The translations under genes were made by a program, and so were the position numbers. Below, in pieces: positions 1-64,000 of a stretch of DNA of 64,000 nt. The notes beneath the pieces are model-generated. The model saw nothing but the letters and a program-made list of their open reading frames with translations. It was not told the DNA's origin and searched no databases. This stretch comes from Powellomyces hirtus (lineage: Eukaryota; Chytridiomycota; Chytridiomycetes; Spizellomycetales; Powellomycetaceae), in NCBI GenBank assembly GCA_025526995.1, contig JAHLKG010000015.1, forward strand, positions 434,001 to 498,000. The letters are read 5' to 3'. Numbering within the stretch: position 1 is the stretch's first letter; every line of letters starts with the position of its first letter.

Positions 1-172
1 GGGACAACCACACGTTCAATGTATGAGAGATTTGATTTGGGCGTCGATGATTAGCATGCAATTTGGGAGACGCAAGAGAGAATGGTACCAGGCCGCATAG
101 GCTACAATACGGAGAATGAGATGTGGGGAGGACAAGTCTAGCCGTAGTTGGTACTATCGAAACCAGTCCTCT

Positions 173-3100
173 TTACCCCGTGCCCAGCGCCCGTGAGGGT
201 GTGTAAGCTCGGGCGAAATCCACTACGACTTCTAAACCTATTCCGGAATACACTTCCCTCAACTCAACGTCCAATTCTGGCAATTCTTCTCGGTGGGCTG
301 TGCGTATTCCAGCCGTGAAGCGGGACGGTGACACATCTCCGTCAATTTCGCAAAAGGCCAGAATTCGATCTTGCAGGGTCTCCAAACGGGTGCGAATGGC
401 GCCATACCGGAGCTCCACCACTTCCATTCCGAACGGTTTGTACGTCGACAGCCATATTCGGTCTCGGTGGTATCGCCAGAGAGTGTCCACCGATTGGCGC
501 AGATTCTGCACCGTTCCGCGTGCGAGTTCAAAGAGCTGGCGATTCGGGTCATCGGATTTGTAGGCCGCAACGAGGCGGTCCCTGAGCCCACATTTTATTG
601 TCAAGGTCTCAGCAATCAAAGCTGGGAAAGTGAGCCGTCCATTGAGCGGGTATAAGCTAACAGTCTCTTCGGACGTCGCGGCGCGTAGATAGGTTGCGAT
701 CTGAATGCAGCCAAGTCAGTGCCTGTGCTGTGGGGGAAAAATCCATGCCAGCCCGCATCGAGCGCTCGCACCTGCTCGTAATGTGCTTCCAGATTCATGT
801 CTTGATATTGTGGAGAGAGAAAGCCGTAGAATGGATCATTCCACAAAATCCATTTGGACACGTTGGGCTATCAAAATACGAATCCAATTTAGATGCCAAA
901 CATCACTTGACGCATGCTTTTGGTTGATCCACATACCGGGAAGCGCGTTTTATCCATGGACTCAAGTGGGACATCAATTTTAGATGCGTAAATCTGCAAT
1001 AGTACCAGAGGCTTTAGCAACACACTTCGTCAACATGAGAATGTTTGGCAAAACTATACCCAGTCATCAAGATTGCCCCCGCAGATACCAGCGAAATTAT
1101 TCCGCAGTAAATTCCAGTCCACATCGGGCTCTGAAGTATAGCAGTGCTCGGCGTAATAAACGAAGCCTGGCAGCGCCGACATGATGTCGCATTCGTTGCC
1201 ATCGTCACCCCTATACCCGACATCCATGGTGAGCACAACTCATCAGTTGCACCTAGCCATCAGGCAACGTAGCCATGTCACTTACCAGGTAGTGACAAAG
1301 ACGTTCTTCACTTTGCCTCGTTTACACGCTTTCAGACATGCATCAGACGCAGCGATGGTGAATGGGAGGGCACTGAAGAAACGATTCCATGACCTAGACG
1401 ATCGTGTAAGTTGCCGAGAGCACTATAGCTACATGTTCGGCAAACCCATCCTACCATATGCCGCCGGCGACCTGGTGGTGACACAAAGCGTCAAAGACAG
1501 TCCAACCTGTGAAGTGAAAGGCACAGCTCTGATGCGCTTACCCATGGCTCAAAACCAAGGTCTCTATGTTGTTGTATTTTCCGCGAATATGCATCCACGT
1601 TGGTATGGTAGTAGTCCCAATAAACCAGATTGAGATCTTCAGGCATATTGTGCTTCATTTCTTGTGGGAGGTCGGAGGTTTCATAGTAACTCTGTAAAGA
1701 CGAGTTTTTGGCAGCTAAGCACCATTATAAGTTGAGGCATTCCACAGCATGTGTTCATGCGTAAATTGACATACCTAATGTAAACAACACTGGTCCAGGG
1801 CAAGACAACAATCGTTAGCCAACAAAGAGCAAAGAAAGTACACAAAACGGCGGGATCTACGTACTATCTGACCACACCATCGGCTGCAGGCCACGGTCCT
1901 TGCAGATCTTCTCGACTCTCTGCAGATGGGCTAAGAAAACCTCGCTGCTATCTTTGTCGCCAAAGATTTGCCGGTATCTTCCCTCGCCAACACCGTGCGC
2001 CTGTTGCGTGGCCTTGAGTAACGATGGACAGTATGCGCTCAGTGAAGCACCGCTCACCTCGTCCATGCCAATATGTATACGCTTCGATTTCAATGGTGCA
2101 CTTGCAGCATCAATCATCTTTTCGATGAGTTGATAAGTCTCCTCAGAACCGGCAAGGATGACTTCTGTGGTACTATTGTGGGAATGTGAGCACGACAACT
2201 GCTCACGGATGGCGATGATGCAATTCTGCTCACTCTCTCACTCCTGCAAACCGCGGCCATTGCAGAATTTGACCGAGATGACCTAGTGTTTGAATGCAGG
2301 GAAACACCTGATTGTACCAAATCATCAATCAACATTATTCAATATGGGAGCTTCACATGACGACGGCGTCTTTGCCCTACCTCGATTCCAAAACTAGCCG
2401 CGTAAGTGTCGATGTATGTCATCTCCTCCTGCGAGAATTGCCCTGCGATGAACTATGTGTCAGGCAACGAGGGACGTGCGGAAAGAGAAGAACAGAAGCG
2501 AACCTCGCAGGTATCCGAAGAATGGCTCGTCAGGAACCTGATAACAAAAGATCCTGAGCATCAATTTCTGACACGTGGTCGCCCTTCAATCGTCCTTACG
2601 GTGAACGTATCCTCGGTATATAACTGGAACGTGTTCATGCCAAGCAGCGCACACGTCCGTAGCATATATAGCACCGTTTCGACGCTAAGAACCGCACATC
2701 GGCTGCAATCAAGCATCACTCTGGATGGATTGGAAGGTAAGCCGACAGATGCCAAAATGTTATTCTCGCGGTTCATGGCACGAACCCGAGTGATTCGAAT
2801 TGCGCGCACTCCTCCCATGACATCCGCATGGCGAGTTCGTCTGCGCCAAAGAGGTCGAACAGAACACCCATCATGCGTCCCATTGCTCGGAATGCTGCAA
2901 TTCATTTGTTTAGGAAACCATAATGCTAATCATCTTAGGATCACGCTGTCCAACCTTCGCATGTTCGCTTATAGGTAACGTGTATGACAAACTTCTCTCC
3001 TTCTGGTATCTGGCAATGATGCGCGTGGGACGGACGAACAAACACGGCGCCGTCCTGCAACTGTTCATCGCATCGAAAGCTAACAAAACACGGGGAAGCC

Positions 3101-3496
3101 ATATATGTCAGAAGACCGTGTGAGAATTTGCAACCGCATGGACCTCAAGGCTTACTGGACGGGCACGCGTTCAGCATCTTCTATCTGGTTCATGTTGTCT
3201 TCCGTCATGAAGTTTTTATGGACTGCATGCTGGGCAATTTCGTTCAACCCCGCGGAGATGTCTGGCGGGTATACTTCTGCGACCAGGACCATAGGCAAGA
3301 GCGATCGTCTGCGAGGTCCAGCGGGGCTCTGTTTCATTCCCTCCCCATCCATCGACTCGGCCGAGTCGAACGGGACCGACGACGGCGCGTCGGGTAACGT
3401 TGTCAGATCATCAAAGCTTAACGTAGGTGTCATTACATCCGAGGGCGTCTGGAGGTCCCAGACCGTGGTTAGATTTCTTGGCTTCACGTCGTCCAT
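173..3496 (-). CDS. GH20 beta-N-acetylhexosaminidase (GcnA/hexosaminidase-D type), 17 exons
   Basis: Retaining exo-beta-N-acetylhexosaminidase of family GH20, predicted to remove terminal GlcNAc/GalNAc from glycans or chitin oligomers. Spliced exons run 3496-3156, 3079-2955, 2894-2786, 2720-2600, 2537-2504, 2442-2381, 2307-2234, 2172-2058, 2000-1865, 1789-1775, 1714-1542, 1471-1455, 1393-1286, 1210-1060, 993-937, 867-772 and 700-173. They total 2262 nt (753 aa) in one frame. Visible family landmarks are MLDCSR, LYTEDTF, FFGYLRGQFS, TLGHLGQILQWPR, the catalytic HIGMDE (Asp326-Glu327), GVGEGRY, PMVWSDM, GDDGNECD and TLTIKCGLRDRL. There is no signal peptide, so it is probably cytosolic or nucleocytoplasmic like hexosaminidase D. 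Exons 10 and 12 are microexons of 15 and 17 nt. The start is the first ATG in the open frame. A further 5' exon (ATG at 3675, donor GTAAGA at 3516) is possible but would need a 35-nt intron. Head-to-head with MORN3. Confidence 0.9.
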
Positions 3497-4012
3497 GAAG
3501 CTTTCTTAGGTCTTACGTGTCCAACGTGCTCGTCTCCACTAATGTGAGTGCCGGTCGTTAGTAGCCTTGCGGCCGAGTCGGGAATTCCCATGGCCGGCGT
3601 CAAGTCTTCGGTCGACATGAGCACTATAGATTCCTGACTGGACGCATCCATGAGATCATTTTGCACGTCGCCCATCGACTTTTGCTGTGTTGGATTTAAG
3701 TTGGGGTAATGACTGCTACTTGTTTCCCGTGGAACGTGCTCAGGGGAACTTCCGGCGGGTTCTGACAAAACGCGGAGGCTTCCTGCGCCGGTCGGTAACG
3801 ATTGACGGCGTCATTGCGCGTCGTGTGGCTTTTGCGGTGGGTGAGGTAAGCGTGGCCGACCGCTCTCCGACGATTGCTTTACCAGATCCAAATCATGGAT
3901 TGAGTGCCCCCTTTTCATACCATGGCTTTAGGTCAGCAGTCTCCAATCATCATTTCAATCCCGGGAAAAAGAAGCAGGGTGGCTGTAGAAGTGAACTCAT
4001 CAAATCGACGAC
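3497..4012. promoter_or_regulatory. Divergent intergenic region between the GH20 gene and MORN3
   Basis: About 0.5 kb lies between two start codons that point outward, so it should hold both promoters. The minus-strand frame 3675-3517 is open, acidic and ends at a good donor (GTAAGA). It could be an extra first exon of the hexosaminidase. No TATA box stands out. Confidence 0.5.
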
Positions 4013-5136
4013 ATGTCAACAACATCCAGCACTCCGCTACCGGGCCGATCACCTACTCGGCGCACATTCGCCATCGCTCGTCATGCCGACATAGTGAACG
4101 TACCAAAATGGAAGCAAAAGGAGGTTGCATCTCTGCGGAATGGTGTCCGAGCCACAGTGTACATGACCAACGGCGACCGGTATATAGGCGAGTGGAAGGC
4201 TGGAATGAAGGATGGTAAGGGCCTGATTTTGATGCTGTGCTTACGCCCGAGATCATTCCTAAAGTTGTCTTTGTCTTTGAAGGAAATGGAACATATCACT
4301 ACGCGAGCACCGGAGCCGTTTACCAAGGCGAATGGGCAGGGGACATGCGCTCCGGGTACGGAACCTACTCCATTCCCATCAGCCCCAACGCCGAGTCGAC
4401 CGACGCCGCCAAGAAATCCCAAGAGCCACTCCTCCCGTCCCTGCCCGCTCTCAAAAAAGCCGCAGGCACCGCGCCCGCCAAAAAAAGGGTCTCGGCCGAC
4501 ATCGCACTCCGAAAAGTGTACGCGGGCGAATGGCGGTACGATCTCCGCCACGGTCGCGGGACCTGCTTCTACGACGACGGAAGCATGTATGACGGGATGT
4601 GGGAGGGGGATGTCAGGGAGGGCTGGGGTCGCTTGCAGTTTGCGTCAGATAAGAGCATTTATGAGGGCGAGTGGCATCAAGGACTTCGGCATGGCCAAGG
4701 TGTGCTGCTCTTGACGAACGGCGATCGATACGAGGGCACATATCTGAATGATATGAAGGAAGGGCCGGGGAGATTCATTTATCGCCAGAAAAGACAGTGT
4801 TATGAGGGAGAGTGGGCCTTGGATATGCCGAAGTGCGGCACGCTGACAGACTTACCGCCGTTGGCGGGACAAGAGGGCAAAGGACCGGCAGCGCGACATT
4901 GGTGGCCCATTCCTAAGGTGACTGCCTGCGGCGTGCGAAAACCTCTCTTCAATGCATTTAACAGTTTCTTTCTTCCAATGCAGCTGACTCTCGTGAATCC
5001 AAGCGCCGTGCTGCGCACCGAACGGGAAGCAATTCTGCAAGATCGTTTGCGAAGGGTGGTAAACGCGGAAGAGGAATCTTCTGAAGACGACGCAGAAAGC
5101 GAAACAGAAGAGTCACCGTCGGCGGCTCACCGATGA
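4013..5136 (+). CDS. MORN3: MORN-repeat protein, MORN3 orthologue (axoneme-associated)
   Basis: Three exons (4013-4214, 4283-4917, 4984-5136) total 990 nt and encode 329 aa. The protein has about seven MORN repeats of the form Y.GEW..G..HG.G. Examples are DRYIGEWKAGMKDG, AVYQGEWAGDMRSGYG, KVYAGEWRYDLRHGRG, SMYDGMWEGDVREGWG, SIYEGEWHQGLRHGQG and DRYEGTYLNDMKEGPG. After the repeats come the MORN3-specific CYEGEWALDMPKCGTL and WPIPKLTLVNPSAVL, which align with the end of animal MORN3. Animal MORN3 is linked to sperm and cilia, which fits a flagellated fungus. Odd points are a roughly 40-residue Lys/Pro/Ser-rich insert between repeats 2 and 3 and an acidic C-terminus. The second intron (4918-4983, 66 nt) is in frame and stop-free, so naive translation reads through it. 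Divergent from the GH20 gene. Confidence 0.9.
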
Positions 5137-5280
5137 TGAATACCAGGGGCACGCGCAATGCATCATTTATATCGGAAAACTGATATCCTCGTAACAGTTA
5201 TTTTTATGAATGATGGCTCTTCCCCATTCTAGTGACATGGAACATGAAATGCATTTGAAGAAAGATTACATCTAATTCTT

Positions 5281-8200
5281 TTACGCCGCACTGACTTTGG
5301 ATAGTCGTTCCCGCAGTACACTCAAGAATTGGTGGTAAGAGTAGCTCGCGTCGATCCTGTCCTCAATCAGCTGTGACAAAAACTGCATTCGGAAACTGGG
5401 CTCCCCGTCTTCCTTCACAACATACAAATGGGGGTACGTTGTCATCATCTGTAGCCGTACTTCCCGGACCTTTCCGATTATGTTGTTGACTCTGACACTG
5501 AAATCGTTCTGAAGTGTTGGCAAGGTGGTCTGGAGAGAAAATGCGGGTGATGAGATATTCGGAAACCTTTCATTGTCTGTACTGTGCACATGCGTATTCA
5601 AGGGCGTACCTTTCCAACTTGAATGGCATCGTAGGACGGCTTGTCAAACAGGTTGTGAATCAACTCTGGGGCAACGCCTCGGCTGACCCACATGTACATC
5701 TCGAGGCCATTCTCGAGGAGGTAGAGTCCATGTCGCTCGAGCTTTTCGCTGCTCAGGTTCATCGATGTGGGATATACAATTTTTCCATCTGCGCCCGGAA
5801 GACCAGCCTAACATATATCGATTAGCACAAACAACAGAAAAAAAAATTGGCAAATGCTGTTGCTCATACCTGTGGTTCCAGAGTGTGCAATGCCCAGAAT
5901 CGCGGATGAATCTGAGCGATGGACAGCTCGGGTGGGAGTACGTACAGCATTGCCATCAGGAATGCGCGAAGATCACTAGGAACAGTACTTGTGGCACGGA
6001 AGGCGGCCTAGAAAGATAAAGATTGTGTTGGGTGCTGTGATCTGTTGATAGATTTCAAGCTAGTTTTACATACATTCTTCAAGAGACCAAGCACAAAGAG
6101 AGGCAGCAGCTTCAGGTTGTCAGGCACCAGGAGTTGCACTGCCTGACCTGATGAGGTGAAGGCCGATTTGTAGGCGCCAAGAATGTCGTCAAGTTTGTAC
6201 ATCAGAGCATCGCGAGCATCTTCGATTTTCGATGAAAGGGCGCGTTCAATAGCTGATGATGGTTTGAAGATCGACGTTAGCTTTGGAAACTTCCGAGGTT
6301 GCCTTCACCCATCACGAACCTTTCTTCGACAGCAACGACGCAAGGGCGAACTGGTCGGTTGCGGAAAATACGTCAGCAAGGTTGTTGGTCACGGGAACAG
6401 CCAGAGTGATGACACGGATGCGTCGTTCCCCTAATGCACGAGAAGAATGATAAGCACCTCACCCTCACCAAAAAGAAAATGGTTCGACCCCCGCTTTACC
6501 TGTACTGCTGGTGTGTAGCAGAGCCGTCTGGAAGCACGCGAGCGAGGTCGTCAGATTCTCCGTCAAGGCCATTTCAACCGCATAGGAGTTGTCCGGGCTG
6601 ACATTTGGCAGTGATAGGAGGTCGGTGGACCGCAAGAAAAAGTTGCCGTGGAACGATGTCATGCGGATTCCTTTGGACGCACGGACACGCATGACAGCCT
6701 CTAATCCGATGGGTCGCGAGAGGAAATGTGAGAACTCATGGGCGAATTTCATCGCATCCTCGGACCGTCCGGCATTGAAGCCGGGGTAATAGTATACGGA
6801 TCCTCCCGTAAACTTTGCGCAACCACCTAGATTGTGTAATAGTAAGCACGTGACAAATCGCACCGACTGTCAAGTGCACTTACTCAGCGTTGCCACGTCC
6901 GCGTATTGGGAGCTGAAGAGGAACACATCCATGCTGACTTGTGTGGGAGAGCATGACACAGCCATATTCTTGTAGAAACCAGATTGTGGTTGCAGAAGGG
7001 AAATCTCCTGAGTTGGGGAAAAGGCGGGATACGTCAGACACGCTGCATGTCAGGCTGATCAGACTTGCAGGGAACCTTACCTTGGGCGTTCCCAGGAGCT
7101 TTGGATCGTCTCTCGGCTTCAGAGCACCCTCACTTTGATTTGGCAAACTAGATTGAAGAATGATGATCTTTCCTCCAATTGCGCTCTAGTAGGAGGAAGA
7201 GTGTCGTTAGGTCAAATGAAGTTGACTATGACCAAATCAAGCATCTCACGTACAATCATCTTGTGTGCTGCTTGTACAGCTCGTCCCAACACATTGCCAA
7301 CGTTCTGAGTGTTCTTGAACATGTCAGCAAGGCGTTGCAGGAGAGCCTCAATCAAAGACCGTGACTCAGTCAAGGAGACCAGCAGATCGTATGGCATCGG
7401 CAAGAACGTGTCGTCAAGGTCGGATACCACCAGCATTTGAGGTTCTGATACGTTGGGCTACATGGTGATGCAAGGTAAATAAGTCCTTGCTCCTTGATGA
7501 CCACGTTTGATCCAAAATTGCGCACACTCAGATTGTAGAAGTGCAGAGCACTATCAACGGTTATGAATCCAACTTTGGTCCGGTTGTCAGTGTTAGGTAT
7601 GGTGTCGAGGGTATCCAAGATGGTCCTCGCAGCGGTTGCAAGCATTCCGGATTGTACGGCTGAATGCGAAACGTCGATAATGAAGAGGAACACCACCGGT
7701 TGTGGTGGGCGAACCTACGAGTGACCAGATTTAGGAATGGTGATAGCATAGACTCCACATCCAAAGCACTTACCATGTATTCCTGAGGTGCCACAAACTC
7801 AACAACGGCGTGCGTCAATTCTGGTCGCGTCATGCGATCCACATGTGCTCTTGTATCCGGATCCCAATCAAAGAATGTAGGCACTAGTGACGTAGATAAG
7901 ATCAACACCGATATTTATACGCACTTCCAGCGAATTGGAAAGCCGCTTTACCTTCATTTGTGAGGAAGCACAAGTTACACTTCCATCGCGATCCTTGCTC
8001 GACAAACTGGACCCATGGGTTGATATACGTGCGGCAACGCCGGCAACGCACAATTTGCGGTGGATTGATCAAAGGAACTGGATCCTAATGTGCGGGTCAG
8101 TACTTTGACAAAGGCATGTGGTGAATCATTTCCATGTGTTACCTCTCCAGCAAGAATGTGTCGATACGGGGTAACCAGAAGACCGAAGGGAATGCTGCAT

Positions 8201-9649
8201 TTGTTCATAAGAGTCATTGTTTGCGGAATGGCGTTCATGGTGCATCGTTTATATTTGGGATCGGCATTTGACTCGGGATGTTGCGATACAGACGACTAAG
8301 AATGGCGATGTGAGATGCGACGGGCAAAACATGATTGGCACAGGAAGTGAGCCAATCTTACCTGCGAAGATATCCATGCAGGTACTGGCGCATCAAGCTC
8401 CGCGACATTCGGTGCAAACTGCAATAAATTAACCGCTTGCGGGCCAGATGGAATCTAACAGTGTTCGCGATCAGCGTCTTGTGCGCCACGGGGCCGTCAT
8501 ACATGCACCCTACCTGATTGCCCATGTTCATCTGCCCAAAACTGCTGGCCATTTGATTCATATCCGGTTGTCCGAACTGACCACCAGGACCCGCTTGTTG
8601 CGGTTGAGCTCCCCATTGTGGGCCCTGTGGTGCCACCCCTGCTTGTGGCTGTTGTGCTCCAAAAGCGCCTCCAGGTGGAACGCCACGTCCGGGTATTCCT
8701 GGCGTGAAGAACTGCGGTGCGCCAGGCTGTCCGCCAGGCGGTCCAGGTGATGTCACACCAGTCTGCGGAGTCACTGGTCGATCTCCATATGGAGAGCCAG
8801 CAGAGAACGGGTCTACCTGTGTGGTATTGACATACGGGTCTGCTGTCGGGTATGCTCTTCTGTTTCCTCGGGAGCCTGGGGGAGCGCCACTGACTGGTGG
8901 TGGCGGTGTTCCTGAAACGGGCGGGATATAATTCGGTGGCAGTCTTGCGTGTGCCGCCATCATGGGAGAGCTAGGACCAGCCGAGCCATGGAGTGGAGGT
9001 TGTTGGAGACCAGGTACTCCAGGCCTTGGCATAGGTGCCGCCATCGGGCCGGGAGGAAATTGTCCAGCGGCACTCGGAGGACGTTGCTCCGGCATTCCGC
9101 CAAACTGTGGCGCGGCAGCTGGGGGTCGGAAGTTTCCAGGCCTAGGTTGCGGTGGACCAAAGTTTCCTCCCTGATTCGGGCCGCCTCCGCCTTGAGGAGG
9201 CATGAAATTTCCGGGCTGACCAGGGGCGAAATTTTGACCTGGTGGAGCGGCAAAGCCTCCGCCCTGGGCCGCACCAGGACTCTGTGGCACACTTCCCATC
9301 TGTCCGCCCGGGTGAGGGCGAAAGCCCTGTGGGGTGCCTACACGATTCACAGGCATATTCGGGCTGTTCATGGCTAGAATAAATTTGGGGTTAACAGACT
9401 CCACCGGGTACAACCGCACAAAACCTCCAACTATCGCAAGTAGTGAAAGATACCATTGGGTCGTCCACCGCCTTGCATCCCAAGCGGCATCTGGGGCCCT
9501 CCCGGCCCTGGAGGTCCAGGCCGAATACCGGGGCTGGGAGAACCGGGGGGCATCATCGGACGCCCTGGTTGCTGCAGCGGGGCCGGTGCGTTCAGATGGG
9601 GAGGCCGTTGCTGCATCCCAAAGTTTGGAGGAGGTTGTTGAGCCTGCAT
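5281..9649 (-). CDS. SEC24: COPII coat cargo adaptor SEC24, A/B class
   Basis: Cargo-binding subunit of the inner COPII coat at ER exit sites. Many short exons. The Pro/Gln/Gly-rich N-terminal region is in exons 9649-9454 and 9373-8514, followed by 8418-8362, 8295-8143 and 8084-7952. The order is as in SEC24: [15 protein letters not shown], then the zinc finger [11 protein letters not shown]...KCNLC (two CxxC pairs), the trunk ([52 protein letters not shown]), the beta-sandwich ([14 protein letters not shown]), the helical domain, and the gelsolin repeat ([17 protein letters not shown]). It ends at a TAA at 5281. The finger and the FLPMP trunk resemble SEC24A/B, unlike the second SEC24 at 55-59 kb. 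The start is uncertain: the ATG at 9649 opens the Pro/Gln-rich frame, but an in-frame ATG at 9761 in another frame leaves room for an upstream exon. Confidence 0.92.
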
Positions 9650-10274
9650 CCCGAGAGCGGTCTGACTGTCTGCCAAATCGCAAGAATGTCAACGACGGTA
9701 GTGTTTTGCGGAGAATGTCAAGCCTGTTCCCATCACGCGATATCTCCTCATTCGAAACCATCTCATCATCCGCGGTGCCTTGTGATTGTGGCGCTCACCT
9801 AGATGCGATAGCAGGTGGCTTTCCCAAAGAAAACGAAGCAGCGCTCGTGTACGTCCTCTGTGCTCTTCAGACTTTGATATAACAAAGCAGCTGGCCTCCG
9901 TTGAATGAGGGGTTGACAGCGGTATCAGCTAAAGCTATAACGTATCGATACTACCCGGAGAGTTTCCCGTATCGGAAAGACAGCCTCAGATGAGGGCCGA
10001 CACGAATGCAGTACCGGGCGCCTGGGTCTTTGAGAAGCGGCTTGCCTCATCGCATTGCTAGCATCTACCGCTTACTCGGGCGATTGACAATAGAAAGGGC
10101 TGGAAAGGCGCGTAGTGGGTGTCACGTGTCAGCGAACGGAGTTGAGAGAACCTCTTTGGTGAAGCTGCAAGCGTAATGGGTTGGAGAGACTGGACAACGC
10201 AAAACTATTTCCCAACAGCCGGTTTGGTGTCTGTAGCAGATGAATTGTGTATATATATGTACATGGTTCTCTTT
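9650..10274. other. Intergenic region upstream of SEC24 (A/B class)
   Basis: About 0.6 kb between the SEC24 start and the 3' end of the GT25 fusion gene, both on the minus strand. It should carry the SEC24 promoter and possibly a non-coding or short coding first exon near 9761-9660. I see no other gene or repeat. Confidence 0.4.
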
Positions 10275-12758
10275 TCAGCGCCGCGGAGGCATGGAAGAGA
10301 AAATGGTATCGTTTCTCCACGGACTTTGCACTTCGCTGCGCGCTCGCCAGTTCCTTGCCCAGGCGCGATCGGCTTCCGTGACACGGACCGGCTCCACAAC
10401 CCCTACTTCCGAGACTCCTCGGATTCCCTTCGACAAGCTCCTGCCCAGCCGCTTGAAGGGGAGCCACCATCCCTGGACCGCAAGATCGCTCGGTGTCTCT
10501 TCATCCTGATCGATGAGAGGCGGATGCATGCTGTACGCTTTCAAGATCCCAAGATTCTGTGAAAAGCATCATAGGAAGAAAGGTAACAATGTGAGATGTC
10601 ATGTCAAAGAAAAGTGAGGATCTGGACATCCTACTTACCACGAGTTCCACTATCGCATCATCACAGGCAACGTGTGGCTCGTCAAAGTACTTGAGCATCT
10701 TCTTGGCAGCTTTTTGGCTGACTGCGAACGCATGCGTGCAACTCGGGTGGGTGGCTACTGCGAGGGTATACTCTGTGCCAAAAGGGGAAGCTGTATTCGG
10801 AGTAAACGTGGCCATCCGCTCTCCGGGAGGGTTATCGCACCAGCCTAATGGTCGAAAGAAGATTAACCTCACGCGACACGATGGACGGGCCGAAAGCAAA
10901 CGAATCTTACCAAGATACAAGAGATCGGCATCGTTCGGTATCACTGAAAAGAACGGATTCCAGATCGTGGCAATTCGCTTGTCAAATATCACATCGTCCT
11001 CCAAGATCAAACTCCAGGCAAAATTCCGGTACACTATATCCTTGAAGATCCGCAACTCGCTGACTGTCAAAGCTACCTCCCCGCGGCTCAAGTGAGTGCC
11101 AAATGGGAACCAGCCCCAAAGCGGCTTTGAGTGTAGAAGATCCAGTCGATCAATCACGGCTGGCACCTGGTACGTGGACGCGGGTGTAATGTACACATCC
11201 ATATCAAGCTTGTGAAGTCTGGAAGCCATGATTTCTCGGCGATCAGCCCGTCTCGCCAGATTCACCATGTAGATTCGATCAAACCCGAGTGTGGTGTTGC
11301 CTTCTACGTGCAGCAATTCCTCCTGTGCAAACGGCATAATTGGACTTCGCGAAGATCGTCGAGGAACCTCGCTCTTGGTTACCATTGACACAAGTGATAT
11401 CACCAAAATGGCTATGCACAGGATGATTAAGCGAACAATCATGGTCTGCCGTCGAGTTTTCCACTGGGATGGCGACCGAGCCTTTCCGAGAGAGGAAATG
11501 TACGGATATGCTCTGTCGGGGTATCGCCAGTGCAGCAGAGCAGCTGATATTATCATTCCAAGCCCCGCGATCTTCATTGGCGTGACGTCCTGCGGCTTCG
11601 CAATCCATGAGATTGCGCATACTATCAACAACTGCAAGCAACACAATTGAGTTTGCGAACGAGATCGGATCAGCGTACAGGACGCACTTACTCGCGCGAT
11701 TTGAGTCTCCACAGCAAAGTGCGACGATCTAGCACTAGTAGGCACCAGCATCGCTACCACTCCGCTCGTTCCGCTGACGATGACCATTGCAATGACATGT
11801 TTGGTCCAAAAACGGGGTAACATCACATTCGTGCTTTGCAAAGCTTCCAGTACCATCCAAAGTACGCTCAAGAGAATGATTGACCACGGCTAATGGGTCG
11901 ATGAGCATTTATTTGTGAAAGAGTGAAATGATTGCCGAGAATCGCACTTACAGCAATTGAACGTATATCAGCCGTGCGCCCGCACGAGAGGCCGGTGAAA
12001 GGCACTAGCACGGCAAAGTTGATGATCAGGATCAACATGCCAAAGTAGGTCATTCGATTTGAGAGGGCTTCAGTTGACATCCATGCCACCCCGCCAATTA
12101 GGAAGATGTAGGCAAGTATGACTGGGAGATAATGGCTCATCGGATTTCGCCGCAGGTACAGGATTATGAAAGGAAGCCCTATCAGAGTGACTTGCTGAAA
12201 CGTTTCGAGTGGCAGCATCATCAAAGACCTGAAAGCAGTCTGCATCAGCAAAGATTGCTGCATGGGAAGTCTGGCGAATCAAGCTGATAAAAGCGGCGCA
12301 CCAGTAGGATATGATGGTAGTAAGGGTGGCGAGCACGACAAGTCGAATGAGCCCCCTCGTCGAGAGAGACTTGTGTGGAATCGGTGCGCAAAACACCAGA
12401 GCTGTGATGTAGAGGAATATCTGCGGGACACAAGGGTTCAGAAGTAAACTTCCGCACAATCGACTTGACGGATCATTACCTGGTGCAGTAGGGCCAAGAA
12501 GACGGCGACACTCAGCCTGTTGTGGGGCGAGGGACTATGGACACTAGAGAACATGGCTTTGGTAGAAAACAGCATCGCCGTAGTGGCTCCCACACTCCCG
12601 ACAAGTTGCAAAACGACATTTTTCCACGAGTCTGCTTTTCGCAATCCAACGACAAACTCGTTCTCGTCGTCGCTGAGGTCCGCCGCGGTCGCGACGCGGT
12701 CATATGCAGTCGAGCCTTCGTGGGTTGTGGGGAGCGTTGAGAGTTGCATTTGCACCAT
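10275..12758 (-). CDS. DMT/TPT-type transporter domain fused to GT25 glycosyltransferase
   Basis: Seven exons (12758-12480, 12420-12302, 12228-11952, 11889-11692, 11631-10911, 10844-10639, 10556-10275) sum to 2082 nt (693 aa) in one frame. Residues about 30-330 form roughly ten hydrophobic segments in the pattern of drug/metabolite or triose-phosphate-type nucleotide-sugar transporters, ending with IAGLGMIISAALLHWRY. Residues about 353-375 form one further membrane helix. Residues 408 to about 600 are GT25: FDRIYMVNLARRADRR, LILEDDVIF (Glu502-Asp-Asp) and LLYLGWCDNPPG, then KAYSMHPPLIDQDEE in the last exon. GT25 enzymes transfer galactose or other hexoses to protein or lipid acceptors. Exon 5 alone contains both the end of the transporter region and the start of GT25, so the fusion is seen directly. 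A Golgi site is inferred. Start is the first ATG; an upstream TTG in frame was ignored. Confidence 0.85.
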
Positions 12759-13293
12759 TGAACCTCTGGCGGCAGCGCATGGGGCTCGTCGGAATAGTGA
12801 GCTTTTTCTACACTGATGGTTTCCTATTTGCCAAACAACCCCGACCCTCTCCAACCAGTCTCAGCCCAAAAGAACGGCCCCAACTCAAAATCGTCACCTC
12901 TTGGCGTGTTGCTGACGTAATAATACAAGACGCCAGCGAAGAGAAAACATTTGAATGGCCGCCGCCGCTGCCACGCGCTTTTTACTCACTTTTGCTCACT
13001 TTGACTGGATCTCACAGGATCGGTCTCCCCACGTGATACGCACTGACAGCCGCACTCGCCTCCACGTGACAGCCGCGCTCTGCCTGCTTTTGCCCTCCCG
13101 CCCAAATGCATGCTGACCTAACTCCGATCTCCGATCCCCTCTTTCAGCCAACGACATTGCTCCGAGCGCCCATGTGCTTGATTGACATCTGGCATTGTAT
13201 CGGGAGATGAGATCCTCAGTCCTGTCAACCCATCAAATCATCTTAAGCCTTCATCTCAACGCCCGGTCAGAGTGACAACTTCTTGTCCCAGCC
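12759..13293. promoter_or_regulatory. Divergent intergenic region, GT25 fusion / axonemal protein
   Basis: About 0.5 kb between outward-facing start codons. CACGTGA occurs at about 13029-13035 and again near 13063-13069. These E-box-like cores (CACGTG) may be bHLH sites. Nothing else is recognisable. Confidence 0.4.
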
Positions 13294-15130
13294 ATGCAAC
13301 AACCGAAGCGGCCCCATGCCGAATGGGAGAAGAGCTGTGCCCCGGTTCGCAGCCCCTCCACGGTCATTGTATTCGGAGACTCGACGTACTGTGATCCCGC
13401 AACCCAGTTTGTGACTACTGTTCAAGCAGATTACCGTGGCCAACAAGGCGAGCGCAGGCAACGATGCGGACCAGTAGCGACACCAGCCGGGAAGCCTTTG
13501 GGAATAGACACTGCAGATAAGAAAGCGGTTCACATTGCATTCGGTGATCAGGGTCGACCAGATGAGGACAGATGGAACACGGTATCCGAGCAGAGCTTTG
13601 TATATCGTGGAGATCAACTGGGTAACGAAAGAAGAATGTTGGAGCACAGATGCATGCTGATCCATTGGGGGCGGACGCAAACTCGACGCTAATCTCCCTT
13701 TGATAGGCGAGGCCAACAATGGACGATTAGAGGATCACGCTAACCTAACGCCGGCGCAAAAGTACCATTTCAAGCCGGCCACTGCTGCCATGTCCGCTCA
13801 CATCGGACTTCAAACACGCAACGACTTTCCCATTGATGACTCCCGATTCAAAAGCTATTTGACAACTCATCAGGACGCCTACAAAATCAAACCTTTGCCC
13901 GAAGTCCTGTCGACTGCGAAGGGTCAAGCTGCTGGATTCGGGGCAAGCAATCGGACTAGTAACATCCCGCTCGGCGATCCTGCCAAGCCACGCGAATGGG
14001 GAACAATGGCAAAGAGCTCGTGGGTGGATCACGGCATCGCCGCGTACAAAAAGCTGACGGTGGACCCATCTGTGCACCGCACTTCCGATCTCGTTGTCAT
14101 GGATCGTGGTTTGCGCTCAAAAGAGGACACGTTTCAATCGACAACAGCGCAATCGTTCAGGGGCGCTCAGGGAGCAGCTGAGACGGGGCCGAAGCAATCA
14201 GTGAAAGCGGGCAAAGTCCGCGGGTACAGCTCGATTGCCTTTGGAGAAAGTTGCCCACAAACGTCAGCAGCTTCGGTATCGCGACAAGACTATGGACATG
14301 ATCCAGACGCCTGCCGAGAATCTCGGCAAGCTGTCCGGTCTTCAGTTCAAGATCGCTTATTGTCCAAGCCAGGAATCCAGGCCGCCATTTGTCCAACGAG
14401 TGGAACCCACATGGAATCCTCGATGGAAGCCGCATATCGACCACCACGCGCTCCCTCCACCGCGGCAGCAGCAGGTATCTGCAAGTCACATCCGTCATCC
14501 ACCGCTTCGTCTTTCCCGCAAGGTGATCCAACCTTTTTTGACATGAAGTCATCCGTTCCCACCACCCTGGATTCATATCAACCGTATAACAGCTTCCGAA
14601 TGGAGCCACATCCCGTTTTGGGAGCCAACATTACTCGATCGACCTTCACATTTGCTCAGCCTGATGCTCCTCTGACGGACTATAAATCCTCCAGTCACTC
14701 TGCATTCGTTCCACATGACATTTCTGCCGAGCACGGTCATAGACATCCACCCCGGAAGCGTCCTGCTCTGCCACCCATTGGTGACACCACCACAACCATG
14801 TCCGCAAACAAAACCACGCATCAGTCGCACTACAGTACTCCAGATATTTCAGACAACCATGACCCACACGGCCGCTACGCTCAGCCTCATCCGTCAGCTG
14901 CTATCAAACCACTGCTTTTCCCTACCCGCACAGCCCATATCACGCCCGCACAGACATATAGCACGACCATGGGTGACTTTTACGGTCAACGCGATGCAAT
15001 TTGGCGTACTGAAGATCGAAAGCTTGCCCAAGGAAGGCTGGGGAGTTCCGTGGTCTTTGGGGACCCCCGAATGCGGTATTATGGGGATGTCGTGGTTAAG
15101 AAAAACATCCAGCCTGTTCAGGCATGTTGA
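13294..15130 (+). CDS. Probable axonemal microtubule-associated repeat protein (TEX45/SAXO-like)
   Basis: Two exons (13294-13621, 13707-15130) total 1752 nt and encode 583 aa. There are no membrane helices or enzyme motifs. The protein is made of degenerate units of about 40-60 residues: a small-residue/FGD or LGD core followed about ten residues later by a T/S-rich aromatic stretch. Examples are VIVFGDSTYCDPATQFVTT, HIAFGDQGRPDEDRWNTVS, NIPLGDPAKPREWGTMAKSS, SIAFGESCPQTSAASVS and SSVVFGDPRMRYYGD. Units of this kind are typical of flagellar microtubule inner or associated proteins (TEX45, SAXO4). I infer a structural role in the zoospore axoneme. The splice (donor GTAACG, phase 1) gives a continuous frame. 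Divergent from the GT25 fusion gene. A specific orthologue is not certain. Confidence 0.6.
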
Positions 15131-16400
15131 GCGATTCAATAACGCAATGTGTTACCAGAATGAGGTTGATAGCTGCCCGTGTGTGTGACTGCATGAACGC
15201 GTTCCGTCAGCGCCGTTTTCATGGAAAACTTGAACCACGTGCTTCGGATTCAAACCCTGCACGGTGTCAGAGTACTTTTCCGTGGGTGCGCAATTTATTG
15301 CTTCAAGGAGCTGCTGGGCTGCACAAGGGCGCCAAGGGGAAATGGCTGAGCGTGCTTTACGGAATTGCCCAGGGCAATCGCCAATTTGGCACTGGGTGGG
15401 GGGCAAGTTGGCTGTGCTGAACGGAACGGCCACGATATTAAAGTCCGGCAAAGGACTGACAGCTCATGCTTATCGGAATAGCAAAGAGATTTAAGAATAT
15501 CCTTAACATTTTCTACGTTACTGACAGTTGCTAGTTACATTATTTGATGGAAGCCTTACATGAATGACCTATGTGTGTGAGACTGAGAGTCAGTCTGAGC
15601 CCCGACGGACTTTCCCTCCCTTTTGGAGACACGCGCGCGCTGACTGAGAAGTGTGGCCTGTGCGCCTTGAGGGCTTGGCAGAGTTGGCGGGCAAATTAAA
15701 AGGCTGTTGCTTGTTTGACTTGCTTGTTTAGCGCCTTTTGAACAACAAAGAAAGAAGCCGAAGAATCCGAAGAAAAGAGTTTGTGACGGCTATACTACTT
15801 CCGACGTCGAGTTCTCGAGAGCACACATAAACCAACAGACCTCTCCGCATTCCCTTCCGGTGTCGTCGTAAGCGACCCCCCTCGGCCCTGCGTACTACGA
15901 CACACGAGACCAGAGAGCCTGCACGCCCTGCCTTAGAGCGCCCCTCCGCAAGGGTCTGCTTTCGCGTGGGAAACAACTTCTTACCTGGACGCATCCACCC
16001 AAGCGGCCGCCGCATCGCAACAGATCTCGAGACAGTGCTCCCACACTCGGCTCTGCTTTTCGCGGCTCGTTCTCTATTTCTTGTGCTTGTTGCGAATACC
16101 CCGCCCGACGTCATAGCTTGTCACTTGTTTATCAAGAAGAAGTTCGTGGGAAGTCATCCTCCACAAGGTCACACAACTCCTCGTCACGACCCAACCGACT
16201 GTTTTCTAATCCGGGATATCGTTGACATCGACAGGCCTAATACTGCTTGGACGGACTCTTCAACCCTCACCGCATGGAGTAGCGAGGTGAATGTGTGTAT
16301 GCTTCTGTGTGTTTGTGTCACGTCAAACTCTTGACTGCGGAGTGCTCATTCTGTCGCGTCTTTTGGCTCTAGATAATACCCAGCACCTGAACGACAAACA
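15131..16400. other. Intergenic, probable promoter and 5' UTR of the Ras-like gene
   Basis: 1.27 kb with no convincing coding frame. The minus-strand open frame at 15728-16114 is Arg-rich without domain features and is probably chance. The stretch before 16401 is likely the leader of the GTPase gene. No repeats or RNA genes seen. Confidence 0.4.
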
Positions 16401-18929
16401 ATGCTGCTTCTGGATGATACCGGATTGATAACGCACCTGAACATTCTTTTGATTGGCTCTGCCCACGTCGGGAAAACGACTCTTCGCAAATGCTTTGTCC
16501 GGGGGCCTTCTTCCCATGGAATACCGAAAACGCGCGCTCGTGGACCTTGGCGTAGCGTATACGACCCGACGATTGAAGACTGCAATATTTTGCAGTATGT
16601 GCTCCCACTGTCAAATGCGCCATCTAATTCCGCGGACCCACGATCGCCAACAGATAGCACGTCATCTGGGAGCACTATTAGCAACGAGCACGAGAGCGAG
16701 AGTAAAGACAATATTCGTCTGACTGAGGAAGATCTTTGGCAGAGAAATGTGGGCCAACGGATCATACTTACTCTCAGCGACGTTGGAGGTCATCCGTTCT
16801 ATGGCACCATCTGGCCCTCCGCGATTGCTGCGGCTGACGCATTCATGCTAATTTACGATGTGGGCAATCGACAATCGTTCGACGCGGTTTTTGGCTTTTA
16901 CCGTCAGATTTTGGAACTGAAATGTGCTCGCCCCGCTCACCTGCCTATCATGCTGCTGGGCAACATGGTGGACAACGTGACCTCGGATCCTTCGGTTGGT
17001 TTGCAGGACAAGCGACCGCGTCAAGTAACCAGAGATATGGGCGATGCGTTGGCGAAGCTACTACGAGTCTCCTTCAACGAGACCAGTGCTATGGCGCCAA
17101 AATCGGTCGCGCATTGTTTTAGACAATTGTTGGGTCTTGCTCAGGATCATGCGCATACCTTGTTTTCTGCAGGACGGATTGTCAAGGCTGAGGCACAAAC
17201 GACCGCGTCGCTAAAGTCTCCAGCTCTTCGGAGGCCATCTGACGCATCTTTTGGCAGTGATGATGCGGGACCGCCCCGAAATACACCGATAAATCAGTCA
17301 ATACGTGGAGCGGACCGAGTTTACGGACAAGTCGGCCGGAATCTGGATGCATATGGACAAAGAGGCAGTGCTGGCGCTAGTCGTGATTCTATGTCTACCA
17401 ATGTCTCGGACGGCTCAGCCATTTCAGCCGGAAAGCCTACTGGAAACTTGATCATCACAAATCCAAGTAGCTCCTCGATGTCTTCAAGACCAGGCAGCGC
17501 ATCTTCCTCATCTGATGGAATCCGAGACCTTGCCGCTCCAAGACCTGATAGCATCAGGTTCAGGCGTGACATGATCTTCAGAGCGTGGAAAACCTTCCAG
17601 GATCCTGACTCGTCCTCCGCCCTTGCGGGCGATAATCCCAATGATTCTCGAAACGTTCTGCGCTCACTCGTCTCCAGCAGTGGAAGCAGCGGATCCCGGC
17701 CCGCGTCTCCGGGTCTCCCTCGCAGCGCCTCGGGATCTAGCTCCCAGAGCTATGCCCAGAGTGGCAGTCAGCCTTCTTCATCCAAATCAAACTCCCTCAC
17801 TTCACAAGCTTTCTCATCAAATCAGGCCGCTATACCACCATCTACCGCCCCATCAACGGCATCTGCTTCCGCATCTACCTCCTCGCCGCATGATGAGTTC
17901 GGATTGTATCTGGCCTGGGATGCAATGTCACGCAAGAGTGGCGCGTCTTCCGCATTCCCGACGCTCTCATCAAACGCAACCAGCAATACAAATCCATTCG
18001 GATCATCACGTCTGACTACTACCTCGTCAGGAAGTGGGATTGACGTTAGCTTCTGGGAAGGCCGCACGATTTCCGAACAGTTAAGAGATCGAGCGCGTGA
18101 ATCCGGATGGCGCAGCCCACAGCCCGACTCTCCGCGTGAGCATGGAAAGACATCGGCCATCACTCAGCCAAGCTCTGTGCGGAGATATAAGAGCAGCGCT
18201 GATATCAGAGCCGAAACTCTTGCGCGGACCGAGCCGAGCATGCCAGGAGAAAGCAGACATAGCTCCAACAGCTCTGAAGCACCTAGCCTCCAGAAGAGCC
18301 AGAGGGATCTCGAGATGCTGTTAGAAGAGCTGACTGTCTTTGGGTTCGATAACGAACCAGATGATGCGCTCCAATCTCCAAATGTTTCGAGTCAAAGCGC
18401 AAGACCTGACCGACTGGCGCCCCCGCCGCAGTTTGGTATGACGAGGAGCAGAAGTATGGGGCAGATGAAGGAGCAAGCTTCACGGTCCGCTTACATACCT
18501 CTGCCGTCTTTGAACACCCTCGTCGAGGAGGATCACGAGTTGTCTCCTCCCGAAGATGACGTGCTCCCATCCTCACAGCATCCCGATGGCTGGCTATCCA
18601 CCAGCCGGCCCGACAACGATAGCCCCACGACGCGTTTGAGTGAAAAGTCCCGCCTAAAACGGTCGTCGAGGTCAAGCGCAGAACAGCCCAAGCCCAACAT
18701 GGACCTGCTGCGCAGCATTCTTGCGGAACTCGACGAAAAGGAAGTCAAGAAAATCGTTGAAGAGTTTTCCCTGAGACCATCCACATCCTCCACTACAGCT
18801 TCTACCCCCGCCACTTATGCCGACTTGGACCGGGAACACGACAGAAAGCAGCGGCAAGGCGATGATGGCAAACAACCTGCTTCATCCAGAGAACCTCCAA
18901 ATGCACCGTACGGTGGCATGGTCGGATGA
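16401..18929 (+). CDS. Large Ras-like small GTPase with a long disordered C-terminal tail
   Basis: Single exon, 842 aa. The first 260 residues form a Ras-like G domain. G1 is GSAHVGKTT (residues 19-27). Switch I is YDPTIED, as in Ras. G3 is DVGGH, where Ras has DTAGQ. The expected NKxD of G4 is replaced by GNMVDN, and G5 is ETSA. An acidic/Ser-rich insert of about 50 residues separates switch I from G3. The remaining roughly 580 residues are Ser/Pro/Thr-rich and probably disordered, ending with a short helix (LRSILAELDEKEVKKIVEEF). There is no CaaX box, so membrane attachment by prenylation is not expected. The altered G4 may weaken guanine specificity. Function unknown; a signalling scaffold is a guess. 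No introns, unlike its neighbours. Confidence 0.85.
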   Translation: MLLLDDTGLITHLNILLIGSAHVGKTTLRKCFVRGPSSHGIPKTRARGPWRSVYDPTIEDCNILQYVLPLSNAPSNSADPRSPTDSTSSGSTISNEHESESKDNIRLTEEDLWQRNVGQRIILTLSDVGGHPFYGTIWPSAIAAADAFMLIYDVGNRQSFDAVFGFYRQILELKCARPAHLPIMLLGNMVDNVTSDPSVGLQDKRPRQVTRDMGDALAKLLRVSFNETSAMAPKSVAHCFRQLLGLAQDHAHTLFSAGRIVKAEAQTTASLKSPALRRPSDASFGSDDAGPPRNTPINQSIRGADRVYGQVGRNLDAYGQRGSAGASRDSMSTNVSDGSAISAGKPTGNLIITNPSSSSMSSRPGSASSSSDGIRDLAAPRPDSIRFRRDMIFRAWKTFQDPDSSSALAGDNPNDSRNVLRSLVSSSGSSGSRPASPGLPRSASGSSSQSYAQSGSQPSSSKSNSLTSQAFSSNQAAIPPSTAPSTASASASTSSPHDEFGLYLAWDAMSRKSGASSAFPTLSSNATSNTNPFGSSRLTTTSSGSGIDVSFWEGRTISEQLRDRARESGWRSPQPDSPREHGKTSAITQPSSVRRYKSSADIRAETLARTEPSMPGESRHSSNSSEAPSLQKSQRDLEMLLEELTVFGFDNEPDDALQSPNVSSQSARPDRLAPPPQFGMTRSRSMGQMKEQASRSAYIPLPSLNTLVEEDHELSPPEDDVLPSSQHPDGWLSTSRPDNDSPTTRLSEKSRLKRSSRSSAEQPKPNMDLLRSILAELDEKEVKKIVEEFSLRPSTSSTTASTPATYADLDREHDRKQRQGDDGKQPASSREPPNAPYGGMVG

Positions 18930-19683
18930 TATCACCAATCGCTATTCCTCTTTAACCACGCTAAATGTGTCTACCCATCTGTATATCTATCTTTTCTGTT
19001 TCTGTGTGTACCTTGCAGCGGCTGGCACCGCTCCCATCCCCTGCTCCGTTTCCCCCGTCCCCTTCCGTTCCTGATCTACCCTGTGGTCCCTCACCGTGGT
19101 GACCACACTCATCACATTCCCTGGTCGCTATGAATCCCCATGTAACATATATGTTGAGTATTACACGTCCGTATAGGTGTTGATTGTTACAGCACCGATG
19201 TATAGTCGTCACATGTTTCCTGTAAAGTAAGCTTGGCCAGCTGGCGAACGAGTCAAACTTTACATAACAGGATATCTATGTATTGCTCCCATCGTGGATT
19301 GACACTCAACAAGCCGGCGACCAATAGCAGCTCTTCTTTATCCCCGGCTCGAGCTTTTCATTTGATATGGGTGTGTGGAGCTTTGAACGTCGCTACGCCG
19401 AAAGGTTCTCGTGATCAGAAGGCTTCTGCTATTGTGGATGATATTGACTTTCGCGTGTGCAAATTCGCACAGTAACCAACGCGTTACCCACAACTTCGTA
19501 ATGAATTTTTTTTGCTGTTTTGTCACTTGCAGCATTGGAGCTTGGTTTACGGCACTTCAACCATCAGAGACGAAGATCATGTTCAAAGTCTGAAGCCCAA
19601 TACTATTTCAACATTTGACCAGAAAATATGCCAAAAAACACAGGGGAGTAGGTATTGAGGAACTGTCCGGGTCTATCTACAGT
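18930..19683. other. Convergent intergenic region, Ras-like gene / OPT transporter
   Basis: 0.75 kb between two converging 3' ends. AT-richer than the genes, with only short frames. It should hold both 3' UTRs and polyadenylation signals. No repeat or RNA gene seen. Confidence 0.4.
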
Positions 19684-21906
19684 CTAGAAGCAGTTCGCCG
19701 GCTGTCCGTCATCCAGAGGGCAACCGACCCAAGTGGACAAGCCTTCCTGGTCCACGCTAGCAACTTGGAAACCAGCCTGGATCAGGCCTCCAATACCCTC
19801 TCCGGCGATCAAACCACTGGCGAGGGCAAAGCCCCAAACCTCCCAACTGAGGGGGTTCTTCTTGTTCCAGACGACCTGGACCAAGGCGCCCATGAGCATG
19901 GCAATCGAGTAGTGGTTGGAGTTGAGGATGAACGCGACACCGATGGATGAGAAGTTGGGAATGATCCAGGCGAGCTTGGCGGGCAGCTTGTGGACGGCAA
20001 GAGTTCCGATGACGGTGATGATACCGCAGAGGAGAGACGCGATGGCGGATGACGAGGGAATCTGGTTCTGCGAGTTGGTGAGCACCTCCGCGATCGATTG
20101 CCATGCGGTTACGGCACTGAGACCGAATGAGCACTTTTCGATAGAGGCGTCGTTGATGCAGGGGTACGCAGCAGCGTAGAAGATGTAGAGACCGGTGCTG
20201 GCAAAGACTGCGACCAGGGTGCCGACCGCCTGGGCAATGAACTGCGACTTGGGGGACGCGCGAAGCAAGTGACCAGTCTTCAAGTCTCCGACCATGTCGC
20301 AAGCCTGGGAGGCAGCAGAGGCAGCAACAGCACCTATGGGTACGGGAATAAATTGATGAGAAAAATGGACGAGGACGAGGGATGGAAGAACAAAGTGATA
20401 TTTACCAGCCAACAAGTTGACGCTCATGGCGTGCTTCCTCAGCTCTCCGACAGTCTCGCCCTTTCCACGAGAGATACCTCCGAACACGAACTGAGAAGTC
20501 TTGGCGATGGCACCCACGGGGTTGACGTCGGTGGTACCAGCGGCTTGGATACCGATGAACGCAAAGATGAAGGCCAAGATGATGGACAGGATAGCTTCAC
20601 CGACTCCGACGTCGAACACAGCGTGCAGGACTACAACGGTCGAGATGATGGAAGCGACGAGACCGCCCATCCACATCCAGGTAGGGACTTGTTCGTGAGG
20701 AGGAGCGGGGTCGTAGGCCGGGTCGTCAATGTCCTTGGAGAGTGCGGCTTGAGGAGCGTTACGGTTGCGCACCGTGAGAACAAGGTCTCGAACGCCGTTG
20801 TACATTGGGCGCCAGTTGTAGAACAGTTCGGTGAAGGAGGCGGCGATCATGATGGCAATACCGGGCCACAAGAGCCAGTAACGAACGGTGGGGTTGGCCG
20901 CGGCGTCAGCCTCAACTCCATCCTTGCTCTTCTTAGGGAAACCGAGGGGGTTTCCAGTGGTGGTGCCGTTACCTTGGAGAATGGGGCCAATGATTCCCCA
21001 AGCGAGAATCGATCCGAAGGTCATGCTTCCAGCAGTGTGTATTCCCGTGAGCATACCCGCTCCAATGAAAGCAGGGGTCCACTGAATCAACCATCCGTAG
21101 TCGGTGGCTTCACCGCACTTTTCGCAGCCGGCTTGGGCCATCCAGGCAAAGATGTACCACGAGTACAGACCAGGCATGAAGAAGTTCATCACTGACCAGA
21201 TGGTTCCGATGGAGAACGAGGCTGCCATGATCTTGGCTCGCTTGTTGGCCGCGGCGGCACCGGTCACGCTGTGGAGCTGGGCAATGGTAACGGCGGAGGC
21301 GAACGGCGAGGGGAAGACCAGTTTTTGTCGGAGGACGAACCACTTGCGGAAGGGAACGGCGAAGAAAAGACCGTAGTAGGCGGAAATGAAGGTCAAAGCA
21401 AGGATCTTGCCAACGTCGGCTGATGGACCGTCCGCGCTCAACAGACCCAGACGGTACATGGCGGGGAGAGGGGCGACGAAAAGAGTACCAAGACCACCGG
21501 CGGCGGTGGCGGCGGTCTGAACCGTGCAGTTCTCCTTGGGACCAAAGTAACCTCCACCAAAGCCTTTGGGGAAGATGCGAGAAACGGCTTTCAACATGAC
21601 GAAACCGAAAATGGCGCCGAACAGAGCAGCTCCAAAAGTGAATCCGGTCTTGAGACCAAGGTAAAGGTTGGACGCTCCGACGATGGTACCCAAGAAGGAT
21701 CCCACAAGGAGAGCACGGATAGTGAGACCGGATCCTTCATCGGGAAGGCCGACAGGGAGTTCGACAAAGTCGCCGTAGATGTGGGGCTTGAGAGGCTCCT
21801 CTGTGTGTCCCGGGAAAACCGAAGGGTCTTTCACGTCACCATCCACATGGTGGATGGGGTGAACGACGGGCTTCTCGTCTTCGTGGTGGAGAGTTTGGGT
21901 GGACAT
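19684..21906 (-). CDS. OPT-superfamily membrane transporter
   Basis: Proton-coupled oligopeptide or metal-chelate transporter family, predicted plasma or vacuolar membrane. Two exons (21906-20406, 20333-19684) sum to 2151 nt (716 aa). After a hydrophilic N-terminus (STQTLHHEDEKPVVHP) come about 14-16 hydrophobic helices. Family motifs are NLYLGLKTGFTFGA, KENCTVQTAATAAGGLG, FPSPFASAVTIAQLH and, across the splice, VNLLAGAVAASAASQACDM followed by GDLKTGHLLRASPKSQF. The intron (72 nt) is a multiple of three without a stop and would add 24 hydrophobic residues if translated. The conserved AGAV junction supports removal. Third codon positions are strongly C/G-biased, suggesting high expression. Start is the first ATG; an upstream in-frame TTG was ignored. 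Substrate cannot be told from sequence. Confidence 0.92.
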   Translation of the reverse strand: MSTQTLHHEDEKPVVHPIHHVDGDVKDPSVFPGHTEEPLKPHIYGDFVELPVGLPDEGSGLTIRALLVGSFLGTIVGASNLYLGLKTGFTFGAALFGAIFGFVMLKAVSRIFPKGFGGGYFGPKENCTVQTAATAAGGLGTLFVAPLPAMYRLGLLSADGPSADVGKILALTFISAYYGLFFAVPFRKWFVLRQKLVFPSPFASAVTIAQLHSVTGAAAANKRAKIMAASFSIGTIWSVMNFFMPGLYSWYIFAWMAQAGCEKCGEATDYGWLIQWTPAFIGAGMLTGIHTAGSMTFGSILAWGIIGPILQGNGTTTGNPLGFPKKSKDGVEADAAANPTVRYWLLWPGIAIMIAASFTELFYNWRPMYNGVRDLVLTVRNRNAPQAALSKDIDDPAYDPAPPHEQVPTWMWMGGLVASIISTVVVLHAVFDVGVGEAILSIILAFIFAFIGIQAAGTTDVNPVGAIAKTSQFVFGGISRGKGETVGELRKHAMSVNLLAGKYHFVLPSLVLVHFSHQFIPVPIGAVAASAASQACDMVGDLKTGHLLRASPKSQFIAQAVGTLVAVFASTGLYIFYAAAYPCINDASIEKCSFGLSAVTAWQSIAEVLTNSQNQIPSSSAIASLLCGIITVIGTLAVHKLPAKLAWIIPNFSSIGVAFILNSNHYSIAMLMGALVQVVWNKKNPLSWEVWGFALASGLIAGEGIGGLIQAGFQVASVDQEGLSTWVGCPLDDGQPANCF

Positions 21907-23704
21907 CTCGTCGGACAATGGAGATGTGCTAGGAAGTCAGACGGAGGGGATGAGGTACGACCAGCGTATTGCGACCAGCGCAGGTAGTATGAGAGTGGTG
22001 ACTGAGGGACAAGAGAGGGCGGGCCGATGTCCGCTGAGTATTTGTAGTTTCCTGAATACCGACCCGGGCCGGGTGCCCGCATCCCATCCTGATCATCGAA
22101 AGAGACTCGGCGTGAATCATGCGCGAGACGCTGATAGGAAGCCATAGGACCTACAGGGTCATCAGAGACGCCGAGTCGCGCGCTTGCTGTCGTTTCTGCG
22201 CAAGTGAAAGCGTCTACAAACTGTCACAAAGGTGGGGTCCAACCGTCCGTTACACCATCCATGAACGGAACACAACCGATCAAAAACTATATAGTTCCGG
22301 AAGTGTACCAAGAAGTTTTTTTTTCCGACATTCCACAAATTGTACCCATTGGAACTCCATGGGGGGCGAGGAAACCATGCTCTCCCTTCCGACTCTCCAG
22401 GAAAGACGGAAGGGATGGTGAAGTTGGCGTCAATAACTTGGATGCGTGGGTTCTGAAGACGCGGCAGATTCGCGTCACAATGGTCATCTCCCTCCTATGA
22501 TTATAGTCACTAGTACAATGGCTTTTCGATCGCACACTTGTGGTCAAAGCGCGAAATTTGCACTGGCGCTTCAGGCGCGCGACTAAGCCTCTTTGGGAAA
22601 AGTGTGATCAAGCACACCTGTGTTTCCGTGGTTCAGGAAAGGTCTGGATGGTGCCCGACTCCGGCCCCTTCGACAATTGCGCAAAAAGGGTTAAAAGGCC
22701 TATCTGGAAGCATGGCATGTGGCAAGCGGTTCTTCTTCTTTGTGCTACAGCTTCTCAAAGAGAATTTTTCGCCAAAGTCCGTGGACGGCGTAAGCGGAGG
22801 GTGGTGGGTGGGGACAAAAGCGCGCTTCTCATTTGGGTGGAAGGCGAAAACGTACTGGTAACCGCCGACCAAATCCTTATCAACCAACTTTCCTGAGCGC
22901 TACCGTTTCATGTCTCAAACCCGGCTCAAGTCGGTTGGCATGGGCCTTTCGGAATTTTGCAGAATGGTGGCAGCCTGTCTACTGGCGCCAGGAGAAGGCT
23001 GTGCCGCGTGCCCATTGCCACTTATCAGGACAACAAAGGCTCGTATCGGACAGGCAGGGTGGCAAAGTAGCTTGCTCATTCCGCGCGTTGAATGCAAGAC
23101 CTGACTCATCAGCTTCCTGAGCGCAGTTGGGAGAGCGTGACACATAGCATTCTGCATCTAACTAACGCTTCAACTGAGCCACTGGGACCACTTGCAAGAA
23201 TTTTATGTTGAATAACCACTTCATTGACCAAATGCTTGGAGGATGTTATAGAGGAAGTGTTGGTATATTCCTGTGTGGGATAGACAACGATTTGGCCAAC
23301 CTGCTTCCTTGGCTATACCGTTTCCATCGCGTTACCAGCACGCCCCTCCATAAAACTTCTGGCCAGCCTTTCTTTCATTCGATCAGTCTCATAGTACACA
23401 GTGAGTCTATGGACTCTGTGCAGGGTGGGGGGCCGGCGTTAGCACGATTTCGTGCATATGGGGCTATCACAAGAAAGAGTGACTACTGTACGTAGGTGGC
23501 TGACGTTTCTCCTGATCGAGGACCTCTGACGTAAGCATAATCTCCGACGGGTCCGTCGGAGCGTGCAATCGCCAAACACAACCTCCGTCCACAAGGCAAA
23601 AATTACGTAAAAGGGGAGACCTTCATACCAGTCGAAATGGGGCTCTCACCGATTTATTTCGCATAGTGAGACTTGATTGACCTTTAGAGTAACTACGGAT
23701 ATAG
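21907..23704. other. Large intergenic region between OPT transporter and response regulator
   Basis: 1.8 kb with no supportable gene. It holds the OPT promoter (left) and the response-regulator promoter (right). Several 80-110-codon open frames at 22.2-23.1 kb overlap one another in different frames and lack domain features. The perfect palindrome at 23542-23561 is the only distinct element. Confidence 0.45.
23542..23561. repeat. Perfect 20-bp palindrome in the response-regulator promoter
   Basis: CTCCGACGGGTCCGTCGGAG: two 9-bp arms around GT, about 145 bp before the start codon. The CGG/CCG half-sites resemble those bound by Zn2Cys6 dimers, so it may be an operator. A short hairpin in DNA or in the 5' UTR is the alternative. 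Confidence 0.5.
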
Positions 23705-25801
23705 ATGCATGCCGACGGACACACCGTTCGAGTCGCCGTTGTCGATGACAACCCCATCATGCAGCAGATCATGGTGGTGAGTTGACCCTATGGGGCTTTT
23801 TAGTATCTAATTGCCAGTGCTGCACTGCCTTGCGCGTGCTGATATCACTCTGGTCACTTCTCACATCAACACACAATGGTAGAAAACACTCCACAAGTAC
23901 ATGCGGATTCGGGTCCATCCGGAGGATGTGTTTACGGATGGGCTATCGCTCCTCAATGCCCTGACGCTTCGCCGCTATGACATGATTCTGCTGGACTTGG
24001 GTATGTCTTGATTTTTCTGACATGTGACCGATTCAGTGTCGCTCACTATTGATGATCTCCCCCCTCTATGACATTCATTCAATCAGAAATGCCCATCATG
24101 GACGGTCTTCAGGCTACACTCCGCATTCGAAATCCGTCCGAAAACCCGGAACTTGCGTCGGTCCGACACAACCTGCAACAGAGCTCGAACAGCCTGCCGT
24201 CAACCCAGCGTCCCGTTACCCCATCACCCACTGTCCGACAAATGCGATATGCCCTCACATCGACTGGATCAGGCGCGTCGACCAAAGCAATTGACAACCT
24301 CGCACTCAACATTCTCGATGCCAATCGGCGGATACCCATTATTGCAGTGACGGCCAACGCGTTTCTGGATCAGCAACGAAGGCATTGTTTGGCAGTAGGC
24401 ATCGATGATGTGATATCGAAACCGATCGCACCGGCTGAAATCATGAAGATCATGAACCGATACCTGGATTCCGACAGCGATTCGCACGTGCATCTGAGTG
24501 TGGAGGATCTGGCGGGGCTTGTGGAACCTACAGTAGCGTCCAAAATGACGGATGGAACGAATATGCCGCCCCCGGTGCGGCCAAAGATTGGGGCCGACCA
24601 TGCTTTACAGGTGGAGGACGAGACTCGCTCACGGTCAACACGAAGGATCAGCAGTGGAGGGGATCTGGCGGGTCTTGCTGCTGGTCTGAACCCGTTAGCA
24701 AGTCGGAGCTTATCACAACGCGTTCGTCATCATTCCAATTCACCGCCTAGTAGTCCTGCGAGGCACTCGTCCGCCAAAGGCTCTATTTACAAGAGCGCAG
24801 AGGAGGAAGAGAAATCACGGAACCGGGCTCCAAGTGCAAAGGTCTCCTTGTACAGCGATATCAGCGGCGAATTCAGCGGTGATGCAGATGCGAATGGCGG
24901 GTCACCAAGACCATTTCGTCCATCCCATGCGCCAGGGAAGCGTATGACTTTGCTTTACGCTGACACCACCAACGACGACGAACCGAATGGCAATCACGAT
25001 GGCGACGCAAGCGATGGTCGACGCTCGCCGGCAGCGGAGCCTCGATTTGACGGCTTCACAAAGTTGAACAAACCACCAGAGCGGAATGGGAAGTCATCAT
25101 TGTACCATGACACTGATGACACCAACGTCGACGACGACGATCGGACGGGGTCTGAAACACAACAACATTCAACTCTCCAGCACCCAGCATCATCAACGCA
25201 CATTCCGCCAGTCACAGGGATTGACCAGAAGCGCGCCGCGTGCAGAACATTCCCGTTGGAGGAAGAACTGCCCTCAGAATTTGAGGTTAAGAGTAGAGCT
25301 GACGGACGGCACAATGCACATCCTCCGTATCAAAATACTTCTGAGGAGGAGAAAGCTGCAAACGCCGAGCTGATATATAACGCCTTGAACGACGACCAAG
25401 GCCAGAACTCTCAGAGGGCCAAAGGCTCGAAACTGCTCGCCGTGTCAGCAAGACTCTTTGGCAAAGGCTCACGTTCGGCAGAATTTTCGGGGTCGCCGGG
25501 TTCAAGTTATGACATGAGTTTGCCAGAAGTTCCGGATGGGGACACCACGGGAGCAGGTGCTGGAGAACGATTGGGACGGACCCGAAGTTTATCACAGCAG
25601 GTGCCCCCATCAAAGACCATACTCACTTCGCCCCTGGTGCTTCAGTGTGATCGCCCAAAACCTAGAAGCTCAAGCCCCAGTCTCGCAATATCTTCAAGCT
25701 CGGAACTGTCACCAGTGCACGACGCTCAACCACCCGACGCACCAGCAGAGCGTCCGGTGACGCTCATTCGAAGAGCATCCAGGATCGGCAAGCGAGGTTG
25801 A
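23705..25801 (+). CDS. Orphan response regulator with receiver domain and disordered tail
   Basis: Two-component phosphorelay receiver. Exons 23705-23776, 23883-24000 and 24087-25801 sum to 1905 nt (634 aa). The receiver starts at once: VRVAVVDDNPIMQQIMV (acidic pair Asp14-Asp15), phosphoacceptor Asp62 in ILLDLEMPIMDG (the LDLE join is across a splice), Thr152 in IIAVTANAF and Lys175 in VISKPI. Asp-to-Thr spacing is about 90 residues against roughly 30 in CheY, because of a Ser/Pro/Gln-rich insert (residues about 79-140) before the fourth strand. The remaining 440 residues are Ser/Asp/Pro-rich and probably disordered. No kinase or DNA-binding domain is present, so it may be a terminal receiver feeding another pathway. 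The first ATG gives the DD motif; the ATG 4 nt downstream is out of frame. Confidence 0.88.
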
Positions 25802-26103
25802 TTTTCCACTAGCTGCAACCTACCGCGCGATTCCGAGGGGCTATCTCTCCCTGATGTTCGCAGCATGGCCAATCGAGGAGCGCCCGCCCGTAAACTTTTC
25901 CACAAGAGTCGTTTATTCTGCACCCCGACCCCGTACGCGCGTGGAGCGCATTGTGGAGCTTCTGCCAGCGTGCAGGTTGGGGATGAATACGAATACAGGA
26001 AATTCTCTCACTATGACCATATATATATTATATATATGTATACTCGAAATGCTCTAGAGGGGGTGGGAAATTGAAGAGGAAACAATACATTTCCTCTGCC
26101 GGT

Positions 26104-28833
26104 TTAATCTATCTTCACATTGCGGTATATGCGCCGCACAAACTTTTCAGCCGCGTAATGTCCCACTGTCCCAAGCAATAAGAACAGACAGCAGCACAGA
26201 AGCGCGGTATACCCAAAGTACCATGTGGACTGGAAATAGCCATACATCCTGAAACCAACGGACCCTCACGGGATCAGTTTCAACGGCATACAGCGGAAAA
26301 TGCGGGCAGGCGTAATTGTTGCTTACATGGTCTTTGCGTGGAAGTAGTAAATTGAGTAGCCGAAAACGTACATTGCCGTAGATCCACTAGACAGGAACGA
26401 CGTCCATTGCCACCGGTGATCCTCGTTGTTGAGTAGGAGATCTGCCTCAAAGTTTAAGCCCACTTTACGATATCATCCAAAACCTTCCACGAAAGCTTAC
26501 ATGTGGAGACGATAGACACACATGCTGCAACTATAAGTAGCATAACGAAGACCAACTGCAAAATGAAAGTGTGAAGATCGGAGGAAGAAAGCGTATAGAA
26601 TGTAACAGAAGATTGTGCTTACAAACATAAATCCGTACTGCAGAGCATAAAGGAAACAATCATTAGAATATGTCAAATCAAGGACGATGACAAGTTTTCA
26701 TCAACTTACGACATAGTAGATCCTAACGGTCCAAAATGACTAAACCGTGAAGGAAAGTTGAGTCTCCCTTTCAGCATCGCTTCCATTGAGGCAATGCACT
26801 CACTTGGAACACAAAATAAAGCTCGATGAAGATCGAAGCAAATGGGAAGACGCCAGCCAGGGAAACGATGACCCATGGTTCGGCATACCTATCAACCTTG
26901 AGTTAGAAACGACCATAATGGTCATGACGGGGCACACGCTACTTCGCACCATATCTTGTCCGGGATGGGCCGCGGGATGGGGTTTACGCGACACGGGAAT
27001 TCAGGCGTTCTTGTAAAGTTTTTGCCAACTATGTAACCAATCAAGGTCAAAGGAAAGACTAGGAACGCCCAGATGGCCACAACCGTCATCTTAGCAAGGA
27101 ACAAGTAGTTAGGAGGACAAAGGTGTGCTTGCGCGCCAGTGAAAACTGGTGGACATACCATGGTGCCGAAGGGAATCGCCCGGGATGATGTTATGGAAAT
27201 AGCCGCAAAGTTTACGATATTGACCACCAGCGCCACTGTGGCCGGCCAGAAGGCGGCGGTAAGAACCATAGTTCTAACCCAATTCCGTCCTCCGTATTTG
27301 CAATAGAACGATCCGCTAACATAGCCGCCCAGCATGGATGTCAGAGCATAGATGAAGATTGTCACTGTGAGAATGGTTGCCCGCTCAAGATATAAATCCG
27401 CCAGTATGGTGAGCACAATCATGCACAGCGCCAATACAATGAGTTGTAGCCCGGTTCCGATGAATGTGGCAAGAATGGTCAGTCGGGAAGGAGAGCGGAA
27501 CACATCGCCGTGAACCTGCTTCCACCCGTAATCATCTCCTAGATCCCGGTCCTGAAATGGGACGAACATGAGTTATGCGATACTGGCCGCTCACATTCGG
27601 GACATGCCTTACGAGATCCAAAAGCCCCTCTTCTCGATCGTAGCGAGCATAGTCGCGCCGCAGAGTACGTATCAGAATGATGGCGACCAATCCAAATAAG
27701 AAGAGCACCATCATAAACGAGTTCGCAATCGAGAACCAATGTATCTAATCGCACATTGGATGAGAATCGCGATACTGCACGGGCTTTGGGAAGGTACATT
27801 CGAACCTTATGTTCAAAGAAATCTTTGTCAAGATATTTGTTGAAACGGTCATCAAATGACTCTGTAGTTGAAACGTATTGAACCGATATTGTAAATGGAA
27901 TCTTCATGTGGCCTCCTCGAGGCCGCTGAGGCAGGTGGAGCTTGTTCCCGCTCGTCATGTTCACTTGAATGATCTACGACACTTTAGCGTCTACACGACG
28001 TTGAACGCCGTAACGATTTCAACAGATAAATTTACCTGATCCGCGTTGTAGCTGATGGTAAATGTCTTATGCGTGTACAAGTACAGCTCGCCATCTGCCT
28101 TCTCTCCGATAAAAGCTGCGATGCGAGGTTAATGCAAGCAATCAGCCCAAAGACAGGTACCCGACACGCACCTCCAATCGGTAGTCCGTCCAGAAACATT
28201 TGGTAGTAGTATCCGTTAGCCACGGCATGACGGAACTGTCCGACTTCATCCTCTGTGAGATCCTTTATGCAAATCTCAGCTGCCGGAATGTCCTCTAAGA
28301 GAAATGGACTTAGATATTTGATACGAGAGAATGAGTGCCCGGAATCGTTCTGTACCGCGGAACTTGATGTCGACGCCAGCATTCGTGAGCTGCATCCCTA
28401 ACAATGCTTCTCCTGTACACAGAAGAGGGACAGGTAAGATCGCTAATTTCCGCCCAGAACTTCCGGCCGCCACGGACTAACCGAGTGTCTCATGATGATG
28501 TTGCACAACCCCTTTTCCAACGCAGAAGGGCAACGACAGGAACTCATAGCTCTCCTGAAGGTTATCATATGGCCTGACGATAGAGTTTCAATGATCAGTG
28601 AATCGTTCAACGTTTTGTGCTCCAACCTGCATGTCTTACCCGACCGTATTGAACCACAGCACGACTTCATCCCCCACTTCGTACTGCAGAGGAAAGGGTG
28701 GAAGAGTTAGACATGAGAAAGAGAACTGGCATGGTTGCTCGGAAAGCGAGGTTCAGGATACCTTGTGGGAGTGTTCGTCGGCGTGCACGCCCAGAATGAG
28801 GGCCAAAATCAAGCAGACCACAGTCCACCTCAT
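26104..28833 (-). CDS. TM9SF3: Nonaspanin, TM9SF3 orthologue
   Basis: Transmembrane-9-superfamily protein of Golgi and endosomes, involved in membrane-protein sorting. About a dozen short exons. It starts with a signal peptide ([18 protein letters not shown]). The lumenal domain follows: [41 protein letters not shown] and [16 protein letters not shown] helix comes at [18 protein letters not shown], then the cytosolic signature [14 protein letters not shown] and [17 protein letters not shown], then eight further helices including [10 protein letters not shown] and [11 protein letters not shown]. The last residues are [10 protein letters not shown]. The terminal KXD motif is the COPI-binding Golgi-retention signal of this family, and NVKID matches the human TM9SF3 end. 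Divergent from the TMEM184-like gene. The 0.3-kb stretch to its left (25802-26103) holds only 3' flanking sequence. Confidence 0.93.
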
Positions 28834-29184
28834 TGCCAGTAGTTCAGACAATGTCGATCTATCGCGGCGTGTCCACAAGCAAACCCTCGACAAGATCGTG
28901 CATTCAGCTGAAATTTGCTGAATTTCGTGAATTTCATGAACCCGCGCAGCTTCCACCACTTTTGCCCGAAATTCGATGACACACAATCCGCTAATGCTGC
29001 ATATAGCGTGCGTTCATGTAGTGCGCTATATCCAGCGTCAACGCCACGGCATCGTCATTGCTTACGAGAGCCGCCGATTCCGTCAACTTTCCCTATATCT
29101 ACTTTCCAACATGCTTCTTGTCTCCAAATCCCACACAAACGTCCTCCTCGTTCCAACCCCGCCATTTCCCCACACGCTGCTCCA
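28834..29184. promoter_or_regulatory. Short divergent promoter, TM9SF3 / TMEM184-like
   Basis: About 350 bp between outward-facing start codons. It must hold two promoters. Several ATGs precede the TMEM184-like start in the same open frame (from 28915), but the conserved region begins only after 29185. No sharply defined element. Confidence 0.5.
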
Positions 29185-30677
29185 ATGGACTTGCTGCAAG
29201 GCCATCCCGCGCGGTCCGCCTGGGACTGTCCCATGCCGCCGCAGCATCACGGTCCGCCTCCTCCAGACAGCGAGCACTATGATATCTTTCTGTTCGGATG
29301 GGTGGTATCAGGTCTCTTCACACTTCTAGCCGTTGTGCTATCGCTCGTGCTTGTGTGGAGGCATTTGGGATTGTACCACTCGCCACAGTACCAGAAGCAT
29401 ATTGTGCGCATCCTGTTCATGGTCCCTGTGTATGGAGTGTGCTCGTGGATCGGTTACGCGTTTCGCGGTGTTGCAGTCTACTTTGACGTTCTGCGAGATT
29501 GCTGTGAGTAGTGCGTTCTGGTCAGCTGTTGATTCTTTTTGCTTATGCGCGCGCGGTGACACTTGGACTGAACACCATTACTTGCACCTTACTCGCAGAC
29601 GAGGCTGTTGTGATTCACGAGTTTTTCCAGCTTCTCTTGGCGTACATAGGGGAGGACATCTCGGCGCAAGCAGAAGCGTTTGCCGAGAAACCTCCCATGC
29701 GGTTGCTGTTTCCCCTGCGCTTCATAACTTATCACCCCTCCCGACCTCATTTTGTGCACTACTGCAAGATCGGAACCCTGCAATATGTGGTCCTTCGACC
29801 CTTGACGACCATCATAGCTGTCGTGACGCAACTCACTGGAAAGTTCTGCGAAGATTCAATGAGTCCTCGCTTTGCGCATGTCTGGATCGTTTCGATCAAT
29901 GGAATCAGTGTGACGGTTGCGATGTTTACACTGGTGCAGATCTATACCACAGTCAAATCAGAGCTGAAAGCGTATCAGCCTGTTTTGAAGTTTATTTCCA
30001 TCAAGGTAAGAGCCAGTTCTTTGGACCTTGATGCCGCGGTGAAAAAAACAGAGCTTACGTGTGCTGACACCTTTCACTCTTGACGCTAGTTTGTCATTTT
30101 CTTTTCCTTCTGGCAAACTGTGACTTTTGCCATTCTCGCACAAACCCAGGTGATCCGTTCCTCACCGCATTGGTCTCAAGTAGAACTCGCCAACAGCCTG
30201 AACGCCTTTATTCTCTGCTTCGAAATGGCGATCGCAGCCGCGCTGCACATCAAAGCCTTCTCCTACAAAGAAACCATGATCGACGACCTCGGCCCCACGA
30301 TGCGCTGGATGGCGTTCAAGCATTGCCTCAACATCTACGACATCATGCTGGACGTCACGTTTGCCCAGCGGTTCGTGACCCATCGCATGCGGGGCGAGAC
30401 CTACACGCCCGCGGATGCCCTTGAGGAGGCCGAGCAGGAGGGGCTGCTGGAAGCGGTAGAGGATTTCGTTGAGGAAACCGTGGAGGAGATCAAGGACGAC
30501 CAGATTGATGAAGCGGAAATCACCATCAGGAAACGAGACGGAGACCGCACTGAATCGGTACAAGGCCATGTGGAGCAGACACCCGGTGGCGTACGAAGTG
30601 TCGTTGAGCGGAACGTCAAAGAAAACGGAGCTCTCAAAGAAACTTCTGTTGACGTCGCCGAAGAGAAAAAGCCGTAG
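29185..30677 (+). CDS. TMEM184 / organic-solute-transporter-alpha-like (DUF300) membrane protein
   Basis: Seven-helix protein of the OST-alpha/TMEM184 family, proposed to act in solute or lipid handling at endomembranes. Exons 29185-29503, 29599-30005 and 30090-30677 sum to 1314 nt (437 aa). The first helix is FLFGWVVSGLFTLLAVVLSL. Family landmarks are HIVRILFMVPVYGVCSWIGY, FDVLRDCYEAVVIHEF (completed across the first splice), HYCKIGTLQYVVLRPLTT, KFISIKFVIFFSFWQT (across the second splice) and AFILCFEMAIAAALHIKAF. The final 100 residues are an acidic, Glu-rich soluble tail (AVEDFVEETVEEIKDD). Start is the ATG closest to the conserved region. Divergent from TM9SF3. Confidence 0.9.
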
Positions 30678-32945
30678 ATGCAGCTGCAGTCACACAACCC
30701 CCGTACCCGTCATCCCGCCATCAGTCCCGTACATGTTCTTTGGACTTTCACAATACCCTGTACACTAGGAACCTGTAGATATCCTCACCTTTCTTGTGCG
30801 TCAATGTTGATTATACTTTGTAGTCTATCGATTTGCTTCAGAGTTATGCGAAAACGGACACACGGTAGAGAGTCCTGACATTTCCGCGCTGCTTTGCGTT
30901 GATTCAACTGTCCGTTACCAAACGCGAACATGCGTGACATCATCCAGGACGTTTTCGTATCCGGTTTCCCAGAGTACTGATCACACTCATCTCCTACCAA
31001 CACATGGCGATTGCCCGTACAGTACCTCGTGTCTCGTCAGCTTCTGTACCACACGCGCAGAGCAACACGCTTATCAGGGATACGCAATGCCCCAAACACC
31101 CCTGCTTCACCAAGCCCTGGCCAAGCCACACTGCGCCCCTCACCAACGCGTCTGGCTGTAAAGCTTGCACCTTGTATTCCTACATTCCCCCGGGATGGAG
31201 GCAGTTTAAAAAATTTCTCCATGTGTCACCCAAAGCCTAACCGCTACCGCTCGAATTCCATGCTTTGTAAAGGTTTTTTTTTCCCACTCTCCTCCCAGCT
31301 CCGCATATGCAGCGGCGGGGGATGACTGGATGGCTGCGAGATTTGCCAACGTTCCCCATGCGGCTGTGCGTGTGGGGCAGTGCTTTGGGCATTACCCGCG
31401 GCGATATCCAAGGACGATGCAAGAGGCCCAACGGCCGTTTTGTGTGTGCGCCGCCCTGCTTTGTGGAGTGCGAAAACTGGCTTGGTGTGTGAGATGCGTG
31501 GGTGTTTGCGATATGGGCGGAAAGGGGACGGGAATCGAACTGGGTGGTTGATGGGCAGCCGGGTTTGTCAAAATGTACATGGAAAAAGAAGAGAGAAAGC
31601 TTAAAAAAAAAACACAGTGACGATGTGACAAGTCGCATTGCTCCCGCATCACTTTGAAACGACCCTGCTTGACAGGCGACACGTTCCGGGAGTGTGCAGC
31701 GCTTGACCACGAATCATTTTGGGGTGTCATGCCGAGCACGCCCTCCTTGCATGCGGTTGTGGTTTACTGCAGACGCAGCCTACCGCGCGGTGAGCCCGGT
31801 CGCCTCAAGAGGCTGACGCCCAAGCAGCCCAACCACTGGCCTGACACTACGGGAAAATCAAAATGCAAACCCCCGTCGTGCGGTCCAAGAGTACCCGTGG
31901 TTTGGAAAATAAAAACTCACATGGAAACGCGGTCCAAAAGACATTCTACCACCACATATCCCGAACGACCACCAGCCCCGTCGCGTGCCTCCAGCAAAAA
32001 ACTCATCCAAAACCATGCGTTCGATTTTTCCAAGCGTGAACAGGGCAAGGTGGTGCCGATTTCCTCCCTCACCTCAAAACCAACAAATGCACACAGGAGA
32101 CCCCCGTAACAGGTGTGTTTTATGCATGATCCGTTTGAAAGGGTTGTCAATTTCTTTTTTTTTTGTTCCTTGTGCGGGAGATATTGCGGCGAGTTCGGCA
32201 CCTGTTACCGAAACTCCATAAATAGGTATCCTGGACGGTCGGAGCATCTCCAATCTCTCATCAGGCCTCATCCAACCAACACTCCCCAAAGACCCGCGTA
32301 TCCGCAGCATGAAAATGCTCCCTCTCGTATCGCGGCCCCTCTTTGTCGGGACAGTAGCCGCACACAACGCCCCCATTGGCACAAACCCGCCGAACCCCTG
32401 AGGACCGAATAGGTGCGCCGGTGTGGTGCCCAAAAAAATGGCATATGTATATATATATCTCGTTCCCAGTGGCTGAAAAACGGTCGGTGTGTTCCGTTTC
32501 TTGTATATGGGGTGTGATCAAGATCCCGGTTGCGCTTACTATAGCGCCAACGACGCAGTAGAGGCTGGGGAGTTGGAAGTGGGAAGATGAGGGTTCCGCG
32601 TCTGGTGGTTCGAGATTGGAGCCCCAAGAGACGTCGAGCTCAATGCTGGAATATTTGTTGAACCTGAAGGGATATCACACTATGGTGTCTTGGTGCACTA
32701 CACGCGGCGTTTTAATTGCGAGACCCCAGCGTCGTGGCAAGAGAAAGAGTGTGGATGGGATTGTTCGTAAAACTGAGTTCGACGGGGTGTGCCCAAATCG
32801 CCCTTCCCGCCTCTTGTGGCGCAATCGACCGCGACGTTTGGGTGGGCGGGCGCCTCATTGTGTGAAAAGGTCTCAGAAGCTCCGCCTCCCCTTGGCACGA
32901 CGACCGCTAAGCTTTTCATTCCACGATTCATACCACACATCCGAA
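30678..32945. other. Large intergenic region between TMEM184-like and MINDY genes
   Basis: 2.3 kb with no supportable gene. Open frames of 60-150 codons occur on both strands at 31.0-32.4 kb, overlap and lack domains. A T-loop-like string near 31530 lacks the rest of a tRNA. The last 300 bp before 32946 are probably the MINDY promoter and leader; the open frame extends up to 32616 but the conserved protein starts later. Confidence 0.4.
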
Positions 32946-34593
32946 ATGGAGAGTACACTGCAATCTGATCCACCGCCACAGGCCCCTCCACAGCCGGGGG
33001 ACGAGAATGATGGTCCAAAAGTTGACGTGCCAGCGGCGGCACCCGCCAATGCTTCCCTTGACGCTCTCGCCGCCAGTGTTGCCGCTCTCACCACCACGGA
33101 GGACACCCTCTCGCCGCCCGCCGCGCACAAACCCGCTTCATCCCACCCCGCACGCCCCCTCGACACAACGTACCGGCTCAAACCCATCGTCTACGTGGAC
33201 CCGCGGTCCAACACGCCGCAGCATCTCCGCATCATTACGCAAAACCGCAACGGCCCATGCCCGCTGCTGGCGCTGTGCAACGTGCTGATTCTGCGAGGCG
33301 ACATCACGATCAGATATGAGCGGCAGGAAGTCAATGTCGAGCATTTGCTCGAGCTCGTCGGGGATTGGGTCACCAGTAGGTGGGTGCCCGGCAGCAGCGG
33401 TGCGACGCCGCCCGAGCAGGAGGAGGGCACGGGCCCGCCCTCGACGACACCGCTGCGGACGTCCGGGGATTTTTCGCAAAATTTGACGGACGTGTTTGAG
33501 GTTCTTCCGGTATGTGTGTGTGGGGGTTACTGCGTAGGTTGGGGGGGGGGGGGGGGGGGGGTTCTCTGGGGGCAAGTTTCGCTCTATGTGCATTGGGCTG
33601 ACTGGGGAACATTTTTGTGGGATTTTTTTTGGCCAGACGCTACAAACCGGCCTTGACGTCAACGTGCGCTTTGACTCGCCGACGTCGTTTGAACTCACAC
33701 CCGCGCTGTTGGTCTTTGACCTGTTCCAAATCACGCTCTGCCACGGGTGGACGGTCGACCCGCACGACACGGAAACGCACCGGGTCATTGTGCAAGAATG
33801 CAAGAGCTACAATGCGGTCGTGGAGAAGATCATTGCGGGCGACGACGCGGCCGTGCAGCTCGAAAAAGATAAAAGCGGCAAAGGCAAGGCCGTCGACACG
33901 GACGCCCTGCAACGCGCCATGGTGCGGCGGCAACACGCCATCCACGACGGCCTTGTCTGCACCGACTTTCTCGCGGCGACCGCGTCGCAGTTGACGTACC
34001 ACGGCCTGCAGACGCTCGGCGAAACGCTCAGCCCCAATTCCCTCTCGGTGCTGTTCCGCAACAACCACTTTTCGACGCTGTACACGCGCGTGGACGACGC
34101 GGACGGCAGCGTCCGTCTGTACACGCTCGTCACGGATCAGGGCTTTCTCCACGCCACCAACGCCGTGTGGGAAACCATGGACGACGTGCAAGGCGACTCG
34201 AGCTTTGTCGATGGGTTTTTCACACCCTACGCCCAGACCACCGCGGCCGCCGCCCCCGGCTCGGGTGGCATTGGACCAGGGGACTATACAGATGCCCCGG
34301 CGACACCCGTGGCAGGAGGAGCGTACGCACACGGCACGTCACCCCCCGGCGGCGAAGAAGGCGCAGACTTTGCCCTCGCGGTTGCCCTGCAGCAGGAAGA
34401 AGACGCGCGCCTCATTTACGCGTCAGAGCGTCGCCACGCGCACCCGTCTGCTGCCGCCTCGCCGCAACCACCACGGGACGCCGGCAGTTCTCCCACTAAC
34501 AACCACCACCACCACCACGCTACCGCTGCAGATGCCAGGAAGAGGAGCGATGGCAGCGCGCAGAAGAAGAAGGAGAAATGCCGCGTCATGTGA
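32946..34593 (+). CDS. MINDY-family (FAM63) Lys48-specific deubiquitinase with C-terminal CaaX
   Basis: Cysteine protease that trims K48-linked ubiquitin chains. Exons 32946-33509 and 33637-34593 sum to 1521 nt (506 aa). A Pro/Ala-rich leader of about 70 residues is followed by the MINDY catalytic core: ITQNRNGPCPLLALCNVLIL with oxyanion Gln99 and nucleophile Cys105, VNVEHLLELVGDW, LDVNVRFDSP, HGWTVD and the catalytic His in LFRNNHFSTLY, then LVTDQGF. Near the end FALAVALQQEEDAR looks like a ubiquitin-interacting motif. The protein closes with KKKEKCRVM, a polybasic stretch plus Cys-aliphatic-type CaaX box with terminal Met, which predicts farnesylation and membrane attachment (inference). 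The 127-nt intron carries 21 consecutive G. In-frame sequence reaches back to 32616 but the ATG at 32946 suits the family. Confidence 0.92.
33541..33561 (+). repeat. G21 homopolymer inside the MINDY intron
   Basis: Twenty-one consecutive G on the coding strand, 31 nt after the 5' splice site. The pre-mRNA could form G-quadruplex structure close to the donor. The length may also reflect sequencing slippage. Confidence 0.9.
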
Positions 34594-34844
34594 TGATGAT
34601 GGGCAAGAAAACATAAAACGCGGGCGTACACCGGGTCTTTTTCTCTCCCCCCTACATCGGATCTTTTCCGAACCCCCGCTCCATGGTCGTTTAGAACGAA
34701 CCCGAACCCCCATATCGGGTGGGTTTACGCGGTTTTTTGTTCTTTTGGCTGTGAGCTTTTTCTTGTTCACCACCACCGCACCCCCGCCCCTTCTTTTCCA
34801 CGGCCTCTTCATCGGGGCAAAGTCTCATCACACTCACACGCACA

Positions 34845-34882
<38 letters not shown>

Positions 34883-35062
34883 TCCCCCAACCGCAAAAGT
34901 TTTGAAGATATATGCAGCAGCAGCAGTCGACCATTTTTTTTTCTCTATTATACACACAAATATACAAATGTTTGCTGGTCAGATGTTCAGTCTGGAGTGG
35001 GGGCGGGCGGCTCTTGGGTGAAATATATATATATGGGTCACGGACGCGGACGCGGGTTTTCT
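34594..35062. other. Convergent intergenic region, MINDY / bestrophin-like
   Basis: 0.47 kb between converging 3' ends. It contains the (CA)n tract listed separately and otherwise only AT-rich flanks, including a short TA repeat near 35025. No gene. Confidence 0.5.
34831..34879. repeat. (CA)n microsatellite between MINDY and the bestrophin-like gene
   Basis: Imperfect CA dinucleotide repeat of about 49 bp in the shared 3' flank of two converging genes. Confidence 0.95.
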
Positions 35063-36461
35063 CTATTTGGGTTCGATGATGCCAATGGTGACCTGGCCGA
35101 CGACGTCGTCGGTGGCGCCGGCGCTTTTCAAGAGTGTTTCGACGTCCTGGTACTCGCCTTCGACGAAGGGGGCGCCCCAGGTGGTGGGGTCGAGTTTGGC
35201 GGGACGGACCATGATGCGCAAGAGCTCCTCGCGGGTGGCGCGACAAAAGTCTTCGACGCGCAGGTCGTTTTCGTCGTAGCCAAACGGATTTTCGATTTCG
35301 CCGCCAATGCATTCGATGCCGAGCATCGTGAAGGCGGCAATGAAGATGATCGGGATGGTGCCCCAGTAGACGAGGGTGACGAGCTGGAAGGGCAGGCTGA
35401 GAATGTACAGGGTGAGCGTCTGCTGGAGGTGGATCGAGTAGGCCATGGGGATGGGAGTGTTGCGGATGCGCTCGAACGAGGTCAGGCAGTCGATCATGGC
35501 CGACAGGGCGTTGGTCATGGCGGTCTGCTGAGATACATCAATCATTTCTAGATGATGTCAAGAGAGGGGAAAGAAGCGGTGAGTGGGTGAGTGGGGCACA
35601 AAGGTGATGTGTGAGGAGTCGCGCTTGGTTACCCGACTGACGGCAGCTGGCAATGTAGCTGCTAATGTGGAAACTGACTTCCAGGGGCAAGTTTTTGATG
35701 ACGGGGTACCGCTGTCCGGGCTGAAAGTCGGGCAGGTGGATCAACAGGTGGTGCAGGTCGGCATACTTGTGTCCGAGTTCGTTGCGGAGGTAGTGCTTTG
35801 TGGCGACGGCGAAAGCCAGGAGCAAGTTCATGCAACCCTTTTTTTCCAAGTCTTGCTTGTCGGTCTTGGTCAAGACTCCGATCCAGACAAAGCGGGCCAA
35901 GTTTCGGATTTGGGTGACGAGGGCACCCCACATGCGGCGGCCTTCCCAGTAGCGGTCGTAGGCCGTGTTGGTGCGGAAGACGAGCAGCAAGGAGATGACG
36001 ACGCCGAGGATGGTGATGAGCTGGGGCGGAATGACAAACCAGGTAAAGGCGCCCTTCATGAACAGGACGGTCCAGAGGGAACCCCAGAGGGTATGCAGGA
36101 TGGCGGGGAGGAGCACGCGGGGGATGACGCTTGCCTTGAAGCGCCAGATCTCGTTGTACGAGTTGCGGGCCTCGTTGCGGATTTTGCGACCTTTGCTCTT
36201 GCGCTCGACATGCTCGGCGCGGGTGATTTCGCCCGACGGGCGGTACATGCAGGGCGATAGGGCGGGCGGCTGGAGGAGGGGCGACAAGGGCGGCGGGTTG
36301 GAGGAGGAAGACTTGCGCAGAGCATTGGCGGCGGCGAGTCTGTGGTCTTGCGACTGTTGCTGTTGGTGGGCAGTAGCAGCAGCGACGGCGGCGAAAGGGG
36401 CGGAAGAGCCGGCAGAGTAGGAGGTGGCAGCAGGAGCGTCGGCGCCTCCGTCGTCAGCCAT
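35063..36461 (-). CDS. Bestrophin-like (UPF0187/RFP-TM) anion channel
   Basis: Bestrophin-superfamily chloride/anion channel, probably plasma membrane or organelle. Exons 36461-35633 and 35547-35063 sum to 1314 nt (437 aa). After a roughly 90-residue Ala/Ser/Pro/Gln-rich leader come WRFKASVIPRVLLPAILHTL and helices at WFVIPPQLITILGVVISLLL. The family signature FRTNTAYDRYWEGRRMWGAL follows, then RNLARFVWIG and the second half: NPFGYDENDLRVEDFC preceded by YWGTIPIIFIAAFTMLGIE. The splice (donor GTAACC, phase 1) yields RQSEMIDVSQQTAMTNAL. Divergent from the caprin-like gene. CA microsatellites lie on both sides of the gene. Confidence 0.9.
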
Positions 36462-36518
36462 TGGGTAGATGGAGTTTGCGAGTCAACAGGAAGGCAGACA
36501 GCAATGCACAAGAGGAAT

Positions 36519-36552
<34 letters not shown>

Positions 36553-37286
36553 AGAGCGACTTGCGGATGGAGAGTGGAGAGTATGAGCGGCTTCAAGTGA
36601 GATAGATAGATAGATCTAGTAGTCTGATACATAATAATAATAATAAAGCCACCCCTCCCTCCCTCAAGCACGAGCGTGACTGTGCCACCGGCGACCTGCA
36701 TGGCGGCCATGCGCTCTTTTCCTTCCTTTGAGCCCTTTGCCCCTATCGACCGTCTAGTCTGGCAAAAGGACGCTGACTCTCTTTGACTCTCTCTGACTCT
36801 TAGGAGGTGACTCACTCTTGGGGTGACTTGACTGAAAACGCCTTGTTGCCGAGACGCGCGATCAATGATGACGGACGACTGGATGTAGCATGGCCGCACG
36901 CTCCATCCATCCATCCATCATCCCATATTGATCATCCCCATCCCATATCAATCATCCCATCCCATCCATCATCTTCCTTCACTCTTGTTGAGCTTCACTC
37001 TTCAGACAGACAAACAAACAGACAGACAGACAGGGAGAGTGAGGGAGAGCCTTGACTTTATCACAACCCGACCCGTCCGCCTCATGATCCTTGATTTGCC
37101 ACCCACCATCCATTGAGGATCCACGTCTATCTCACAAGGCGTCACGTGGCTGCAATTTGCAATAGTCGTCAAGCTCATTGTAGTAAAAGTGACGCGTTGG
37201 TGACAGACGCCTTGCCCCCCGGAATCGTCCCAGATCGTTAGTCAAGAATCCCAACAACATCACCAAACTGTGAATCAAAGTCAACC
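36462..37286. promoter_or_regulatory. Repeat-rich divergent region, bestrophin-like / caprin-like
   Basis: 0.8 kb between outward-facing starts. It is unusually rich in simple repeats: (CA)n at 36520-36549, GATA at 36601-36616, ATA at about 36632-36646, CATC/ATCC at about 36901-36970 and ACAG/ACAA at about 37003-37033. No coding frame of interest. Confidence 0.6.
36520..36549. repeat. (CA)n microsatellite in the bestrophin-like 5' flank
   Basis: About 15 CA units, roughly 60 bp upstream of the bestrophin-like start codon, probably in its 5' UTR or core promoter. Confidence 0.95.
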
Positions 37287-38948
37287 ATGCTTTCAGGTCT
37301 CGCAAAACCCACAGCCGACGTTGCTCCTCCCACAAAGCTGTCCAGAAAGGCTCGTAGGGCCCTGTCTCGAACAGAACTGGCTGCTGCATCTCCAGAGTCG
37401 CCGTACGCCCTGACTTCAGACCAAGTGCATACCCCGGATGACCAAGACATCCAGACCCCTCCGAACGAAACTGCCAACAAAAGTCCATATGTCGAAGTCA
37501 TACAGAAGAAAATGCGTGCCCTGAGAAAGAAGCTGGTGCGTAGTGCGCCAGGAGTTTCCCCCCCTCCCTTTAACGCAGCCTCTAACGCAGATCATCCTTC
37601 CATCCCCTACCTTTTCCTGATAGACCAAGTTGGACAAATATGACCAGCTGCCCACCTCTGAACTGAATGCAGATCAGATACAAGCCCTGGACAAGAAGCC
37701 AGAGATTGTTGCAGCCTTCAAAGAACTTGAAGATGCTGTCAAGCAGATCGCCATCGTCGAAGCTGAAGAGGCAAAGGCGCTTCTTGCAAAGCAGCATGCT
37801 GCTGAAGAGCAAGCACAAAACAGAATTCAGAATGCACTCAACAAAGCTCAGGTGGGTGTCTCCTCCAATTCCCCTCTCCTCTCTCAAGCAACATGGACTG
37901 ATCTGTCATCACAAATCATTAGCAAGCTCACGCTTCTGAATCGCGAAAAACGATCCAACTGTTCCACGTGCTGAATGTTGTGCTGCCCAAACTCACCCTC
38001 GCCAGAGCTCATATTGGAGAAAACGAGTACAATGCAGTATTCTACTTCCGAGCCCTGGTGACCGGAGTCGGCCTGGAACCCATCGAAAGGTATGTCACAC
38101 GTTTTCAAGGACGTGTATGTTCCGTGCATGGGTTCTCATCAGATTTACGATAAAAAAGCCCAGCGGACTTTTTCAACCAAGCCGACTCCTACCTGAAGAA
38201 ATACCTCGCCCGTTCCGAAGACCTGTTTGTCGATGGGTTTACGTACGCTCAGCTGGCAGATGCAGTCGATGCCCTGCTGAACCCCCCGGCCGCGCCAAAG
38301 TTTGGTGGTGATTTCGCCGCAGAAGCTGCTGTCCCTGAAACAACTTCATTCTTCTCCAATGATCAAGCTGAAGAAGCAGAAGAAAACGTTGCTCGTGACG
38401 GCGACGAGTCGGCATCCAAGGCCCCTAGCTTTGGAACCATCAGCTTTTTCAACCCCAGCGAAGTTCTTGGTACGTTATGATGCTTGTGTCGAACGAATGG
38501 ATACATCTTACTGATTGTGCCTGGCTTCATCTGTTCAGACGTCAAGACGGAAACAACTGAAGTGGTTATGGAAGACGAGACTACCAAAACCGAGCTTATC
38601 ATCGAGACTGTTACAGTGTCCACCTCGGAATTCGTCGAGGCTGCCGTTGTGCAAGACGTACCAACACCAAACGATGAAACTATTCCTGCAACCGAAGAGA
38701 AAGCAACCGCCAAACCTGCCACATCTGAGGAAGCACCACAGACCGGACCTCAGCCTCGTCATCAACGAGGTCGAGGCCGTGGAGGCTATCGCGGACGTGG
38801 CGGTCGAGGAGGAAGTGGCAATGGAAGCGGAAGCGGAGAGCAGGGTGCTCGTGCAGGCACTGGGTCCCAGGGCGGTTACCGAGGTCGTGGCCGAGGAGGT
38901 GCCAACCAGCCGCCAAAGTCGGCTGCTCCCCCCACGCAGGGGCAGTAG
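37287..38948 (+). CDS. Caprin-like mRNP protein with C-terminal RGG region
   Basis: Exons 37287-37535, 37624-37851, 37923-38089, 38159-38469 and 38539-38948 sum to 1365 nt (454 aa). Residues about 67-170 match the caprin helical region: YVEVIQKKMRALRKKLTKL, DKYDQLPTSELNADQIQAL and DKKPEIVAAFKELEDAVKQ, followed by a long Ala/Gln/Glu coiled segment. A second helical block (TIQLFHVLNVVLPKLTLARA and SPADFFNQADSYLKKYLA) corresponds to the caprin dimerisation part. An acidic linker and an RGG-rich tail (HQRGRGRGGYRGRGGRGG) follow, expected to bind RNA. Animal caprins work in mRNP and stress-granule control with G3BP. By analogy this is a cytoplasmic mRNA regulator, but no direct evidence of a partner is visible. 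Divergent from the bestrophin-like gene. Confidence 0.75.
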
Positions 38949-39235
38949 CGTGTTAGGATAGCGTTGGCGACATTGTTGTGTATACCGAGGATTTGATGCA
39001 TTGTATAGGAACGGGTCTGGCTTTGGATGAGCTTTGAATTCATGATTGGCTATGCGCACCTTGTCTGCAGATTTTTCCCGTATCAAATAAGGAGTGTCAT
39101 TCAAGGCGTCGCTTACAAACAACCCCTATATCTAGCCATCCCCTCACTGCGCAGTCGGCCGCCTACAGATATCCCCCCTCGAGTGTTTTTTTTACATTCG
39201 CCAAATCACACAAGCATCATCCCTCGGCCGTCACA

Positions 39236-41313
39236 ATGAGTCGAAGGCGGGAGACACTACCCCGCCCGTCAGCAAGCAAGCCCTCCACCCCAATGCGAGC
39301 TCCAAATTCCACAAATCCACCAGCACCACCACCCCCACGTTCGGCCCTCAATTCCGTCGTGTCGAGTCTAATGCGCGCCGTACGTTGATGAAAGCCAGCA
39401 CCAAAGAACAATGCAAAAGACGCCTGTTCACAATCGTCTTTCGTTGGGGGTTTTTATTTCCTTATTGATGAGTCGACCTCCCTCCCTCTTTGCTACTCCA
39501 TCTCAGACAGGCCGTCGGCGGCGTGCCGCATGACATGAGCGATGCGGACCTGGACCGGTACATTGCCGACCAGATACGTGCGGACGCGGCGGCCAAGGAT
39601 CGCGCGTATCGACACGTGGGCGTGGCTGCGTTTGTGGAAAAGACGTAAGTCGGGTGGGGGGGGAGAAGAATCAAGAAAATGTGAAGGAGGAATGACGTTT
39701 TTTTCTGTTTTTTTTTTTTTTTTTTTTTTGTTGGGGGGGATAGATTGCCTAAACCCAACAAACGCTTCCTAGCATCCATGATCCGCGCAACCGACTCGCA
39801 TAATGGGGCGTTGCGCAGGCGCGAATGGGCCGAGGCGGAGAAGAAGCGGCGGGCTCGCTCTCCTCCTTCCCGCTCCCCTCCACGTCGATCCCGTGACCAC
39901 GACGCACGTCCGAGAGATCGACACCGTGGACGGAATGATGACGACGATGGTGACGCGCGGGGCGAGGACGAGCAGAGCCGCCACAGCCGACCGACGAGTT
40001 TGGACGCGCATCGGTTTCGCTCTCCTTCTCGCTCTCCTCCATCTCGATCCCGCGACGCACGTCCGAGAGACCGACACCGTGGACGGAATGATGACGACGA
40101 TAGTGACGCGCGGGGCGAGGATGAGCAGAGCCGCCACAGCCGACCGATGAGTTTGGACGCGCATCGGTTTCGCTCTCCTTCTCGCTCTCCTCCATCTCGA
40201 TCCCGAGACGCACGTCCGAGAGATCGACACCGTGGACGGAATGATGATGACGATGGTGACGCGCGGGGCGAGGATGAGCAGAGCCGCCACAGCCGACCGA
40301 CGAGTTTGGACGCGCATCGGTTTCGCTCTCCTTCTCGCTCTCCTCCACGTCGATCCCGAGACCGCGACGCACGTCCGAGAGACCGACACTGTGGACGGAA
40401 TGATGTCGACGGTGGTGACGCGCGGGGCGAGGACGAGCAGAGCCGCCACAACCGACCGAGGCGGGATGCGCGTGGCGACGACGACAACGATGACTACGAC
40501 GACGATAATGGTTCCGCGCGGGGCGAGGATGAGCAGAGCCGCCACAGACAATCGAGGCGGGATGATGATGACGATCACGACCCAGCACCACGTCCCCGGG
40601 CCCACCACGGCCGTCCGCCGAGTCGAACCACCACGCTATCTCCACCCCGTTCCACCCCAGCACACCACCACCCCCCACCGCCCCCCATCACCCCTACCCC
40701 TCCCCATCTTACCCGCCCGGTCCCCAAACGCGGCCGCGGCCCCACGGGCTCCGCCCGCCTCGACCGCTTCTTTGCCGACCCCGCCTACGACCCGGCCCTC
40801 GATCTCGATAACTACGATGAGGATGATGATGCGGCGGTGGAATACTATGTTGCTCGCGTCGAGGCGTTGCAACAACAGCAACAGCAACAACAACGCAAAA
40901 GTCTCGCCGCGAAAAAAGAAAAAAAGAAAAAAAGGACAGAGCTGAATCCCACACAACCAGCACCGCGGCCATCATCATCATCGTCAACGTCAAAACCCAA
41001 CAAGAAACAACGCAGGCACAAGAAAGCACGGCGACCCAGTCCGACTTCGAGTGACGCGAGCGCACGCCCGTGTTCTGACCACAACCACAGCGACCCTCTT
41101 GATGCTGATGATGATGATGATGACGGGCGCCGTGGTCCGAAAAAACGCCGAGACAAACGCTGCCCCCGCTCTATATCACCACCACCGGCCCGGCGACGGC
41201 GGGGCGAGTCTCCGTCCGACCAAGAAGATGGGAAAAAAAAGGACAACCCACCGCCACCGTCTTCCCTCATCTCCAATGTACCACGAGCGCTACCGGCAAC
41301 GTGTCCGTGGTGA
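39236..41313 (+). CDS. RS/RD-rich nuclear-type protein with 51-residue tandem repeats
   Basis: Exons 39236-39379, 39511-39644 and 39744-41313 sum to 1848 nt (615 aa). The N-terminus has a conserved-looking segment, PKPNKRFLASMIRATDSHN, that weakly recalls animal NKAPD1-type proteins (from memory, not checked). Then comes a 51-residue unit repeated about four times, rich in RS, RD and DDDD with GRNDDDDGDARGEDEQSRHS in each copy. Degenerate shorter units follow, then a Pro-rich spacer, GSARLDRFFADPAYDPALDL, a Gln/Lys coiled segment (VEALQQQQQQQQRKSLAAKK) and basic, Ser-rich tracts. Composition suggests a splicing-speckle or RNA-associated nuclear protein, which is inference. Intron 2 holds a run of 22 T before its 3' splice site. 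Confidence 0.7.
39708..39729 (+). repeat. T22 tract before the 3' splice site of the RS-repeat gene
   Basis: Twenty-two T followed by a G-rich stretch and TAG. It would serve as an unusually long polypyrimidine tract. Confidence 0.9.
39880..40470 (+). repeat. 153-bp coding minisatellite, about four copies
   Basis: The marker string GA(T/C)CGACAC(C/T)GTGG recurs at 39916, 40069, 40222 and 40381. The first three spacings are exactly 153 bp and the last is 159 bp because of a two-codon insertion. The unit is 51 codons, so copy number can change without breaking the frame. Confidence 0.92.
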
Positions 41314-41629
41314 CAAAAAAAAAGGCGTCTTCTTTTTTGTGAAGATAATATATATACAAAACTTTCCTCCATTGCAAACGCGTACACTTTTGAACCGGAA
41401 TGTAGCCTTCCGAGGTCGGAATGTGATGTGGGAATGGCTATACTTTTGCTGTCCCCACCTCGAGGGCGGGTGGGGAAATAGTGAGCTCAAAAGCTCAAAA
41501 CAATTTCAAAAGCTCAAAACTCAAATTGTGCTATGCTAAAATGTTCCTCGAAATTGGGATTTCTTTTTTGTTTTTTAGGGTTTCCGACAAGGCTGTAGGC
41601 CCCTGCTCTGCTCCCCCAAAGTGGGCTTC
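41314..41629. other. Convergent intergenic region, RS-repeat gene / SWT1
   Basis: About 0.3 kb between converging 3' ends. It contains the short direct repeat AAAGCTCAAAA three times near 41488-41520. No gene. Confidence 0.5.
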
Positions 41630-44600
41630 TCAGTTGGATGCCTCTGTTGGATGAAGTTTGTTAAACATGCCTTTCACCACCTTGTCGAGGTGACTCGCAT
41701 TCGACAGGCACTTGCTTTCGCGGAGCAATTTGGTGAGACTCATCAAGGCATGCATCAACCGTCTCAGGTCCCCCAACGTCGCGGTCGTCTTCCCATACCT
41801 CCGGCCCCTGACCAACTCACGCGAGATCTGTCTGCAAAACGAGAGCGACGATTTAAATCCCTTTCCAATCACTTTTCCAAAGTGCAGCCAGTGCTCGTCC
41901 ATAATGCCAAACAGATCTTCGAGGTTCCAGGGCTGGCGGACCGTCACGGTCCTGTCCCATTGGCCACCGGGTATGCTGTAGTCGAGGAGGTTGATGAAAG
42001 CTCCGGTGAGAAGGGGCGGGAGGGTGTCGAGGAGATCCCGACAGACAACGTCGATGGGGTCCGTGGACGTGCCGGCCTTGATGTCCTTTGTGCGCTTTTC
42101 TTGGGTTTTTCCGTGATGCTCTCGAAGTTGCTCTGTCGTCAGTATTAGGGTTTTTCCGTGGCGCTCTCCAAGTTGCGCTGTCAGAGAGCCTTTTCTCTTT
42201 TTCTTTGCGCCTTCCGTGGCTTCTACGATGCGATCACACCCGGGTTAGACATGCTGGTACATGCAGTGGGCGTGAAGAAGGCCACAATGGGCTCATGCGC
42301 TCATACCAGGAGCAGGTCCATCCACATCCATCAGATCCGCGCTTGCCTGATCATCTGATCCCCGTTTCCGTTTGGATTTCGAACTACCGCCCGCAGTCGG
42401 CTGATGCTGTTTTCCATTTGAACTCGTGGGAGGCTGAACCTGCGAGCGTTGTTGCTGCTGTCCAGGTCGAGATGCTTGATCTTTGCTCACAGGTTGTGAA
42501 GCTTTCTGCTTCTGCTCGTCAACCTCCATCGGCGAGTGATCGCGGAACATGGCCGCATCGGTCAAGTGATGCCCTTGCGAAATGGGTGTCACTTTGGAGT
42601 TGCTGGCTCCACTGCCGTTTCCGGGTTGAGTCGGACGTTTGGATGGTGTGTTTGAACCCAAAGACTTAGATTGGCCTGCATTTTGTGCAGCCGATCGCGT
42701 TTGCATTCGGCTCGCAGACGTGATCATAGGAGGAGCGGGAGAAGCTGGGGTTTTTGACTTGCTTCTCTTCCTTTCCTTCGACCGTGTTGCGTCTTGCACG
42801 TCGACCATTTCCACCTCGGCGACCGGTGCTATATTGTTTATGTGGCCAGCCAATGATGTGGATCCTTTAACGGGAGACGCTTGCCCTCTGACAATAGGAT
42901 GTCCTCCTGGAGCAGGAGGCAGGTCAGAGATCTTTCTCACTTCAGCCAAGAAACTCTCGGCCGAGTGTTTGAAGTTGGACACGGTGGTGATGCCGTGTAT
43001 CAACGCCTTCACACACAGGTTTTTATCTGGAAAACCGCAGAAGATCAATCATCAGATCATGTGGGATGACGATCTCCAATCATCAGGGGTTTACCGTTGC
43101 TCATCAGAATAGTCTTGGGTGTTATTCTTTGGATGACAAATCTGCGATTGAAGGTCATGTATGTGTTCGGCTTTGGTTCTTGACTCGCTCGCCTTTCCCT
43201 ATTCGCGACCGTACCTGCAGCACTCTAGGATCTTGTCATCATTGTCCATCTGTTCGAACACATTGCTTCAGGATTAGCAAATGCATCGCAAAGAAAAAAA
43301 GGTCAGATTCTTCACGCAGCAGAAGTCTTGATTTACCTGACCAACGATATCCGAATCTGAGATGTGATCATTGAGAGACTGTCCCTTCAGTCCTCTGTGC
43401 TGAGCGGCTAGCTTTTTGAAGAGGAAGTCGACCGCCTTACGCGCAAGGTTTCCAAGGGTAACTCCAGTCCGGTTGTCTACGATGCCACCTTCGACTGTGT
43501 TCAATTGACCCATGACGCGCTTTTCTACCGCCTCGGTATGTTCCCGGAACTTCTTCTTATTGTGCTCCTATTTAATCAACGAGTAAACAAACAATGCGAG
43601 GGGTCATTTCGGAGGCGGCGTCGGACGAGCGCTGCCGGGATTGGTGAAAATGGGAGGAGGGGGGGGGCATACCTTCAGTGCGTCCAGTTCTTTGACGACT
43701 ACATACGGCACCACGATGATCATTTCCGGGATTGGGAGACGCGCAAGCACTGAAAGATATAAGAAAACAGAATCATAAATACAACCGTGTTGGTACGGAG
43801 CTAACGGAAAGTTGTATCTTACAGTCTATCACAAAGCTACAAGGCGAACAGGAATGATGTCAGATCCACGAATGCAACGGATAAAGCGTGTAAGAACCCA
43901 CTTACGGCAGGTGTGAAATCAGATAGTTGGTGTCGAGAACCAGTGATACTGCATGAGCACCAAAGGGTATCCCGCCGAGCTGTTGTTGCGTGTAGCAAGG
44001 TCAAGGCGATTGACGTCAGTTTCTGTTGAGGAGGGGAAAAAGTCGGATTCCGTCGCTGTTTTGGAACACATACAGTATCGGGATTGGCATGAGTAGAAGA
44101 CGCTTGAGAATGAATGGGTATTTGGGGCGGATGCGGTGCGTGTGAACCATTCAGGGATGGCAGCTGCGGCTGGTGAAGTTTGGGTATTGGCGGCCAGGGC
44201 ACGACGGGTGATTGCGGCGCATGGGGACTGTTCAGGATCTGGCGAGTCTGTGAAACGGGTGGTGCCGGCGGCACACGCAGCTTGCTGCGGGAGCCAGGAA
44301 TTTCCCACACATGCGGACTGGTTAAGTTATCGCGAGTCCGCGAAACGGGTGTCGTCGGCGGCACAAGTTGTGTGCTGCCGGGGCGGCGGATTTCCCAAGC
44401 ATGCGGAGTGTTCAGCAATTGTGATGGCGACTGTGGTACCGATTGTGGATGAGGTGGTTGTGGTTGTGGTTGTGGTTGTGGTTGTTGTGGCTGAGGCGTT
44501 GCTGCAACGGCTGCATATGAAGGACCCTGACTTGCAACCAGATTGTACGCAGTCGGCGTTTGTGGCTCGCGCCATCTGTATGCTGCCGGGGTCGACGGCG

Positions 44601-44990
44601 AGGTCCATTGTACCGGCCAAGGTATGATAGGAGGGGGCGGAGGAGGACTTTGTAAGTTGGCGGCTGGCCTGAGGAATTGTTGAAATTGCAGAGGTGGCTG
44701 CTGTTCACTCTCGTCGACGAAAATGGAGGCGCTGCGGCGCAAATCTGCAATCTCTGCCGTAAAAGCCTGAAGCCGCAAATGCCGCAAGAAGAGAGAAGAA
44801 TGTGAGATGAATTTGACGAACTTGAGCATTGTCCAATTTTCCCACGGCAAGAGACTGCGCCTTCAGTCTCAGTCGGCCAAGACGACAGACTCGGTCAGTC
44901 ACTCACCTCTTGCTGAGCCTCGTCGACATCCATAGGATAGTAGCCGTCATCATCGTCGCCGTCCCTGTCCTTGTCGTTGCAGTCGCCCAT
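41630..44990 (-). CDS. SWT1: SWT1-type PIN-domain RNA endonuclease (nuclear mRNP quality control)
   Basis: Ten exons (44990-44907, 44766-44074, 43979-43906, 43836-43823, 43749-43673, 43567-43337, 43249-43215, 43141-43095, 43026-42307, 42222-41630) sum to 2568 nt (855 aa). The N-terminal 255 residues are acidic (DGYYPMDVDEAQQE), then Pro/Gln-rich with a 30-residue tandem repeat. The PIN domain follows: AVSLVLDTNYLISHL (acidic site near residue 274), MIIVVPYVVVKELDALK, ARKAVDFLFKKL, MDNDDKILECC and ILMSNDKNLCVKALIHGI. A Lys/Ser/Gln-rich linker leads to a C-terminal helical domain (DLLDTLPPLLTGAFINLLDY, WNLEDLFGIMDEHW) like the SWT1 tail. Yeast Swt1 cleaves unspliced or defective mRNPs at the nuclear pore. 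Exon 4 is a 14-nt microexon. Divergent from the carrier gene. Confidence 0.88.
44228..44410 (-). repeat. 90-bp tandem repeat in the SWT1 N-terminal region
   Basis: Two full 90-bp units with starts at 44228, 44318 and a partial third at 44408. Each encodes 30 residues containing SPHVWEI or TPHAWEI and VPP..PVS(R/Q)TR. Copies have diverged in sequence but keep exact spacing. Confidence 0.85.
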
Positions 44991-45318
44991 GGTGGAAAGG
45001 GAAAGATGCTGTGGACTCGCACCTGCTCAAAGTCAGTTTCAAAGAAAGAGTTGAGACGCGTTGAGGCGTGAGACTATAGTAGGCAAGTCATGTGACCTAA
45101 ATGGATGACTCAGAGGATACCAGATATAGTCCCACGCCTTCCTTTCACACCTTCTTTTCACACTTTCCCCCTTTTTGACATCTCTAAAAGTGCCACCTTT
45201 CCTCCTGCCGAACAAAGAGGAGGGGAGAGAAGACGATCGACGACGAGAGACAGAGAAACAGAGAGAGAGAGAGAGAGAGATCAGATACATACCTACACTT
45301 CACTTCCGTGAACTCACA
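44991..45318. promoter_or_regulatory. Divergent promoter region, SWT1 / mitochondrial carrier
   Basis: 0.33 kb between outward-facing starts. It contains a CT-rich stretch near 45140-45175 and an (AG)n run at about 45260-45280, probably in the leader of the carrier gene. Confidence 0.5.
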
Positions 45319-46530
45319 ATGTCAAACACCAAGAAGAACCCACCGCCGCTACTCTACCCGACCTTTCTCCACTCGGACCCACTCAGCCACGTTGCCTTCT
45401 CCTCCTGCGCCGCCATCGTCGCCCGCACAGTGGCCCACCCGCTCGACACCCTCAAAACCCGCATCCAATTTGCCTCCACCTCAACCAACCCAACAGCTAT
45501 CGGCCATATCCGCGCCACCATTCGCTCCACCCTCAAAAACGAGCCCATCACTGCCCTCTACAGGGGTCTCCCCGTTGCATTGCTCTTTAGCGTCCCTGCT
45601 CTAAGTGTCTACCTGGGTGCTTACGACTACTCGAAAACGAAACTGGGCAAGTGGGGTAAACTGGGTGAGGAGGATGCGATGGGCGTCCATGCCATTGCGT
45701 CTTGTTGCGCGGAAGTTTTGAGTGGGGCGTTATGGTATGGTAACCGCGTACTTCTCAATACCTGTCCCTTTGACACACACCAAAACTTGAACGCCATTGC
45801 CCCGCACTCCTCGCTATATACAGGACACCCATGGAAGTATTGAAAAACAAACTCCAAGTCCAAACAAAAGCAACCAACCCAACCATCGGATCTCTCCACA
45901 CCTGGGCTCTGTGCAAATCAATATACCGAAACGAAGGTCTACGTGGGTTCTATAAGGGTTATTTCCTCGCCCTTGGAGTGTTCGTTCCATATACCGTAAG
46001 TGGATATGTCGTCCAAACGTCCAAACGCCCAAATTCGTGGGGCTCGAATGGAGTATTGACCCTAAACTGCTGCATACCCGATCTCATAGATGGTGTATTT
46101 CATGTCGTACGAACAACTCAAGATGCGCGCCGCTGCTATCCTACTTCCGAAATCAGCATCATCATTGACCACTTCATCCACCACGTCCCCATTACCTATA
46201 TCATCACAGCCAGCCTCATTACCACCGCAACTCCCCTTCATCGCCTACGTCATCTGCTCCGGCCTCTCGGGCGCCCTCGCGGGGGGTGTCTCCAACGGCC
46301 TCGACATTGTCAAAACCCGCGTGCAAGCCGCCGCCGCCGGCGGCACCCAGCAATCCGCCACCACCATCATCCGCCACATGTGGACTCACGAAGGCAAATG
46401 GCGTGCGTTTGGCAGGGGACTGGGTGCGAGAATACTGTGGATCATGCCGACCGTCACCCTGTCGATGAGCGTGTATGAGATGCTCAAGGATTGGAGAGTG
46501 AGGCAGCTCACGAACGATGCGAAGTTATAG
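45319..46530 (+). CDS. Mitochondrial carrier family (SLC25) protein
   Basis: Inner mitochondrial membrane solute carrier. Exons 45319-45734, 45824-45995 and 46090-46530 sum to 1029 nt (342 aa). Three repeat modules are visible. The signatures are HPLDTLKTRIQ, TPMEVLKNKLQ and NGLDIVKTRVQ. The third has Gly where Pro is standard. Each is followed by a second helix with a Y/F-R-G motif (ALYRGLPVALL, GFYKGYFLALG, AFGRGLGARIL). A Ser/Thr/Pro-rich loop of about 30 residues sits between modules 2 and 3. Substrate cannot be assigned; the pattern is closest in style to SAM or amino-acid carriers, but this is weak. Divergent from SWT1, convergent with bystin. Confidence 0.9.
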
Positions 46531-46756
46531 ATGGGCGTAAGAAGGCCATCAGGGCCTGAACACTCCCCGCCTTCCTCTTCTACTCTACCCGTTCCTCCTA
46601 CACATCGATATCGATCGAGACTCTAGCATGTTCGCTATTTAGAGTGTAGCTTAGATTATTTCCACATATATATAAATATTGAGAATCTAGACCAGAACAA
46701 ACATATGCACAAGCCTGCCGTGCAAAAGAAAAGGTGTGGGCATATATCTCTCGTTT

Positions 46757-48204
46757 CTATATATCGATATCCATGCCCGGCTCCACTATCTCGTCTCTGC
46801 ATGCCGATCCCACCAACTCGCGCCTGACTTCTGGCGTGATACCTTCGTGGGTCTTATGACGCAGGAGGTCCATCAGCGCATCTTTTTGTTCGGGTGTCAT
46901 ATCTTCCTTGTATCTGCAAAATCAAGACAAACAAAAAAAATCAGTACTTGTTCACATTAAATGATGACTGTTGCTTTCACTTCCTGCACATACCGTTGCG
47001 CAAACACCAACAGCGCCTGATGCCACAGCACAGGCATCTCCCTTCTATCATTCTTGAATCGCATAAAGTGCAGCACCAACGCATCCACGACCTTGAACGG
47101 CAGGGCATACTTTTTATCCAACAAGACACGAATAAACAGACTATTCGCGCCCGAATACTCCATCTCGGCCAATTTCAACAACCCAGCCGCCGAATGGAGG
47201 ACCGGAATACTCGTTTTTGAAATCACACTCCCTACAATCGCAGCTTCCCTCAACGTACACGTCCCCGATTCACAGAGGGGGAGGAGGAGACCTTTGAAGA
47301 ACGCGGCGGGTTTGTAGAGCGCTTTTTTGAGGGAGAGGTAGAGATGGTAATTGAGCTTCTTGGTCTCGGCAATATCGTCTCGCACGCGGTCCAGCAACAC
47401 GAGCGCAAAAAACCGTTGCGCCATCTTCGCCTTCAAATTCGAGACAAAGATTCGCGTTGCTTGGTAGGTCGCCTGCGGGGTCCATTTCTCCGGGTGGGTC
47501 AGGTACAAGACATCTTCCCAATCTGCCAACGAGGGGATAATCTTGAACGTTTTTGGCAACTTCCCGCTCTTGTAGCGCGACAGGAGGAGGCCGACTTTGG
47601 TGTACACTTCAATAATCTTTTCGTTCATGGAGGGGGGGGCGTCGGGGTTGGTTGTTGATGTAGCGGCTCCCGCGGCTTCCGCGGCAGCAATTTTCCCCAT
47701 GATGAGGTCGGAGAGGTTCATTTGTTTGCGCGGTTCTTTGGCCATGAATTTGTCAATGAGGGCTTGGTCGGCCTCGTCGATATCCAGGAAATCGGCTCCA
47801 TCAGCTCCATCGTATTCCTCATATTCCTCATACTCCTCCACCTCCCCACCCTCGCCCTCATCATCAGAGTCTCCTCCCATCCCGAACCGTTTCTGTGGCG
47901 GTATCATCGCCATACTCTCCACCTTCTGTTGTGACCGTCCCCCAAACTGCTCATGCTCCTCCCGCTCAATATCCTCCTGCTGCTGCCTCACAATCCCCAA
48001 AATCTTTTTCGACGTCTTGCTATCCAGGAATTCGGCGCGTTGCGGCTGGTCGTCTTCATCCGAATCGTTGGTGCCGTGTTGTGGTTGTTGTGCTTGTGGT
48101 TGCCGTTTTTTTTTCGGCAAGACTTCGAGTGAGGTGTCCTTGGCCATTTGGACATGTAGAGGGTCGTGTCGAGGCCCCATTTTGCTCTTCTTGGCGACTC
48201 CCAT
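46757..48204 (-). CDS. ENP1: Bystin / Enp1, small-subunit ribosome biogenesis factor
   Basis: Component of pre-40S particles needed for 18S rRNA maturation in nucleolus and cytoplasm. Exons 48204-46994 and 46913-46757 sum to 1368 nt (455 aa). The start MGVAKKSKMGPRHDPLHVQM is typical, with a Lys-rich N-terminus. A Glu/Asp-rich central linker follows (EVEEYEEYEEYDGADGADF). The conserved helical-repeat domain is SLADWEDVLYLTHPEKWTPQ, TRIFVSNLKAKMAQRFFALV, LLLPLCESGTCTLREA, GSVISKTSIPVLHSAAGLLK and ALPFKVVDALVLHFMRF. The last exon supplies YKEDMTPEQKDALMDLLRHK, present in the family. The reading frame extends upstream to 48342, but the Met at 48204 matches the family start. Confidence 0.95.
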
Positions 48205-49670
48205 AAGTGAATTGGCTTGGTGAAATACAAAGAGAAGGTAGAAAGGATATACCAAACTAGGACCAACGGTAGAATGTATACGAACTGCAGTTACGAAACG
48301 CTGGAAAACAAAAAACAAAAAATATCGCCTGAGAGGACACACATCGAATACCTACAAGGGACAAAAACATTCACAGCCGGACCGAGCCAACCGACTGGCT
48401 GTACATTCGAGCCACTCGCAGTGCACAACCGGATCATGCGCCACTTACTGTGCGGACAACCCTGTCCTTCATTTGCAGCAACTGACATCTCTTTGCATTT
48501 CGATCCGCAGACATGATCCAAACCCTGTGCTGCATTGCCATATCATAGAACGCACTCTGGAGAGTAGGAATATCTCGTTTTGAGCTGAATTGGTCAGGTA
48601 TTGACAGATTTATTTGATTTCGCGGTTTTCCTTTGTTTTCTTTCGCATGCCCAGAAGCAACAAGCGTCACTGTGTCGAAGGACGTCGCCGTGTCGAAGGA
48701 AAGGTTGCAGAGGGGTGACTGGATTGGGCACTTAACATGAGAGGGGTGAAGCAGTGTTTATTCACACCCCTCCCTCAGCGTGTTGAGCCCAGTGTGCAAG
48801 GAGGTGTTAAAGGGGCGGCGCCGTTCTGCCATTGCACCACTGCCTCTGGCCCATTTCTGCTCAAGCACTTTGCAACAATCGCCTCCATTTCAACAAGGGA
48901 AAGGATGCAGAATGTATCGAATGGTTGTAATGGACTGGTCACCGAACATGGCTGATCCCCTGCATGTTGAGCCCGGTGTACAAGGAGGTGGAGATGGCGC
49001 AGATCCCATCATGCCTCTGCCTCCGAGTATCTTTGTCATTGCATCAACTTGGTAATGGCAACATGCATCTGATGTTCTAAACGACAATACATCTCACATC
49101 ATTGCCACAACGAGGACAGTCTGACATCATTGCTTCTTTTATGAGTCTGCTCTGTGGCCAACGGGGTAGATGTTGACCGTTCACACCTGCTGCTGCAGTA
49201 TCAGAAATGGTGGGGAGGCTGATCTGCATTGCGCCTGTGTCTTGAGTGCGCTGTCAGTTTCAGACGTCAGATGCTGTTCTGGCTACCAGATCTCTGAGTG
49301 GATGTGTGATTTCGGTAGCGTGACTCTCACGTTGCCATTATCGCATTGCTGTCGTAATGAAAACTGCCCTCTGTTCTTTTATGAAAACATGCAACGCATC
49401 CATCCTGTTGCAACACAAGAAAGGTTATAATATTACATGCAAAGGTGAATATTTTGATAGCCAATCTAAAGGCTTCTGTCCCAAGCGTTCCCGTTCTGCA
49501 TCTAACCACGTTACCGCAGCAGTCACATTGTGCGCTACAGCAGATCCTCCCTCCATGTTGTCCGCCTTGCTACGGATCCGACCCCTGATATATAGATATA
49601 ACTTCAGCAATCCAATGCATCCTCGCATTCAAGTAGCCAGGTGCTGCACGGGTTCGCGGAACCGGTGCTA
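48205..49670. other. Intergenic region between bystin and the Zn2Cys6 factor
   Basis: 1.47 kb with no supportable gene. The bystin promoter lies at the left end. A 26-bp direct repeat (two mismatches) starts at 48781 and 48965, and the sequence around it is low in coding signal. It may be the relic of a larger duplicated element. Confidence 0.4.
48781..48990. repeat. 26-bp direct repeat, copies 184 bp apart
   Basis: Copies at 48781-48806 and 48965-48990 share TGTTGAGCCC, then differ at two of the next sixteen positions (GTGT/CAAGGAGGTG core conserved). Origin unknown. Confidence 0.75.
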
Positions 49671-52163
49671 TCAGGCAGACTGCTCGGCGCACTCGTCGCG
49701 CATGGAGCGTATGAACGCATGCGCATACGCCGCGAAGTAGTGTTTATGGCCCATCTGGTGCGTGAACCACAGATAAATATCAAGATTTTCATGGAGATCT
49801 TGCAGAGGCGTCGTTCGCCGGTACAGGGGTTGGTAAGGGTCGGCGAGGGGTACGACATTGCCCGTCACGCCCAGACGGGCAGCCATGATAATGACGATCG
49901 CAGAGTAGAGGACAAAAAAGGACGCGTACTGGCTCATGCAGAAGCAGGAAGGGTTGATGGTGCGGAGGCGTCTCAGGCGGGCCGAGACGCGGTGCGCGTG
50001 GGTGAGGCAGATTGAGAAGGCTTTGGAGATGGCTGGGTGCGACGGCGGCTGTTTGAGCCGCGTGTAGATGAAGATGGTGGGGAGATGCAGCGCAATATAC
50101 ATGCAGTCTGCAATGAGATGTTGGGTATACAGCTGCCATGGTGGGGGGTAGGTGTCGGCCGAGTTGTTGGAGAACGTGTCGTATTGGTCGATCGAGCGCG
50201 CCCAGTCTGGAAGGAGGTCAAGGCTTTGGCTGAGTTCCAGGTGAATGTCTTGGATCGTGTGTTGCACGTCCGCTGAGAGTTCCCACTGGGCGGCAGCGGC
50301 CGGGTCCGGCGACGGAAATGCGCCCTCCAGGTTTCCATCTCGGCCTCGGAGCCCCTTCAAGGTGGCATCCAGCACCTGAAATATCGGTCCCCGTAGTCGC
50401 ATGATTCGCAAGAACAGCCCGGTAAAGTGATAAACTCCCTTGGCGACGTCGAGATGCAAGTCTGGGACAAATGCGCTCAGCGTCGGCTCTCCATCGTGTG
50501 CGGTTACAGAATTGTACAACGCCGAGGGCGCAATCGGTTTGACGGCCCATGAAGAACCCCCTGTCGAGTGTAGCTTCGGAAGGATGTTCAATGGGATAGA
50601 CAGGGTCGCAAATCGATCAGACACATTTGTATCAACTGTATCCATCTGCAAGACAAGCCGATCAAAGTGTGCGGCACAGAAGGATACGAGCAGCACGCAC
50701 TTACCACAAAAGCTGCCCACCATGTCCGCCGCATCTGTTCTTTCATCAGCCACGGGAGCCGGCCATGCACTTCCTCAATGTCAGGATCAATGTGCAAGTT
50801 CAACTTGATTGCAGTGTCAATGGTTGCACGGCGCAGTGGCTCACTCCATTGGACTTGTGTGTGGTGAAGAACGTTAAGTTACCAACGAATAAAGTTTGAA
50901 GCTAAAATCACAAATGGAGAGTACTTACGTTCATTCGCCAAAGAAGCGGCGTACTTCAGACTTGCTAGGGCGATACAGCTTTCCAACGAAGGATTTTGTA
51001 CCATATAGTTCACCATGCTCAGGGCGCGCCAAAAGTACTGTTCCCCAGCACGGTAATTTGGCACGCCGCGCAGAGCGACATAGGAGCGCAATGCGGTATT
51101 ACCACAAGACGAAGCCGACATGGCGCACAGCGCGTAGACAAGATACGACGGTTGCGAGTCAAACTCTCGCATAAAGGTCGCTTCGTGAATCGGCATCTGA
51201 ACCCAACGAGTGGAGCAGTCATCGAAAAACGTTCTCATGATGTCGTGTATTACCGGCGGAGTGAACAGCTCGTCGATGACCATAGGAGATCTGGGCTGGA
51301 ATGGGGTTGGCATGGGTGGTGTGAGAAAGGGGTGCTTGCTGTGGTGGCTGTCGGTCGGCGATGCCGAGATGCAGCTTGTTGAAGGAGATTGGCAGCGGGC
51401 GGACACATTGGTGAGAGTGGGCGAGACCATGATGCGCGGTGGGAAGCATGATGAATCAGACTTTGACCTTTCCGTCTTGATGTGGATTTGAGAAGGAGCC
51501 GCATGATTTTTCTTGGGCGGCAAAGGGTAAGCCGCTTGTTCTACTTTCCCAGGTCCCGCAGCGAGTTTTGAGAAGTCGTCCTCGATGTCTCGGATGCGTA
51601 CCTGAAGGGAATGAACATATCCCACCGTGTCGGATTTGCGTGACCCGCGTTTCCGAGATGGGGCACCGGCGGCTTTCTCATGGTCGCGGGAACGCGATTT
51701 CGAGGTTGCGGCAGAAGGAGTGGACGATATTGCTGAGCGTACTTTGCGGGTTCCATACTTGCAGTCAATTGATGCAGTCGAGCAGCGCGTGCAATATGGG
51801 CGTAAGGAATCACATTTGTACTTCAACCGATAGCCTGCGAAACGACAAGGTGAACTTTATGAGTTGGTGCGAACTTTCACTCAAAGCAAAGGTAGAGGGA
51901 TCAGGCTTCTACTACGTACATCTATCACAAGCCCACACGGAGGTTAGGCTAGCCGGCGGCCGATGTTTTGACGCTCGCCGTGCAATCATATTTATGCTGT
52001 TGGCTTCATGTGACGTCGAAGGAGAGGCCGGCTCGACCTTTACGTTCAGAGCGTGTCTGAACTCGCTCGGCATACTGCATACCGCGTCTCGCGCGGCATG
52101 GGGAGACTCAACAAAGAATTGCCCCGAGACTGGAGATATGGATGTATCTGCTGCCGAAAGCAT
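49671..52163 (-). CDS. Fungal Zn2Cys6 transcription factor
   Basis: Four exons (52163-51920, 51834-50929, 50853-50705, 50645-49671) sum to 2274 nt (757 aa). The binuclear zinc cluster is perfect: Cys79, 82, 89, 96, 99 and 106 with spacing CX2CX6CX6CX2CX6C (ACDRCYRLKYKCDSLRPYC). The intron splits the codon of Cys82. A coiled linker (VHSLQVRIRDIEDDFSKLAA) and Ser/Pro-rich stretch lead to a fungal transcription-factor middle homology region: IDELFTPPVIHDIMRTFFDD, ALASLKYAASLANELQWSE, LNLHIDPDIEEVHGRLPWL and KEQMRRTWWAAF. This DNA-binding regulator family is fungus-specific. Target genes are unknown. Start is the first ATG of the exon; an earlier in-frame TTG was ignored. Confidence 0.9.
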
Positions 52164-53393
52164 TGTCTCGATCGTAACGCCGGATAGAGTTGACAAGGTA
52201 GCTTCCTGGATTTGAGAGTCACAAGGCGGTGGTCAAATGGGCGGGGGGAAATGGTCGAGGCAGGGAAATGGCACTTTGGCAATGACAACGTTCCTGACAG
52301 TGATGGATGGATATGGATAACCAAAAAGTGTGCTCAACCAGCTAAACAACCCATCCATGAAGACAGTTTAAACGTTAATCTTAAATCCTATCCGCAAACT
52401 ACAATACGTGAATACTCGCATACCCCAAAAGCGATAGATAACGCGCTCCCAAAAAAAAGTCTCAAAGGACAATTAAACTAGGTAATTACGACTGTGGGTC
52501 CAAGTTGCAAGCGCCGAGGAGGGTCGCATGTGCAACGAGCAGCCAGGCGCCTGCGGCGGTCTTATATGTATATGGAAGAGTGGTGGACATCGAGGAGTAT
52601 AATAGATATCGTTGCGGTAACTTGAACTCACGACAAGCCAGGAGAGACGCCCACGATGAAAGTGTGGGGAGCCTCCAATAAATGGTATCGCCTGTTTACA
52701 GTAAGAACACGCTTGACTTACATTTATTGTACAACCGACCCACTTACAGCTTGGAACTCGGGCGCTTCAAATCCCACTTCATTCCCCCGCTAGCCATGCC
52801 GCCATGCCGGCCCTCACAGTTGACATTGTCAACCGCATGGTCGACTACTTGTTCTCAACGTCGATACCAAGCTCTGCCTTACCTTGACGCTTATTCACCA
52901 GCGATTCAAGGCAGCGGTCATGACCCGATCATTACAACAGGCGTACCGTTGATTCTCCTCCCAGGCCTTGCCGAAGATGCGAGTGGAGAAGTGGATCCGC
53001 TGCCACCGGACGAGGACCCGCCCGAGTTGGATGCATGGACGTTCGCAGAGGACGCGCTGCGTGTTGGACGGGCTCGATGTGGCGACAAAAGAGCAGCATA
53101 ATGATTGCCTTAAGCTGTTTTGTTCACCATGGATGTTTTGTGTACTCACGACGGTTGTGTTGCTTAACCCGACAAAGGGAAAGATGGCAATGGGTTCACA
53201 GAGTGGCCCATTTACTGGGATCTATCAGCGCTAAACTCCCATTCGCCATCAAAAATATGCCACAATGGCGCAAACGGGTTTTGGCAGATTTGCAATGGAC
53301 TTTGGCTTCGCCTGCAAGGTCTTTTATGAACTGTCTTTTACGAAAAGTTTTACGGATAGCGGATTACCAGCCAGCTGTTTCATTTACACAAGA
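52164..53393. other. Intergenic region with a possible broken F-box-like fragment
   Basis: 1.2 kb. Most holds no convincing gene. On the plus strand at 52804-52952 the translation MPALTVDIVNRMVDYL shifts frame and continues as LTLTLIHQRFKAAV, together resembling an F-box start (LP..L.N.I.DYL, RF.AAV). A frameshifted remnant or a very short unrecognised exon pair are both possible. Confidence 0.3.
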
Positions 53394-54029
53394 TCATCGG
53401 TCATACGTGACTTCAAGGATGCCATTGCTTAGGACTTCGGATTTGGAAAGTCTCAGCTTTTCGCCAAGTTCGAGTTGATTCTGCCACTTTCCCACCCCTT
53501 CTTCCGCCGACGCTCCTCCATACTTTGCAATCGTCTCCCAGAGGCTAATGCCTGCCCCAAGCAGTATCGGTGCATAGCCCAAGGTCCAACGGTCAACGAC
53601 TCCGGCGCGGTGGAAGGGTGCGATACTCTTCGCTCCTCCGTACAGGTACACGCGCCGCGAACCCGCCTGGTACAATTTCTCGGCAAACTCCACCACCGGC
53701 TCCACAGCTGTTTCTGAGCCGAATTGAACGGTGCTGACGCTGCTCTTAGAGCCAGTAGGGAGGGCTGGTAGTGGTTGGTTTTGATGCGTTAGGACGATAA
53801 CACGTCCGACGTCGAATGCCGGCTCCCAGAACCCTTCGTTGATTGCTTCAATATAAGATACTCGGCCCATGATGATGGTGTCGATTGTGGATAGGAACAC
53901 TCTGAAGCGCTGGAGCACTTCGCCAGAGGGAAACTGGTCTAGAAACTTTGTGCCACGGGATTTGGCCGGTGAGGCAATGTAGCCATCCAGTGATAGTCCC
54001 AAGTATACCGTGAAATGAGGGCGTTGCAT
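53394..54029 (-). CDS. RibD C-terminal / dihydrofolate-reductase-like NADPH oxidoreductase
   Basis: Single-exon protein of 211 aa with a DHFR-like fold of the RibD-C family (the YyaP/YwjB-type group common in bacteria). Motifs are YLGLSLDGYIASPAKS at the N-terminus, TIIMGRVSYIEAIN, VIVLTH, RRVYLYGGAKSIAPFHRAGV, VDRWTLGYAPILLGAGISLW and LGEKLRLSKSEVLSNG. The glycine-rich YLYGG is the expected nucleotide-binding turn. The RibD-type deaminase half is absent, so it is not a full riboflavin enzyme. Substrate unknown. The lack of introns among intron-rich neighbours and the bacterial family character make acquisition by transfer plausible, but this needs a tree. Start is the first ATG. Confidence 0.88.
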   Translation of the reverse strand: MQRPHFTVYLGLSLDGYIASPAKSRGTKFLDQFPSGEVLQRFRVFLSTIDTIIMGRVSYIEAINEGFWEPAFDVGRVIVLTHQNQPLPALPTGSKSSVSTVQFGSETAVEPVVEFAEKLYQAGSRRVYLYGGAKSIAPFHRAGVVDRWTLGYAPILLGAGISLWETIAKYGGASAEEGVGKWQNQLELGEKLRLSKSEVLSNGILEVTYDR

Positions 54030-55162
54030 CTTGCCTTCAGACCGAAAGCTACGTTGGATGCTCGGGGGTCGAAGGCCAGATTTTTTCCGCGGAAGTGCCC
54101 AAGATTCAAGCTAGCCTTGCCCGATAATGCACAACCCGGAGAGTATGGCCTTGGTCAACGGGAACTTGCTTTCCTCTTTTTCGCGGGGGTCAGTTATTCT
54201 TGTATTATACTTCTCTGTCACTCACTTTCTGGGATATACAGCGAGCGCCCTATTTTGTATGGTATCTACCGTTTCTTTCCTCCGTCCATGAATTCAGACG
54301 GAATTCCGCTGGTGGGTGCTGTACACGCTTGCTCCCCTCCAATAAAGGCGCGGACCCCACCCCTGTAGATATCGCAACATTGATTTTCAAATTCATCTTC
54401 TGAGTGTCCTTGTGTGAGTCTTGGCAAAGGCTTATTTTTGGCTCAGACGCTGCATTGACACATCGATACCGGTCTCCGTACCAATCTTTACACATCTCAT
54501 TCTGACCAGCACCAGTTAACCAACGCTTCACGTCGGTGGTGGTACAACCACGGAAAGCCTCGTCCCTATTGAATACTGCTAAAAAGAGATCCAACATGGA
54601 GACGCCCAAGACGTCCGGAAATGTTAAATTCGGATAATGTTTGAGGGCCAACCCATTCTTTTTTTCTCTACTTTTACTTTTTTCTAATCACGGATCATCA
54701 TGAATGGGATGAGCCAACATTCAACCTTCACAGGAAGTGTCAACGTTGTTGTACCATAACTTGGGCAGAAAAGCCATTCCACTCTTATCCACATTCCATC
54801 CAGCCAAGCAAGAGTTTATTTGTCCCGTTTAGGCAATGAATGCCAACACGTGATAGACGGACCCTAGACGTGGGATGCCCCCAACTCGATCGACTTGAGA
54901 GACTTGCGTTGATGTGCGGCGTGTTCCAGTCCTTCTTTACTGCCGTCAGTCCCATTGCGTTCCATCTTCTCACGCAATCGAGTGCCAAAGTCAGTCCGTG
55001 CTTTGCCTCGACGAGGCTCCTTCTTTGTTTGACCGTCGTGTAGCCATTCCATATATACATACATACAATCACACTATATAGGATATAGGTGACCCGCCGT
55101 CCTTCCCAGTTGTCAGTGTCCTTTTCCTGCGCGCCCCGACTCCCAACACACAAGCGTTCAGC
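54030..55162. promoter_or_regulatory. Intergenic region upstream of the second SEC24
   Basis: 1.1 kb between the RibD-like start and the SEC24 start, which point outward. A TATATA-type stretch occurs at about 55050-55085, roughly 80-110 bp before the SEC24 ATG. No other element stands out apart from the doubtful small frame. Confidence 0.4.
54250..54597 (-). CDS. Unrecognised small open frame
   Basis: 115 codons from an ATG (MLDLFLAVFNRDEAFRGC) to a stop. A hydrophobic start is followed by mixed sequence with four Cys. I do not recognise it, and the reading frame could be chance. Intergenic sequence around it (54030-55162) otherwise holds the promoter of the downstream SEC24 gene. Confidence 0.18.
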   Translation of the reverse strand: MLDLFLAVFNRDEAFRGCTTTDVKRWLTGAGQNEMCKDWYGDRYRCVNAASEPKISLCQDSHKDTQKMNLKINVAISTGVGSAPLLEGSKRVQHPPAEFRLNSWTEERNGRYHTK

Positions 55163-58100
55163 ATGGCCACTCCTCCGACAGCATTCAACCAGGGTCCTCC
55201 CGGTCAAATTCCGAGGCCGCGACCGCCGTTGCAGCAACAGCAGAGTGCTCCAAACCTCAGCCAAAGACGTTTCCCCGGACCCCAGGGCGTGCTGCCAAAC
55301 TCGCCAGCAATGTTCCGTCCCCAAAGGCCAGCGCCAGGTCCAGGCGGATTTGCCGCTGCCCCTACCCCGGGACAGGGCTCTGCGCCCAACGGAGTGCCTG
55401 GGAATCCAGCTATGGCGTTTAACGCGAGGAGTCAATCACAAGGTGGGGACCGATGATCAGCGATCAGGGTAATCGCACGGAATCGCATGCCTCCGCGTCA
55501 CTGTCTACGGGAGTTTCTTAAATGTCTCTGACACCCGTTGCCCCCCCCCCCCCCTCATTCAGACTCTTTTCGACCAATGGGTGCTGGACAACCCATCGGA
55601 CAGCCAGGAGCGAGGCCACAGCTACATCAGCAAGGTTGGTGATGAGGCTTGAAGGCAGAGGTTCCTGCTCGGAGATTGACCCGCAATATTCTTGACAGAC
55701 TCCTTCCGGCAAAACGCAAGCCCACAACCATTTGGGCAGCAGCCCAGGCCCGCCATGCAGCAGCAAGGTATGGGCCATGTGTCGGTACCAAGATAGTCCC
55801 ATGTGTTCTGATTTGCTTTCATGTCCCTCAGGCTCTTTCACCCAGCCTGGACAACCGCTTGCACCTCGTCCTGGACTTCAGCCTTCGCCGTCGCCCGGTT
55901 TCGCTGCGCGACCTGGGCCTGATCGTCAAACGTCTGCGCCCAATGGGTTCCCAGCTCCACTTCAGTCCGCCCAGTCACAGCCTTCCCTTGGAAGCGGTAT
56001 GCCTCTAGGTGGTCCACCTGCGCAACAGCCGGTGCCCGCCAATCTCTCGACCAGCAGTTTAACCAATGACATGGGCAACATGCAGATCGGACCTGGAGCT
56101 GGAGCTCGGAGTGCTCGGAGTAGGCGTCAGTATGCAAAGTCGCCCGCGACTTCCACCGGTGACCTCTATTCCCCTGCCGGCGGCACGCTAGGTCCGACGC
56201 CAGCAGCTGGAGCACAACCGTACGGACAGCAACCTGGAGGAGTTCCAATGGGTCGACCTGGGATGCCTGTCGGGCTTGGTCAACCGGCGCCAATGTACGG
56301 ACAGCCTCCGGCCCCAGCATTTCCCATCCCTGGAGCGGGGCAGCCTCCCGTGTTCTTACAGCAGCAGCAGTCCTTTTCTGGAATGCAACCGTCAGGCGCT
56401 CAACCTGGCATGCAACCAGGGATGGGATTCCAACCAGGAATGCAGCAGCCCGGAATGCAACCCGCTATGCAACCCGCTATGCAGCCTGGAATGCAGCCTG
56501 GAATGCAGCCAAGTATGCAGCCAGGAATGCAACCTGGCTTCCAGCCGCCAATGCAGCAAGGGCCTCAACCGGGATTTCAACAACCACAGCCCGGATTCCA
56601 GCCAGCAATGGGACACGGGCCAGGGCCTGCTGGACCGGCAGCACCAGCGCGTTCACGAATTGATCCCAATCAGGTTCCCAGTCCCATCACGGTACAGGAA
56701 GCCGATCAGGCTCTATATGAGGATGCGCCGTTCTCGACAATGTCCAAATCTGTTCCTCCGTTGCCATCCACAACATTCAAGGCGATAGATGACGGCAATT
56801 GCAACCCTCGCTTTATCCGCTTGACGACGTACAACATACCGTGCACCGAGGAATTGAGCAACACTACGTCCATACCGTTAGGGTTGATTGTGCAGCCGCT
56901 CGCAGAATTGGCGCCAGATGAGGAGCCGATCGAACTGGTCGATTTCGGTGAGAAAGGTCCTGTCCGTTGCACACGTTGCAAGGCGTACGTGAATCCCTAC
57001 TTTCTGTGGACCGATGGAGGTCGGAAATTTGTTTGCAATCTTTGCTCGATCGAGAATGAGGTGCCTCCAGAGTACTTTATGAATCTTGACATGAGTGGAC
57101 GGCGCATGGACCTGATGAGGAGGCCGGAACTGCGCAAGGGAACTATTGACTTTGCGGCTCCCAAGGGATACTGCCAACGGGATCCGAAGCCGGCATCTTA
57201 TGTGATAGCAATCGACGTGACGTGGAATTCGATTCAGAGTGGACTTTTAAAGCAAGTGGTCGAGGGTATACGAGAGCTCTTGTACACGGGACCAAAATCT
57301 ATACCAGCGGGGACAAAGATTGGTTTCATTACCTTTGACAAGGCGGTACACTTCTACAACCTCAGCCCGGGTTTGGATCAGCCTCAAATGCTGATTGTCT
57401 CGGATATTGGCGATATGTTTGTCCCGCTGAATGCCGGGTTCCTGGTTGACCCGCATGAGTCCCGTGCGGTGATTGAGAACCTTTTGGACACACTGACAAC
57501 CATTTTCGAGGGGAACCGCACCCACGAGCCAGCTCTCGGAGCCGCTGTGCAGGCTGCTCACGCAGCACTCAAAGGAACGGGCGGCAAAATCAGTGTCTTC
57601 CATACGATGCTCCCCACGTTCGGCCCCGGCCTGCTCAAGAACCGCGAAGATGCCAAGCTGTTTGGAACAGAGAAGGAGCGCACACTCTACGAGCCGCAGG
57701 AGTACTTCTGGCCAAAGCTGGGGCAGGATTGTGCCGCCGATGGCGTTTCCATCGATATGTTCTTGTTCCCGACCTCTTACATCGATGTCGCCACTATCGG
57801 AAGCCTTTCGGCCCTCACCGGTGGAGAACTCTATGTCTACCCCAACTTTGACGCTGGTCGGGATGGACTGAGAGTTGCAAAGGATCTGATTACCTCGTTG
57901 ACGAGAACGTTTGGTTTCGATGCGTTGCTGAGAGTTCGTGTCTCTAACGGTCTCAAAGTCACCGATCACTTTGGCAACTTTTACATGAAGAATGTGACAG
58001 ATGTGGAGATGGGCGGAATCGATTCGACCAAAGCCATCGGTGTTGGCATCAAGCACGACGGAAAACTGGACGAAAAGCGTGAATCCGCGTTCCAGGCGGC

Positions 58101-59364
58101 TCTCCTTTACACCACTGCCACGGGCGAACGAAGAATCCGCGTCCACAACATCAGCGTCTCCAACACGTCGCTGCTCGGAAACGTCTTCCGATATGCCGAC
58201 ATGGATACAACAGCGTGCTATCTGTGCAAAGCTGGTAAGGCCGGAAGTCACCAGATACGCTTGTATTTAGCGATGACACTCATTTTGTTTCTGGGATGAT
58301 AGCTGTCGCGCAAACTGTGAACTCGACACTGAAGCAGGTCAGGGAACGTCTCGCCGAAAAGTGTGTTAAAGTCCTGGCAGCGTACCGCAAACACGCAGCA
58401 TCGTCGTCTTCTCCGGGGCAGCTGATTCTCCCGGAATCATACAAACTGTTTGCGCTTTATACCCTTTGCATACTGAAACTGAAAGCTTTCCGAGGAGGTA
58501 TGACGTCCCTGAGAAAATGAGTCATGTTCCTTCTGCTGACTCGTTATTTGACGGCATTCCAGGTCCAGACATGCCAACTGATATCCGGGTTTACAACATG
58601 CGCATGCTGAAAGCCCTCGGTGTCACCGAAAGTGTGCCGTTCCTGTACCCACGGATGATGCAGTTGCATGATCTCGTGTCACCGTATGGTGAGATTGATC
58701 AAAAAGGACTCGTGAAGCTGCCACCCTCTATTAGAGTCTCGGCGGAGCGCTTGAATCCCGCTGGTGCTTATGTGCTCGGTACGTATCGGACTTCCATCTT
58801 CAGAACGTTCTGCACAAGAAAAATGTCCTTATCAGTCTATGATTAATCATCTAGAAAATGGCCAACAAATGATAATATGGCTGGGACGCGGCATTCCGGG
58901 TACCTTCCTCGAGGAGGTGTTTGGCGTTGACAGTCTGGAAGCCGTGGATTCCAAATTGGTTAGGCCCCCATGCAGATACTTTTTTTGCCACCTCGTTGGG
59001 TGTTTGACATATACTGACTTCATCGATTCCATGTGCAGAAGGTGCTACCGGCTTTGGAAAACCCAACGTCCAACCGCGTTCGCATGATCCTATCCAGGAT
59101 CCAGCAAGAGCGACCCCGCTACCTGTACCTCCAAATTGTGCGCCAGCAGATGGACCAGTTTGGCGACATTGAGTTCCATAACCTGTTGGTCGAGGATCAG
59201 AATTCGGATAACCTCGGTTATGTGGATTATTTGATCAATGTTCACAGGTAAGACGAGGGGAATTGGTATTTTGTTTTTCCCAAGAGACCCCTTCTCAATT
59301 CTCAACTATTTTTTTTCTTTTTTTCTTTTGTAGACAAATTCAAATGGAATTGTCTTCATCATAA
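55163..59364 (+). CDS. SEC24: COPII coat cargo adaptor SEC24, C/D class
   Basis: Second SEC24 in the window. Exons begin 55163-55442, 55563-55634, 55699-55767 and 55832 onward. After a very Gln/Pro/Met/Gly-rich N-terminus (tandem GMQPGMQP units) come VQEADQALYEDAPFSTM, the zinc finger CTRCKAYVNPYF...CNLC, and the trunk (YVIAIDVTWNSIQSGLLKQV, FYNLSPGLDQPQMLIVSDI, DMFVPLNAGFLVDPHESRAV). Then follow SIDMFLFPTSYIDVATIGSL, LLRVRVSNGLKVTDHFGNFY, the helical domain (SPGQLILPESYKLFALY) and the gelsolin repeat (LENGQQMIIWLGRGIPG), ending QIQMELSSS. FVPL plus CxRCKAY place it with SEC24C/D. Exons 2 and 3 are symmetric phase-1 units of 72 and 69 nt with related sequence. A C14 tract lies in intron 1. 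Confidence 0.93.
55541..55554 (+). repeat. C14 homopolymer in SEC24 (C/D class) intron 1
   Basis: Fourteen C in a row just before the 3' splice site, extending the polypyrimidine tract with C instead of T. Confidence 0.9.
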
Positions 59365-59432
59365 AATGACAGTCCCACGCGAGAGACATCGAGTTTTGAG
59401 TGGGAATCCTGTTCATTCCCAGCCACCATCCA

Positions 59433-59448
59433 CCCCCCCCCCCCCCCC
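59433..59448 (+). repeat. C16 homopolymer in the SEC24 (C/D class) 3' flank
   Basis: Sixteen C, about 70 nt after the stop codon, so probably within the 3' UTR. Confidence 0.9.
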
Positions 59449-60700
59449 TCTCAGCCTCCTCGCGCCCCACCCTCCGCATTTCTTTCTCATCCCCGTCCCA
59501 TACCCCCTCTTACTACCCAAACCCCTGTTTCTACCCTAGTCTGGATTTAGTCTTCTTTGGAAAAAAATCTCGACTCGCTTTGCTTACGCCCCTCCGGCCG
59601 CAACTAGTTATGAATGTTGAAAAGAAATTCACGTAGTGTGCATAGGTTGTTTTTTTTCTTTGTAATTGTTCCCAAGAGGAAATGACAGAACGGTTTCCTT
59701 TTTCGGATTGGGACAATCAACCACATCGCAGTCGTGTCACATGGAGGGACAAAAGGCTCCTCGGTAGGCGCAATGGAATCAAAATTTCGGTGTTTATATC
59801 ATTTAGGAGGGGCCCCACCCTGTGTGTAAAATGTCATTCTTGTAAATTTAGAAATGTAGAGCCTTCCATTTCTGTGTGTCGATCGGCCAGGGAATTGTTG
59901 CACGGTCGGGCCCTACTGGGGGTTAATGAGCAATGTAAAAAATGCGTCGGACACCCTCCTGGCAAATGAGAAGCAGATAACCCCCCTATGCCCCCATCGA
60001 AACAGGATGCCATCCACCAGCGAGGGCGTTAGAAACTGCGATTCGGGCAGGGAGGTTGCCAATCGATTACCAGTTCGGGGCAGGGTCAACTTGAGCGCAT
60101 TATGCCCAAAATGAAATTTCTTGTACCGCCAACTCTGGGTACGTAGTTCGTTGCCTTCTACCGATTGCAAGCACCAAGGTCCGAGGATCATTTGGGTTCT
60201 TGTGGGTTTGTTTATTTCATACTTTGTAACACTGCCCCCCCCCCACCTCGGGAGCGCGTCACACATGTAGAAAGCAACCCCAGCGGCGCTCCCCTCAATC
60301 ACACCCCATGACGGGCTCGAGGGGGGGTATAATAATGGGTAAATATGGAAATCATGAGAAGCTTCAGGCCCTCCATTAAATTGTAGGAAGCAAATCCGTC
60401 GAGGAGCGTTCCAAACGCGGTTTCACACTCAGCGCTGAAACGCTGTGGCGCTGTTTCGCACATCACACATCGCGTCGCGCGACTAAGCAGCACACACTCT
60501 CCCAATGAAATCAAGTTCCGCGGAGAGTTCATTTAATGGGGGAGGCCCCGGAGCAATCAAACAATCAAATGAGTTTCCGCGCGAGTAGCGTTGTTAATTG
60601 TGAGGAGATTTACAGTGGGGAAAATGGGCACATGGGCGGCAATGTGGATTTGCAGAGGGGGACATGGTTTGTACGAAAGGCACAAGGACGGGTTCACGAA

Positions 60701-60707
60701 TATAAAT
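60701..60707 (+). promoter_or_regulatory. TATA box candidate of the secreted LPMO-like gene
   Basis: TATAAAT, about 190 bp before the ATG, followed by a pyrimidine-rich stretch (60775-60835) and a CA-rich, A-tipped leader. This is the layout of strongly expressed fungal promoters. Confidence 0.5.
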
Positions 60708-60898
60708 TGAGGGCTGTTTTCGACTTCCCCATTTTTGTTCCTCACCCAAGCTCACACACAACAAGCAACCAACACACTCCCTTCGGCCTCCTCCCCCTCG
60801 TCTCCTCTCCAACTCTCTTCTTCCCCGTTCTTTTATCGCATTTTCCCCTCTGACACACATATCTCAACGCAAATCACACACACGCACACACAAAAAAA

Positions 60899-62329
60899 AT
60901 GCCCTCCACATCGTCCCTGATCACCGGTCTCTGTATCGCCGCGGTCGTTGGCTCCGCACACGCCGACATGCGTATTGCCTCTACTGAGCGAAAAGGGTTC
61001 ACCGACACCCAGCTGCAGAAGGACCCTTCCCTCGCGAACGGGCGCAACGGGCAGTTCGCCGCGGGCAAGCTTGCCCGTCGTCAGAACGCGGCCGTCTTCC
61101 CTTACCAGGTCCCCAGCACATTCGGTTACGCCAAGCTGGTAGCCCAAGCCAAGAACAACAACGACAATTTCCTCCGTTCCAACGTTGACAACGAAGCCAA
61201 CAAGCGTAACACCAACACCGAAGCCCCAAAGGACATGACCCCTTGCCGACAGGACGGCCTCGGAAACGGACCCGCCATGACCCTTACCGCCGGGCAGAAC
61301 TTTGAGATTCCTCTCCAGTTCAACAACCCGCACGACGGAGAGTGTGAGGTCAACATCTGGACCAACATGCAGGCCGCAGTCCCAGATGTCGCTCCCATCA
61401 CCCGATTCCCATGCGGTGGAGGTTTCGCCCAGAACCGCCCCAACGTCACCATCCCCGCCGATTTCCCCAACGTTTGCGGCGCTGGAGCGGGCTGTGTGAT
61501 GCAGCTCTACTGGCACACTGTGGAGCCCCGCACCTACGCTGTCTGCACTGATGTGCAGATCAACGCTGGCGCTGCTCCCGCTGGCGCCGGTGCCGCGGCC
61601 CCCGCCCGTCTCCGAACTCGACAAGAGTCCACTGTTGTCTTCAACAAGGCGCTCCTGTACGCCGACTCGTTCGACACGGCCCACATTGACTCTACCCACT
61701 CGGGTTACCGCGGACAACAGCCCGCTCTCGTCGGCGCGAACCTCGCCGCTCGTATCGAGATGCAGTCCTTTACCGGTAACGGTGGTCTCCTGAAGGATGC
61801 CGAGCCCAAGGCGGTCATCGCCACCCGGAACAACCTCCGTGGCCAGGTCGAGGCTGCCGTCAAGCAGGCCGAGAGGGCTGCCACCAAGCAGAACAAGGCT
61901 GCCCAGAAGGCTCTCGATGCTGGAGGTGCCCGTGGAGCCAACGGTGCCTTCGAGGGTGACCAGTTCAACGTGGTTCTCAACCCCCAGGCCAAGCGTCAGT
62001 TCACCAACACCTACGTGACCAACGTCGACTACGTCGCCATCGCTGCCTCCTTTGCCCCCAAGTTTGCCGCCGCCGGTCTCTCCCAGCAAGGTGTTGCCAC
62101 CAAGGACTCTCTCGCCACCGACACTGCACTTGTCGCCGGTATGAAGAAGAACAACCTGAAGCAGGCCGCCAACCTCGCCGCTCTGCCCGCCTCATACCTC
62201 AAGGCCCTCGGCCCCATCTCCCAGAGAATGCTCGCTCGCCGCGCCGCTGGTGTGGAAGACGAGGAGGACGCCCTCTTTGACGACGGTGAGGGTCAGGCTA
62301 ACCCCGACGACGAGGGCAACGAGGAGTAA
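60899..62329 (+). CDS. Secreted protein with LPMO-like features, copper histidine-brace candidate
   Basis: Single exon, 476 aa, with strongly biased (C-ending) codons suggesting high expression. A signal peptide is clear (MPSTSSLITGLCIAAVVGSA). Cleavage there would leave His21 at the new N-terminus, as in lytic polysaccharide monooxygenases. The central part resembles fungal AA11/X325-like domains: TPCRQDG, LTAGQNFEIPLQFNNPH followed by DGECEVNIWTN (candidate second His), RFPCGGGF, and CVMQLYWHTVEPRTYAVCTD, where Tyr before the Cys matches the axial Tyr position. About 90 residues separate His21 from the first Cys, which is longer than usual. A dibasic ARR at about residue 60 may be a Kex2 site and would remove His21, so the brace is not assured. 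The C-terminal roughly 230 residues (Ala/Lys-rich, acidic end) are unrecognised. Alternative: a secreted structural protein. Confidence 0.6.
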   Translation: MPSTSSLITGLCIAAVVGSAHADMRIASTERKGFTDTQLQKDPSLANGRNGQFAAGKLARRQNAAVFPYQVPSTFGYAKLVAQAKNNNDNFLRSNVDNEANKRNTNTEAPKDMTPCRQDGLGNGPAMTLTAGQNFEIPLQFNNPHDGECEVNIWTNMQAAVPDVAPITRFPCGGGFAQNRPNVTIPADFPNVCGAGAGCVMQLYWHTVEPRTYAVCTDVQINAGAAPAGAGAAAPARLRTRQESTVVFNKALLYADSFDTAHIDSTHSGYRGQQPALVGANLAARIEMQSFTGNGGLLKDAEPKAVIATRNNLRGQVEAAVKQAERAATKQNKAAQKALDAGGARGANGAFEGDQFNVVLNPQAKRQFTNTYVTNVDYVAIAASFAPKFAAAGLSQQGVATKDSLATDTALVAGMKKNNLKQAANLAALPASYLKALGPISQRMLARRAAGVEDEEDALFDDGEGQANPDDEGNEE

Positions 62330-62757
62330 AACAAATAGCTCGTGCTTCTCTTACACCCCCCCCCCCCCCCTCCGCTCTGCGTTTCATCTCTTGTAAATAG
62401 TGCTTCTCCTTGTACATATGATCTGAAGCTTGTAGCGGCTTGTATATAGTGTGTAGCTTCTTTTCCGATCTTGAATGAAAATGATATGGAGCAAACAAAA
62501 TAACCTATTCTTCCCTGTTTGTTTCTTGCCTTACTCGTTCGTGGTGCACTGAGCCGGACACAGCAGGCAAGAGAAGTTCTCTCGTTCGCTACCCAGGGTA
62601 GAGGAAAGTCCACCTTACATACAAAGGACTCCTCGTATCGACAAGACTCTTGTGCAAACTTCAGTGTTCCACCTTGCGCAAATTGCTTCCATGTTCTAAC
62701 CTCCGAGCGCTCCGAGTCCGGGGGTAAATTGTGACGCGTTACTCAAAAAACCAAAAC
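62330..62757. other. Short intergenic region between the secreted protein and HIRIP3-like genes
   Basis: About 0.43 kb. The 3' UTR of the secreted protein contains the C15 run at 62356-62370. The right half should carry the next promoter. An in-frame GTG at 62731 precedes the HIRIP3-like ATG and was not used as a start. Confidence 0.5.
62356..62370 (+). repeat. C15 homopolymer in the 3' flank of the LPMO-like gene
   Basis: Fifteen C, 27 nt after the stop codon. Confidence 0.9.
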
Positions 62758-64000
62758 ATGGGTGCCCACGTTCCAACCCAAAAAATGGTCGACGAAACAA
62801 CCCTCCAAAGAACTACTCTCTCCGTCCTACGTGCAGGAGACCTCGACACCCTGACCGAACGCAGTGTGCGCCGGTCAGTAGAAACTCTGCTCAAGCTGCC
62901 AGACAAAGAATTAGACGCACCCGGCCCTAAGGCGACAGTCAAACAACTCGTCAATGCATTCCTCGAAAACCCCGCGGCCTACAAGGAAGCTACGGAAGAT
63001 GTAGACCCGGAACCTAAAGAGGGTCAGTCGAAGGGGGAGAAAGTGCGAGAAAGCACTATAACAGCAAATAGGCCAAAGGATACTGATCTTGACACGGATG
63101 ATGACAAGAAACCTGCTGCGGTGGGAAAGCGGAAACCCCGGGCAAAACGAAGCGTCATAAGTGATGAAGAAGATGAGAAAGGACAGTCTGGCACTGCAGA
63201 GGAACTTTCAAACCCGAGTCCAAACATCAATCCACCATCCCCTCCCGGATCCGCGAAACGAAAGATCACCGTCGTGGGTGAGCAAGTCTCGCCATCACCA
63301 ACAAAAGCCAAGAAACGCAAATCCAGCATCGGGGCCACACAATCCCCAGAACCCAATCCAACCCATCAGACCACTCCCCAGAACCCTAATGATACTGCCT
63401 CGGATGACGAGCAGGATACAACAACAAAGAGCAAAGCTCGAGCCAGACGGCGCATCATTGATAGCGATGAAGACGACGACGATAACTCCGAGAACGTGGA
63501 CGCAGAGGAGAATCCAAACACCACAAAAGCATCAGCAGGACCGAAATCGATGCGAAACCCCTCGTCGAAAGCGACCGATACGGTCAAGATTAGTGAAAAG
63601 GATGAAGCAGCGATAGAAGGTCTAAAGAAATACGTCAAACTGGTGTGTACACTCATCAGGAACGTTTCGATCGTCAAATGATGAGATCATGCCAGCGTTG
63701 AAAATGACACTCCTTCTTCCCATTGCCAGTGTGGAGTCACCAAACGCTGGGCCAAAGAGTTTGAGGGACTTTCAGGGAAAGCTCGCATACATCACCTGAA
63801 GCAAATTCTAGCAAGCCTGGGGATTCGCGACCGACCAACAATTGAAAAGTGCAAGAAGATTAAAGCAAAACGCGAGTTCCAAGCAGAAGTCCAAGGTACG
63901 TTATAGCATCTCGGAATCTGGCGTGCGTGGGCGCATTGCTCCGGCTAGACTTTCGAGTCTCTGACAACCTTCCTACTTGCAGATCTCGATCTCTCAAATA
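62758..64000 (+). CDS. HIRIP3: HIRIP3-like histone chaperone (partial at window edge)
   Basis: Nuclear protein related to HIRIP3 and its CHZ-type H2A-H2B/H2A.Z-binding region. Exons 62758-63642, 63730-63895 and 63983 to the edge. The N-terminal 80 residues look like a DEK-C-type helical domain (TTLQRTTLSVLRAGDLDTLT, TVKQLVNAFLENP). A long Ser/Asp/Lys-rich acidic and basic linker follows, with SDEEDEKG and DSDEDDDDN acidic patches expected to bind histones. After the first splice comes the conserved C-terminal block GVTKRWAKEFEGLSGKARIH, LASLGIRDRPTIEKCK and EFQAEVQDLDLSN, which matches human HIRIP3. The gene continues past 64000. The ATG at 62758 was preferred to an upstream in-frame GTG. Confidence 0.85.

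Follow-up and report, generated by a model that had tools for sequence, protein, structure and literature searches.

A single gene of the chytrid Powellomyces hirtus encodes a ten-helix membrane domain and a GT25 glycosyltransferase in one polypeptide. Since three database proteins from two other genera align with it through both halves and the link between them, the fusion is a conserved co-linear architecture, shared with two further genera that belong to a single chytrid family. The preferred reading, to which a probability of about one half is assigned, is that of a bifunctional membrane protein in which a divergent DMT domain would import nucleotide sugar and feed it to the attached, lumenal GT25 enzyme. 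The gene lies in a stretch of 64,000 nucleotides, which was analysed as a whole and is referred to below as the window.

Whether nucleotide-sugar transporters pass what they carry straight on to particular glycosyltransferases is, to our knowledge, still an unsettled question. The evidence bearing on such a hand-over in the relevant passages of PMC6453868 is protein–protein contact in Golgi membranes. A natural fusion with fixed stoichiometry would offer a clean test, in which uptake and transfer could be measured in one protein and the two halves disabled separately. It would also show how one added helix can connect a transporter with a cytosolic C-terminus to a lumenal enzyme.

Gene Model and Genomic Context

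The initial annotation had proposed seven exons on the minus strand (12758-10275), summing to 2082 nt. When these exons were rebuilt, they indeed gave a single open frame of that length, encoding 693 amino acids and a stop codon, with GT..AG borders at all six introns. The exons and the regions of the protein are located as follows.

10275..12758, minus strand: whole gene, coding sequence with six introns, 693-aa fusion protein (spliced frame without internal stop; full-length homologues)
12480..12758, minus strand: exon 1, aa 1-93, N-terminal tail, TM1 and start of TM2
12302..12420, minus strand: exon 2, remainder of TM2 and most of TM3
11952..12228, minus strand: exon 3, end of TM3 and TM4-TM6
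11692..11889, minus strand: exon 4, TM7-TM8
10911..11631, minus strand: exon 5, TM9-TM10, linker, TM11 and first part of GT25
10639..10844, minus strand: exon 6, later part of GT25
10275..10556, minus strand: exon 7, end of the GT25 region, C-terminal tail and stop
11524..12617, minus strand: ten-helix domain, probably DMT/nucleotide-sugar-transporter-like, aa 48-327, interrupted by introns (hydropathy, models, hhalign, Foldseek)
11446..11523, minus strand: basic linker, aa 328-353, predicted cytosolic (six K/R in each of the four proteins)
11386..11445, minus strand: TM11, aa 354-373, type-II-like anchor (hydrophobic in all four proteins, sequence poorly conserved)
10654..11277, minus strand: GT25 domain, PF01755 match at aa 410-595, interrupted by intron 5 (Pfam E 1e-16)
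10993..11001, minus strand: EDD motif, aa 502-504 (invariant in the four proteins)

Intron 2 (73 nt) has a weak donor, GTGCGC; the exon 2/exon 3 junction that it leaves is free of gaps against all three homologues, designated P0001, P0004 and P0005. Against P0001, the closest of them, all six exon junctions are free of pairwise gaps for about 10 residues to either side, and gaps against P0004 and/or P0005 occur near two of the six. It had further been claimed that the membrane part and the GT25 domain share one frame and one exon (11631-10911), and a stop between the halves had been named as evidence that would speak against a fusion. Exon 5 contains TM9-TM10, the linker and the LEDDVIF motif, and no stop codon was found in it between the membrane domain and the GT25 domain.

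Two Sec23/Sec24-type genes, which belong to the COPII coat, occur in the same 64 kb, one at 6008-7711 on the minus strand, probably reaching to 9794, and one at 55696-58296 on the plus strand. The former is located downstream of the fusion gene and was recognized by exon-by-exon domain matches, one exon being below the cut-off; a Pro/Gly/Gln-rich frame at 8361-9794, which has no Pfam match, was assigned to it by eye. The divergent upstream neighbour of the fusion gene is an open frame of 489 aa at 13661-15127 on the plus strand, likewise with no Pfam match.

Conservation of the Fusion

A database search with the full protein, in which 7991 candidates were scored, gave three proteins at E <=1e-3, namely P0001 and two GT25 proteins of other make-up. 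P0001 is a protein of 697 aa from Thoreauomyces humboldtii, with 55% identity over 93%. A second search used the GT part of P0001 as the query, with the whole-protein length limits kept; among 1563 candidates scored, four proteins were found at E <=1e-3. Besides P0001 itself, these were P0004, a second Thoreauomyces humboldtii protein (699 aa), P0005 from Geranomyces variabilis (670 aa), and P0006 (584 aa), in which GT25 is combined with a different domain, PF13704. P0004 and P0005 had been missed by the full-protein search; therefore, blanks in that search do not equal absence elsewhere.

The alignment of the P. hirtus protein with P0001, P0004 and P0005 starts at the first helix and continues through the link into the C-terminal tail. 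The claim that one chain carries both domains is thus borne out both by the single frame and by full-length fusions in two other genera. A gene-model artefact was considered and ruled out, the whole architecture being common to three database proteins. Among the six pairs that the four proteins form, pairwise identity is 30-48% in the ten-helix domain, 59-71% in GT25, 17-46% in the linker and 12-35% in TM11. The pair of the P. hirtus protein and P0001 has the highest identity in both the DMT core and GT25.

The entries of P0001, P0004 and P0005 are named hypothetical proteins and carry the GT25 label only, so the transporter half of these relatives appears to be unlabelled in databases so far. 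These labels agree with the initial suggestion that no standard family is known to have this architecture. So does a literature search over titles and the beginnings of abstracts, which found no report of a natural transporter–glycosyltransferase fusion and which is not proof of absence.

The P. hirtus genome (29.26 Mb in 60 contigs) was also searched with the GT25 family, and this one place was the only match (one candidate scored). In Thoreauomyces humboldtii the fusion occurs in at least two versions, P0001 and P0004, compared with the single GT25 place in P. hirtus. Another protein, P0002 (932 aa, source jgi), has, as judged by eye, approximately four consecutive GT25-like units, preceded by a short hydrophobic N-terminus. 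A pattern scan with two peptides of the GT part gave 19 pattern matches in bacterial and archaeal contigs and 51 in viral contigs, with no confirmed relative in either set.

The Glycosyltransferase Half

The C-terminal half clearly belongs to the GT25 glycosyltransferases, and catalytic activity is predicted for it from its sequence. Its match to PF01755 reaches 61.9 bits, against a curated cut-off of 24, and covers model positions 3-198 of 199. The GT25 domain with a LEDDVIF motif, as originally described, is confirmed by this match, the motif being located at aa 501-507. Within it, E502, D503 and D504 align with the EDD of COLGALT1, and further downstream D593 and D594 are invariant in the four fusion proteins. 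The acidic EDD motif and a later acidic residue have functional roles in GT25 enzymes.

The best relative of this half among PDB sequences is COLGALT1 (E 3e-9 to 5e-9), and mimivirus R655 also matches (E 0.0036 and 0.0011). A Foldseek search with the low-confidence P0001 model agrees with this assignment of the GT part; among the best 50 of 455 matches, COLGALT1 stands first (E 3e-9), and beta-1,4-galactosyltransferase entries follow at E 8e-7 to 6e-5. According to PDB entry titles, a solved relative of the family is bound to UDP-galactose.

The Membrane Domain

The description of the N-terminal part as a ten-helix DMT/nucleotide-sugar-transporter domain was upheld in part. Ten stretches were recovered by hydropathy, and a modest profile match and one low-confidence model point to the DMT family; Pfam and PDB sequences gave no match for the N-domain. 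Taken together, it is quite probable that this domain has the DMT fold.

Hydropathy analysis gave 15 peaks, which merged by overlap into ten stretches and an eleventh at aa 354-372. AlphaFold models of P0001 and P0005 contain ten long helices, then one more, and then the GT domain, at very low confidence (mean pLDDT of the two models 37.0 and 38.9, too low for them to be relied on as structures). The P0001 model has one extra helix (26-41) in the N-terminal tail.

In sequence searches, none of the four proteins matched the Pfam families TPT, UAA, Nuc_sug_transp or EamA, with E up to 1 for the P. hirtus protein and up to 10 for the homologues. The only Pfam line for the N-domain of P0001, at a threshold of E 10, was SpoIIE_N with E 2.8. 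A search of PDB sequences with the N-domain profile gave no match up to E 10. The same was true of the N-domain alone against a set of 5.8 billion proteins, among 7996 candidates scored, the length limits having kept the fusion proteins themselves out of the candidates. In the P. hirtus genome itself, the N-domain gave five matches, all inside the fusion gene.

Profile–profile comparison was carried out with hhalign, using as the query a four-sequence profile of the N-domain (P. hirtus, P0001, P0004 and P0005). The DMT template profile had 12 rows, consisting of seven frames from the P. hirtus genome, some of which may contain a read-through intron, and five stretches of four PDB chains; the own-genome frames C15 and C19 and the first C1 piece were left out. 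Against this template the N-domain scored 30.3 (P 0.0025), in a co-linear alignment of 240 columns that extends from TM2 to TM10. The control profiles scored 12.9 (MFS), 14.7 (reversed MFS), 16.4 (amino-acid transporters), 23.6 (reversed amino-acid transporters) and 14.3 (reversed DMT). With an earlier DMT profile of 7 rows, 218 columns had been aligned at a score of 32.1 (P 0.0014). Lower scores, on 33-56 columns, came from the sub-family profiles (TPT 23.8, UAA 22.4, Nuc_sug 17.1). Seven single own-genome transporters reached 11.5-22.7, versus 12.8-17.6 for six controls, and single members of the fusion family did not discriminate between DMT and controls.

The robustness of this match varied with the sequences included. 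In 12 of 16 leave-one-out runs the score was 28.5-38.2, and in the other four it was 22.7-26.4 on 68-80 columns. Without the P. hirtus protein it fell to 23.3 on 68 columns, a level that the best control also reached, and without P0005 to 26.4; on the template side, it was 23.9 without C30tpt and 22.7 without C23nst. Among 300 block-shuffled controls, three exceeded 30.3, all of them from the amino-acid-transporter set, with scores >130 on 10, 19 and 72 columns, and these were taken for numerical artefacts of gap-rich blocks. The best of the remaining 297 reached 24.8, and the alignments of all 300 were shorter than 150 columns. Finer shuffling of the DMT profile, repeated 60 times, gave at most 17.4.

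The fold comparison with Foldseek rests on the same low-confidence models. Among the best 50 of 256 matches of the P0005 model, none was better than E 0.27, and the top row by E-value was an unrelated complex. Ranked by probability, these 50 comprised 12 matches above 0.2, all of them nucleotide-sugar transporters or SLC35B1, and 38 at or below 0.18. The highest probabilities belonged to 5oge (0.87), which we take to be Vrg4, and 9gry (0.75). The alignment fed to AlphaFold contained no DMT sequence. For the P0001 model, no DMT transporter appeared among the best 50 of 455 matches, which were led by matches to the GT part.

Linker, TM11 and Topology

The orientation of the membrane domain was assessed by counting K and R residues in loops whose limits were set from hydropathy, on the assumption of a cytosolic N-terminus. 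In the four proteins the counts are 12, 11, 11 and 9 in cytosolic loops, versus 5, 2, 3 and 2 in lumenal loops. When the linker is left out, the positive-inside margin is small (6, 5, 5 and 3 versus 5, 2, 3 and 2). It is supported but not proved by these counts that both ends of the ten-helix domain are cytosolic and that TM11, a helix absent from the initial annotation, would place the enzyme in the lumen. The hydrophobic but unconserved sequence of TM11 fits an anchor role.

Proposed Mechanism and Alternative Explanations

In the proposed mechanism, the ten helices would return the chain to the cytosol, where the basic linker would come next. TM11, acting in the manner of a type II anchor, would then carry the GT25 domain across into the ER or Golgi lumen. 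The membrane domain would import nucleotide sugar into the lumen and export nucleotide, and the tethered enzyme would transfer the sugar, next to the transporter exit, to an acceptor that may be a protein or a lipid. UDP-galactose is the best guess for the cargo, as galactosyltransferases are the closest relatives of the enzyme with solved structures. Transport, substrate, location and functional coupling are inferred. A fuller version of this reading, in which the self-supplied GT25 goes with a remodelled DMT binding site and an added TM11, and in which the natural fusion predates the divergence of these chytrid genera, is put forward tentatively, at slightly less than even odds.

The residues of the membrane domain bear directly on whether it transports anything. 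TPT-type transporters have a basic K-R pair that contacts phosphate. This pair is present in TM9 of the own-genome TPT transporter C5 and of chain 5y78. In the fusion it is reduced to one arginine in three of the four proteins and replaced by methionine in P0004; the register of the arginine differs between alignments, as it pairs with R (the K being lost) in three out of four and with K in the fourth. The reduced pair speaks against an ordinary TPT-type site. Polar residues in the helices or at their ends, including H92, Q93, Q144, N203, E240, Q243, H325 and others, do not vary among the four proteins and fit a putative binding cavity rather than a bare anchor. The P. hirtus genome also contains ordinary nucleotide-sugar transporters of the TPT, UAA and Nuc_sug_transp types; consequently, the fusion is not the sole possible supply of nucleotide sugar.

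The main rival of the self-fed enzyme is a transport-dead, DMT-derived scaffold that anchors, sorts or oligomerises GT25, which would be fed by these ordinary transporters. The existence of such transporters agrees with this explanation, as do the loss of one or both basic residues in TM9 and the faster divergence of the membrane domain relative to GT25 seen in the identities above. However, a plain anchor would have no need of the invariant polar residues, and TM11 by itself would suffice for anchoring. A scaffold is considered rather unlikely, though it is the best of the alternatives.

A different cargo is less probable still. Many kinds of cargo are carried by DMT proteins, and the domain might move, for example, a lipid-linked sugar, an acceptor or a nucleotide, with GT25 acting on that cargo or being regulated by it. 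The departure of the TM9 residues from the TPT pattern is in keeping with this, as is the presence of SLC35B1, solved with AMP-PNP/ADP according to entry titles, among the best 50 of 256 matches of the P0005 model. Against it, the match of best probability among the same 50, for what is a weak model, is a nucleotide-sugar transporter, and the family of the attached enzyme includes the relative bound to UDP-galactose noted above.

That two adjacent genes were wrongly merged, or that a GT25 transcript starts internally at M355, is very improbable. TM11 does resemble a type II anchor, and methionines occur directly ahead of it in the P. hirtus protein, 14 residues into the linker in P0004, and inside TM11 in both P0004 and P0005. 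However, exon 5 contains no stop, three homologues are full-length fusions, none of them has methionine at the M355 position, and P0001 has none from linker to stem. A separate GT25 start at M355 was accordingly set aside.

Comparison with Known Systems

The fusion can be compared with several known systems. COLGALT1, also called GLT25D1 (procollagen galactosyltransferase 1), is a soluble lumenal protein with two GT domains and a C-terminal ER-retention signal. It shares with the fusion a GT25-type domain, the EDD motif and the stretch GFDxx[YF]MxNLxRRxDRRExM; the part that aligns with the fusion protein is confined to a stretch in the second half of COLGALT1. In contrast to COLGALT1, the fusion has one GT25 stretch, 11 hydrophobic stretches and the C-terminus MPPRR.

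On the membrane side, Vrg4, SLC35B1 and the CMP-sialic acid transporter resemble the fusion in having ten helices and in the weak co-linear profile match from TM2 to TM10; they also account for all the matches above probability 0.2 among the best 50 of 256 for the low-confidence P0005 model. Unlike them, the fusion has no Pfam score, its TM9 pair is reduced, and an extra helix and an enzyme follow at the C-terminus. Mimivirus R655 (9crz) and beta-1,4-galactosyltransferase (8xgx) match the fold of the GT part of the P0001 model, but this likeness is confined to the glycosyltransferase part of the fusion.

With regard to transporters and enzymes acting together, the passages on fusion in the review PMC9368800 concern engineered constructs, cell fusion or references rather than a natural fusion. 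A counterpart is found in the animal Golgi, where, according to the relevant passages of PMC6453868, SLC35 transporters and MGATs form transporter/glycosyltransferase assemblies. These assemblies likewise place a transporter beside an enzyme; however, they are complexes of separate proteins, whereas in the chytrid fusion both parts are contained in one polypeptide.
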